This document shows positions 1 through 47,783 of a stretch of DNA of 47,783 nt, piece by piece. The stretch spans positions 1 to 47,783 of the forward strand of contig JACQWM010000011.1 in assembly GCA_016209275.1 (NCBI GenBank), in the 5' to 3' direction. The notes beneath the pieces are model-generated. The model was not told where the DNA came from, ran no database searches, and saw only the letters and a program-made list of their open reading frames with translations. The number at the start of each line of letters is the position of its first letter. Position 1 is the stretch's first letter. The DNA comes from Candidatus Omnitrophota bacterium. GTDB lineage: Bacteria > Omnitrophota > Gorgyraeia > Aquiviventales > Aquiviventaceae. A program made the position numbers and the translations under genes.

Positions 1-12
1 CGATGCCATATA

Positions 13-77
13 TGACAATTCTTGTCAATAACAAAATCCGGTTATGCCCTATATATATTACTAATTCAGTAATATAT
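13..77. promoter_or_regulatory. paired inverted repeats upstream of a TA-like module
   Basis: Two perfect inverted repeats precede the first small gene. TGACAA (13-18) mirrors TTGTCA (22-27), and ATATATTACT (53-62) mirrors AGTAATATAT (68-77). The stretch is AT-rich in a GC-rich genome, and a weak -10-like TACAAT lies at about 110-115. Operators that bind the module's own antitoxin are the obvious guess, but only the symmetry is seen. Confidence 0.4.
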
Positions 78-138
78 TATCCTCCGGCGCTGGTCGGCTG
101 AGAAATATGGTACAATAATCGCGCTCAGGAGAAATACC

Positions 139-318
139 ATGCGATCTCGCGTGAATCAACAGGCCAGAGACGAACTGGTGGAGCTGTGCAAACGTCTCAC
201 CCCGAATCAGCGGCTGGCGGCCTTTGCCACGCACTCTCGCCTCATGATGAGCCTGTTCAAATCCGGCGAGCGATATCGCGCCCGGCGTCGACGAGCCCAA
301 CACTCTTCCTCTCGGTAA
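139..318 (+). CDS. small basic protein, putative antitoxin partner of the next gene
   Basis: This 59-residue ORF opens with ATG at 139 after a good ribosome binding site (AGGAGA, 127-132). Its stop overlaps the start of the next gene as TAATG (316-320), so the pair should be translationally coupled. The N-terminal half looks helical (LVELCKRLTPNQRLAAFATH) and the C-terminus is a run of arginines. Small proteins with an L-x-P-x-Q-R-L-x-A core are often found ahead of AbiEii/DUF6036-like nucleotidyltransferases. The antitoxin role is inferred from size, order and overlap only. Nothing in the protein proves it. Confidence 0.6.
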   Translation: MRSRVNQQARDELVELCKRLTPNQRLAAFATHSRLMMSLFKSGERYRARRRRAQHSSSR

Positions 319-884
319 TGCTTCCTTCGGGTTCAGGGCAATCATCCCGCTTACTTCTGGAATTGCTATCAGACCTTCGACGCTTGCGCATTCCGTATAT
401 GGCCATCGGCGCGACCGCAGCCACGTTCTACGGGGTGATGCGCGCCAGCTTTGACGCGGACGCCGCCCTGGCGATTCAACGCCACGACCCTCGCCTCATC
501 TCCCTTCGAAATCAACTCACCAAAAAGGGGTTGGTCGTCACTCAGCAGGATGGCTCGCCCCGGGATCCCATCGCCACGATGCTCAGAGTCACGGATCGGC
601 ACCAGAATCGAGTTGATCTGCTGATCGGCATCCGAGGCATGGATCCGGCCGCGTTTTCAAGAACAGCCCGCGGGTCGCTGGACGGTCATCCGCTGAACAT
701 CGTCGGACTGGAAGATTTTGTGGCCATGAAGATCTTTGCCGGCAATCCTCAAGATCTGGAAGACGCCCGCGGCGCGTTGAAGGTCTCCGGAAAGGATGTG
801 GATCTGAAGCTGCTCCGACACCTCACCGCCCGCTACGGCAAGCCCGCCCTCAAAACCCTCGCCTCCCTGCTTAGTCGTGACTAG
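318..884 (+). CDS. nucleotidyltransferase-fold protein (AbiEii/DUF6036-like), putative toxin
   Basis: This protein has 188 residues if started at the coupled ATG (318), where the TAATG overlap fixes the likely start; the reading frame stays open upstream. The N-terminal part has the pattern of minimal nucleotidyltransferases. A helix (LLLELLSDLRRLRIPYMAIG) leads into A-A-T-F-Y-G-V-M-R-A-S-F-D-A-D, whose D-x-D may be the metal-binding pair. Later come LRVTDRHQNRVDLLIG and GLEDFVAMKIFAGNPQDLEDA, typical of this family. Relatives act as NTP-transferring toxins or as unlinked enzymes, and the target cannot be read from sequence. Its 3' end overlaps the convergent rarA 3' end by 14 nt. Confidence 0.65.
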   Translation: MLPSGSGQSSRLLLELLSDLRRLRIPYMAIGATAATFYGVMRASFDADAALAIQRHDPRLISLRNQLTKKGLVVTQQDGSPRDPIATMLRVTDRHQNRVDLLIGIRGMDPAAFSRTARGSLDGHPLNIVGLEDFVAMKIFAGNPQDLEDARGALKVSGKDVDLKLLRHLTARYGKPALKTLASLLSRD

Positions 885-2190
885 GTTTTCTTAATTTCTC
901 AAGGCGAGTCTTGACCGTCTGCTCAAAGCCTTGGTCGGTGGGGTCGTAGTACACCGTCTTGGTCGGCACATATTCTTGCTCGACGTAGTGGTCTTTGTAG
1001 TCATGGGCGTATTTGTAGCCCACACCGCGGCCGAGCTTCTTAGCACTCTTGTAGCTGGCGTCTTTCAGGCGCGTCGGCACTTCGAGCGTGCGGCCTTCCT
1101 TCACATCGCCCATGGCTTTCTCGATGCCAAGATAGGCGGCGTTGGATTTCGGTGCGCACGCCACATAGACCGTCGCCTCGGCCAGCGGAATGCGGCCTTC
1201 GGGCATCCCGACAAACTCAAGGGCTTGCATCGCCGCGGTGGCGACGACAAGTGCTTGCGGATCCGCCATGCCCACATCTTCCGCCGCGCAGATCACGATG
1301 CGCCGAATGATAAACCGCGGATCTTCTCCGGCGTACAGCATCTTGCCCAGCCAGTAGAGCGCGGCGTTGGGATCTGAGCCGCGCATGGACTTGATGAAGG
1401 CCGAGATCGTGTCATAGTGCGCATCCTCGGCTCGATCGTAGACCACGGCTTTCTTTTGGACCGACTCCTCAATCGCCGCCAACGTGAGTGGCGCCGTCCC
1501 CTCGGCATCCTTCGGCGTGGTCAGCACGGCCACTTCCAAGGCGCTGAGCGCTCGACGCGCATCCCCGTCGCAGATTGCGGCGAGATGGTCGAGGGCTCGA
1601 TCGGCGGCGCGCACCTTCATGCCGCCCAATCCGCGCTCGCGATCCTGCAGCGCACGATGCAGAATGGCCAGGATGTCTGACTCGGCCAGCGGCTTCAGCT
1701 CGCAGACCAGCGAGCGCGACACCAGGGCCGGCTGCAGCGCAAAGAATGGATTGAACGTGGTCGCCCCGATCAAGATGGGATTGCCCTGCTCCACATCCGG
1801 CATCAGCACGTCTTGCTGCGCTTTGTTGAATCGGTGGATTTCGTCGATAAACAAAATGGTTCGCCGGCCGTTCATCGATTGGCGTTTTTTGGCATTCACA
1901 ATCGCCTTGCGCAGCTCATCCACGCCAGCCGAGGTGGCGTTGAGCGACTCAAAATGCGCCTGGGTCACGTTGGCGATGATGGTGGCCAGGGTGGTCTTGC
2001 CGGTGCCAGGCGGGCCGTAGAGGATCAGCGAGGTGATGCGGTCGGCCTCAATCGCGCGCCGCAGCAGCTTGCCTGGGCCCAGTAGATGCGTTTGCCCGAC
2101 AAAGTCTTCGAGCGTTTGCGGCCGCATCCGTACGGCGAGCGGCTGCGGCGTCTTGGTCGATGTCGAACGCTCGGTTTCGAACAAGTCCAT
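871..2190 (-). CDS. rarA: replication-associated recombination protein A, AAA+ ATPase
   Basis: RarA/MgsA is a clamp-loader-like AAA+ ATPase that acts at stalled forks. Near the N-terminus are R-P-x-x-L-x-D-F-V-G-Q, Walker A GPPGTGKTT (about residues 59-67 from this start), Walker B ILFIDEIHRF, and the family's C-terminal region with YKYAHDYKDHYVEQ-Y-P. Length (439 residues) is normal. The start is uncertain. The ATG at 2190 is used here, but a TTG three codons upstream (2199) is also in frame. Neither has a well-spaced ribosome binding site, because a 40-nt palindrome lies directly upstream. The gene follows the 6S-like RNA on the same strand. Confidence 0.93.
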   Translation of the reverse strand: MDLFETERSTSTKTPQPLAVRMRPQTLEDFVGQTHLLGPGKLLRRAIEADRITSLILYGPPGTGKTTLATIIANVTQAHFESLNATSAGVDELRKAIVNAKKRQSMNGRRTILFIDEIHRFNKAQQDVLMPDVEQGNPILIGATTFNPFFALQPALVSRSLVCELKPLAESDILAILHRALQDRERGLGGMKVRAADRALDHLAAICDGDARRALSALEVAVLTTPKDAEGTAPLTLAAIEESVQKKAVVYDRAEDAHYDTISAFIKSMRGSDPNAALYWLGKMLYAGEDPRFIIRRIVICAAEDVGMADPQALVVATAAMQALEFVGMPEGRIPLAEATVYVACAPKSNAAYLGIEKAMGDVKEGRTLEVPTRLKDASYKSAKKLGRGVGYKYAHDYKDHYVEQEYVPTKTVYYDPTDQGFEQTVKTRLEKLRKPSHD

Positions 2191-2200
2191 CTCTTCCAAT

Positions 2201-2240
2201 CGATATCAGATATGAAATGGCCATTTCATATCTGATATCG
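2201..2240. repeat. 40-nt perfect palindrome, copy 1
   Basis: The left half CGATATCAGATATGAAATGG is followed by its exact reverse complement with no spacer. An identical 40-nt copy lies at 40067-40106 and a variant at 38854-38891. Here it sits about 10 nt upstream of the rarA ATG, the same distance as the second copy sits from glmS. As RNA it would form a 20-bp hairpin next to the ribosome-binding region. Confidence 0.9.
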
Positions 2241-2246
2241 CCTTTC

Positions 2247-2438
2247 AAAAAGAAAAGCCCCGACGCTGCCGTTAGTTCCGTCGACGCTGAACCCAACCTC
2301 AACAGGTGGGTAACTCCTCCGCAGGGGACTTGCGTCCCGGCACCTTCCCGGGCAGGCCTCTCCCGGCAGAAGTCAGCTTCCCGTCAACATGGTGTTGGCT
2401 CACGTTAACGGAACGAATCGCGCGCAGCACAGGGCTTC
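2247..2438 (-). ncRNA. ssrS: probable 6S RNA
   Basis: No gene fits this stretch, but it folds as one long irregular hairpin of about 190 nt. Going inward, the closing stems are AAGCCC/GGGCTT, GCTGC/GCAGC, GTTCCGT/ACGGAAC, ACG/CGT, TGA/TCA and CCAAC/GTTGG. They are followed by an open internal region and apical stems (CTTC-CCGGG/CCCGG-GAAG and GGGAC-GCAA-GTCCC). It ends with a stem plus TTTTCTTTTT, as at an intrinsic terminator. A sigma70-like promoter is spaced to start transcription at about 2438. Size, single-hairpin shape and central bubble match 6S RNA, the RNA polymerase regulator. Primary sequence alone does not prove it, and another structured RNA is possible. Confidence 0.58.
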
Positions 2439-2444
2439 AGCTGC

Positions 2445-2472
2445 ATCCTACCCCTTTGAGAGAAAAACTCAA
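2445..2472 (-). promoter_or_regulatory. predicted promoter of the 6S-like RNA
   Basis: On the minus strand, TTGAGT (-35, 2467-2472) is separated by 16 nt from TAGGAT (-10, 2445-2450). The predicted start, about 7 nt later, coincides with the first base of the closing stem of the RNA. Confidence 0.5.
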
Positions 2473-2475
2473 GTC

Positions 2476-2521
2476 AAAAAGGGGTCAGACCCCTTTTTAA
2501 ATGGGGTCTGACCCCTTTTTG
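2476..2521. repeat. paired GGGGTCAGACCCC palindromes overlapping the cysH stop
   Basis: Two near-identical units lie side by side: A5-GGGGTCAGACCCC-T5 (2476-2498) and ATGGGGTCTGACCCC-T5 (2500-2519). Each is a short palindrome flanked by A and T runs. The cysH reading frame enters the repeat and stops in it (TAA, 2497-2499), so the last few CysH residues are repeat-encoded. Confidence 0.85.
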
Positions 2522-3201
2522 CCGATGTTGTGGATGCCGCACTCGGTTTTGTCCTGGCCGGCCCAGCGACCAGACCGCGGATCATGAGGATCGACCGGCT
2601 TCTGGGTGCAGGGCCAGCAGCCGATGGACGTGTAGCCTTTCTCCCACAGCGGATGATATGGCAGGTCGTGCTTCGTCATATACTCGTGCAGCTGCTTGGA
2701 GCTCCACCCTGCCAGCGGGGCCACTTTCGTCACGCCGTTGCTCAGCGCCTCGACAAATGGGGTGGCCGCGCGCGTTGTGGCATCGCTGCGGGAAATCCCG
2801 GTAATCCAGCAGCGCAGATCCTTGAGCATCCGCTCGGTCGTTTCCACTTTATAGGAGCTGCAGCAGAATTCGGGATGGCCGACCGCTTGCCCTTCATGCT
2901 CTCTCAGGAACTTGGGCACATCCAGCGCGGTGCCAACGATCTTCAGATTCAGATGAAAGCGTTTCTTGAGCTCCCCCATAAAGACATACGTCTCTTTAAA
3001 GAGTAGCCCGGTATCCACGACGCGAATTTCGATCTTCGGATCGGCCTGCAGCGCCATGTGGATGATCCCAGCGCTCTTTGCCCCGAACGACGACGTCAAC
3101 GCCACCTGCGGACGGAAGGTCTCCACCGCCCACCGAACGATCTCTATCGGGTGTAAGGTTTCAAATCGTTTGTTGAGGCGTGCGATTTCTCGGGGCGTCA
3201 T
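2497..3201 (-). CDS. cysH: adenylylsulfate (APS-type) reductase, CysH family
   Basis: This enzyme reduces APS (or PAPS) to sulfite in assimilatory sulfate reduction, using thioredoxin or glutathione. The 234 residues contain the PP-loop-like T-S-S-F-G (36-40), a CC pair (113-114) and CxxC (195-198). These cysteines ligate a [4Fe-4S] cluster in APS-type reductases and are missing from strict PAPS reductases. The catalytic ECGIH Cys is at 221. The C-terminus is odd: after ECGIHNIG it runs into a GGGGTCAGACCCC repeat, adding K-K-G-S-D-P-I. The gene overlaps the upstream cysC 3' end by 41 nt. Confidence 0.9.
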   Translation of the reverse strand: MTPREIARLNKRFETLHPIEIVRWAVETFRPQVALTSSFGAKSAGIIHMALQADPKIEIRVVDTGLLFKETYVFMGELKKRFHLNLKIVGTALDVPKFLREHEGQAVGHPEFCCSSYKVETTERMLKDLRCWITGISRSDATTRAATPFVEALSNGVTKVAPLAGWSSKQLHEYMTKHDLPYHPLWEKGYTSIGCWPCTQKPVDPHDPRSGRWAGQDKTECGIHNIGKKGSDPI

Positions 3202-3745
3202 GGGAAGCCTTCGCGGTAGGAATCCAGCCGTGCTGCTCCAGGTAGGCGAGGACTTTGGCGAGGCTCTCTTGCTCGCTCTCGCGCTCGGAATCGATGAGAA
3301 TTTCGGGCTTGAGCGGCGGCTCGTACGGATCAGACACGCCGGTGAAATTCTTGATCTCCCCGGCCAGCGCCTTCTTATACAACCCCTTTACGTCGCGGGC
3401 GGTCAGCGCCTCAATGGAGCACTGGACGTAAATCTCCACGAAGCTGCCGATCTGCTGCCGGTTGTAATCGCGGATCTCGCGGTAGGGGGAAATCGCCGCG
3501 CTGATCGCAATGACCCCGTTGCGGCTGAGCAGCTTGCAGACATAGCCGATGCGCTTGATGTTGGTGTCGCGATCTTCCTTGCTGAACCCCAACCCCTTGC
3601 TCAGGTTGGTGCGCACCTCATCCCCATCGAGAATCTCGACGTTGCAGCCGCGCGCGCGCAGCGCCTTCGCCAGGTGATTCGCCAGCGTTGACTTGCCGGC
3701 CCCGGAGAGCCCGGTAAACCATACCGTGACGCCTTTTCGATGCAT
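3161..3745 (-). CDS. cysC: adenylylsulfate kinase
   Basis: CysC phosphorylates APS to PAPS with ATP. The 194-residue protein begins VTVWFTGLSGAGKST (P-loop at about 11-20). It keeps E-I-L-D-G-D-E-V-R, the I-S-A-A-I-S-P-Y-R loop that binds APS, and D-P-Y-E-P-P near the end, all family hallmarks. Start ATG 3745 has AAGGA seven nt upstream, and a strong promoter lies at 3784-3811. Pairing a PAPS-producing kinase with an APS-type CysH is a little redundant. Either PAPS is wanted for sulfotransferases or CysH accepts both. No ATP sulfurylase is in the window. Confidence 0.94.
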   Translation of the reverse strand: MHRKGVTVWFTGLSGAGKSTLANHLAKALRARGCNVEILDGDEVRTNLSKGLGFSKEDRDTNIKRIGYVCKLLSRNGVIAISAAISPYREIRDYNRQQIGSFVEIYVQCSIEALTARDVKGLYKKALAGEIKNFTGVSDPYEPPLKPEILIDSERESEQESLAKVLAYLEQHGWIPTAKASHDAPRNRTPQQTI

Positions 3746-3783
3746 GGGGATCCTTTCGAGTGTGCGATGATCGACGAACGTCC

Positions 3784-3811
3784 ATTATAGCATCTCGACG
3801 GGAAGACGCAA
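3784..3811 (-). promoter_or_regulatory. promoter of cysC-cysH
   Basis: On the minus strand, TTGCGT (-35, 3806-3811), a 16-nt spacer and a consensus TATAAT (-10, 3784-3789) lie about 40 nt upstream of the cysC ATG. Confidence 0.65.
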
Positions 3812-3854
3812 CGCTTGCGCTCTGAGGCATTCTTCGCTAGGATGGCAGCACGAT

Positions 3855-5303
3855 ATGCGTGGGCGCGCGTTATTCATCCGCTGCTCCATGATGTGGAGGG
3901 CGGGTGCCGTGTTCATCCTGCTCCTGGGGAGCGCTCCTTCGCTCCAGGCCCAAGGCGACGAAGCCCAGCGCAGCCAAGCCCCGCAACGCGCCACCGACGC
4001 TCAACACACCGCGCAGCGCGCCGCCGAACTCTCCGCCGCCTACCAAGCGCTCGGCCTTGACCATCCGGTGCCGTATCATGAGGTCCTGGCGAATCCTGAT
4101 GACATCGACTTGAACGTCCGCTTCGCCAAAACGCAGACCGCCGAGGGCGATACGCTGGGCGCGTCGGCGACGCTGGAGCGCATCCTGATGATCCAGCCGC
4201 TGCTCGCCCCGGCGCGGCTGTTCTACGCCATGGTGCTGATGCGCCTTGAGCGCTATCCGGAAGCCAAGCAGGAGTTGGCGAGCCTAAACCAGCTTCCCGC
4301 GCTTCCGTCGGAGATCCGCGCAACCGTCATCGAGTACCTCCGCGAGGTCAGCAAGCGCGAGCGGCGCACGCAATGGACGAGTACCACCACCGTCGGCTTC
4401 CAATACGACCGCAACCGCAACGCGGCTTCCTCCACCAAAGAGCAGCTCTTCGCCGATGCGCGGCTGCCCTTAACCGGCACCTCCCGCCGTCGGCACGACA
4501 CCAGCCTGCTCGTGGTCCAAGGGCTTGAGGTCGCGCATGACCTCGGCTTCCAGGCCGGGCATGAACTGCTCGGCTCCTTCACCTATTACGACGGCGAGCA
4601 GACCCGGGTGAATGATCTGGACTTGCAATCCTTCACCCTGGATACCGGGCCGAAGCTCAAGCTGCCGTGGTGCACGCTGACGGCGCAGGCCGACCTCAAC
4701 CAGACGACGCTCTCGCGCGAAAGCTACGTGCGCTCCCAAGGCGTGAAGACGCGCCTGGAGCGGCAGCTGACCCCGCGGCTGGCGGCGTTTGCGGCCGGCG
4801 ATTGGAAGTATGAGAATTTCGACGGGATCAACGAAAGCCAAACGGCGTTCCTGCGCGCCGGAGGGCGCACGACGGTGGCCCTGGGCGGCTCCTACACCCT
4901 GACTCCGACGATGAAGCTGGATTCGGACATCCAATATGATCGAAAGAGCGCGAAGGCCGATTTCTACGCGTTCCACGGGCTGACCCTCACCGGCAGCCAC
5001 ACGTGGATCTTGCCCGGCGGCCAGTTCGTGATCAACACGCTGGAGTACGGCTATGACCACTACGATGCGCCGGATTACGCCCTCAGCGCGATGGAGCGGG
5101 ATGACCGCCACCTCACGGTGCGGGCCACATATGGCATCCCAGTTGGCCTGCTGCTGCCGAAGTGGCAAGCGCTGGAGCCCATCGTCGCGGATCTGACCGC
5201 GATCGGCAGCTTCGAGCAAACCCGGTATCTGTCCACAGTGGCCAACTATAGCTACGCGAACTCAAAATTTGATGTTATGATGACCAAGCGGATCGAATTC
5301 TGA
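3855..5303 (+). CDS. TPR plus outer-membrane beta-barrel protein
   Basis: This 482-residue secreted protein has a hydrophobic signal segment (about 14-31, M-W-R-A-G-A-V-F-I-L-L-L-G) with cleavage near LQAQ. A helical TPR-like region follows (about 75-150; A-x-L-E-R-I-L-x-x-Q-P, R-L-F-Y-A-M-V-L-M-R-L-E-R-Y-P-E-A-K-Q-E-L). From about residue 170 alternating strands fill the rest, and the chain ends in F, as outer-membrane barrels do. The layout resembles SLAM/DUF560-type proteins, which move lipoproteins or passengers to the cell surface. The start used (3855) has AGGATGG upstream; an ATG at 3888 would leave just the signal peptide. The stop overlaps the next gene (TGATG), so the FecR-domain protein may be its cargo or partner. 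Function is inferred. Confidence 0.72.
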   Translation: MRGRALFIRCSMMWRAGAVFILLLGSAPSLQAQGDEAQRSQAPQRATDAQHTAQRAAELSAAYQALGLDHPVPYHEVLANPDDIDLNVRFAKTQTAEGDTLGASATLERILMIQPLLAPARLFYAMVLMRLERYPEAKQELASLNQLPALPSEIRATVIEYLREVSKRERRTQWTSTTTVGFQYDRNRNAASSTKEQLFADARLPLTGTSRRRHDTSLLVVQGLEVAHDLGFQAGHELLGSFTYYDGEQTRVNDLDLQSFTLDTGPKLKLPWCTLTAQADLNQTTLSRESYVRSQGVKTRLERQLTPRLAAFAAGDWKYENFDGINESQTAFLRAGGRTTVALGGSYTLTPTMKLDSDIQYDRKSAKADFYAFHGLTLTGSHTWILPGGQFVINTLEYGYDHYDAPDYALSAMERDDRHLTVRATYGIPVGLLLPKWQALEPIVADLTAIGSFEQTRYLSTVANYSYANSKFDVMMTKRIEF

Positions 5304-6796
5304 TGATGCGGCGTTTACAGCGCGGCGCGTTGGCGGCAACGGTGATGGCGGCTGCGTCAATCGCCTGGGCAGAGCCTGCGGCGGTAGCGCCCGGCCAAGT
5401 CGGCGTGGCTGCGGCGGTGCAAGGGGTCGTCAACGTCACCGCCGGCAACACCGGTCCTGCGCGGCCGGTGCGCAGCGGCCAGGCGATTTTCCTCGGCGAT
5501 CTTGTCACGACGGAAGCGCAGAGCCGTCTCCAAATCCTGCTGCTGGATCAAACGGTCTTTACGATCGGGCCGGCCAGCGCGATTGCGATCGACGAATTTG
5601 TGTACGATCCCTCGACCGACGCCGGCAAGCTCAGCGCCCAGATCACCAAAGGGGTGTTTCGGTTCGTGAGCGGCCGCCTGGCGCACAAAGATCCCAATCA
5701 GATGAAAGTGAAGCTGCCTTCAGGCACGATCGGCGTGCGCGGCACATGCGTCACCGGCAGCGTCGAAGGGGATCGAGCCACGGTCGCCCTCGTCAGCCCC
5801 GGCGGGCTGACGGTGGATAACGCCGGACGGCAAGTGCAGGTGACGCGCAGCGGGTTTGGGACCACACTCTCAGGCCTGAATGCGCCGCCCAGCGCGCCGT
5901 CATCTATCCCCACGGCCGAGCTGACGGCGATGGCCACGTCGTTGACCCCGACGATGCAGATGGGCATGGAGGCGATGCGCCAGCAGATGCAGGCCGATCA
6001 ACAGGGCGCTGGCCCTGCCGCCGGACAACCTGGAGGGCCTGGCCCTCAAATGCAGCAGCCAGGCCAGCCAACCGAAGGCCAACCGCAAGGTCCTGCCGGC
6101 CCAAGTCCCTTCGCTCCCGGCACGGCAGCCCCGGGCCAGTTCCAGCCAGGGACATTTCAGCCAGGCGCGTTCCAGCCTGGCACCTTTCAGCCTGGCATGT
6201 TCGGGCCGCAGGGACCGATGGGTCCAATTATAGCGGGCCCAATTCTTTACGGCCCAATTTACGACGTACCACCTCCACAATTTTTCCCACCACCACCAAC
6301 GCCAATACCGGAACAAACAGCCCAAATCCTCGATGGCATCAGCAAACTCGACCAGCTGCGCCAAATTCAAACCGGCATTTTTCATTTCCAGCGAGCTGTG
6401 ATCGACGCGTTTCATCAAACGTTCCCGGTCGACCGCCCGGGCCGCCTGGAGGTGTTTCTGGACATCGACTTCGGTGCGCGCACCGTCGGCGGCAACAACT
6501 CCCGCCTCATCGTCAAGACCGGCACAGGGGTCAGTCCACCGGACATCGACTCCACCATCACCATCCAAACGCAGTCGTTTGCCTCGGGTATCGGCGATGC
6601 GGTCTTCACCGCCTCAGGCGGTGGGTTGAGCGGAACGTTTACGATGTCCAACGCCGGAGGGGTCATCGCCAACCGCCTGAAGGCTGAGGCTGTCTTCGAC
6701 ACCGGCACTGGAGTAGGTGGAAAGCAGGGCTCGGGCACGTTCAACGACATCCAGCGGCAAGACGGGAACTCGCCGCCACCACCGCCACCGCCGTAG
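5303..6796 (+). CDS. secreted FecR-domain protein with Pro/Gln-rich repeats
   Basis: This 497-residue protein has a signal peptide (M-M-R-R-L-Q-R-G-A-L-A-A-T-V, cleavage near AWA). A FecR-type domain follows (about 30-170) with D-L-V-T-T-E-A-Q-S-R-L-Q-I, G-x-L-S-A-Q-I-T-K-G-V-F-R-F-V-S-G and LPSGTIGVRGTCV. Next is a low-complexity Pro/Gln/Gly stretch (about 230-310) with five F-Q-P-G-x units. A strand-rich C-terminal domain (about 390-490) ends in seven prolines. FecR-domain proteins without a sigma-factor partner are commonly found next to CHASE2 cyclases, as here. A surface or periplasmic sensor or adhesin is plausible. It is coupled to the barrel gene by a TGATG overlap. Confidence 0.75.
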   Translation: MMRRLQRGALAATVMAAASIAWAEPAAVAPGQVGVAAAVQGVVNVTAGNTGPARPVRSGQAIFLGDLVTTEAQSRLQILLLDQTVFTIGPASAIAIDEFVYDPSTDAGKLSAQITKGVFRFVSGRLAHKDPNQMKVKLPSGTIGVRGTCVTGSVEGDRATVALVSPGGLTVDNAGRQVQVTRSGFGTTLSGLNAPPSAPSSIPTAELTAMATSLTPTMQMGMEAMRQQMQADQQGAGPAAGQPGGPGPQMQQPGQPTEGQPQGPAGPSPFAPGTAAPGQFQPGTFQPGAFQPGTFQPGMFGPQGPMGPIIAGPILYGPIYDVPPPQFFPPPPTPIPEQTAQILDGISKLDQLRQIQTGIFHFQRAVIDAFHQTFPVDRPGRLEVFLDIDFGARTVGGNNSRLIVKTGTGVSPPDIDSTITIQTQSFASGIGDAVFTASGGGLSGTFTMSNAGGVIANRLKAEAVFDTGTGVGGKQGSGTFNDIQRQDGNSPPPPPPP

Positions 6797-6808
6797 GAGA
6801 ATTGCCGG

Positions 6809-7255
6809 ATGGCTGACCGAGGCCGGATCGTTCGGGTCCGCAAAGGCGACCTCATTATCCAGGAAGGCATGCGCGACATGCGCGCCTACCAGATCATCGC
6901 CGGGCGCGTGAAAGTCTACACCACGCACAAGGGGCGCCGCTACGCGCTGGGGCGATTGGGCGTTGGCGAGGCGTTTGGGGAAATCGCGCTGGTCTCAAAC
7001 GCCCCGCGCATCGCCTCGGTGGTGGCCGAGGAAGACTGCACGCTGCGCGCCATCACGCGGCCGGTGTTTAACCGTCTGCTGCGGCGAAACCCGCGCGCCG
7101 TCGTCCCGCTGCTCACAGCGCTCGTTGAGCGCCTGCGCGAGATGAACCGCAAGTATCTCACCGCGCTTGAAGCGCGCGGGGTGCCAAAACCCTCGGCCTA
7201 TTTCGACGCCGAGGCAAACACCCCATCCCAATCCGCCGGTGGCGGACTCGTCTGA
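6809..7255 (+). CDS. stand-alone cyclic-nucleotide-binding (Crp-type) domain protein
   Basis: The 148 residues are almost entirely one cNMP-binding domain. They include IVRVRKGDLIIQEG, Y-Q-I-I-A-G-R-V-K-V, and the phosphate-binding cassette F-G-E-I-A-L-V-S-N-A-P-R-I-A-S with the Arg that contacts the cyclic phosphate. No helix-turn-helix DNA-binding domain follows. The protein should therefore be a cAMP-responsive adaptor, not a classical CRP. It begins 12 nt after the FecR-domain gene, and its 3' end overlaps that of the convergent adenylyl cyclase by 58 nt. Neighbourhood and fold together suggest it reads the cyclase product, an inference. Confidence 0.82.
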   Translation: MADRGRIVRVRKGDLIIQEGMRDMRAYQIIAGRVKVYTTHKGRRYALGRLGVGEAFGEIALVSNAPRIASVVAEEDCTLRAITRPVFNRLLRRNPRAVVPLLTALVERLREMNRKYLTALEARGVPKPSAYFDAEANTPSQSAGGGLV

Positions 7256-9447
7256 TACCGATCGATCCGCTCAAGATACCGCTGATAGAAGACCCGCAAG
7301 CGCGTGCGCGGCGTATCGAAGGCCAGGCACTCGTGGATCGCCGCCGCGGCCTCTTCCCACCGCTGGGCTCGATACGCCGAGAGCATCTGCTGGTGCCGCG
7401 GCAGCAGCGCGCGGAATCCCTCATCGCGGGCGAAGGTCTCATCGCCGATCAAGCCGAAAATCCTCGTCGGAGCCTGGCGGCCTTTGACGCGGATCAAGTC
7501 CAGCTCAACCGTCGCCATCATCGGCACCGCCGTCTGGGTCCCTTCCCCGAGAATCATGTCCAGGCGATACTCTTTGGATTGCCCTTCCAGCCGCGAGGCG
7601 AGATTGACCGAATCGCCGAGCACGGAATAGTTGAAGCGCTGCTCAGAGCCCAAGTTGCCGACGACGCATTCCCCGGTATTCACGCCGATGCCGATATGCA
7701 CGGTGTCAAACGCCTGGCCCCGCTTGGCGTGCTCCTCGGCGAGCTGCTGGTTGAACCGAACGAGCTGCTGGCGCATGCCAAGCGCTGCCAGGCACGCATG
7801 GCGGGCATGCTGGGGATCATCCAGCGGCGCATTCCAAAACGCCATCAGGCAATCCCCGACGTATTTGTCGATGGTGCCGTCCTGCGCCATGACTTCGCGC
7901 GTCATGGGGGTCAGAAACTGATTGATAAAGCGCGTGATCTCTTCCGCGGTCTGCTGCTCGGCCAAACCGGTGAACCCTCGGATATCCAGAAAGAGCACCG
8001 TCATGATCTTGCGCTCTCCGCCCAGCTTCAGCTGCTCAGGATGCTGCGCTAAGCGCTCGACCAGCACGGGGGAGAGATACATGCCGAAGGCCCGCCGCAC
8101 CTGGCGCCGCTCGGCCTCGGCCCGCATGAAGCCCATCAGCGACGCCACGAGATAAATGCCCAGGGCCGCGAGCGACGGCACCACCGGATCCAGCAGTAGC
8201 CCGTGGCGGAGGAACGCGTACCATGAGCCGGCGATGGCCAGGCCGATGGCGCCGGCTCCCAAGCCTGCGCACCACAGCGCCCCGGCCCGCGGCAACAGCA
8301 GCATGAGTGCGAGGCCCAGCGCGATCAAGAAGCAGATTTCCGCCCCGTCGGCCCAATCCGGCCGCTGCAGCCACTGGCGCGTGAGCATCTGCTCGGCGAG
8401 CTGCGCATGCACGGAGACCCCGGCCGCCGACGGATTGAGCGGGGTCGCCCGCAAATCTTTCAACCCGGCAGCGCTCGTGCCGACAAACACGATGCACGAT
8501 GTCAGCGCATCAGCCGGAAACTCCTCGGAAAAGATCTTCCATGCCGGGATGGTGCGCGCCGGGACCTCCTCGGTGTAATACACCCACGCCCGGCCTTGCG
8601 CATCGGTCGGCACGACCAGCGATCCCACCTTCAGGCTCACGATCCCGGTGCGAGCCCCCAAGCTGCGCTCCCCGCTTCCCCCGGATGATTTGATCCCGTA
8701 ACTCGATGCGCCCTGATAGACCCGGAGCGCTTCCAGCACTAGCGACGGATACAGCGCGTCGCCGAACCGCAGCACGAGCGGCACGCGCCGCGTCATGCCG
8801 TCAGGCTCCGGCGTCATCGTAAAGTGGCCGTTGCCGGCGGCGGCGGCTTCCAGCGCCGGCAAATTGACGACCGCGCCTTGGTAGGACGCGACGAAGGCAA
8901 CCGGATCCTCGCCGGCGAACGCAAAGCCTGCTTTGGCCGCGGGCGGGCGGGCGGAGGGTGTGGGGTCTGACGTCAGCGTAAAGCCGGTGACGACTTGCGC
9001 GCGCGCGATCGCTTGGGCGAGTACTCGATCGTGATCCGGCAGCCGCGCGATTTCGGCGCGCAGCAACGGCGAGGCCTCTTTCGATGACCACTGCGGCAGC
9101 AGGCGAGACGGCGAGGTGCGATCCGGCTCGGCGAAGACGGCATCAAACGCAATGGGAGCCGCCCCCAGGGCGGTGAGGCGGTCGACGAGCGCCGCCACCT
9201 GGGTCCTGGGCCAGGGCCATTGGCCCAGCCGGGTAAGCGTTTCGTCGTCGACATCGATGATGCGAACCGGAACGGGCTGGTACGCCCGCGGATGCATGCG
9301 CTGGAAGGCATCGAAGATGCGCGCGCGGATTTCGTCAAGGGCTGGGGGATTGAGCACGCGAAGGCCCACCGCCAGCACGAAGACGGCGGCGGGAATCGCG
9401 CGGGCGGCGGCGTTAGAAATACGGCTGAAAGAGCTGCTCCAATTCAT
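7198..9447 (-). CDS. CHASE2-domain class III adenylyl cyclase
   Basis: This 749-residue membrane cyclase has an N-terminal TM (about 13-32) and an extracytoplasmic CHASE2 sensor (about 35-345; P-V-R-I-I-D-V-D-D-E-T-L, G-R-A-W-V-Y-Y). Several TMs follow (about 365-440), then the cyclase domain (about 480-665). Both metal aspartates are present (F-L-D-I-R-G-F and K-Y-V-G-D-C). The Lys in T-I-D-K-Y-V-G-D and the Asp in V-L-G-D-S-V-N favour ATP as substrate. Asn and Arg of S-V-N-L-A-S-R-L should stabilise the transition state. A helical tail closes the protein. The start overlaps the upstream gene by 35 nt, so the three minus-strand genes form an operon. Confidence 0.93.
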   Translation of the reverse strand: MNWSSSFSRISNAAARAIPAAVFVLAVGLRVLNPPALDEIRARIFDAFQRMHPRAYQPVPVRIIDVDDETLTRLGQWPWPRTQVAALVDRLTALGAAPIAFDAVFAEPDRTSPSRLLPQWSSKEASPLLRAEIARLPDHDRVLAQAIARAQVVTGFTLTSDPTPSARPPAAKAGFAFAGEDPVAFVASYQGAVVNLPALEAAAAGNGHFTMTPEPDGMTRRVPLVLRFGDALYPSLVLEALRVYQGASSYGIKSSGGSGERSLGARTGIVSLKVGSLVVPTDAQGRAWVYYTEEVPARTIPAWKIFSEEFPADALTSCIVFVGTSAAGLKDLRATPLNPSAAGVSVHAQLAEQMLTRQWLQRPDWADGAEICFLIALGLALMLLLPRAGALWCAGLGAGAIGLAIAGSWYAFLRHGLLLDPVVPSLAALGIYLVASLMGFMRAEAERRQVRRAFGMYLSPVLVERLAQHPEQLKLGGERKIMTVLFLDIRGFTGLAEQQTAEEITRFINQFLTPMTREVMAQDGTIDKYVGDCLMAFWNAPLDDPQHARHACLAALGMRQQLVRFNQQLAEEHAKRGQAFDTVHIGIGVNTGECVVGNLGSEQRFNYSVLGDSVNLASRLEGQSKEYRLDMILGEGTQTAVPMMATVELDLIRVKGRQAPTRIFGLIGDETFARDEGFRALLPRHQQMLSAYRAQRWEEAAAAIHECLAFDTPRTRLRVFYQRYLERIDRYQTSPPPADWDGVFASASK

Positions 9448-10126
9448 TCAGCAGATGTCGATCGAGTTCAAACTCAATCACGTTGGCCCCGGCGTCCAGC
9501 CGCACGATCGCGTTGAGGCTGGCGTCTTCAATGTCCACCTTGGTCAACCGCTTGAAAAAATGGTTGTTGACCGTCTGGACCTCGCGGTAAAACTCGGCCA
9601 GCTGTTTCAGCGGCCAGTCGGCGGGCTGGCCCTTGAGGCTGCGCAGGTATTGCCCTAGCAGGTACATCGAGAGCACGCGGTAGCGCGTTTCATCGATAGT
9701 GGAAAACGGCAGGTGGAAGCGCACCATCGGCTTGAGCTTCGCCATCACCGGGCAGCCGCTGGTCACCATGTGGATGCCGAGGAGCGAGCTGATCCCCTCC
9801 TGCAGCGAGGTCTGCTTGGCGTGCTGCCGCTCAGGTGTTTCCACCACGACGGTCACCCGCTCAATCGACAGCGACTGCTTGAACGCGCTGATGAGCTCGA
9901 CGACGCTGACCGCGGCCGGACACTGGGGCGACTCTGCTTCGCGCAGCGGGCAGTTAGGGCATTGCTGAAAGGACAGGCGGGTCCAGGCCGGCAGCGGAGC
10001 TGGCGAGGCCGGAGGGATCCACGCCAGTGTTGCTGGATCCAAACGGACGGTAAACGCGCGCTCGGTGTGATCGGGAAAGATGAAGCGGTAGTGAAAGGTG
10101 ATCGCCGGTTCGGAAGACGCCTCCAT
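9413..10126 (-). CDS. conserved unknown protein with Cys cluster, between cyclase and MBL hydrolase
   Basis: This 237-residue protein is not recognised. An N-terminal strand-rich part (F-H-Y-R-F-I-F-P-D-H-T-E-R-A-F) is followed by C-P-N-C-P-L-R-E-A-E-S-P-Q-C-P (about 56-70), a possible metal or Fe-S site. The middle carries a conserved-looking G-C-P-V-M-A-K-L-K-P-M-V-R-F-H-L-P-F-S, and the C-terminal half is helical. No signal peptide or TM is seen, so it should be cytosolic. It overlaps the MBL gene by one base (TGATG) and the cyclase by 35 nt, implying a joint job in cyclic-nucleotide signalling. Confidence 0.7.
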   Translation of the reverse strand: MEASSEPAITFHYRFIFPDHTERAFTVRLDPATLAWIPPASPAPLPAWTRLSFQQCPNCPLREAESPQCPAAVSVVELISAFKQSLSIERVTVVVETPERQHAKQTSLQEGISSLLGIHMVTSGCPVMAKLKPMVRFHLPFSTIDETRYRVLSMYLLGQYLRSLKGQPADWPLKQLAEFYREVQTVNNHFFKRLTKVDIEDASLNAIVRLDAGANVIEFELDRHLLNELEQLFQPYF

Positions 10127-10941
10127 CAGGCGATGACTAACCCATCGGCTGCGGCGCGCGTATCAGGAAACTGCTTGCGCGCCGCCGCGACGATCGAATC
10201 AATCATCTCATCCGAATGGCCGGGGTCGTGGGAGGTCAGCAGGAGTTCCTTCACGCCGGCCTCCTTGGCCACCGCCACCGCGTGCTCCCACGTGCTATGC
10301 CCCCATCCTCGACGAGCAGGCAGCTCCTCCGGCGTAAACTGCGCATCATGCAGCAGCACGTCGGCCCCGCGGCAGAACTTGATGAGCGCAGCGTCTCCTG
10401 CGGGATCTCCGTGCTCGCGGTCCGTGGCAATGACGAGCACGCGGCTCGGAGTGCTCAGCCGATACGCCACGCAGCCTTGCGGGTGGCGCACCGGCAGCGT
10501 TGTGATGCTCACCCCGTCAAGCCCATAGGCCTCGCCATGGCGCAGCCGCAAATCCTCAAAGCGCACCGCCGACCGATCGCGCAACAGCGGCAGCGGCCAA
10601 AATGGATGGTCCATGAGCAGGCTCACATGGCGCTGCCACTCCGGCAGCTGCGACGGATCCGCCATGAGGGTCACCTGCGCCTTGGAGTTCAGCAGCGGCT
10701 TAAACGCGGGCAGGCCGATCAGGTGATCGAGGTGGATATGCGTAAAGAGGATCGTCGTGGGAGGCGGAACCCGATGCGCCGCGAGCGCATCGCCGAGATC
10801 CGCGATGCCGGTGCCGGCGTCGACGATGATGAAGCCGCGGGAGGTCTCAAGGCTGAAACACGAGGTGCGCCCGCCATAGCGGGCAAAGGAGGTGCCAGCC
10901 ACCGGATAGCTGCCGCGCGCCCCATGCACCGTGAATTTCAT
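10126..10941 (-). CDS. MBL-fold metallohydrolase, putative cyclic-nucleotide phosphodiesterase
   Basis: This 271-residue metallo-beta-lactamase-fold protein opens K-F-T-V-H-G-A-R-G-S-Y-P-V-A-G, the signature of the 'GxRGSxP' subfamily. It has the metal motif T-H-I-H-L-D-H (about 86-92), further ligands in L-P-V-R-H-P and I-A-T-D-R-E-H-G, and S-H-D-P-G-H-S-D near the end. Subfamily members occur next to, or fused with, CHASE2 cyclases and are thought to hydrolyse cyclic nucleotides. That would balance the cyclase two genes downstream. Substrate is inferred from context. It starts an operon of three genes that share overlaps. Confidence 0.82.
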   Translation of the reverse strand: MKFTVHGARGSYPVAGTSFARYGGRTSCFSLETSRGFIIVDAGTGIADLGDALAAHRVPPPTTILFTHIHLDHLIGLPAFKPLLNSKAQVTLMADPSQLPEWQRHVSLLMDHPFWPLPLLRDRSAVRFEDLRLRHGEAYGLDGVSITTLPVRHPQGCVAYRLSTPSRVLVIATDREHGDPAGDAALIKFCRGADVLLHDAQFTPEELPARRGWGHSTWEHAVAVAKEAGVKELLLTSHDPGHSDEMIDSIVAAARKQFPDTRAAADGLVIA

Positions 10942-10946
10942 CAGCG

Positions 10947-13052
10947 TTATCGTCGCACAGCGCCGAGGTGTTGCGCAAGGGCTTGAGCAACGCGCTGATG
11001 CAGGGCGTCAACCTCGTCAGCGGCCAGCGTCCGCGCAGGATCATGGTACGCAATCGAAAATGTCAGGCTGTATTTACCCGACGGCACCTGGGCGCCTCGG
11101 TCGTAGCGATCGATCAATTCCACCTGGGAGGCGGCCGGCCCGGCCGCCTGCTGAATGACTCGCGCAGCCTCCGCATAGGCGACCGATACATCGAGCAGAA
11201 AGGAGATGTCCCGCTTCGCCGCCGGGATACTCGATGGCGCCATCACCCGCCGGTCGGTTGCGCGCGCAACGCCTAAGAGGTCGGCGTCGCATTCGGCGAA
11301 CCACGCATCATGTTTGACATCAAGTGCTGCAAGAATCCGCGGGGCGATTTTTCCTGCCGCGCCGAGCCGCCGCTCACCGAGGAGAACCGTCGCGCTCTGC
11401 CCGGCCTCCGCCCACGGATGCGGCTGGACCGTGAGATGGATCGGCTGCTGGGTGGCGCGCCCCGCGATAGCCTCCAGCAGCCCCTTTAGGAGAAAGAAGT
11501 CGCTAGGCTGCGCTTTCATCGACCAATCCCGCAGCCATGTCCCGGAGATGAGCAGCCCCAGCTGCGTGCGCTCAGCTGAGGCTTCCGGCGGCACGACCGC
11601 CCCAAGCTCGAAGAAGCGAATACTTGATGCCCCATGGGTCACATTGTGCCGGAGGGCTTGCAACAACCCCATCAACAGCGATGGACGGACGTACGCATGG
11701 TCTTGGCTGAGCGGATTGCTCACCCGCGCCGCACTCGTGGGTGAGATGCCGCACCGGGTCAGGGCTTGCTCGGAGAGCAAGGACCAGGTTTTGGCCTCGC
11801 ACAATCCCAGGCTCGCACAGAGGCGTTGCAGTTCGTGTCGTTGGGCATATGTTGCCGAGCCTGCACGCCGCGCAGGAAATGACCCGGTGGGCACGGTGGC
11901 GGGAATGCGCTCATAGCCCATTAACCGGGCGAGCTCTTCGTGAAGATCAACCTCGTGGGTCACATCTCGTCGAAACGACGGCACCGTCACGCGAACCGTC
12001 TCGCTTGATCCGGATGACGCCACCAAGCATCCCAGGCGTGCGAGGTGCGTTCGAATCTCCGACGATGACACCGGCACCCCCAGCCGTTGCTTGACTCGTC
12101 TTCCATCCATCACAATCACGGTGCGCGCGGCTGGTCCCTGGCCAACGTCAATGACGCGGCACTCCTCGCCGCCGGCGAGCTCTTGAATCAGCCCGGAGGC
12201 GCGCGCCGAGGCGGTGGCGACACCCACGGGATCAACACCCCGCTCAAACCGGTACGACGATTCGCTCGTCAGCCCTAGCCGCCGTCCGGTGCGTCGGATG
12301 GAGATCGGATCAAAGAGCGCGCTCTCCAGCAACACCGTCGTTGTCTGCGGGGTGACTTCGCTTCCCATGCCTCCCATAATACCGGCGACGGCAACCGCCT
12401 GTTTCGCATCGGCGATGACGAGGGTCTCCGGAGTTACGGTCCGCTTGAGGCCATCCAAGGTCGTGATCGACTCATTCGCTCGCGCGGCCCGCACCAGAAT
12501 TGTGCCGCCGGATAGCTTGGCGAAATCAAACGCGTGCAGCGGTTGGCCGTATTCAAAGAGCACGTAGTTGGTAATATCGACGACGTTATTGATCGGCCGC
12601 GCGCCGCAGGCGATGAGGCGCTTCTGCATCCACTCCGGCGATGGTTTGATCGTCACCCCGTCGATGAGCCGCCCAATGTAGCGCTGGCAATGTTTCTTAT
12701 CCTCAATGAGGATCTTGGCTAGGAGCTGAGAGCTAGGAGCGGAGCGCCGCCTAACACCTTTTTTGCTTCCAGCTCCCAGCTCCCCCGGCCCGACCCGAGC
12801 CGGGGCGGGCCAGCTCTTAGCCGACGGAAGTTTTAGTCTTTGCCCAGTAATTGCTGCCACTTCTCTCGCAATCCCGATGATCGACAAACAATCCGGCCGA
12901 TTCGGCGTGACCTCGATATCAAACACTGGCTGCCCGTCGACGTCGTGGATGGCCACGACTTCCAGCCCGGCCATCGTCAGCCGCTCCGCCAGCGCCTCGG
13001 GCTTGAGCCGAATAGTTACGCACTCTTTCAACCATTCCAGCGGGATTTTCAT
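10947..13052 (-). CDS. pheT: phenylalanine--tRNA ligase beta subunit
   Basis: PheT pairs with PheS to charge tRNA-Phe. The 701 residues have K-I-P-L-E-W-L-K-E at the start and D-I-E-V-T-P-N-R-P-D-C-L-S at about 45-57. Next come the B3/B4 editing region (N-N-V-V-D-I-T-N-Y-V-L-F-E-Y-G-Q-P-L-H-A-F-D) and the B5 and catalytic-like domains. The C-terminal anticodon-binding FDX-ACB domain contains K-R-D-I-S-F-L-L-D. The chain is shorter than the usual approximately 800 residues because the N-terminal EMAP/OB tRNA-binding domain is absent. Residues about 75-112 are low-complexity and coincide with an inserted palindromic repeat. The start overlaps the preceding membrane gene by 4 nt. Confidence 0.96.
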   Translation of the reverse strand: MKIPLEWLKECVTIRLKPEALAERLTMAGLEVVAIHDVDGQPVFDIEVTPNRPDCLSIIGIAREVAAITGQRLKLPSAKSWPAPARVGPGELGAGSKKGVRRRSAPSSQLLAKILIEDKKHCQRYIGRLIDGVTIKPSPEWMQKRLIACGARPINNVVDITNYVLFEYGQPLHAFDFAKLSGGTILVRAARANESITTLDGLKRTVTPETLVIADAKQAVAVAGIMGGMGSEVTPQTTTVLLESALFDPISIRRTGRRLGLTSESSYRFERGVDPVGVATASARASGLIQELAGGEECRVIDVGQGPAARTVIVMDGRRVKQRLGVPVSSSEIRTHLARLGCLVASSGSSETVRVTVPSFRRDVTHEVDLHEELARLMGYERIPATVPTGSFPARRAGSATYAQRHELQRLCASLGLCEAKTWSLLSEQALTRCGISPTSAARVSNPLSQDHAYVRPSLLMGLLQALRHNVTHGASSIRFFELGAVVPPEASAERTQLGLLISGTWLRDWSMKAQPSDFFLLKGLLEAIAGRATQQPIHLTVQPHPWAEAGQSATVLLGERRLGAAGKIAPRILAALDVKHDAWFAECDADLLGVARATDRRVMAPSSIPAAKRDISFLLDVSVAYAEAARVIQQAAGPAASQVELIDRYDRGAQVPSGKYSLTFSIAYHDPARTLAADEVDALHQRVAQALAQHLGAVRR
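12716..12825. repeat. repeat cluster inserted in frame in pheT
   Basis: The tract holds short repeats of the type GCTAGGAGCTGAGAGCTAGG and AGCTCCCAGCTCCC, then a GC-rich palindrome CCCCGGCCCGACCC-GAGCCGGGGCGGGCC (12783-12811). The same palindrome, with four extra bases in its centre, is inside carA (47019-47050). The insertion is in frame and codes for about 37 residues between two conserved PheT segments. Confidence 0.8.
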
Positions 13053-13459
13053 GACGACTTCTTTGCACTTAAGAAAACCAGCATAGCTGTAACCATCGCT
13101 GGAAAAAAGAACAGCGTCAACCAGCCTACCAGGACACCGGCTTCGAGATATTCCAGAACCCTTACGATGCCATCGAATTCAAAAGGAACCAAGAGACCAG
13201 CTGCTGCAAAAATACGCCAAGAACTGTTACCAGACCGCCACTTGAAGGCTCGCCTCACTATGACAAGCATCCAAACCAACACTGCCGTCAAGATGAGCGC
13301 ATAAGGTGTGGAAGTCAAAAAGGCCCATTCAATCTGCCCCCTGGGACCAAACTTGGGATCAACATTGTGAAACAAATAGACGCTGACGCGCTCTTTGCCA
13401 ATCAGGGCTGACCAGGTCGCAAGAAAAAAAGCTCCTGCGCGTTTCCCATCGACGGTCAT
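13049..13459 (-). CDS. small membrane protein between pheS and pheT
   Basis: This 136-residue hydrophobic protein is of unknown function. It has a weak first hydrophobic stretch (A-F-F-L-A-T-W-S-A-L-I), then clear TMs at about 53-68 (Y-A-L-I-L-T-A-V-L-V-W-M-L-V-I-V) and about 105-130 (V-L-V-G-W-L-T-L-F-F-F-P-A-M-V). ATG 13459 overlaps, as TGATG, the stop of a pheS 3' remnant, and its own stop overlaps the pheT start. This shows it belonged to a tightly coupled pheS-orf-pheT operon before the vapBC insertion. The frame is open for 31 codons further upstream, but those codons run through the pheS remnant, so the later start is preferred. Confidence 0.7.
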   Translation of the reverse strand: MTVDGKRAGAFFLATWSALIGKERVSVYLFHNVDPKFGPRGQIEWAFLTSTPYALILTAVLVWMLVIVRRAFKWRSGNSSWRIFAAAGLLVPFEFDGIVRVLEYLEAGVLVGWLTLFFFPAMVTAMLVFLSAKKSS

Positions 13460-13530
13460 CAAAACTGCTCCAGGAATCGTAGATCGTTTTCGAAAAAGAG
13501 TCGGCTGTCGGTGATGCGATATGGCAACAT
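13459..13530 (-). pseudogene. duplicated 3' end of pheS (24 codons)
   Basis: On the minus strand this encodes M-L-P-Y-R-I-T-D-S-R then L-F-F-E-N-D-L-R-F-L-E-Q-F and a stop. The intact PheS ends M-L-K-L-G-I-T-D-I-R then the same 13 residues and stop. The nucleotide match to 14286-14357 is strong but imperfect, with many synonymous differences, so it is an old or imported copy. It begins 2 nt after the vapC stop. With the true pheS end it brackets the vapBC cassette. Confidence 0.88.
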
Positions 13531-13532
13531 CG

Positions 13533-13982
13533 TCAGGACGCTCCGCCGGCACGTGGTGCGCCTTTGAGATGATGGATCGTCAGGTACTCCTCGGCGGTGT
13601 AGAGCGGGATGGTGGCTTGCCGGTAATCCCGCTTATTGCGCGTGACGAGCCCGTCCATTTTGTGCACCACGGCTGAGTAATACTGAATGGCGTCCTCGAA
13701 ATCGCTAAACTCCTCGGCCGAGAGCGCTCGATCAATAATCTGCTCATCGAGGGTCACGACACGGACAATGAGTCGAAGCTTTCGGACATGCTGGATGGCT
13801 GCGGCTTTGGTCATCGCACGCCGCAAGACGTAATGGAGATTCGCGACCGTCAAGGGGGACATGGCTCCACGAACGACCCCGGCTTCCACGAGACTTAACA
13901 ATTCTGCGGCGGGCGTATGGTGCGGGGCACGAGCCAACAGCAGATCCAGCAGGATATCCGTGTCAAAAAAGAGGCTGGTCAT
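13533..13982 (-). CDS. vapC: VapC-type PIN-domain toxin ribonuclease
   Basis: The 149 residues fit a PIN-domain ribonuclease. They start S-L-F-F-D-T-D-I-L-L-D (first acidic metal ligand). The internal F-S-D-F-E-D-A-I-Q-Y-Y-S-A gives the middle acidic residues, and T-R-N-K-R-D-Y follows, as in many VapC proteins. Such toxins cleave tRNA or rRNA until blocked by the cognate antitoxin. ATG 13982 forms an ATGA overlap with the stop of the antitoxin gene. The frame stays open upstream, but only in the antitoxin shadow. The stop lies 2 nt from the pheS remnant. Confidence 0.9.
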   Translation of the reverse strand: MTSLFFDTDILLDLLLARAPHHTPAAELLSLVEAGVVRGAMSPLTVANLHYVLRRAMTKAAAIQHVRKLRLIVRVVTLDEQIIDRALSAEEFSDFEDAIQYYSAVVHKMDGLVTRNKRDYRQATIPLYTAEEYLTIHHLKGAPRAGGAS

Positions 13983-14230
13983 CTGGCGTATTTCTTTGCC
14001 AAATGCTCCGCATACGCCTCCCTCCATCGGCGCGCCGCCTTCGCCGTGGTGACTCCGGACAACTCACGCACCAGCGGCGTGAGACGCTCCGATGGCGGCC
14101 AAGATTTCGACCCCAGCGCCTGAAAATAATCTTCCACGATCCGAGAGAGGCTGATGTGGTAAGAATGCGCGTAGCGCTTCGCGCGCTGAATCGCCGACCC
14201 ATCAAGTTTCAAGGTAAGTTTCGTGTTCAT
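13979..14230 (-). CDS. vapB: VapB-like antitoxin (DUF6364-type)
   Basis: The 83 residues begin N-T-K-L-T-L-K-L-D-G-S-A-I-Q-R-A-K-R-Y-A. This is a ribbon-helix-helix-type start seen in DUF6364 antitoxins, followed by S-L-S-R-I-V-E-D-Y. The C-terminal half is charged and should wrap around VapC. A ribosome binding site AGAGG precedes the ATG, and a complete promoter with a TACGTC/GACGTA inverted repeat lies just upstream. That fits autorepression by the VapBC complex. The four-base overlap with vapC is typical of toxin-antitoxin pairs. Confidence 0.88.
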   Translation of the reverse strand: MNTKLTLKLDGSAIQRAKRYAHSYHISLSRIVEDYFQALGSKSWPPSERLTPLVRELSGVTTAKAARRWREAYAEHLAKKYAR

Positions 14231-14253
14231 CGCAACCTCTTTTGTACGTCTAA

Positions 14254-14282
14254 ATTATACTTTATTTGGACGTACTCTGCAA
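14254..14282 (-). promoter_or_regulatory. vapBC promoter with inverted-repeat operator
   Basis: On the minus strand, TTGCAG (-35, 14277-14282), 17 nt, then consensus TATAAT (14254-14259). TACGTC and GACGTA (about 14246-14273) flank the -10 as an inverted repeat. The -35 begins 3 nt after the pheS stop codon, so the cassette brings its own promoter with almost no spare sequence. Confidence 0.75.
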
Positions 14283-14285
14283 CAT

Positions 14286-15320
14286 TCAAAACTGTTCGAG
14301 GAAGCGTAGATCGTTTTCGAAGAAGAGGCGGATGTCGGTGATGCCGAGTTTGAGCATCGCGATCCGTTCGACTCCCATGCCAAACGCAAAGCCTTGCACC
14401 TTGTTGGCGTCATAGCCGACCGCCTTGAACACATTCGGATGCACCATGCCGCAGCCCATGATCTCAAGCCAGCCTTTGCGGCCGCACGTCGAGCATCCCT
14501 TCCCTTCGCACGAGGAGCACGCGATGTCGACCTCGGCGGAGGGCTCGGTGAATGGGAAAAAGTGCGGACGAAATCGCGTCTTGGTCTTCGGCCCGAAGAG
14601 CCCTTGCAGAAACCGCTCCAACACCCCTTTGAGATCCGCAAACGAGGTCCGGTCATCCACCATCAAGCCCTCAACTTGATGAAACATGAAGCTGTGGCTG
14701 GGGTCGAGCGGATCCGGCCGAAACACTTTCCCAGGTACCACGACCCGCAGCGGCGGCTGGCGTTGCTCCATCACGCGCACCTGCACCGGCGAGGTGTGGC
14801 TGCGCAAGAGCAGCCGGCCTTTCTTCGGCTCCGGTGACGGAAGATCAACGAAGAATGTATCGAAGGATTCGCGAGACGGATGATCGCGGGGGATATTGAG
14901 CGCATCGAAGTTATAATATTCAAACTCCATCTCCGGCCCTTCGATGATGTCAAAGCCGAGTGGGATGAATTGGTCAAGGATGGAATGCAAGGTTTGGGTG
15001 ATGGGGTGGAGCCGTCCGAGGGCCACGGCCCGCCCTGGCAGCGAAACGTCGATGCTAGGGCCCTGGCGGGTCGCGGCGAACATCTCGCGGCGCGCGATCA
15101 GGGCAGACTCGAGGGACGTTTTGAGGTGGTTCGCGCGCTTGCCGACGTCAACCCGCTGCTCCGATGAGAGCTGCGGAATGGACTTCATGATCTCCGCCAG
15201 CCGGCTCTTGCGGCCGAGGTAGGTGATGCGAACTTTCTCCAGCTCTTCGGGTGACGTCGCGCGCTCAACACGCCCGGCGGCTTCACTCAAGAGCTGCTCA
15301 AGTTCCTGCGCCGTGTCCAT
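14286..15320 (-). CDS. pheS: phenylalanine--tRNA ligase alpha subunit
   Basis: PheS is the catalytic subunit of the synthetase. From ATG 15320 it has 344 residues. The N-terminal coiled coil (about 1-90) is followed by the class II core with H-P-I-T-Q-T-L, E-G-P-E-M-E-F-E-Y-Y-N-F-D-A-L-N-I-P and D-H-P-S-R. Later come R-S-H-T-S-P-V-Q-V-R, a C-x2-C-x4-C-x2-C cluster (C-S-S-C-E-G-K-G-C-S-T-C) and motif 3 G-M-G-V-E-R-I-A-M. The frame continues seven codons upstream to 15341, but those codons lie in a repeat. No good ribosome binding site is visible, as a GTGTCAGACAC repeat array fills the space after rplT. Confidence 0.96.
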   Translation of the reverse strand: MDTAQELEQLLSEAAGRVERATSPEELEKVRITYLGRKSRLAEIMKSIPQLSSEQRVDVGKRANHLKTSLESALIARREMFAATRQGPSIDVSLPGRAVALGRLHPITQTLHSILDQFIPLGFDIIEGPEMEFEYYNFDALNIPRDHPSRESFDTFFVDLPSPEPKKGRLLLRSHTSPVQVRVMEQRQPPLRVVVPGKVFRPDPLDPSHSFMFHQVEGLMVDDRTSFADLKGVLERFLQGLFGPKTKTRFRPHFFPFTEPSAEVDIACSSCEGKGCSTCGRKGWLEIMGCGMVHPNVFKAVGYDANKVQGFAFGMGVERIAMLKLGITDIRLFFENDLRFLEQF

Positions 15321-15340
15321 GCTCAAAAAGTCAAAAAGCA

Positions 15341-15413
15341 AAAAGTGTCAGACACTTTTGGCCTTCCAGAAGTGTCAGGCACTTTTTGAAGGCGGGAAGC
15401 GTCTGACACTTTT
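15341..15413. repeat. GTGTCAGACAC palindrome array
   Basis: Three related units lie between rplT and pheS: AAAAGTGTCAGACACTTTT (15341-15359), AAGTGTCAGGCACTTTTT (15370-15387) and GTCTGACACTTTT (15401-15413). They are of the same style as the GGGGTCAGACCCC units at 2476-2521. The last base pairs overlap the rplT stop. The T-flanked hairpins might also act as weak terminators in the operon. Confidence 0.82.
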
Positions 15414-15762
15414 AGTTGGCGGTCGCCTGTGCTACGAGTTGGTCAAAGGCCGACACGTCGTGGATCGCCAGCTCGGCAAGTTGTTTGCGATTGAGCCTCA
15501 CATTCGCCTTGCGAAAGGAGGACATCAACCGACTGTACGTCAAGCCCCGGGCGCGCGCCGCCGCGTTGATCCGGATCACCCACAGGTTGCGGAACTCGCG
15601 CTTCTTCACCTTGTTGTCGCGGGTACGGTAGGCCTTGGCCCGCATGACGGTCTCTTTGACCTTCAACAGATGCAAGCGACGCCCGCCGCGGTAGCCTTTC
15701 GCTTGTTTCAGGAGTTTCTTTCGCCGCCGTCGAGACGCGACGGCCCATTTCACTTTTGCCAT
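15412..15762 (-). CDS. rplT: 50S ribosomal protein L20
   Basis: L20 is an assembly-initiating protein of the large subunit. The 116 residues are of normal length. They start A-K-V-K-W-A-V-A-S-R-R-R-R-K-K-L-L-K-Q-A-K-G-Y and keep Y-R-T-R-D-N-K-V-K-K-R-E-F-R-N-L-W and R-I-N-A-A-A-R. A strong AGGAGG lies 5 nt before the ATG. In other bacteria L20 autoregulates rpmI-rplT through a leader structure; the repeat inserted before it could disturb that. It sits in the conserved thrS-infC-rpmI-rplT-pheS order. Confidence 0.98.
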   Translation of the reverse strand: MAKVKWAVASRRRRKKLLKQAKGYRGGRRLHLLKVKETVMRAKAYRTRDNKVKKREFRNLWVIRINAAARARGLTYSRLMSSFRKANVRLNRKQLAELAIHDVSAFDQLVAQATAN

Positions 15763-15780
15763 TTCCCCCTCCTATCGAGA

Positions 15781-15870
15781 ATGATTACACAGATTATGAA
15801 AACGATTACACCGATTAAGACATCCACAGACTTATCTGTGTAATCATCTTTCCATAATCCGTGTAATCAC
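15781..15870. repeat. GATTACAC direct and inverted repeat array
   Basis: Two direct units (GATTACACAGATTATG at 15783-15798, GATTACACCGATTAAG at 15804-15819) are followed by two inverted ones (TCTGTGTAATC, ATCCGTGTAATC). They fill the rpmI-rplT gap. The rpmI stop codon TGA is part of the last unit. Confidence 0.82.
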
Positions 15871-16064
15871 ATATATGGAATTAAGGATCTCACCTGGCGC
15901 TCATCCGGACGCGATAGCACGCGTTGTTTCCGCAGCTTCCGCTTGATCTTCGCCGGACGTGTGCCGAGCAGATGCCGACGGCCCGGGCGGAATCCGACCA
16001 GCTTGCCGGTGCCGGTGACCTTGATGCGATCTTTCACGCCTTTGACGGTCTTCAATTTAGGCAT
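15867..16064 (-). CDS. rpmI: 50S ribosomal protein L35
   Basis: The 65-residue basic protein matches L35 throughout. It has P-K-L-K-T-V-K-G-V-K-D-R-I-K-V-T-G-T-G-K at the N-terminus, then R-H-L-L-G-T-R and a C-terminal R-S-L-I-P-Y-M. Its ATG lies inside the last codons of infC (8-nt overlap), so infC and rpmI are coupled. The stop TGA is provided by the edge of a GATTACAC repeat, yet length and C-terminus remain normal, so the insertion did not harm the protein. Confidence 0.97.
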   Translation of the reverse strand: MPKLKTVKGVKDRIKVTGTGKLVGFRPGRRHLLGTRPAKIKRKLRKQRVLSRPDERQVRSLIPYM

Positions 16065-16701
16065 GCGCCACTCCTTCCTGTCCCGTCGCGCTCGCCGGCG
16101 ATGCGGTGCTTGTGCTGTGCGTCGCCGCGACCTTGGTGGCGCGCTCGGCCTGCGATTTTTGGCGCGCGAGCTGCTGCTCGTATCGCTTGACCTTTTCGCG
16201 ATCCGGCCCGAAGACCATGGTCATGAACCGGCCTTCCAGCGACGGCGTGCGCTCCACCCTGCTGATCAATTTCAGATCATCGACGAGCCGATCCAAAATG
16301 CGCCGGCCCACTTGGGTGTGGGCGAGCTCGCGGCCGCGGTACACCATCGTAACCTTGGCCTGGTCGCCGCGCAGCAGGAACTTTTTGAGCATATTCAGCT
16401 TCACTTGATAATCATGCTGCTCGATGTGCGGCTTGAATTTGACCTCTTTCAGCTTCGCGATGTGGTGTTTCTTTTTGGCCTCGCGCTCCCGGCGCTGCTC
16501 TTCATACCGAAACTTGTTGAAATTCATGATCCGGCAGACCGGCGGGGATACTTGCGGGGCCACTTCGACAAGATCCAGCTCCTGCTCGCGTGCTAGGCGA
16601 ATCGCATCGGCCGGTAACATCACGCCAAGCTGGGCGCCATCTGCGCCGATCACGCGCACCTGAGGTACGCGGATGCGTTCATTGACTCGTAACTGTCTCA
16701 G
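16057..16701 (-). CDS. infC: translation initiation factor IF-3, apparent CTG start
   Basis: IF-3 binds the 30S subunit and rejects non-standard start codons. A first in-frame GTG (16659) would remove the conserved R-V-N-E-R-I-R-V-P-Q-V-R segment. This is restored by starting at CTG 16701, which lies 7 nt from a perfect AGGAGG (16709-16714). That gives 214 residues with E-L-D-L-V-E-V-A-P, P-P-V-C-R-I-M-N-F-N-K-F and H-D-Y-Q-V-K-L-N-M-L-K. Rare infC start codons are well known and serve autoregulation (AUU in E. coli). CTG here would act alike, an inference. The Thr/Ser/Ala-rich tail is unremarkable. Confidence 0.93.
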   Translation of the reverse strand: MRQLRVNERIRVPQVRVIGADGAQLGVMLPADAIRLAREQELDLVEVAPQVSPPVCRIMNFNKFRYEEQRREREAKKKHHIAKLKEVKFKPHIEQHDYQVKLNMLKKFLLRGDQAKVTMVYRGRELAHTQVGRRILDRLVDDLKLISRVERTPSLEGRFMTMVFGPDREKVKRYEQQLARQKSQAERATKVAATHSTSTASPASATGQEGVAHA

Positions 16702-16724
16702 CCCTTCTCCTCCTCTGTCAGCCG

Positions 16725-18485
16725 CTAGGTAGTGGCGCGGCTTGCGTTTTCTTGACTCACCCGCTGCACGAAGGCCTCCAAGGCCATCGCGCCCACATCG
16801 CCTCCCCGGCGGTGGCGCACGGCCACGCTGCGGGCTTCGGCTTCCCGTCCGCCGACGACCGCCATGTAGGGGATCTGCTGCAGTTGGGCATCTCGGATCT
16901 TCGCTTGCATCTTCTCGCTGCGGTCATCGCACGTCGCGCGCAGCCCGAGCGTTCGCAACGCGGCCTCAACCTCGCGGGCATACGGCAGCACGGCGTCGGT
17001 GATGGGCACGACCACCGCCTGCACCGGCGAGAGCCACACGGGCAGTGCTCCGGCATAATGCTCCAGCAGCACGCCGAAAAACCGCTCCAGGCTACCCAGG
17101 AGGGCTCGGTGAATCATGATCGTCCGATGCGCCTTGCCGTCGTCGGCTTGATACGTCAGATCAAACCGCTCCGGCAGCGCAAAATCGCATTGGATCGTGC
17201 CGCATTGCCAGCTGCGTCCGATCGCATCCTTGATTTTGATGTCAATCTTTGGGCCGTAAAACGCCCCTTCCCCTTCGTGCACCGCAAACGACAGGCCGCG
17301 ACTCGTCATGGCCTCGCGCAGGGCGGCTTCGGCGCGCTCCCACAGGGCCGCCTCGCCGATGAATTTCTCAGGGCGCGTGGAGAGCTCGATTTCGTACTCG
17401 GCAAATCCAAAGGTCTTCAAGATCTCGAACTCAAACTCGAGCACGCGCTGGATTTCTTCCACCAGCTGATCCTCGCGCAAAAAGATGTGCGCATCATCCT
17501 GCGTAAACCCTCGCACGCGCATCAACCCATGCAGCACGCCGGATTTCTCATTGCGGTACACCGTGCCCAGCTCAAAGAACCGGATGGGCAGCTCGCGATA
17601 GCTGCGCAGTTTCGACCGATAGATGAGGATATGCCCCGGGCAGTTCATGGGTTTAATGCCAAAGGGCTGCTCCTCCGCCTCAAACAAAAAGATGTACTCT
17701 TTGTAATACTCCAGGTGCCCGGATTGTTTCCAGATGTCCGTCCGGAAGATGTGCGGGGTCGCGACGAGCTCGTAGCCGCGCTCCAGGTGCCGCCGGCGGA
17801 TTTCATCCTCGATGATCGCCCGCACCCTGGCACCCTTCGGATGATAAAACACCACGCCAGGGCCGGCAAGCTCTTCAAAGCTAAAGAGGTCAAGCTCCGT
17901 ACCGAGCCGACGGTGGTCGCGCCGCTTGGCCTCTTCGAGGCGCTTCACATAGTCATCAAGTTGCTGCTTGGTGGGAAACGCCGTGCCGTAGATGCGCTGC
18001 AGCATCGGTCGCTTCTCATCCCCGCGCCAATACGCGCCGGCCAGACTGAGGAGCTTAAACGCCTTGACCTCGCTGGTGGATGGCACATGCGGGCCTTCGC
18101 ACAGATCCACAAATTCTCCGTCGGTGTAGAAAGAAACCTGCGCGTCAGGGATCCCCTCGACGATTTCGACCTTATACGTTTCGCCCTGGCGCTTGAATTG
18201 CTCGATAGCCTCGGCTTTCTTCAGATACGACCGCTGAAACGCATGGTTTTCTTTGACGATCTTGGCCATCTCGGCTTCAATCTTCGCCAAATCCTCATCG
18301 GTGAGCTTCACCGGAAGATCCAGATCATAATAAAATCCGTCTTCAATCGGCGGCCCGATAGCCAGCTTCACCTGCGGCCCATACAGCCGCCGCACCGCCT
18401 GCGCCATCACATGCGCGGCCGAGTGCCGCAGCGCATACAGCGGATCGTTTGCTTTTAATTTATCAGCCTGCCCTGCGTGAGCCAT
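16725..18485 (-). CDS. thrS: threonine--tRNA ligase, TGS-less
   Basis: ThrRS charges tRNA-Thr and edits Ser mischarging. The 586 residues begin directly with the editing domain (L-R-H-S-A-A-H-V-M-A-Q; the H-x3-H editing site) and have no N-terminal TGS domain, which explains the short length. The catalytic core has G-I-K-P-M-N-C-P-G-H and R-V-R-G-F-T-Q-D-D-A-H-I-F, and the anticodon domain ends the chain (P-V-W-L-S-P-V-Q). ATG 18485 lacks a ribosome binding site because an AACGTTTAACGTG repeat occupies the upstream region. Confidence 0.96.
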   Translation of the reverse strand: MAHAGQADKLKANDPLYALRHSAAHVMAQAVRRLYGPQVKLAIGPPIEDGFYYDLDLPVKLTDEDLAKIEAEMAKIVKENHAFQRSYLKKAEAIEQFKRQGETYKVEIVEGIPDAQVSFYTDGEFVDLCEGPHVPSTSEVKAFKLLSLAGAYWRGDEKRPMLQRIYGTAFPTKQQLDDYVKRLEEAKRRDHRRLGTELDLFSFEELAGPGVVFYHPKGARVRAIIEDEIRRRHLERGYELVATPHIFRTDIWKQSGHLEYYKEYIFLFEAEEQPFGIKPMNCPGHILIYRSKLRSYRELPIRFFELGTVYRNEKSGVLHGLMRVRGFTQDDAHIFLREDQLVEEIQRVLEFEFEILKTFGFAEYEIELSTRPEKFIGEAALWERAEAALREAMTSRGLSFAVHEGEGAFYGPKIDIKIKDAIGRSWQCGTIQCDFALPERFDLTYQADDGKAHRTIMIHRALLGSLERFFGVLLEHYAGALPVWLSPVQAVVVPITDAVLPYAREVEAALRTLGLRATCDDRSEKMQAKIRDAQLQQIPYMAVVGGREAEARSVAVRHRRGGDVGAMALEAFVQRVSQENASRATT

Positions 18486-18488
18486 GGA

Positions 18489-18785
18489 TTACCGAGTAAC
18501 GTTTAACGTGAAACGTGTAACGTTAGGCTCCTCGAGAGAGCCAGGAATCGTCCCGTGTGAACCTGGGGCCGCCCTGATAAGTCTCCGCAACTCGGCATCG
18601 CACCGTTTGGCGGTCCAGCGTGGATGCTGCGCACGAATGGAGGCACGCGCGAGCGCAATGGAAAGCTCGGTTAACTGAGTGCCAATTGTGACACTCTCAG
18701 CACCACTCAGGTAGCTAAACAACCTCAGGACTTTCGGGGTTCTCGGCAACTCAATAGTTACAAGAGGCATACGGTGTTGCTCCAC
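18489..18785 (-). CDS. conserved hypothetical small protein
   Basis: This 98-residue protein is not recognised as a named family. The GTG start (18785) overlaps the stop of the split endonuclease gene as TAGTG; an ATG five codons later is an alternative. The segment E-L-S-I-A-L-A-R-A-S-I-R-A-Q-H-P-R-W then A-E-L-R-R-L resembles small antitoxin-like proteins (A-R-x-x-I-R-x-Q-H-P-x-W) found beside nucleotidyltransferases or PIN toxins. No such toxin is recognised beside it. The last nine residues are repeat-encoded, hinting that the original C-terminus was altered. Confidence 0.5.
   Translation of the reverse strand: MEQHRMPLVTIELPRTPKVLRLFSYLSGAESVTIGTQLTELSIALARASIRAQHPRWTAKRCDAELRRLIRAAPGSHGTIPGSLEEPNVTRFTLNVTR
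18497..18525. repeat. AACGTTTAACGTGAAACGTG repeat upstream of thrS
   Basis: TAACGTT occurs at both ends, separated by overlapping AACGTG/AAACGTG units, so the whole reads as a degenerate tandem and inverted repeat. It encodes the last residues (T-R-F-T-L-N-V-T-R) of the unknown protein at 18489-18785 and lies 12 nt before the thrS ATG. Confidence 0.65.
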
Positions 18786-19528
18786 TAATTGTTTGGCATA
18801 GTCCAGGCGAGATTAAAGCGGTCCAACGTATCGTCCGTCAACAAGCCATGTAAGTCGCCCAGAGAGCCATCAGCCAGGAAGTCTCCGTGCCGTCGCCACG
18901 TCGTCCAAGGGATCTCCTTGCTCTGTGACTCCATGAGTAAATAGCTCGCGTACGCTGCCATGGCACGATCGAACCACTGTTTAAACTTTGAGCTGTGGAA
19001 TTCGAGGATGGCCAGTCCATAAGGCGACCATTGCTTGTGAGCCTTGCTTCTCTTATCTGTATGACGATACATATGGACTCGGTTGAGCGGAAGCTTCAAC
19101 ATTCGGCTCTAGTATCGTCTTGCGGTCGATAGTGCGAAGCGTTTATGGACTCTCACATAGACACTGAGGCGATTCTCATCAGCATGGCATACTTCTCTCA
19201 AGAACTTGATGAACACTTGAAGCATCCGGCTGTCAAGGTTACCGATTTTCGTACCATGCTTGTACGTCTTATCCCCCTCGGCCCAATACAGCAAGAAGCC
19301 GGCGGCCAATAGTTCTCGTTGAGCTGATGTCAATGTACTGGGAATTGTGAACGGATCCCCATCGGGATTAAGTTTCACATAGGCGCTTTCACTCCACGAC
19401 CGCCTTGGAATTCTGTGCTTTTTCAGCCAATACAGAACGGTTGCATGAGTGATGCTCAGCTCGCTGGCGATCTCCATCATCGACAACCGTCGCTGACAGT
19501 ACAGTCTCTTCAATTCTATCTTATTCAT
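18785..19528 (-). pseudogene. HTH plus LAGLIDADG-like endonuclease gene split by one TAG
   Basis: The frame is open from ATG 19528 to 18785 except for a single TAG at 19109-19111. The N-terminal part has a helix-turn-helix (M-M-E-I-A-S-E-L-S-I-T-H-A-T-V-L-Y-W-L-K-K-H) and the family pattern N-P-D-G-D-P-F with L-L-Y-W-A-E-G-D-K-T. After the stop the same frame continues L-K-L-P-L-N-R-V-H-M-Y-R-H-T-D-K-R-S and S-P-Y-G-L-A-I-L-E-F-H-S. Both halves look conserved. At the break, Y-stop-S-R fits Y-W-S-R, so TGG to TAG is the likely event. The start is 10 nt from the tRNA-Val 3' end, leaving no room for a promoter. Confidence 0.75.
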
Positions 19529-19537
19529 GTGTAAACC

Positions 19538-19611
19538 TGGGCGATAGTGGGCTCGAACCACTGACCTCCACGATGTCAACGTGGCGCTCTAACCGACTGA
19601 GCTAATCGCCC
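19538..19611 (-). tRNA. tRNA-Val (anticodon GAC)
   Basis: This is a 74-nt cloverleaf on the minus strand: acceptor GGGCGAT/ATCGCCC, D arm with AGCTCAGTCGGTTAGAGC, anticodon stem CCACG/CGTGG around loop TTGACAT, and T arm with GGTTCGAGCC. The discriminator is A and CCA is not encoded. It lies 6 nt after the small membrane ORF and 10 nt before the split endonuclease gene. Confidence 0.97.
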
Positions 19612-19616
19612 CTGAT

Positions 19617-19784
19617 CTAAAACTGCCAGCGAATGGCACCACATTCGCCACACGCCAATAACCGTCGATGGCAATAGAGTGCGATAATGCCAGGAAAAAT
19701 CCCACAGAAAAATAGCAGGATGATCGCCCAGACCGGAATCACTTGCTTCGCCTCAGCGGTGTTCCCGCACGTGCACTTGGCCAT
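19617..19784 (-). CDS. small Cys-rich membrane protein (55 aa)
   Basis: ATG 19784 opens a 55-residue frame: M-A-K-C-T-C-G-N-T-A-E-A-K, then one or two TMs (V-I-P-V-W-A-I-I-L-L-F-F-C-G-I-F-P-G-I-I-A-L), then Y-C-H-R-R-L-L-A-C-G-E-C-G. C-x-C before and C-x2-C after the membrane part look like a zinc-ribbon-style pair. It begins 10 nt after the stop of the secreted protein gene and ends 6 nt before tRNA-Val, so it fills an otherwise empty gap. No clear ribosome binding site is seen. Function is unknown. Confidence 0.55.
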   Translation of the reverse strand: MAKCTCGNTAEAKQVIPVWAIILLFFCGIFPGIIALYCHRRLLACGECGAIRWQF

Positions 19785-19793
19785 CGGTTGAGA

Positions 19794-20975
19794 TTACAAC
19801 GGGTTCGCCTTAATAACCACTCGCATGGTGTTACGAACCGTGTCTTCCATATCTTTACTTCCGTACGATGCGATGATAAACGTGCTGCCTTTCACCATCG
19901 CCATATAATAGAATGGGGTTGGTTTTTGGGGTCCCGATCCGAGCGGCCCGTGACGCTGCACAACAATCCGATACGCCGTAGTTCCTCCGAAGCGCTCCTC
20001 GTGTACGCTCTCCAATTGATGCGGCATTACGGCAATATCTCTATTGCCTAAATCAAGTAATGACGGCACGAAATCGCCCTTATGATATTTTCCGGCAACA
20101 ATCTTTTCGAATCGGTTATGAGGCGTCGCGCTGATATGACTTTCATATAGTGCCCATCGGTCTTTCATCCCCTTCACTGGCCCATGTTGCAGCTCGGCCT
20201 CGAAAATTCCCTTCCACACAGCCTCCTCACCCAAGAAATGCATTTCTTGTTCTTTTGCGTCGTCAGGAAGATAAAGAGAAAAATCAAACGGGCGTAGTCC
20301 CTGAGTTGTTAAACAGGCGTTTTGCGGTGCTTGGGCCGCGTCCCTAAAATGTCGCAGATGGATTTTGCATCGTTCCCTGGTGAGTGGTTTTTTTCGCTCC
20401 TCTTGGTCGATCTGCCATCGTGGGGTGCTTGGGGCTCTGGCTTGTGGCTTTCCGAGGTATTTCAACGATGCCAGGATAGGCTCGACGGCGTCTGTATTAC
20501 TGCCCACTGTCAAGGTGAGAAGACCGTCGAAAAAAATATCGTAACTAAATTTTAGATCACTCTGCGTCCACTTGTTCTTCGGGAAACGCGATTGATCTAG
20601 TTTTAGTACCTGAGCTCCTTGAATGAGCTGATAAGGCTCTAGAATCTGCTGTCTTCCCTCAAGAAACTCGCTATACCCGCTTCGCTTATCCTGTGCTCTA
20701 TCCCAAATATCAAGCCGCACCTCACATGCTGAACGCGAAGAACATCCAAAAAAATGTAGAAACGGCTCTTCGTCATCTGCCGGAACATACCAGCCAGGCG
20801 GAATGGTGAGCTCAATCCCCATCGTGGTGTTGCGATACACCGTTTCTGTGCTTGTTGTGAAGTCAGGCTGGGGAAGTTGCGAGGTGTCAGCCCGGGCAAG
20901 ACCGAAGATTCCTCCTGTTATGGCAATGATTTCTATAACACGAATCAAGAAACCTGGCGTGCGTTGGTGATTCAT
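19794..20975 (-). CDS. secreted protein of unknown function
   Basis: This 393-residue protein starts at ATG 20975, which has AAGGAG nine nt upstream; the frame is open farther up to 21089 but without support. A signal peptide (L-I-R-V-I-E-I-I-A-I-T-G-G-I-F-G-L-A-R-A) precedes two similar halves. Each has a strand-rich PsbP/DUF-like start (T-T-M-G-I-E-L-T-I-P-P-G-W-Y; P-F-D-F-S-L-Y-L-P-D-D-A). Base composition is visibly less GC-rich than in the neighbouring synthetase genes, which fits recent acquisition. No catalytic motif is recognised. Confidence 0.7.
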   Translation of the reverse strand: MNHQRTPGFLIRVIEIIAITGGIFGLARADTSQLPQPDFTTSTETVYRNTTMGIELTIPPGWYVPADDEEPFLHFFGCSSRSACEVRLDIWDRAQDKRSGYSEFLEGRQQILEPYQLIQGAQVLKLDQSRFPKNKWTQSDLKFSYDIFFDGLLTLTVGSNTDAVEPILASLKYLGKPQARAPSTPRWQIDQEERKKPLTRERCKIHLRHFRDAAQAPQNACLTTQGLRPFDFSLYLPDDAKEQEMHFLGEEAVWKGIFEAELQHGPVKGMKDRWALYESHISATPHNRFEKIVAGKYHKGDFVPSLLDLGNRDIAVMPHQLESVHEERFGGTTAYRIVVQRHGPLGSGPQKPTPFYYMAMVKGSTFIIASYGSKDMEDTVRNTMRVVIKANPL

Positions 20976-21098
20976 GGGTCTAACTCCTTGCCTCCAATTT
21001 CGGATCTCATGTGCTCTGCGTGCTGAGCACTCAGCCCTCGAATCCCACTCGTCGTGCAAAATCGTCTGCGCATCTAATTTCAATCGCACTATTCGAAT

Positions 21099-21986
21099 TC
21101 ATGCCGGGGGTGGGATTCGAACCCACATGTCCCTTTCGAGACAACGGGTTTTAAGCCCGTCGTGTAAACCGTTCCACCACCCCGGCATATCGGTTGCAAA
21201 TTCTTCAGCGACTAATCCTGCTGTAGGATCAGGCTTATCATCGGGGCCTCTTATCGGTCGTGGATATGTATGCACATAACTCCAATTTCGCCAGCAATGG
21301 GAATTATTTACGGTCTTGCTCTTCCTCCAACCCACAGAAATTGATGCGCATTCAAGGGCTAACTTCATTTTTCTCTCAAGCGCTAACGCTCCAGCGTAAT
21401 AGCATTCGCTTAAAATCACCTTGGCGGCCAATTTTCCAAATTTGAGCGTGTACATGGGATGCCGTCGACCTGTTTCGTCCACGTATTTGTGAATTTTCCC
21501 TTTGACATGCCAGAGTCGCTGTGTCGTCCCCTGTAACCACACGATAAATGGTTGTGAGGCGCCGTAAATTCTTACAACCCACTGCTCCCGACCATTCGTT
21601 GGGTGCGTCCAGTGGCGAATGTTTCCGTCTCCATCAATTACTCCACGGAGAAAATGGTGAAACCACTTATCAGGGATACTGAGAGGACCGAGGGTCAAAG
21701 ATTTCCGTGGCGTTAAACCAAGGCTAAGTAGTTTCTCATATAAGTTTTTATTGCTGATCTGTAGACGATATGCAAAGTGACCACTGCCTCCCCAAGATTT
21801 GGTCGCGCCGCAAGTAAGATGAGCGTGGTGTTTCAATTTCATAAGATATCGACGATCTTTGGCAACAATTGTCACATGTCGACCGTCCGAGCTAAGACAG
21901 CCGTCGGATGCGACCACCCCAACCAAATACCAAAACACATGATCGGGACACTCGAAGGGTTTTAGTTTGGGTCCTCTATTTCCCAT
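21099..21986 (-). CDS. LAGLIDADG-type homing endonuclease ORF running through tRNA-Leu
   Basis: The 295-codon frame carries two LAGLIDADG-like motifs: W-Y-L-V-G-V-V-A-S-D-G (about 19-29) and H-H-F-L-R-G-V-I-D-G-D-G (about 109-120). They have the spacing of a single-chain enzyme, with D-G as the metal-binding ends. After about residue 230 the conserved fold should be finished, and the frame runs on through the whole tRNA-Leu gene (21102-21186) to a TGA at 21099. The final approximately 30 residues are therefore translated tRNA. No group I intron is seen in the tRNA, so this is a free-standing endonuclease. Composition is less GC-rich than average. Confidence 0.78.
   Translation of the reverse strand: MGNRGPKLKPFECPDHVFWYLVGVVASDGCLSSDGRHVTIVAKDRRYLMKLKHHAHLTCGATKSWGGSGHFAYRLQISNKNLYEKLLSLGLTPRKSLTLGPLSIPDKWFHHFLRGVIDGDGNIRHWTHPTNGREQWVVRIYGASQPFIVWLQGTTQRLWHVKGKIHKYVDETGRRHPMYTLKFGKLAAKVILSECYYAGALALERKMKLALECASISVGWRKSKTVNNSHCWRNWSYVHTYPRPIRGPDDKPDPTAGLVAEEFATDMPGWWNGLHDGLKTRCLERDMWVRIPPPA
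21102..21186 (-). tRNA. tRNA-Leu (anticodon TAA)
   Basis: This 85-nt tRNA on the minus strand has acceptor GCCGGGG/CCCCGGC, a long variable arm (TGTCTCGAAAGGGACA), loop CTTAAAA with anticodon TAA, and T arm GGGTTCGAATCCC. The discriminator is A and CCA is not encoded. The gene is complete and uninterrupted, although an endonuclease reading frame overlaps it entirely. Confidence 0.97.
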
Positions 21987-22017
21987 TCTAGCTCACTTAT
22001 TCACTGCTCATGCCAGC

Positions 22018-22051
22018 GCGGTGTCAGGCACCTCACGGCGCCAGACACCGC
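22018..22051. repeat. hairpin between tRNA-Cys and the endonuclease ORF
   Basis: GCGGTGTC (22018-22025) and GACACCGC (22044-22051) form an 8-bp stem enclosing TCAGGCACC-like sequence. It resembles the GTGTCAG palindrome family at 15341-15413. Confidence 0.55.
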
Positions 22052-22058
22052 GAGAAGA

Positions 22059-22132
22059 AGGCGACGACCGGATTCGAACCGGTGAATAGCGGTTTTGCAG
22101 ACCGCCGCCTTGGACCACTTGGCTACGTCGCC
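22059..22132 (-). tRNA. tRNA-Cys (anticodon GCA)
   Basis: This 74-nt minus-strand tRNA has acceptor GGCGACG/CGTCGCC, anticodon loop CTGCAAA in a GCGGT/ACCGC stem, and T arm CCGGTTCGAATCCGG. The discriminator is T and CCA is not encoded. Confidence 0.97.
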
Positions 22133-22146
22133 GCATCCCCCATTCA

Positions 22147-22284
22147 CCCTGAACCCAACGTGGTTCAGGGCAAAGACACCTCGGCCGCACACCGAGCGCA
22201 TACGCATGGGAAGGAGAATTAGGTGTTCACCCCGCCCCAGAAAAAGTCATCGTGTTAGTGCACCGCACATGCCTGGGGCGGGGT
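22147..22284. repeat. two hairpins in the pilin to tRNA-Cys gap
   Basis: CCCTGAACC/GGTTCAGGG (22147-22155, 22162-22170) is a 9-bp stem with a 6-nt loop. ACCCCGCCCCAG/CTGGGGCGGGGT (22229-22240, 22273-22284) is a 12-bp stem with a 32-nt loop that ends exactly at the pilin stop codon. Neither is followed by a T run, so they are not classical terminators. No gene is seen in this gap. Confidence 0.6.
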
Positions 22285-22735
<451 letters not shown>

Positions 22736-22752
<17 letters not shown>

Positions 22753-23431
22753 GGTTGTGTTGACCGTACCAAAGTGCTTCGATTTTGTCAAGGAGCACGC
22801 CGGCTGCGCGGCGCTTCGAAATTCGCCCGAGCGCCCTGACGGCGACCGACCGCTCCAGCAGCCACGCCCGGATTTTGGTTCGCCCAAACGGCGCTGCCGG
22901 ACCCCGCTGAGCCGCTGATGGCCTGGCCACGTGTTGCGCGAGTATGAGATCGAGATCTTTGGTGCGCGCTTTTTCGCGCGCGCGCGCGGCCACCCGATCG
23001 GTTTCTACCGCAAACCCAACGCGCAGCTGCCCGTGGCACCGCGGCAGCCGTGCAATGATGTCGGGGGTGGCTTCCAGTATCAATGCGCCGTGCGCTCGCC
23101 GCTTTAGTTTGTGCCTCGCCCGCCGCGCCGGGCGAAAATCCGCCACGGCCGCAGCCATGATCACCACGTCGGCCGCTCGCGCATGGGCGCGGAGGGCTCG
23201 CTCCATCTCGATTGCCTGCTCGACCGCGATGCGCCGCACCCTAAGCGGCAGCGGCTCGCTGATCGGTCCATGGATCACGGTGACCCGGTGCCCGCGCCGC
23301 AAGGCCTCCGACGCCAACGCGGCTCCCATCGCGCCGGTCGAATAGTTAGACATGAACCGCACAGGATCAATCGGCTCGCGCGTGGGGCCCGCCGTCATCA
23401 CCACTCGAAGGGGACGCCGAGAACTCCCCAT
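22736..23431 (-). CDS. coaB: phosphopantothenate--cysteine ligase
   Basis: CoaB joins cysteine to 4'-phosphopantothenate in CoA synthesis. The 231 residues show [16 protein letters not shown] at the N-terminus and [11 protein letters not shown]. They also have the nucleotide-binding A-A-A-V-A-D-F-R-P (about 92-100) and H-K-L-K-R, whose Lys matches the catalytic lysine. Usually it is fused to CoaC. Here it is a separate gene starting 6 nt after coaC, so the bifunctional enzyme is split but the order is kept. Confidence 0.92.
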
Positions 23432-23437
23432 GCCGGC

Positions 23438-24067
23438 CTAGCGTTTCTTGGTGGTGCGCTTGCGGCGTGTTGTACTCGACCGGGCGGGTGTTGCCGCGGC
23501 GGCCGGGGCTGCAGAGCCGACCGGCACCCACTGCTTCACGGCGCGCACAATTTCCTCGAGCTCGGCTAGATGCCCGATCGCCTCGTAGCCGCAGGCCAGT
23601 TTCCCCACATCTGGGCCGATGAATCGCACCCCGAGGCGCTTGAGCGTTGTGACATTCCGCTGCACCGAGGGATGCTGCCACATGTGCACATTCATTGCGG
23701 GCGCAAACAAAATCTTCGATTTCGTCGCGAGCAGCAAACAGGAGAGGAGGTCATCCGCGAGGCCGCTCGCAAATTTGCCGATGATGTTGGCCGTCGCTGG
23801 AGCGACAAGGATCAATTTCGAGCGATCGGCCAGCGTCGTATGCACGATCTGCGTCGTCTGCAGGTCGAAGAGTTCCGTGTAGACTTTGCGCTCGGAGAGC
23901 GCTTGCAGCGTCAGCGGCGCGATGAACTGCGTGGCCCGATGCGTCAGCACGCATGTCACCCCATAGCCGGCATCCCGCAGCTGCCGCGTCAAGTCGCCTG
24001 CCTTGTAGGCTCCGATCGATCCCGTGACGCCAAGGACGATTTCCGGACCGCCTGCTAGTGTGGTCAT
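23438..24067 (-). CDS. coaC: phosphopantothenoylcysteine decarboxylase
   Basis: CoaC is the FMN-dependent decarboxylase following CoaB in CoA synthesis. The 209 residues have I-V-L-G-V-T-G-S-I-G-A-Y-K, the catalytic-His region I-V-H-T-T-L-A-D-R-S, and A-P-A-T-A-N-I-I-G-K. The P-A-M-N-V-H-M-W clamp and G-K-L-A-C-G-Y-E-A-I-G loop are also present. A basic Thr/Lys tail replaces the linker to CoaB. The gene lies 7 nt after rpoZ in the gmk-rpoZ-coaC-coaB order known from many bacteria. Confidence 0.95.
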   Translation of the reverse strand: MTTLAGGPEIVLGVTGSIGAYKAGDLTRQLRDAGYGVTCVLTHRATQFIAPLTLQALSERKVYTELFDLQTTQIVHTTLADRSKLILVAPATANIIGKFASGLADDLLSCLLLATKSKILFAPAMNVHMWQHPSVQRNVTTLKRLGVRFIGPDVGKLACGYEAIGHLAELEEIVRAVKQWVPVGSAAPAAAATPARSSTTRRKRTTKKR

Positions 24068-24074
24068 CCGACGG

Positions 24075-24305
24075 CTACTCCTTCTTCTTTTTCCGCTTGC
24101 TCGATTTGTCGTCCTCGATCGGCCTGTACAACACCTTGCCCTGCAAGATCTCCTCCAAGGCGATGGAGGTGACTTTGCGAGGCGCTTGCTCCACCAACGC
24201 CGGAGCGCCCTCGGAAATCTCCTTCGCGCGGCGAGACGCGAGAATCACCAGCTTATAGACGCTGCTGCACCGCTTCAGCAATTCTTCAATCGGCACATGG
24301 GCCAT
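24075..24305 (-). CDS. rpoZ: RNA polymerase omega subunit
   Basis: The 76-residue protein starts at ATG 24305, 4 nt after the gmk stop. V-P-I-E-E-L-L-K-R-C-S-S-V-Y-K-L-V-I-L-A-S-R-R-A-K-E-I covers the conserved omega core, and A-L-E-E-I-L-Q-G-K-V matches the C-terminal helix. A lysine-rich tail follows. It stabilises beta-prime in RNA polymerase. The frame is open upstream inside gmk, but the homology starts here. Confidence 0.93.
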   Translation of the reverse strand: MAHVPIEELLKRCSSVYKLVILASRRAKEISEGAPALVEQAPRKVTSIALEEILQGKVLYRPIEDDKSSKRKKKKE

Positions 24306-24309
24306 GCGC

Positions 24310-24978
24310 TCACGACTCCCTTCCGTTGATTCGTCCTGCGTTTCGAATGATCGCCCGCACGTGCGCCACGGCCGCCTCAAGGCGGTCGTTGATCACCACG
24401 TGGTCGTACCAGGACGCGCACGCCAGCTCCCTCTGGGCCGCGGCCAAGCGTTCCTGAACGGCTTCCCGGTCTTCGGTGCTGCGCCGCAGCAGGCGCTGCC
24501 GCAACTTTCGCATGGAGGGGGGCTTGAGAAAAATCAAAACCGCTCGCCGCCCCAGCAGCCGCCGGATCTTGCGCGCGCCCTGCACGTCGATGCTGAGAAC
24601 GGCGCTCTGCCCTTGGGCGAGCGCGCTCAGCAGCGGCCGCTTCGGCGTGCCGTACCACGCGCCGTGCACGCGCGCCCATTCCATCAGCGCCCCCTGGCGC
24701 CGCATCCGCGCAAAGACGCTCGGCGAAATAAACCGATAATCCCGCCCGGTGCGCTCCCCCGGCCGAGGCGCTCTCGTCGTCACCGACACCGAGCGCGCCA
24801 GCACGGGCATCCGGCGCAGGAGACGCTTGACCACCGTCGTCTTGCCGCCGCCCGAAGGGCTTGAGATGACAAAGACTTTACCTGGATGGTGGATGGTGGA
24901 TGGCGGATCGTGGATTGTTGGAGGCTCGAACAGTGGTAAGAGTCGCCCACCATCCACCATCCACCATCCATGATCCAT
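24310..24978 (-). CDS. gmk: guanylate kinase with repeat-derived N-terminal extension
   Basis: Gmk phosphorylates GMP to GDP. The conserved chain begins G-K-V-F-V-I-S-S-P-S-G-G-G-K-T-T (P-loop) at about residue 33. It continues with S-V-S-V-T-T-R-A-P-R-P-G-E and G-R-D-Y-R-F-I-S, and the lid region is normal. Before it lie about 32 residues encoded by a TGGATGGTGGATGG-type repeat (24883-24976), and no ordinary start codon is found at the expected place. The ATG at 24978 is therefore the likeliest start, although its GAGG lies about 14 nt away. The repeat appears to have replaced the original 5' end. Confidence 0.9.
   Translation of the reverse strand: MDHGWWMVDGGRLLPLFEPPTIHDPPSTIHHPGKVFVISSPSGGGKTTVVKRLLRRMPVLARSVSVTTRAPRPGERTGRDYRFISPSVFARMRRQGALMEWARVHGAWYGTPKRPLLSALAQGQSAVLSIDVQGARKIRRLLGRRAVLIFLKPPSMRKLRQRLLRRSTEDREAVQERLAAAQRELACASWYDHVVINDRLEAAVAHVRAIIRNAGRINGRES
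24883..24976. repeat. ATGGTGGATGGTGG direct and inverted repeat at the gmk 5' end
   Basis: TGGATGGTGGATGGTGGATGG (24883-24903, with decayed units to about 24921) faces CACCATCCACCATCCACC (24949-24966), so the tract is a tandem repeat whose two ends are inverted. It is translated as the N-terminal extension of Gmk. Confidence 0.85.
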
Positions 24979-24983
24979 GCGGT

Positions 24984-25238
24984 TTAGTCACGCCTCAATT
25001 CGGCCAGCCGCTGTGCGACCGTCTCCGGCTGCAAACTTGAGAGCACCACATGATCCGAGTCGGTGACGATGACCGTGCGGGTTCGGCGGCCATTGGTCGC
25101 ATCGACCAGTTTTTGATGCCGGCTCGCCTCTTCGCGCAACCGCTTCACCGGCGAGGGATCGGCGGAGACGACCGCGACAATGCGCTCCGCCGCCACCGCG
25201 TTGTCGAATCCGACGTTTAAGAGTGTCACAGCCATCAC
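24984..25238 (-). CDS. remA: RemA-like regulatory protein (DUF370)
   Basis: The 84 residues match the RemA/DUF370 family: [21 protein letters not shown], then [10 protein letters not shown] and [12 protein letters not shown]. In Bacillus RemA is a ring-forming DNA-binding activator of matrix genes; elsewhere the role is unclear. The position between yicC and gmk is highly conserved across bacteria and supports the call. ATG 25238 and 25235 are both possible. Confidence 0.88.
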
Positions 25239-25251
25239 GGAGCAGAGAGCC

Positions 25252-26148
25252 TCACTCCAGATTCTGTACTTGCTCTCGGATCTTCTCGATGCAGCCTTTG
25301 ATCTCGACGACGTGCTGCACCGCCTCAGAATCGTTGACTTTGCTGCCCAGCGTATTGGTTTCGCGCATCAGCTCCTGGGCCATAAAATCCAGGCGCTTGC
25401 CGACCACTTGCTGTTTTGCGAGCGTCTGCCGCATCGACGCGACATGGCTCTCCAACCGGACGAGCTCCTCATGCACATCCGTATCCTTCACCAGGGCGGC
25501 AGCTTGCTCCAGCTGCGAGACAGAGGCGGCCGCCCCATTGCCAAGCAGCTCGCGCAACCGCTCGACCAGCCGCTGCCGTTGCTGCGCTAAGGCCCTCGGC
25601 AGGCGCCGCGCAATGGCTTGGGCGTTCCGTTCAATCACCTTTAGCTGCCCCCGGAGATCCGCGGCGAGCTTCGCCCCTTCGCGGCGGCGTGAGACAGCCA
25701 AATCGCGCGCCGCCGCCTGCACCGCGGAGCGCACCGACGGCCAGAACTGCTCGGCAGGCACGCGGTCTTCCACGACGGACATGGCTTGCGGAGCGCTGAG
25801 CAGCTGCTCAAGCGTCAGCGGCCCTTTGAGGCCGAAGCGCCCCTTCAGATTCAGGAGGGCCTCGTGGTACCGCTGCAGCAGCGCTTCATCAAACTGCACC
25901 TTGCGGTGCCCCAGGCGGTCCGTCTGCAGCGTGAGAAACACTTCCACGCGCCCGCGGCGCACGATCTTGCGCAGCTCATCGGCGATGCGACCCTGCAGCG
26001 CGGAGAGGCCGTTGGGCATGTGGGCGTCGATTTCCACGTATCGATGATTCGTGCTCCGCACCTCGACGGCCACCCCCCCGAACTCGGTGCGCGCGGTGGC
26101 GCGGCCGTAGCCGGTCATGCTGGAAATCTTCGCGCGCGCCTGGCTCAT
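25252..26148 (-). CDS. yicC: YicC/YloC-family endoribonuclease
   Basis: The 298 residues begin S-S-M-T-G-Y-G-R-A, the family's first motif. They contain [13 protein letters not shown] and the C-terminal block [18 protein letters not shown], the most conserved part of YicC, with [12 protein letters not shown] at the end. Members are hexameric endoribonucleases. The first codon overlaps the ndk stop by 4 nt. Confidence 0.94.
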
Positions 26149-26639
26149 GTCAGCGGCGGGCGGGCGGCGGCCAGTGTTGAGGACGGCAACGGGAGCACTT
26201 CATGCGGTTGGAACCAGAGGGCAATTTCCCGCGAGGCATCGGCCGTATTCGCCGAGGCGTGGACCACGTTTTCCATCAGCCCGTTCGTCGCCATCCGGCC
26301 AAAGGCGCCTCGAATCGACGAGGGGGCGGCTTTTTCTGGATGGGTCGCCCCCGTCAATGCGCGAACGCGCTCAACGGCCTTCTCCCCCGACAAGACCAGG
26401 GCCATCACGTAGGGGACGCCGTGCCGCTTGCCCTGCAGATACTCGACCGTCTCGTCGAAAAACGGTTTCCCGCGAATGTGCGCATAGTGCGCTTCCGCTA
26501 ATTCCTTGGAGACGCGCACGATCTTCGCTCCCAGCACATCCAAGCGGAGCTCTTCAATGCGCGAGATAATCGCCCCCAGCAGGCCGCGCTGAACCGCGTC
26601 GGGCTTGATCAGAAACAGCGTGGACTGTGGCGCCATCAT
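26145..26639 (-). CDS. ndk: nucleoside-diphosphate kinase
   Basis: Ndk balances NTP pools through a phosphohistidine. The 164 residues have T-L-F-L-I-K-P-D-A-V-Q-R-G-L and the Kpn-loop-like R-A-L-T-G-A-T-H-P-E-K-A. The active-site block N-V-V-H-A-S-A-N-T-A contains the catalytic His. The C-terminus is about 20 residues longer than usual. Four-base overlaps with parB and yicC place it in one operon. Confidence 0.95.
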   Translation of the reverse strand: MMAPQSTLFLIKPDAVQRGLLGAIISRIEELRLDVLGAKIVRVSKELAEAHYAHIRGKPFFDETVEYLQGKRHGVPYVMALVLSGEKAVERVRALTGATHPEKAAPSSIRGAFGRMATNGLMENVVHASANTADASREIALWFQPHEVLPLPSSTLAAARPPLT

Positions 26640-27478
26640 CCCACGGAAACGCTGAGAAGGCCAAGCAGCCGCGTCAATTCTTCGGAGGAAAAATACTCAA
26701 TCACGATGCGCCCGCCTTTTTTCCTCGCCTTGACGCTGACTTTGGTTCCGAGGGCGCGCCGCAGCGCCTCTTCAAGGCCGGCGGTGTTGGGGTCGCCCGG
26801 CTTCACACGCCGCTTGCGCGACGGCATCCAGTTCGTGGCCAGGCCCTCAAGATGCCTGACCGATAAGCCATTGGCGAGGATCTTCTGATACAGCGCCGTC
26901 TGCCGTCCGCGATCCTCGATCGTCAGCAGCACCTTGGCGTGCCCGAGCGAGATCTTTTCATCGAGCAGCCCTTGCCGAATCTCCTCAGGCAGGCGCAGGA
27001 TGCGCAAGAGGTTCGCAATGGTCGCGCGGTCCTTGCCCACGGCCATCGCGAGCGATTCCTGCGTATAGCCAAACGCTTCCGTGAGCCGCGAATAGCCTCT
27101 GGCTTCTTCGAGCGGGTTGAGGTTTTCCCGCTGCACATTCTCAATCAGCGACAACTCCGCGGCCTGCTGATCTGACAGCGTCTTCACGACCGCGGGGATC
27201 TCAATCAGCCCGAGGGCTTGGGCTGCGCGAAATCGCCGCTCCCCCGCGACGAGCTCATAGGTGCCCTGGCTCCCAGGCCGCACTACCACCGGCTCGATGA
27301 TGCCGGATTGTCTGATCGATGCCTTCAGTTCCTCCAAGCTGGTGTCGCTGACCGAGGTGCGCGGCTGAAATCGTCCAGGGCGGATCTGCGCGGTTTTCAC
27401 GACCACCAATCCCGCCGATGCGGCGGCGTCTTGCGGCAGATCAATCAAATCGGCAAGCCCTTTCCCTAATCGCTTCAT
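26636..27478 (-). CDS. parB: chromosome-partitioning protein ParB
   Basis: ParB is a CTP-dependent clamp that loads at parS and spreads. The 280 residues begin R-L-G-K-G-L. They carry R-F-Q-P-R, S-I-R-Q-S-G-I-I-E-P-V-V-V-R and Y-E-L-V-A-G-E-R-R-F-R-A-A (the CTP-binding GERR box). Next come L-I-E-N-V-Q-R-E-N-L-N-P-L-E-E-A and a helix-turn-helix (T-Q-E-S-L-A-M-A-V-G-K-D-R-A-T-I-A-N). Two parS sites lie 0.8 and 1.7 kb upstream. The start overlaps the parA stop by 4 nt. Confidence 0.97.
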   Translation of the reverse strand: MKRLGKGLADLIDLPQDAAASAGLVVVKTAQIRPGRFQPRTSVSDTSLEELKASIRQSGIIEPVVVRPGSQGTYELVAGERRFRAAQALGLIEIPAVVKTLSDQQAAELSLIENVQRENLNPLEEARGYSRLTEAFGYTQESLAMAVGKDRATIANLLRILRLPEEIRQGLLDEKISLGHAKVLLTIEDRGRQTALYQKILANGLSVRHLEGLATNWMPSRKRRVKPGDPNTAGLEEALRRALGTKVSVKARKKGGRIVIEYFSSEELTRLLGLLSVSVG

Positions 27479-28257
27479 GTCGCGGCTCCGAAAATTTCCT
27501 TGTTTATAACCTCTTGTGTAAGAAGACGATACGCTAATGCGCCAGTTGAATTTGGATCATAGAGGCAAATCGGCTTGCCAAATCCTGGTGACTCGGCGAG
27601 CCGAATGTTGCGCGGGATCGATGTCTTGAACACCATCTCCTTGAAATAATTTTTAACTTCATCGGCGACCTCACGGGCAAGATTAGCGCGAAAATCTGCC
27701 ATCGTCAACACAATTCCTCCGACTTTCAGCGCAGGGTTCAGCCGCTGCTTCACCAAATTGACAGACCGCATCAAGGAGCTCAGGCCCTCAAGGGCTAGGT
27801 ATTCGCACTGGACAGGGATAATGGTGCTGTCAGCCGCAACGAGCGCGTTGACCGTCAGCAGGCCAAGCGCTGGGGGGCAATCAAAAAGAATGAATTCATA
27901 TTTCGGGCGAAGCGTTTCGCAGATCCGCCGCAGCACGGTCTCTTTTTCTTCCGCGGTTGCCAGAAACGGCTCTGCCCCGGCAAGATCAATGCTGGCAGGA
28001 ACAAGGCGCATCCCGTCAACCGGCGTCTTGAGAATGGTTTCCTCGATGTCAAGGTTATTGATCAGCACTTGGTAGATGTCTTTTCCTGCCGCGTCGTCTC
28101 TTGATACGCCACAGGTTGTTGTCGCATTGCCTTGAGGGTCAAGATCAACCAGCAGCGTCTTTCGCCCGGCAAGTGCCAGATAGGAGCCGACGTTCACCGC
28201 TGTTGTTGATTTTCCAACCCCGCCTTTTTGATTACACACCGCGATAATTTTTGCCAT
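27475..28257 (-). CDS. parA: chromosome-partitioning ATPase ParA/Soj
   Basis: From ATG 28257 it has 260 residues: A-K-I-I-A-V-C-N-Q-K-G-G-V-G-K-S-T-T (deviant Walker A), D-L-D-P-Q-G-N-A-T-T and F-I-L-F-D-C-P-P-A-L-G-L-L-T-V-N-A-L. The frame extends 39 codons upstream, but that part translates a parS site, so the shorter form, which matches the family start, is preferred. It works with ParB to segregate origins and in many species modulates DnaA. A parS copy lies 10 nt before the ATG. Confidence 0.97.
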   Translation of the reverse strand: MAKIIAVCNQKGGVGKSTTAVNVGSYLALAGRKTLLVDLDPQGNATTTCGVSRDDAAGKDIYQVLINNLDIEETILKTPVDGMRLVPASIDLAGAEPFLATAEEKETVLRRICETLRPKYEFILFDCPPALGLLTVNALVAADSTIIPVQCEYLALEGLSSLMRSVNLVKQRLNPALKVGGIVLTMADFRANLAREVADEVKNYFKEMVFKTSIPRNIRLAESPGFGKPICLYDPNSTGALAYRLLTQEVINKEIFGAAT

Positions 28258-28266
28258 CTCAGCTAA

Positions 28267-28282
28267 TGTTCCACGTGGAACA
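28267..28282. promoter_or_regulatory. parS site
   Basis: TGTTCCACGTGGAACA is a perfect 16-bp palindrome matching the bacterial parS consensus TGTTNCACGTGAAACA at 15 of 16 positions when N is counted as matching. It sits immediately before the parA start codon, so ParB bound here could also repress parAB. Confidence 0.95.
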
Positions 28283-28345
28283 TTATCCTCGTACCGTTCT
28301 AGGCTTTTCGTTTCGCACAAGCTGTGCTCATTATGTGCGTTTCTT

Positions 28346-29851
28346 CTAACTCTTTGCCACTCTATAAATAACAAGTGACATGAGCGTGTTGGTCAACCAG
28401 TATAAGACCAATCCTGAGGGCACCTGGTAAAACATCACGCCAAACATGATGGGCATCAGCGGGCCTGAGAACATTTTCGCGGTCGGATTGCTCTCAGCGC
28501 TTCCCATGGCTCTGCTCGATTGGCGCGTTTGAATGTACATCGCCGCCGCCATGATGATCGGCAACAGATTTAGGTGCGGACCCAACAGCGGCACGGAAAA
28601 TGGCAGCCGGAGAAAATGATCCGGCAGCGACAAGTCAGCGATCCACAAGAACCCCTTTCCACGAAAATCGATAAAATGCGACATGGCTTGAAACAGCGCA
28701 ATAAGGATCGGCATTTGCAGCAACATCGGCAGGCACCCGCTCAGCGGGCTGACTTTGTGCTCGCGGTATAAGGCAAACACTTCCTGGTTCGCTTTCATCT
28801 GATCGTTCTTATATTTTGCTAACACATGATCTACCTTAGGCTTCAGCTCCTGCATTTTCTTCATCGACCTGAAACTGATCAGTGTGAGGGGTGAAATGAG
28901 CGCGGTGATGCCGATGGAAAAACAGATGATCGCGACCCCGTAGTTCTTCGTGATGCCAGCAATCCATTTGAGGAACGACAGCAAGACCAATCCAATTTGA
29001 CTGATCGTGCCAACGGCAAAAGCCTGTTCAACCCCGGCCTGACGAAGGTAAAAATAGTCTCTTGGTCCGAAATAGACCTTTGCCTGGTAGGTGTCAGCGC
29101 CTGATGGCAGCGAGGCTTCGGTCACAAGCTCGTGCCCGTTGATGCTTGGGAGAATTTGGACCGCAAGGGGCTGCACTGATTTCACCGAGATGCAGAAGAA
29201 GCGCTCGGCGATTGAAAGCAGCAATGTTCCACGTGGAACATTTTTTGCCTTTCGCGATACGCCATGCCGAAAATACCTGGCCTTCCCGTTGTCTTCAGAG
29301 CGCGCGCTGATCTCCAACCTGTTCTGCTGATCATTCAACGCGTCTGCTTTAGCCCAGCTTGCGATGATCCTCAGGGAGGCAAGCGTCGCCTGGTCGGTTG
29401 CCACGGACAGCTGCAATCCAGGCTGCTCCGCGTTTAGCTCATAGGTCAGGCGATATGATGCGGACGCATCCGCCCCGGTGAATGTGACCGCTGTCGACCC
29501 GGTTTCCTTAAGAATCCAACGAACGTCGCCTCGAATGCCAAGCAGCGGATACGATGAGCTGATTTGCAGAGGCGCGCTTGAAATCGAATCGTGGAATTGT
29601 TTCAGCGTCACCTTGCGAACTGCGGCACTTGACTTGCCAATTTCAAGCCGAACATCGCGCGATTCAATAACTGTAACATCCTCATCGAGAATATGATATG
29701 ACGCCACATCGGCTGACATCGTCTGTGGTGAGGCGACAGGAAGGAGTTGTTGCGCCGGCTGGCGCGATGGCTTGAGGACCGCCGAGGAGTAGACGCTAAT
29801 GAAAATTGCGCTGAGGGCTGCAGCGAGCAAGACGCGCTTCTCTGATCCCAT
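28346..29851 (-). CDS. yidC: membrane protein insertase YidC
   Basis: YidC inserts and folds inner-membrane proteins. The 501 residues have an N-terminal TM (about 7-25), a large periplasmic beta domain (about 45-270) typical of diderm YidC, and the conserved five-TM core from about 285. The core contains Y-G-V-A-I-I-C-F-S-I-G-I, M-K-K-M-Q-E-L-K-P-K, Y-R-E-H-K-V-S-P-L-S-G-C-L-P-M-L-L-Q-M-P and P-S-G-L-V-L-Y-W-L-T-N-T. A complete parS site lies in the coding sequence and gives N-V-P-R-G-T-L in the periplasmic domain. The start overlaps yidD by one base (TAATG). Confidence 0.97.
   Translation of the reverse strand: MGSEKRVLLAAALSAIFISVYSSAVLKPSRQPAQQLLPVASPQTMSADVASYHILDEDVTVIESRDVRLEIGKSSAAVRKVTLKQFHDSISSAPLQISSSYPLLGIRGDVRWILKETGSTAVTFTGADASASYRLTYELNAEQPGLQLSVATDQATLASLRIIASWAKADALNDQQNRLEISARSEDNGKARYFRHGVSRKAKNVPRGTLLLSIAERFFCISVKSVQPLAVQILPSINGHELVTEASLPSGADTYQAKVYFGPRDYFYLRQAGVEQAFAVGTISQIGLVLLSFLKWIAGITKNYGVAIICFSIGITALISPLTLISFRSMKKMQELKPKVDHVLAKYKNDQMKANQEVFALYREHKVSPLSGCLPMLLQMPILIALFQAMSHFIDFRGKGFLWIADLSLPDHFLRLPFSVPLLGPHLNLLPIIMAAAMYIQTRQSSRAMGSAESNPTAKMFSGPLMPIMFGVMFYQVPSGLVLYWLTNTLMSLVIYRVAKS
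29225..29240. promoter_or_regulatory. parS site inside yidC
   Basis: A second copy of TGTTCCACGTGGAACA, identical to the one at 28267, lies within the yidC coding region. Centred about 1.4 kb from the dnaA start, it is well placed for origin segregation. Confidence 0.94.
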
Positions 29852-30084
29852 TACGTGAGGGGGTCAACGCCCCACGGGCCAAGGGGATGGCACCGCAGCA
29901 GCCTGCCAACGATCTTCATTCCTCCGCGCCAAAAACCGTAGCGCTCAAGGGCTTGGCAGGCGTAGGAGGAGCAGCTTGGGAGGAACCTGCATGACTGTAA
30001 CTTATTGTAAGAAATGTAGTTACGATATATCTGTATGACGCGAATCGCTAGCGTAGCGGCAAGAGAATGTTGAGGCGTTTGCAT
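29851..30084 (-). CDS. yidD: membrane protein insertion efficiency factor YidD
   Basis: The 77 residues from ATG 30084 contain the whole YidD signature: I-R-V-I-Q-I-Y-R-N-Y-I-S, C-R-F-L-P-S-C-S-S-Y-A, A-L-E-R-Y-G, and R-L-L-R-C-H-P-L-G-P-W-G-V-D-P. The start lies inside the rnpA 3' end (37-nt overlap), as in many genomes. A longer form from 30123 is possible. It assists YidC. Confidence 0.95.
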   Translation of the reverse strand: MQTPQHSLAATLAIRVIQIYRNYISYNKLQSCRFLPSCSSYACQALERYGFWRGGMKIVGRLLRCHPLGPWGVDPLT

Positions 30085-30383
30085 AGGATTTTCAATTCTG
30101 TGGCAAGTGTTTCGGTTGGACACGGGATCTGTGCTGGGTGAAGGATAATGACCACATCAACTGCTGGGCATAGCGCTAGTCGTTGCGTTCTGATGACCGT
30201 GCGCAACTGCCGCTTGAGCCGATTCCGCTCCACGGCCCCTTTGAGTCCGCGTCGAGTCCGTAGGCCGAGGCGGGTCTCGATGCGCTGGTTCGGCGCGCTC
30301 CCAACGGACAGATGCCGCCCGCGCGCCCACCGCCCGCTCCGATAGACGGCTGTAAACGCCTTGGTCAGTCGTAGCCGGGTAAT
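30048..30383 (-). CDS. rnpA: ribonuclease P protein component, non-canonical start
   Basis: RnpA is the protein cofactor of RNase P. The frame, read from the rpmH end, gives T-R-L-R-L-T-K-A-F-T-A-V-Y-R-S-G-R, then R-L-G-L-R-T-R-R-G-L-K-G-A-V-E-R-N-R-L-K-R with the RNR box, and ends at 30048. No ATG, GTG or TTG occurs between the upstream in-frame stop and this conserved start. Candidates are ATT at 30381-30383 (used here, 111 residues) and CTG at 30405-30407. The GTG at 30233 would cut off most of the fold. It is coupled to rpmH upstream and overlaps yidD. Confidence 0.85.
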   Translation of the reverse strand: MTRLRLTKAFTAVYRSGRWARGRHLSVGSAPNQRIETRLGLRTRRGLKGAVERNRLKRQLRTVIRTQRLALCPAVDVVIILHPAQIPCPTETLATELKILCKRLNILLPLR

Positions 30384-30399
30384 CGTCGGGGTGGCGTCG

Positions 30400-30540
30400 T
30401 TACGCAGGAATCAGCTGCCAGCGTCCCTTGCGCCGTCGACGGCGCAAGGCATTTTGGCCTCCGCGCGTGCTCATGCGACGGCGGAATCCATGGACGCGTT
30501 TCCGTTTTCGGTTCGAGAGATTCCGTAGGTTCTTTTTCAT
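30400..30540 (-). CDS. rpmH: 50S ribosomal protein L34
   Basis: The 46-residue basic protein reads [15 protein letters not shown], then [13 protein letters not shown], and ends [13 protein letters not shown]. This is L34 apart from an N-terminus slightly different from the usual K-R-T-Y-Q-P. It is the first gene of the leftward operon from the origin, with its own promoter 18 nt upstream. Confidence 0.95.
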
Positions 30541-30557
30541 TCGATAGGACGTGAAAT

Positions 30558-30587
30558 ATTATACGGCCGGGGGCTAGGAGAAATCAA
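30558..30587 (-). promoter_or_regulatory. promoter of rpmH-rnpA-yidD-yidC
   Basis: TTGATT (-35, 30582-30587), 18 nt, TATAAT (-10, 30558-30563) on the minus strand. It lies back to back with the dnaA promoter, 11 nt apart. Confidence 0.7.
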
Positions 30588-30598
30588 GCACAAATCGC

Positions 30599-30627
30599 TT
30601 GAGCGCGTTTCTGAATGTTGGTATAAT
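30599..30627 (+). promoter_or_regulatory. dnaA promoter
   Basis: TTGAGC (-35, 30599-30604), 17 nt, perfect TATAAT (-10, 30622-30627). Transcription would start at about 30634, giving a 35-nt leader that includes a DnaA-box-like site. Confidence 0.75.
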
Positions 30628-30657
30628 GCGTTTCTCCGAAGTGGATCCCAGGCACCC

Positions 30658-30677
30658 TGTGGAAAACGTGTGGAAAC
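30658..30677. promoter_or_regulatory. DnaA-box-like sites at the dnaA start
   Basis: TGTGGAAAA (30658-30666) and TGTGGAAAC (30669-30677) differ by one and two bases from the reverse of the TTATCCACA box. They flank the dnaA GTG start, suiting autoregulation or origin function. Confidence 0.5.
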
Positions 30678-32055
30678 TGTGCAAAACACCCCGTTCGACT
30701 GGGCCGTAATCCGGGAACGCCTCAAGGCAAGGCTTGGTTCTGAGGTGGTCAATCGGTGGCTCGATCCGCTGACCGTCGGTGGATTGACGGATGCCGCCGT
30801 CACGCTTGAAGCGCCTAACTCCTTTTTCCGCGATTGGGTCCTCACCCATTATCTCGAGGCGCTTCGGCCGTTTGCCGGAACGCGCGAGGTGCGGGTGGTC
30901 ACCGCGACCGCCGCGAGCTTCGCGTCCATTCTGCCGGCAGCGGTTTCGCCCCTCAAGCCGGCGGATGCCTCTCCAGCCAACGCGGCCCCGGCGTCCTCAT
31001 CGCAAAGCGATGGCAGCCACGGGCTGAATGCCAGGCTCACCTTTGACCGATTTGTGGTGGGCCCCAGCAATCGCTTTTCCCACGCGGCGTCGCTGGCCGT
31101 CGCTGAATCGCCGGCGCGGGCGTACAACCCGTTGTTTATTTACGGCGGGGTGGGGTTAGGGAAGACCCACCTCATGCAGGCGATCGGCCACGCGATTCTC
31201 CATCGCTGGCCTGCGCGGCGCGTCGTGTATATTTCGAGCGAGCGCTTTACGAACGAGCTGATCGCCTCCATCCAGAATAAAACCACGTCGCGGTTCCGCG
31301 ATAAGTACCGAACGGTCGATGTGCTGCTCGTCGACGACATCCATTTCATCGCCCAGAAAGAAGCGACCCAAGAGGAGTTCTTCCACACCTTCAACGCCCT
31401 CTATGACGCCCACAAACAAATCGTGATTTCCAGCGACCGCTCCCCCAAAGAAATCGCCGGGCTCGAAGAGCGGCTGGTGTCGCGCTTTGAATGGGGCTTG
31501 GTGACGGATATCCAACCCCCGGATCTGGAAACCCGCATTGCCATTCTCCGCAAGAAGGCGGAGGAGGCCGGGATCCTTGTGCCGGAGCCGGTCACGGATT
31601 TCATGGCCAAGCAAATTACCGCCAACATCCGGGAATTAGAAGGCGCGCTGATCCGCGTTATCGCGTACTGCAATCTCTTTAACAAGCCGCTCGATGCTGA
31701 GATTGCGCGGGAGGTCTTGAAGGATATGGTGCGGGAGGTCAGCGCGCGGATCACGCTGGATGAGATCCAGCGGCGCGTCGCCGAGTACTTCCAGTTAGAC
31801 CTCCAGGAGATGCGCGGGAGCCGCCGGCAACGTTCGGTCTTGTTCCCGCGGCAGATTGCGATGTTTCTGTGCCGTCGGCTCACCGAGGCTTCGCTGCCGG
31901 AGATTGGGCGAGCATTTGGGGGGCGGGACCACACCACGATTATGCACGCCGTCGGAAAAATTGAGCGGGAGATCACACAAGATGCGCACAAGAAGCAGAT
32001 CATCACCCACCTAAATCAGCTGATTACCGCAGCCTCGGGGCGCCAGATGGGTTAA
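30670..32055 (+). CDS. dnaA: chromosomal replication initiator protein DnaA
   Basis: The 461 residues show domain I (about 1-80; [13 protein letters not shown]) and an Ala/Ser/Pro-rich linker (about 88-118). Domain III has [18 protein letters not shown] (Walker A about 159-167) and [10 protein letters not shown] (Walker B). Domain IV carries the DNA-binding signature [14 protein letters not shown]. The GTG start (30670) is chosen because it gives the full domain I; a GTG three codons later is possible. The gene diverges from rpmH, the usual origin arrangement. Confidence 0.98.
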
Positions 32056-32154
32056 AATGTTTTCCACATTTCCACACACTCTAGTGCTACTACGAGGGTT
32101 CTTTTTTAATACCATATCGTCATAACAGTGCTGTGAAATCCACAAGGAGCCGCG
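32056..32154. other. candidate oriC element between dnaA and dnaN
   Basis: The gap contains three DnaA-box-like sites in one direction: TTTTCCACA (32060-32068), ATTTCCACA (32068-32076) and AAATCCACA (32136-32144). CTACTAC and a T-rich stretch (TTCTTTTTTAAT) lie between them and could be the unwinding part. Together with the sites at 30658-30677 it would make a bipartite origin around dnaA. GC-skew reversal has not been computed. Confidence 0.55.
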
Positions 32155-33258
32155 ATGCGCATCACCATCCCGCAACCCCAGCTACTTCGGCACCTCCAAA
32201 TGGTTGAGCACGCGGTCAATGACCGCAGCACCCTCCCCATCCTTGCCAACATTCTCATTGAGACGACCGAGGAGGGCATCACCCTCAGCGCAACCGACTT
32301 GGATGTGGGTATCCGGTGCCGGTTTCCATTGGCCGCCCAAAACGAAAAAGGCGCCGTGGCTCTCCCCGCGAGAAAATTTACCACCGTGATTCGAGAGCTT
32401 CCGGATGAGGTGGTGGTCTTGGAGGCAAGGAAGAACCACACCGCCACCATTACCTGTGGGGCGAGCAGCTTCCGTATTCCAGGACTACCTGCGGAAGATT
32501 TCCCCATCCTTCCCCCCACATCCAATAACGAGCAACTCACTATCTCCCAACAAGCGCTCAAAACACTCATTGCGCAGACGGCGCATGCGATGTCGATGGA
32601 AGAAACGCGGTTTATTCTCAACGGAACCCTCATCGCTCTTCAGAAGACGGAGCTGACCCTGGTGGCGACCGACGGCCGTCGCCTGGCGGCCGCCAAGGCG
32701 CCGGTCACGAACGCGACAACGCACCAGCTCTCAGTGGTGGTTCCGGCGAAGACGGTGCGGGAGCTTGGAAGACTCTTGCAGGCTGATGGGACCGAAGAGG
32801 TTCGCATCGCCCCCCTCAAAGACAACCAGCTCACCTTTACCTTCGGCGACGTCACCATCATCACCCGGCTCATTGAGGGGCAATTCCCGCAATACGACAA
32901 GGTGATTCCCCCACCGACAAAAACCGTCATGACGTGCAACCGCCAAACCCTCACCAATGCGATCCGCCGGGCCAGTTTGATGACCAGCGCCGCCTCGCAG
33001 GCGGTCGTTTTTGAAGTGGGGGAAGGGAAGCTGGTGGTGTCAAAAGAGTCCGCCGAGCTCGGGAGCGCTCGGGAAGAACTTGCGGTGACGTACCCGGGCG
33101 AGCCGGTGACCGTCGCGTTTAATCCGGAGTTTTGGCTTGAAGTGCTGAAAGTGTTGGATACGGATGAGGTGGCGGTGGAAATCACCGGACCGGAGAAGCC
33201 CGCGGTGATCCGTCAGCCAGGCTTTACGTACCTTGTGCTGCCCATGAAGGCGGTATGA
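32155..33258 (+). CDS. dnaN: DNA polymerase III beta clamp
   Basis: The 367-residue sliding clamp starts M-R-I-T-I-P-Q-P-Q-L-L. It has V-N-D-R-S-T-L-P-I-L-A-N-I-L-I-E, G-R-R-L-A-A, Q-F-P-Q-Y-D-K-V-I-P, and the C-terminal F-T-Y-L-V-L-P-M-K, close to the classical Y-x-V-x-P-M-R-L end. AAGGAG lies 5 nt before the ATG. It is followed by a DciA-like gene rather than recF. Confidence 0.97.
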   Translation: MRITIPQPQLLRHLQMVEHAVNDRSTLPILANILIETTEEGITLSATDLDVGIRCRFPLAAQNEKGAVALPARKFTTVIRELPDEVVVLEARKNHTATITCGASSFRIPGLPAEDFPILPPTSNNEQLTISQQALKTLIAQTAHAMSMEETRFILNGTLIALQKTELTLVATDGRRLAAAKAPVTNATTHQLSVVVPAKTVRELGRLLQADGTEEVRIAPLKDNQLTFTFGDVTIITRLIEGQFPQYDKVIPPPTKTVMTCNRQTLTNAIRRASLMTSAASQAVVFEVGEGKLVVSKESAELGSAREELAVTYPGEPVTVAFNPEFWLEVLKVLDTDEVAVEITGPEKPAVIRQPGFTYLVLPMKAV

Positions 33259-33287
33259 ACCGCAACGCTGCGCGCGGATGACCGCAG

Positions 33288-33591
33288 ATGATGAGCAAAC
33301 CGACAGGACAGCGGATCGATGCGCTCTTACCGAGCGTGCTGAAGCGGGTGGAGCAGCACCATGCCGTGCTTGATCTGCTGCGGCGCCGCTGGAAACGGTT
33401 GGTCGGCCCGGACCTTGCCGCGCATACGCAGCCGGTGAGCGTTCGCCGCGGCCAGCTGGTGATCGCCGCGGAGCAGCCCGGGGACAGCTTCATGCTGCAC
33501 TTTCAGCGCGAGCGCCTCGCCCAGCACGTACGGACGCTGACCGAGGGCAAAGTCACCAGTCTCGTAGTTCGGCCGCAGACGGCAGGACGGC

Positions 33592-33608
<17 letters not shown>
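33288..33608 (+). CDS. dciA: DciA-like (DUF721) helicase-loader protein
   Basis: The 106 residues have the DUF721 pattern: I-D-A-L-L-P-S-V-L-K-R-V, then W-K-R-L-V-G-P-D-L-A-A-H-T-Q-P-V-S-V-R-R-G-Q-L-V-I and S-F-M-L-H-F-Q-R-E-R-L. DciA is the ancestral loader of DnaB in bacteria without DnaC or DnaI. Its place in dnaA-dnaN-x-gyrB fits. The first Met could be 33288 or 33291. Confidence 0.85.
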
Positions 33609-36230
<2,622 letters not shown>

Positions 36231-36232
36231 CT

Positions 36233-38842
36233 ATGTACGCACTGGGTGAGAAGATTGTGAATCGAGAGATTGAGGAAGAGATCAAAGATTCCTACATCTC
36301 GTACGCGATGAGCGTCATTGTCGGGCGGGCATTGCCTGATGTGCGCGATGGGCTCAAGCCGGTCCACCGGCGCATTCTTTACGGCATGCAGGATCTCGGC
36401 CTGGAGCCAGGTAAGCCGTATAAGAAAAGCGCTCGTATCGTCGGGGAAATTTTGGGCAAGTATCATCCACACGGCGATATGGCCGTCTATGACGCGCTCG
36501 TGCGCATGGTGCAAGACTTTTCGCTGCGCTATCCGCTCATCGATGGACAAGGCTACTTCGGCAGCGTTGATGGGGATGCGCCGGCCGCGCACCGCTTCAC
36601 CGAGGCGCGGCTCCAAGCGATCGCGATGGAGCTGCTCGATGAGATCGATAAAGACACCGTGGACTTTGCGCCGAACTTTGACGGCTCGCTCCAAGAGCCA
36701 AAGGTGCTTCCCGCGCGCTTGCCGAACCTGCTCGTCAATGGCTCCAGCGGCATCGCCGTTGGGATGGCCACGAACATTCCGCCGCACAATTTGACCGAAG
36801 TGGTCGATGCGGCCTGCGCGCTGATCGAGGATCCGCAGATTGAGCTCGGCCCCTTGATGCGGCACGTGCGGGGGCCGGATTTTCCGACCGGGGCGATCAT
36901 CTGCGGGCGCGATGGCATCAAGGATGCCTACGCCACCGGCCGAGGGTCGATTCGTATTCGCGCCAAGGCGCAAGTCGAACAGCTCAAAGGCAACCGGCAA
37001 GCCCTTGTCATCACCGAGCTGCCGTATCAGGTGAACAAGGCAACACTGCTGGAGACCATCGCCAAGCTCGTGCAGGAGAAGACCATCGAAGGCATCTCGG
37101 ATCTGCGCGATGAGTCGGACAAAGACGGCATGCGCGTGATGATCGAACTCAAGCGCGATGCCAACGATCAAGTCGTGCTGAATCAGCTCTACAAGCACAC
37201 GCAGATGGAGACGACCTTCGGCGTGATCATGCTCGCCCTGGTCGACGGGCGGCCGCGGGTGCTGGGGCTGAAATCGATGCTCCAGACATTCGTGGATCAT
37301 CGCAAGGAGATCATCACCCGCCGCACGAAGTTTGAGCTGGCCAGAGCGCAAGAGCGAGCGCATATCCTGGAAGGCTTCAAGAAAGCGATCGCGAATCTGG
37401 ATGCCATTATCAAGCTCATTCGAGGCTCCAAGAGCCCGCAGGAAGCCAAGGAAGGACTCATCAAGAAGTTTGATTTTTCGGATCGGCAAGCCCAGGCCAT
37501 CCTGGAAATGCAGCTGCAGCGGCTCACGGCTCTGGAGCGCGAGAAGATCGAAGCCGAGTACCTGGAGCTGATCAAGAAGATCGAGTACTACCAGATGCTC
37601 CTCAAGAGCGAGAAAAAAGTGCTGGAGGTGATCAAGACCGAGCTGCAGGACGTGAAGAAGAAATTCGGCGATGAGCGGCGCACCGACATCGTCGGCGAGA
37701 TCCAGGACTTGCAGATCGAGGATTTGATCGCCGAGGAAGACGTGGTGATCACCATTACCCACACCGGGTACATCAAGCGGCTGCCGGTGTCGACCTATCG
37801 CAAGCAGCGGCGCGGCGGTGTCGGGGTCACGGCGATGGAGACGAAAGAAGAGGATTTTGTGGAGCATCTCTTTGTCGCGACGACGCACGAAACGCTGATG
37901 TTTTTCACCAATATGGGCCGCTGCTATTGGCTCAAGGTCCATGAGGTGCCGCAGGCCGGCCGCTACGCGCGCGGGACCGCGATCGCCAATCTGCTATCGC
38001 TGCAAAAAGATGAGCGGCTCTCAACCTTTGTGGCGGTGAAGGAATTTACGCCGAGCACATTTCTCCTCATGGCGACCAAGCAGGGCACGATGAAGAAGAC
38101 GAAGGTTGAAGCCTACTCAAATCCTCGCAAAGGCGGCATCATCGCCATCACCCTGGACAAAGGCGATGAGCTCATCGAGGCCGAGGTCACCGACGGGGAG
38201 CGGGAAATCTTGCTGGTGACCAAGCAGGGCAAGGCGATTCGATTTCCCGAGGGGCAGGCTCGCGAAGTCGGCCGATCAGCCCGCGGGGTGCGCGGCATCC
38301 GCCTGGGGAAGGGCGATGAGGTGATCTCGATGGTCGTGGTGCGGCCGAAGGCGACCCTGCTGACTGTCACGGAGCTTGGCTTCGGCAAGCGCTCCGACAT
38401 TGCTGAGTATCGCGTGCAGAGCCGCGGCGGCAAGGGGATCATCAACATCAAGGTCACGAAGAAAAACGGGGCGGTGGTGGGTGCTAAAGCGGTGACGGAT
38501 CAGGATGAGGTGATGCTCATCTCGCACGAGGGGATGATGGTGCGCTCCCCGGTCAAAGACGTGCGCGCCACGGGCCGCGCCTCCCAAGGGGTGCGGTTGA
38601 TCAGCATCAAAGGCAAAGACCGCGTCGCGTCGGTGGCGTGCGTGGTGCCGCAAGCGGCGGAAGAAACCGCCGATCCGCCTCCACGGAACACCGAACCGAA
38701 AGCGCAGCCCGCGGAAATCGGCGAGGTGGTTTCGATTGAGGATATCCAGGCCGCTGCAGCCCCCCCGGAGCCATTGAAGGCGAAGCCTCAGGCAAAAGCC
38801 AAACCGCCGCGCGCCAAGCCTGCCACCAAACGTAAGAAATAA
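36233..38842 (+). CDS. gyrA: DNA gyrase subunit A with Phe at the catalytic Tyr position
   Basis: From ATG 36233 it has 869 residues: [32 protein letters not shown] and [12 protein letters not shown]. The C-terminal barrel has the GyrA box K-Q-R-R-G-G-V-G, marking gyrase rather than topoisomerase IV. The active-site block, normally A-A-M-R-Y-T-E, reads A-A-H-R-F-T-E: residue 122 is Phe (TTC, 36596-36598). Tyr122 forms the covalent DNA bond in E. coli. The nearest Tyr is 108, normally Asn there. The tail is Ala/Pro/Lys-rich. A one-base sequencing error (TAC to TTC) must be excluded. Confidence 0.96.
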
Positions 38843-38853
38843 GCTTTCCAGGC

Positions 38854-38891
38854 GATATCAGATATCAAACCCCGGTTTGATATCTGATATC
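38854..38891. repeat. variant of the GATATCAG palindrome, 38 nt
   Basis: Arms GATATCAGATATCAAACC and GGTTTGATATCTGATATC enclose CC. It shares the outer 12-13 nt of each arm with the copies at 2201 and 40067 but has a different centre. It lies between gyrA and tRNA-Glu and might end the gyrA transcript, though no T run follows. Confidence 0.88.
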
Positions 38892-38902
38892 ATATCTGAC
38901 AC

Positions 38903-38974
38903 GTCCCCGTCGTCTAGTGGCTAGGACAACAGCCTTTCGAGCTGACAACGCGGGTTCGATTCCCGCCGGGGACA
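38903..38974 (+). tRNA. tRNA-Glu (anticodon TTC)
   Basis: This 72-nt tRNA has acceptor GTCCCCG/CGGGGAC, D arm with TCTAGTGGCTAGGA, anticodon loop CTTTCGA and T arm GCGGGTTCGATTCCCGC. The discriminator is A and CCA is not encoded. Confidence 0.97.
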
Positions 38975-38990
38975 TTTTTGAAAGTTGATC

Positions 38991-40058
38991 ATGGTCGAAC
39001 TATCGCTAGCGGGCGGAAAGCTTGTCACTCCTCGCGGGATCATCGACGGGGCCCTCGGCGTTAACAACGGTCGTATCGGGTCGATTCGTGGCCGGCCGCC
39101 ACGTGGGGCGAAATCGATTCATCTCCACGGCGCCTACCTCGTCCCAGGGTTCATTGACCTGCATGTGTGGGGCGAGCCGCAGCGGCTCTCGCGCGACCTG
39201 GCGCGATCCGGCACCACAGCGTTTTTGCGCACGATCGGGCCCGAAGCAGCGAAACGATTAGCCGACCGTTTGATCGCCCAGACCGAGCTGCGCGCATTTG
39301 AAGGCGCCCAGTGTCTTGGCGCGCATCTGGAAGGCCCGTTTGTCAATCCCGACCGGGCCGGGGCATTACCCAAGCGCTGGATGCGACCGCCTCGAGGTGC
39401 TGAGCTTCGAGCACTGGGGAGCACTCACGCGATCCGGCTCATGACAATTGCGCCGGAGCTACCTGGAGCCATGGCGGCCATTCGCTGGTGCCGGCGACGG
39501 GGCATCGTGGCATCCCTGGGCCACAGCGCGGCGACGACTGAGCAGGCCGAACGCGCCGTGAACGCGGGTGCGAGTGCTGCGACCCACGTCTTTAACGGCA
39601 TGCCGGCATTCCATCACCGGCGCCCGTCGCTGCTCGACGCAGCGCTGACGGATAATCGACTGACGGCCATGGTGATTCTCGACGGAGTGCACGTGAGCCC
39701 TTCTGCCTTTCGCTTGTTGGTGCGCGCCAAAGGGGTGGATCGCGTGGCACTGGTGACCGACTCGATTCGGTATCAAGGCTGGAACGTCGTGAAACGGCGC
39801 GGGGCGTATTTCCTGAAGACGGGAACATTGGCCGGCAGCGCGCTGACCATGATGCGCGCCGTCCAGCATGCGGTCGCGTGGGGCGGGGTGTCGCTGCTGG
39901 ACGCCGTCCGGATGGCATCGGAAGTTCCGGCGCGCTTGCTTGGGGATCGGGGGCGCGGAGTAATCGCCGTCGGCAAACGCGCCGATCTGGTGGCGTTCGA
40001 CAAACACTTTCGCGTGCTGCTGACCGTCGTCGGCGGGCAGATCATTCACCAGCGTTAA
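38991..40058 (+). CDS. nagA: N-acetylglucosamine-6-phosphate deacetylase
   Basis: NagA removes acetate from GlcNAc-6-P to give GlcN-6-P. The 355 residues have A-Y-L-V-P-G-F-I-D-L-H-V-W-G and the metal Glu in L-G-A-H-L-E-G-P-F. Metal histidines lie in V-A-S-L-G-H-S-A-A-T and A-T-H-V-F-N-G-M, and the catalytic Asp in A-L-V-T-D-S. The ATG at 38991 is preferred to TTG 38985. It stands before glmS, so salvage and synthesis of GlcN-6-P are side by side, likely feeding wall and lipid A precursors. Confidence 0.93.
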   Translation: MVELSLAGGKLVTPRGIIDGALGVNNGRIGSIRGRPPRGAKSIHLHGAYLVPGFIDLHVWGEPQRLSRDLARSGTTAFLRTIGPEAAKRLADRLIAQTELRAFEGAQCLGAHLEGPFVNPDRAGALPKRWMRPPRGAELRALGSTHAIRLMTIAPELPGAMAAIRWCRRRGIVASLGHSAATTEQAERAVNAGASAATHVFNGMPAFHHRRPSLLDAALTDNRLTAMVILDGVHVSPSAFRLLVRAKGVDRVALVTDSIRYQGWNVVKRRGAYFLKTGTLAGSALTMMRAVQHAVAWGGVSLLDAVRMASEVPARLLGDRGRGVIAVGKRADLVAFDKHFRVLLTVVGGQIIHQR

Positions 40059-40066
40059 CGGCAAGG

Positions 40067-40106
40067 CGATATCAGATATGAAATGGCCATTTCATATCTG
40101 ATATCG
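40067..40106. repeat. 40-nt perfect palindrome, copy 2
   Basis: It is identical, base for base, to 2201-2240. It lies 8 nt after the nagA stop and 11 nt before the glmS ATG. The ribosome-binding GAGAG lies between repeat and start codon. Confidence 0.9.
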
Positions 40107-40117
40107 AATGAGAGACG

Positions 40118-41956
40118 ATGTGCGGGATTATCGGATACGTGGGAACCAAGCCAGTCACGGACGTCCTTCTTGAGGGCTTGCGGAATCTTGAATATCGGGG
40201 TTATGATTCCGCCGGACTCGCGGTGCTCAATGGCCGGGGGATTCAGATTCGCAAGCGACCAGGTAAACTGAGCGCGCTCATCGAAGAGATTAAGCGCAAG
40301 CCGATTTCTGGAACCATCGGGGTGGGTCACTCCAGATGGGCGACGCATGGTCTGCCGAATGAGATCAACGCGCATCCCCACACGGATTGCACGGGCAAGC
40401 TTGCCATCATCCATAACGGCATCATTGAGAACTACGCGCAGCTGAAGGAGCGGTTGCTGGAGAAAGGCCATCGGTTTCGCTCGAAAACCGACACGGAAAT
40501 CATTGTCCATCTCATTGAAGAGCACGCCAAGCATGCGCCCATCGCAGAGGCCTTCCGGTTGGCCCTCAAAGAGCTGCGCGGCGCGTATGCGGTCTGCCTG
40601 CTCTCGGCTGATGAGCCGACACGGCTCTTCGGGGCGCGCAACAGCAGCCCGCTCATCGTCGGGCTGGGCGGGGGTGAAGCGTTTTTTGCCTCTGACGTGC
40701 CGGCCATCTTGGGCCATACGCGGCGCGTGGTCTACTTACACGACGATGAGGTCGTAGAGCTTTCCGCCAAGGGGGCTCGGATCACGACGCTGGATGGCAA
40801 ACCCATTCAGCGCGCTCCCAGCACGGTGTCCTTCAGCCGCGAGGCCGCGCAGCGCGGCGGCTACCCGCACTTCATGCTCAAAGAAATCCACGAGCAACCG
40901 GCGAGCATTGCGCAAACCCTGGCGAATCGGCTGCTGCCGGACACGCGGCGCGTGACCTTTGACCGGCGCACCAAGGCGTTTCTCGATGCGCTGCACCCGG
41001 ACGAAAAATTCATCATCATTTCTTGCGGCACCGCCTATCACGCGGGCTTGGTGGGCGAATATATGCTGGAAGAATTCGCCGGCGCGCCCGTCGATGTCGA
41101 CTTGGCCAGCGAATTCCGCTACCGCGGAGTCACACTCGACCGCCGCACCACCGTCATGGCCATTACCCAATCCGGCGAGACAGCGGATACGCTTGCTGGC
41201 GTGCGATTGGCGAAATCGCAAGGCGCAAAGGTTCTTTCGATTTGCAACGTCGTGGGATCTTCCATTGCGCGAGAATCCGATGCGGTGCTCTACACGCATG
41301 CCGGGCCGGAAATCGCCGTCGCCTCAACCAAGGCCTACACGTCGCAGCTGACGGCGCTGGCCCTGATCACGCTGTATCTGGCCAAGCGGCTGCGGCGGAT
41401 GACGCCGCGCCGATGGCGGGCGCTGCTGGAGAACTTCGCCCAGTTACCGTACATCATCGAGCGGACGCTCACCATTGAGCCGGCGATCAAGAAGGCCGCG
41501 GCGAAATACGCCGCCGAGCGCAATTTCTACTATTTGGGGCGCCGCTACCACTATCCCAGCGCGCTGGAAGGCGCGCTCAAGCTGAAAGAAATCTGCCCGT
41601 TGATCCATGCCGAAGGCTATGCGGCCGGCGAAATGAAGCACGGGCCGATCTCGCTGATCCGCAAAGGCTGGCCGGTGGTGTTTCTGGCGACGGACTCGCC
41701 GGTATATGAAAAGGTCATCTCCAACATCGAAGAAATCCGCGCGCGCAAGGGGGCGTGCATCGTCATCGCAACCGAAGGCAACACCGCAATCCGCCGCCAC
41801 GCGGACCATGTGCTCTACGTGCCGAAAACCGAGGAGCTCTTCTCCCCGATCATCGCGGCCATTCCGCTGCAGCTCTTCGCCTACTACGTGGCCGACGCCA
41901 ACGGCTGCGATATCGACCAACCTCCAAACCTTGCAAAAAGCGTCACGGTAGAGTAG
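40118..41956 (+). CDS. glmS: glutamine--fructose-6-phosphate aminotransferase
   Basis: GlmS makes glucosamine-6-phosphate from fructose-6-phosphate and glutamine. The 612 residues start M-C-G-I-I-G-Y-V-G with the N-terminal nucleophile Cys. They contain G-H-S-R-W-A-T-H-G, E-Y-R-G-Y-D-S-A-G, the isomerase SIS domains with S-C-G-T-A-Y-H-A and T-Q-S-G-E-T-A-D-T, and E-G-Y-A-A-G-E-M-K-H-G-P. The chain ends L-A-K-S-V-T-V-E as usual. No glmS ribozyme is seen in the short upstream region, which is taken up by the palindrome. Confidence 0.97.
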   Translation: MCGIIGYVGTKPVTDVLLEGLRNLEYRGYDSAGLAVLNGRGIQIRKRPGKLSALIEEIKRKPISGTIGVGHSRWATHGLPNEINAHPHTDCTGKLAIIHNGIIENYAQLKERLLEKGHRFRSKTDTEIIVHLIEEHAKHAPIAEAFRLALKELRGAYAVCLLSADEPTRLFGARNSSPLIVGLGGGEAFFASDVPAILGHTRRVVYLHDDEVVELSAKGARITTLDGKPIQRAPSTVSFSREAAQRGGYPHFMLKEIHEQPASIAQTLANRLLPDTRRVTFDRRTKAFLDALHPDEKFIIISCGTAYHAGLVGEYMLEEFAGAPVDVDLASEFRYRGVTLDRRTTVMAITQSGETADTLAGVRLAKSQGAKVLSICNVVGSSIARESDAVLYTHAGPEIAVASTKAYTSQLTALALITLYLAKRLRRMTPRRWRALLENFAQLPYIIERTLTIEPAIKKAAAKYAAERNFYYLGRRYHYPSALEGALKLKEICPLIHAEGYAAGEMKHGPISLIRKGWPVVFLATDSPVYEKVISNIEEIRARKGACIVIATEGNTAIRRHADHVLYVPKTEELFSPIIAAIPLQLFAYYVADANGCDIDQPPNLAKSVTVE

Positions 41957-41958
41957 TG

Positions 41959-42663
41959 ATGACCGGCACGCTGTCGGTCGTGGCAACGCCGATCGGGAAT
42001 CTGAAGGATATCTCGTTTCGCGCGGTCGAGACGTTGAAGACCGTCGATGCCATTGCGTGCGAAGACACACGGCAAACCAGCAAGCTGCTGCAGCACTACG
42101 AGATTCACAAGCCGCTCATCAGTTTGCACGACCACAATGAGCGGCAGCGGACTCCGGAGCTGCTCGAGCGTTTACAGGATGGCGAATCGATCGCGCTGGT
42201 CAGCGATGGCGGGACCCCGCTTATCAGCGATCCTGGCTGGCGGCTGGTGCATGAGGCCATCGCCGCGAAGATCTCCGTGGCGTGGATCCCAGGTGCGACC
42301 GCCCTCATCGGCGCATTGGTCCTCTCCGGGTTACCGACTGAACGCTTTGTGTTCGAAGGATTTTTGCCGAGCAAACCAGGCGCCCGCCGCAAGCGTCTTG
42401 AAGCGCTGAAGTCAGAGGAACGGACCGTCGTGCTGTACGAATCGCCGCATCGGCTACTTAAAACGCTGCGAGAGATCCGCGACGTGCTTGGCGACATTTC
42501 GGTCGTGTGCGCGCGAGAATTGACGAAGATGTTTGAAGAGATCGCGCGCGGAACGGCAAGCGAGCTCGCGGCGCACTTTGAAACCCATGCGCCTCGCGGC
42601 GAGCTCGTGCTTGTCCTTGGAGCCGGCCACCTGGCCACGCGGCCACCTGGCCACGAGCCATGA
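41959..42663 (+). CDS. rsmI: 16S rRNA 2'-O-methyltransferase RsmI
   Basis: RsmI methylates C1402 of 16S rRNA. The 234 residues begin G-T-L-S-V-V-A-T-P-I-G-N-L-K-D-I-S-F-R-A, then A-C-E-D-T-R-Q-T, L-V-S-D-G-G-T-P-L-I-S-D-P-G and F-E-G-F-L-P. The C-terminal end (A-G-H-L-A-T-R-P-P-G-H-E-P) is encoded by a GGCCACCTGGCCACG tandem repeat and is not family-like. GTG 41956 directly before the ATG is an alternative start. It overlaps lpxA by 4 nt. Confidence 0.95.
   Translation: MTGTLSVVATPIGNLKDISFRAVETLKTVDAIACEDTRQTSKLLQHYEIHKPLISLHDHNERQRTPELLERLQDGESIALVSDGGTPLISDPGWRLVHEAIAAKISVAWIPGATALIGALVLSGLPTERFVFEGFLPSKPGARRKRLEALKSEERTVVLYESPHRLLKTLREIRDVLGDISVVCARELTKMFEEIARGTASELAAHFETHAPRGELVLVLGAGHLATRPPGHEP
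42625..42655. repeat. GGCCACCTGGCCACG tandem repeat at the rsmI 3' end
   Basis: Two exact copies (42625-42639, 42641-42655) are separated by one base. The unit itself is partly palindromic (GGCCACCTGGCC). It encodes the last residues of RsmI and lies 4 nt before the lpxA ATG. Confidence 0.8.
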
Positions 42664-43490
42664 ATACGATTCATTCGTCCGCCATCGTTGGCAAGAACGT
42701 CCAGCTCGGGGAGGGCAACGAGATTGGGCCGGGGTGCGTGATTGCCGATGGGGCCGTCATCGGCTCGAAGAACAAACTATGGATGAGCGTCTATGTCGGG
42801 CCAGGCACGACGATTGGCCATGAGAACCAGATCCACCCTGGGGCGATCATCGGCCATGAGCCGCAGGATCATGCGTTTGACGGCTCGCCGAGCTTTACTA
42901 CGATCGGCGATCGCAACATCATCCGCGAGTACGTGACGATTCATCGCGGCACCAAACCCGGCACGACGACATCCCTCGGCAGCGACAACTTTCTCATGGC
43001 CAACGCGCATATCGCCCACAATTGCCAGGTGGGCAACCACACGATTTTCGTTAACCTGGCCTCGATCGCAGGCTATTGCGAGGTGCAGGATGAGGCGGTG
43101 CTCTCCGGCATGGCGGTGTTTCACCAATTCTGCCGGGTGGGCCGGCTGGCGATGATCAGCGGGCTCTCGGCCATCAACAAAGATGTGCCGCCGTATATGG
43201 TCTGCGGCGGACGGCCCGGGGTGATCCAAGGGGTCAACGTGGTGGGGCTGCGGCGCGCTGGCATCAGCGCTCCCATCCGAGGAACGATCCGCCAAGCGTA
43301 TAAATTCCTCTATCGTGAGGGCTTAAGCGTGCCGCATGCCATCGAGGAGATCAAGAAACTCCCCCCATCCAAGGAGCTCGTGGTACTCGTCAGCTTCATC
43401 GAGCAGTCGAAGCGCGGCATCTGCGCCGGCAACTCCAAGGAAGACCATATAGAGGAAGGGGAGTCCCTATTGCCTAGTCGGTCAAAATAG
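42660..43490 (+). CDS. lpxA: UDP-N-acetylglucosamine acyltransferase
   Basis: LpxA carries out the first step of lipid A synthesis, O-acylation of UDP-GlcNAc. The 276 residues form a left-handed beta helix of hexapeptide repeats (I-G-P-G-C-V, I-G-S-K-N-K). The catalytic His is in N-A-H-I-A-H-N-C (His120), and H-Q-F-C-R-V-G and N-V-V-G-L-R-R-A-G follow. Its usual neighbours lpxD, fabZ and lpxB are absent; it follows rsmI with a four-base overlap. Its presence shows that the host builds an LPS-type outer membrane. Confidence 0.96.
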   Translation: MNTIHSSAIVGKNVQLGEGNEIGPGCVIADGAVIGSKNKLWMSVYVGPGTTIGHENQIHPGAIIGHEPQDHAFDGSPSFTTIGDRNIIREYVTIHRGTKPGTTTSLGSDNFLMANAHIAHNCQVGNHTIFVNLASIAGYCEVQDEAVLSGMAVFHQFCRVGRLAMISGLSAINKDVPPYMVCGGRPGVIQGVNVVGLRRAGISAPIRGTIRQAYKFLYREGLSVPHAIEEIKKLPPSKELVVLVSFIEQSKRGICAGNSKEDHIEEGESLLPSRSK

Positions 43491-43517
43491 ACAGACGGGC
43501 GTCTAGATATATTGCTG

Positions 43518-45222
<1,705 letters not shown>

Positions 45223-45239
<17 letters not shown>

Positions 45240-46494
45240 GGGCGGTCATGTGGTGGACCCTGCGAATCGGCGGGACGGGCGGACGGATATCCTCATTGAC
45301 CGAGGGAAAATTGTCGATGTGCATGCCTCGATCCTCGCCGATGGCGCGAAAACGATTGATGCCAGCGGAAAGTTGGTGACTCCAGGATTCGTCGATCTGC
45401 ACACGCATTTGCGCGAGCCGGGACGGGAGGACAAAGAGACGATCGAAACCGGCGCGCGGGCAGCGCTGCGCGGAGGATTCACGACAGTGTGCGCCATGCC
45501 GAACACCACGCCGGCCATTGATCAGCGCGGCACCGTGGATTTGGTGCATCGGGAGGCCGAGCGGCTGGGACTGGTGACCGTGAAAGTGGTGGGGGCGATT
45601 ACGCGAGGGCGCGCCGGGAACGAGTTGACCGATTTTGCCGAGCTCTTCGACGCAGGCTGTGTGGCGCTCTCGGATGACGGCAGCGCTGTGGCCAACGGGT
45701 TCTTGATGCGGCGAGCGCTGGAGTACGCGAAACTCTTCGGCCGGCCGCTGATCCAACACGCCGAAGAGCCGACGCTCTTCGCCAACGGCGTGATGAACGA
45801 AGGGCTGGTGTCGACGACCTTAGGATTACGCGGCATTCCCGGCGAATCCGAGTCAGTGATGGTGGCGCGGGACATTGCGCTGGCCGAGCTGACCGGCGGC
45901 TGGGTTCATGTTGCGCATCTCTCCAGCGCCAAATCGGTCGAGATGATCCGCCAGGCGAAACGGCGCGACGTGCGCGTCACTGCCGAAGTGACCCCCCACC
46001 ATCTCGCGCTGACCGAAGAGGCGATTGGGGAATTTGATACGCGCGCCAAGGTCAATCCGCCGCTGCGCGCCGAAGAGGATCGGCAGGCGCTGATCGAAGG
46101 GCTGCGGGATGGCACGATCGATTGCATCGCGACGGACCACGCCCCGCACACGGACTGGGAAAAAGAAGCCGATTTCGACTCCGCCCCCTTCGGGATCAGC
46201 GGCCTTGAGACGGCGCTGGGTGTGTGTGCGCATACGCTCATCGCGCCGAAGCTCTTGACCTGGCCGCAACTGATTGAGCGATTGGCCGTCAACCCGGCGC
46301 GGATCGCCGGCATCGAAGCCGGCACGCTCAACATCGGCGCCTGGGCCGATGTTGCGATCATCGATCCGAACGCCACCTGGACCGTGGAGCCGAAACACTT
46401 TTCCTCCAAAGGCCGCCACACCCCATTTGCCGGCCGGCAGCTTCCTGCAGCCGTGGTCACCGCGCTTCATCACGGGGCCGAGGCCGGCCGATGA
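45223..46494 (+). CDS. pyrC: dihydroorotase
   Basis: PyrC closes carbamoyl aspartate to dihydroorotate. The 423 residues have the type I (class I) signatures [25 protein letters not shown] and [18 protein letters not shown] and the metal-binding A-T-D-H-A-P-H follow. All expected metal ligands are visible, so it should be active rather than a pseudo-dihydroorotase. It overlaps pyrB and carA (17 and 4 nt), so translation is coupled through the operon. Confidence 0.96.
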
Positions 46495-47636
46495 CGATCC
46501 CGCAGCCGGCATGGCTGGTGCTGGAAAATGGGACGGCATTGAAGGGGCGCGCGGTTGGCGCGGAAGGCGAAACCTTCGGCGAGGCGGTCTTCAACACGTC
46601 GATGACCGGCTATCAAGAGGTGCTGACCGATCCGTCGTACAAGGGCCAAATCGTGTGCATGACGTATCCGCACATCGGCAACTACGGCGTCAACGACGAA
46701 GATGTCGAGTCGCGCAAACCATGGGTGGAAGGCTTCATCATCCGCGAGCTCTCGCCGATCGCGAGCAACTTCCGCTCGCAGGAGACGCTTGAGGCGTATT
46801 TGAAACGGCACAAGATCGTGGCGATTGACGGCATTGATACGCGCGCCCTGACCCTCATCCTCCGCACGCAAGGTTCGATGAAATGCGGCATGTCCACGAC
46901 AGAATCCGATCAGGGAAAGCTCTTACAACGAGTGCGCGAGTCGCCGGACATCGTCGGCGTTGACCTGGTCAAACAGGTGACCTGTGAGCAGCCATACGAG
47001 TGGACAGCAGACAGCGCACCCCGGCCCGACCCGCGGAGCCGGGGCGGGCCGCACACAGCACACAGGGGGCCCCGGGTTGTTGTGATGGATTTTGGCGTCA
47101 AATACAACATCCTCAGGAGCCTCGCGGCGTTGGGCTGCCATGTCACGGTGGTGCCGGCGACCACGACGGCGAAGGAGATCCTCGTGCGCACACCGGATGG
47201 CGTCGTCCTCTCCAATGGCCCTGGGGATCCTGCCGCGGTGAGCTATGCGATCAACACCATCACAGCCCTCATGGGCCATGTGCCAATGCTCGGGATTTGC
47301 CTCGGGCATCAGCTGCTGGGACATGCGTATGGCGGCACGACCGTGAAACTCAAGTTCGGCCACCACGGCGGCAACCATCCGGTGCAGGATCTGACGACGC
47401 AGAAGGTGGACATCACGACGCAAAACCATAACTTTGCCGTGCCGGTGGAGTCGATCCCGGGGGGCAAGGTTGAGGTCACGCATAAAAATCTGAATGACGG
47501 AACCGTGGAGGGCATGGCGCATAAGACGCTGCCGATCCTGAGCCTCCAGTATCATCCCGAAGCGTCGCCCGGGCCCCACGATGCGCAATATTTCTTTCAA
47601 CGATTTATCGATCTGATCGAAGGCGTTCATGTGTAA
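46491..47636 (+). CDS. carA: carbamoyl-phosphate synthase small subunit with inserted repeat
   Basis: CarA hydrolyses glutamine to feed ammonia to CarB. The 381 residues have an N-terminal domain (G-E-T-F-G-E-A-V-F-N-T-S-M-T-G-Y-Q-E-V) and a class I glutaminase domain. In the latter are the nucleophile in G-I-C-L-G-H-Q, and the His/Glu in Y-H-P-E-A-S-P-G. Between the domains, residues about 172-193 are low-complexity and encoded by a GC-rich palindrome with short flanking repeats, the same palindrome as in pheT. The insertion is in frame and lies in the interdomain linker, where it should be tolerated. carB is expected just outside the window. Confidence 0.96.
   Translation: MTIPQPAWLVLENGTALKGRAVGAEGETFGEAVFNTSMTGYQEVLTDPSYKGQIVCMTYPHIGNYGVNDEDVESRKPWVEGFIIRELSPIASNFRSQETLEAYLKRHKIVAIDGIDTRALTLILRTQGSMKCGMSTTESDQGKLLQRVRESPDIVGVDLVKQVTCEQPYEWTADSAPRPDPRSRGGPHTAHRGPRVVVMDFGVKYNILRSLAALGCHVTVVPATTTAKEILVRTPDGVVLSNGPGDPAAVSYAINTITALMGHVPMLGICLGHQLLGHAYGGTTVKLKFGHHGGNHPVQDLTTQKVDITTQNHNFAVPVESIPGGKVEVTHKNLNDGTVEGMAHKTLPILSLQYHPEASPGPHDAQYFFQRFIDLIEGVHV
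47019..47050. repeat. GC-rich palindrome inside carA
   Basis: CCCCGGCCCGACCC-GCGG-AGCCGGGGCGGGCC. It differs from the copy inside pheT (12783-12811) mainly by an extra GCGG at the centre. Short ACAGCAGACAGC and CACACAGCACACAG tracts flank it. Confidence 0.85.
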
Positions 47637-47693
47637 CTCAGTCGTGCTCCCGGCCAGCCCGCTCGCTCAGTGCTCGCTCCGGGCGCTCGCCTT

Positions 47694-47771
47694 GCAGCGA
47701 AGCGGCCACCAACTCCGCGCCCGGCTGGGGCGCGATCGAACAGGTGGCCGCAGCTTGACAGCATTCGCTGC
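47694..47771. repeat. nested three-stem hairpin downstream of carA
   Basis: Outer stem GCAGCGAA/TTCGCTGC (47694-47701, 47764-47771), middle stem GCGGCCACC/GGTGGCCGC (47702-47710, 47743-47751), inner stem CGCGCCC/GGGCGCG (47716-47722, 47728-47734). No T run follows within the window. No gene is seen from the carA stop to the window end; the tract before the hairpin (47641-47690) has repeated GCTCGCT motifs. Confidence 0.65.
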
Positions 47772-47783
47772 CGGCTCGCTGAG

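Follow-up and report, generated by a model that had tools for sequence, protein, structure and literature searches.

How chromosomal toxin-antitoxin (TA) pairs spread when no mobility genes are to be seen is a question yet to be answered. At the pheS-pheT locus of an Omnitrophota genome (a 1.8-Mb draft in 63 contigs) a vapBC cassette stands between two copies of the end of pheS, and one may ask how it came to be there and why the second copy has been kept. A duplicated gene end flanking a cassette is a recognisable scar, by which insertions can be counted or dated and import told from local duplication. It also shows how a pair of overlapping essential genes, in which the end of the first carries the start signals of the second, can tolerate an insertion.

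The pheS-pheT locus

The window, that is the whole stretch of DNA analysed, is 47.8 kb long. On its minus strand the gene order is thrS, infC, rpmI, rplT, pheS, vapB, vapC, a remnant of the pheS 3' end, a small membrane ORF and pheT, the names of the first four being assigned from their sequences. All features of the locus given below are on this strand. The intact pheS gene (14286-15320; Pfam PF01409/PF02912; identity to relatives up to 80%) encodes the alpha subunit of phenylalanine-tRNA ligase, and pheT (10947-13052; Pfam B3_4, tRNA_synthFbeta, B5 and FDX-ACB) the beta subunit. The small membrane ORF (13049-13459) gave no match in a Pfam search. Palindromic, REP-like repeats, AAGTGTCAGACACTTTT, lie upstream of pheS at 15341-15413, with a similar copy in another region of the collection (L238, 2713-2767). 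Elsewhere in the window, an ORF beside a tRNA-Leu gene (21099-21986) has a weak LAGLIDADG_3 match and is homing endonuclease-like; another ORF, overlapping a tRNA-Val gene (19109-19579), has neither this match nor any other.

The duplicated pheS end is a direct repeat of 59 nt, 53 of which are identical, with one copy at the 3' end of intact pheS (14286-14344), the other at 13459-13517 and a spacing of 827. It is the sole pair of its kind in the window. The local alignment score was 88, whereas 500 shuffles gave no more than 25. The original prediction had the last 24 codons duplicated. The duplication is real but homology is clear over 19 codons plus 2 nt, the preceding 15 nt sharing only CGATG in register; upstream of the well-conserved codons a strongly diverged extension of the repeat is possible. 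Both copies finish exactly at the stop codon TGA. They had been said to differ at many synonymous positions, and third codon positions do account for five of the differences, but there are only six in all.

Fifteen nucleotides (13518-13532) separate the vapC stop from the downstream copy. Read as an open mini-ORF of 23 codons (13459-13530), this copy starts 2 nt past the vapC stop and contains GGAG at 13468-13471; a role in translation may be supposed. Its stop overlaps the ATG of the membrane ORF (TGATG; TTTTGATG) and the stop of that ORF overlaps pheT (ATGA), both as predicted, which places the copy at the old operon junction and allows the order pheS-orf-pheT to be reconstructed. The TGATG junction to the next gene is retained, which supports the reading that the remnant is the original pheS end, still in its original place. 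A replacement end in the intact gene is likewise supported. The ORF list and Pfam searches gave no recombinase among the gene-sized ORFs from pheS to pheT, and the predicted absence of an integrase adjoining the cassette was borne out.

The vapBC cassette

The antitoxin gene comes first, vapB (13979-14230; Pfam PF19891, DUF6364, E=7e-23) overlapping vapC (13533-13982; PIN_3, Pfam PF13470, E=1e-17) through ATGA. Homologues of vapB in the class have a PIN toxin partner, and in an alignment of 10 homologues vapC keeps the conserved acidic residues at the PIN motif positions. Upstream of vapB, in the presumed promoter region (14231-14285), a palindrome of the form GTACGTC...GACGTAC (GTACGTCCAA..TTAGACGTAC, 14244-14275) surrounds TATAAT (14254-14259). 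A palindrome of ACGT type stands at the equivalent place in most of the homologous cassettes from the rest of the class. A generic sigma-70 scan of the region upstream of vapB gave no -35/-10 pair. With a PIN-domain toxin, a small overlapping antitoxin gene upstream of it and a palindromic operator, the cassette is by its sequence a VapBC-type TA pair, and the Pfam matches together with the palindromic operator/-10 element agree with the expectation of a vapBC unit with its own promoter between the pheS ends.

The toxin has a C-terminal extension of roughly 10 residues that is unseen in the 10 aligned homologues; loss of its own stop at the junction may be the reason. On the coding strand, no terminator was predicted from vapC to the membrane ORF, therefore read-through towards pheT is possible. 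A phage or plasmid origin was considered and rejected, as the pheS-end pattern did not occur in viral contigs, vapC had no relatives in them and its relatives on plasmids were only distant.

pheS in relatives

Named relatives with a similar pheS are mostly labelled Omnitrophota. In many of them pheS and pheT are adjacent and in a few there are other inserts. A pattern search of 384 genomes of the class found two pheS-end matches only in the source genome, among the matches listed, and a separate search of 80 pheS loci gave no second pheS end in any of them. Among the genomes searched, no other has vapBC inserted at pheS. Between pheS and pheT of one genome (G007) a RelE-like remnant was read by eye, and the pheS-end match there, scoring 27 against 25 in shuffles, was barely above background and was discarded.

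Intact pheS is congruent with its neighbours: the same two genomes (G019 and G026) are nearest for the N- and C-terminal parts of pheS, for rplT, for rpmI and for thrS. A foreign origin for the whole gene was ruled out on this ranking. Both pheS ends contain codon choices rare in relatives, namely CTA, GAA and a final TTT. Given this congruence and these shared codons, any donor of the pheS end would have been a close relative. The shared rare codons also fit a duplicate made within the lineage.

Recurrence of bracketed cassettes

The original prediction proposed a search for other TA genes beside pheS fragments. The source genome gave 11 PIN-domain and 7 ParE/RelE-type hits, and the same anatomy was found at two of its other genes, one being a transketolase gene with a Phd-RelE pair after it and the other a TPR gene with HicBA after it. 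In relatives it was found at glmS, prfB (in two genera), secA, a glycosyltransferase gene, an amidohydrolase gene and a gene that we read as trypsin-like, whose protein has no Pfam hit. In the source genome (G000) the glmS-rsmI junction is uninserted: glmS (40118-41956, plus strand, outside the pheS locus) is followed by the rsmI-like ORF with no insert, and the bracketed glmS of G007 may be compared with it. Three genera (L329, L351 and L357) have orthologous Phd-VapC pairs at the junction of prfB and secA, and in one of them there is no prfB remnant.

Among 71 TA regions of this family of uncultured Omnitrophota, 14 had a repeat pair of 40-200 nt bracketing the toxin (3.9 expected; maximum of 9 in 1000 shifts), though a few of the 14 are not clean gene ends (L336 is RAYT-like, L317 palindromic, and L347, L231 and L232 are adhesin or membrane paralogues). 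Control DNA of the same family, 20 regions totalling 208 kb, contained no such pair. In 40 TA regions taken from the class outside this family there was one bracket, REP-like, and none at gene ends. With regions picked by toxin score and not randomly, and counting all 14, the contrast between families has p=0.002 against 0/40 and p=0.01 against 1/40. The brackets of L044, L107, L443 and L338, being of RAYT, integron and REP type, were set aside as different phenomena, and those of L314 and L315, with spacings near 2 kb, were left out; they look like repeats inside genes. In L044 (242-1159) a duplicated 3' end of a RAYT-like transposase surrounds a RelBE-like pair adjoining a vapBC pair.

Bracketing duplicates occur at 5' as well as 3' ends of target genes, and both TA type and target gene vary. 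Some inserts are not TA genes, and restriction of the pattern to TA genes was ruled out by a bracketed RusA-like gene and a bracketed two-gene insert. The former, identified by eye, lies at L324 (1739-2434) between copies of an 88-nt, 97% identical 5' end of a response-regulator-like gene and is a young case. In L231 (5000-8926) TA pairs alternate with truncated adhesin 5' ends, and the adjoining adhesin gene runs to the contig end. A palindrome, CGATATCAGATATC..GATATCTGATATCG, found at several places in the genome (2201, 38850 and 40063 in the window), also occurs inside adhesin signal-peptide regions there. The recurrence of the anatomy suggests that such cassettes get into tightly packed operons with both neighbouring genes left whole and with no integrase of their own.

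Divergence of the paired copies

Pooling ten annotated pairs, the copies differ at 10, 15 and 43 first, second and third codon positions respectively. The third-position share, 43/68, has p=4e-7 against one third and p=0.002 against about 0.45, the latter being our own estimate, with assumed tolerance rates, for a duplicate that arose locally and decayed, changes being mostly silent in the intact copy and unrestricted in the remnant. An indel is present in one of the ten pairs. In the TPR and prfB pairs the in-frame C-terminal tails differ between copies. The third-position excess and the differing tails favour ends that diverged as working genes. There is no such bias in the TPR pair (2/6) or in the RusA-like case (1/3, a count made by eye), and the pheS pair taken by itself, with its five of six, is a weak sign of import. 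In two genomes with orthologous TAs (G022 and G005) the copies are most alike within each genome, hence gene conversion may obscure how these copies arose. As between an imported homologous end and a local duplication, import is only somewhat ahead. Of the original idea of a foreign replacement end, the replacement gains support from its recurrence at other genes, but the foreign origin is not established and appears moderately supported.

Retention of the remnant

The remnant overlaps or abuts the start of the next gene in six of the eight 3' cases, the genes being the membrane ORF, secA (twice), rsmI and the ORFs after the glycosyltransferase and trypsin-like remnants; in the prfB case of G005 the following secA start is itself a fragment. 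The GGAG of the pheS remnant is 8 nt before the next ATG, whereas the intact pheS end reads CTC GAA there, without GGAG. Many relatives have GGAG at the equivalent place whether or not the genes overlap, and so its presence in the remnant alone proves nothing. In most E. coli gene pairs tested, reinitiation is influenced by ribosome-binding motifs that lie within the upstream gene, and removal of the motif reduced it in four of five pairs (PMC6728339). These facts would fit selection for keeping the duplicated stretch. The TPR and transketolase remnants are uncoupled to a downstream start, the latter being the one with a frameshift, and retention for translation cannot explain those two. Our best reading is that an insertion into an overlapping gene pair survives only if the shared end is duplicated: as the last codons of the first gene hold the ribosome-binding site of the next, only insertions that duplicate the stretch would keep both genes.

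Origin of the arrangement

We envisage that vapBC was inserted where pheS and the orf overlap, in an event by which pheS would have gained another, homologous 3' end and its original end would have come to lie downstream of the toxin. The event may have been ordinary recombination anchored in the target gene, whether by homology-facilitated illegitimate recombination or by a single crossover with DNA that bore both the gene end and the TA genes, with selection accounting for the survival of the duplicate. The many targets and inserts, with no recombinase common to them, point to ordinary recombination, and the variety of TA types and targets together with the non-TA inserts implies no cassette-borne integrase. 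At pheS, the abrupt junction after vapC and the homologous pheS end would be in keeping with homology-facilitated illegitimate recombination. We judge the chances of this account, entry with a homologous second end through anchored recombination and retention by selection, to be about even. The wider proposal, of a route used recurrently in this family along which small cassettes, TA or other, pass into overlapping gene pairs and supply a homologous gene end, making TA genes mobile between essential genes without their own recombinase, seems to us doubtful.

A staggered break or template switch at insertion could instead have produced a long target-site duplication whose copies drifted apart afterwards, with synonymous changes in the intact copy and with changes in the remnant that were either free or limited by the start of the downstream gene. 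Such a local origin is possible, with the odds somewhat against it: the lineage-specific codons common to both pheS copies and the vertical congruence of intact pheS agree with it, as does the spread of pair identities from 85 to 95%, as if the pairs were of different ages, and in L238 spacings of 815 and 799 with a RelBE fragment suggest tandem duplication. The excess of third-position differences and the near absence of indels tell against it. Similarity that ends at the stop codon in five cases, and the differing TPR and prfB tails, are rather what different alleles would give. Non-autonomous elements moved by a recombinase encoded elsewhere would likewise bring a replacement end, a known habit of integrative elements, but here the targets differ with no common sequence seen, 5' ends are hit too, the inserts are of several TA types or none, and viral contigs lack the pheS-end pattern; site-specific integration of this kind is improbable. 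A false join of two strains or contigs at the pheS end is conceivable in a draft of this kind. Since several further genomes of the family show the same anatomy, the genes concerned being different ones, and the 208 kb of control sequence is free of repeat pairs, an assembly artefact is the least probable explanation and a very unlikely one.

Comparison with known systems

The cassette shares with VapBC type II systems the order of antitoxin gene before an overlapping PIN-domain toxin gene and a palindromic operator over the -10 box. Here the antitoxin is of the PF19891 (DUF6364) family, on which no paper was found in the literature searched, and the pair is a putative one known from sequence. 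Like the TA cassettes of chromosomal integrons it is a small promoter-bearing unit inserted without disrupting genes; no attC-like structure was seen at 13459-14285 by reading alone. An array of integron type was seen by eye in another genome (L107, 1284-2170), with attC-like repeats between its TA cassettes. Integrative elements are known to replace the 3' end of the gene they target, which may be a tRNA gene or, for some, a protein gene, e14 at icd being an example. There too the target works through a supplied end and the old end is left as a remnant. In contrast, no integrase accompanies the cassettes described here, many different targets are used, and 5' ends are used as well; no conserved attachment sequence was found, different gene ends being used at each bracketed site. 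The comparison with elements at tRNA 3' ends made in the original prediction therefore stands as an analogy only.

The closest described process is probably homology-anchored illegitimate recombination. There is a published precedent for insertion in which homology anchors one end and the other end is illegitimate (PMC3240628). In Vibrio cholerae, T6SS effector-immunity modules push the old effector 3' end downstream (PMC5361080), and the likeness extends to the homology-anchored end, the inserted toxin module and the displaced 3' end. The difference is that the Vibrio effector acquires a different end (PMC5361080), whereas here an essential gene is given back an end equivalent to its own, and a short piece of the old one is kept where the native overlap lies.
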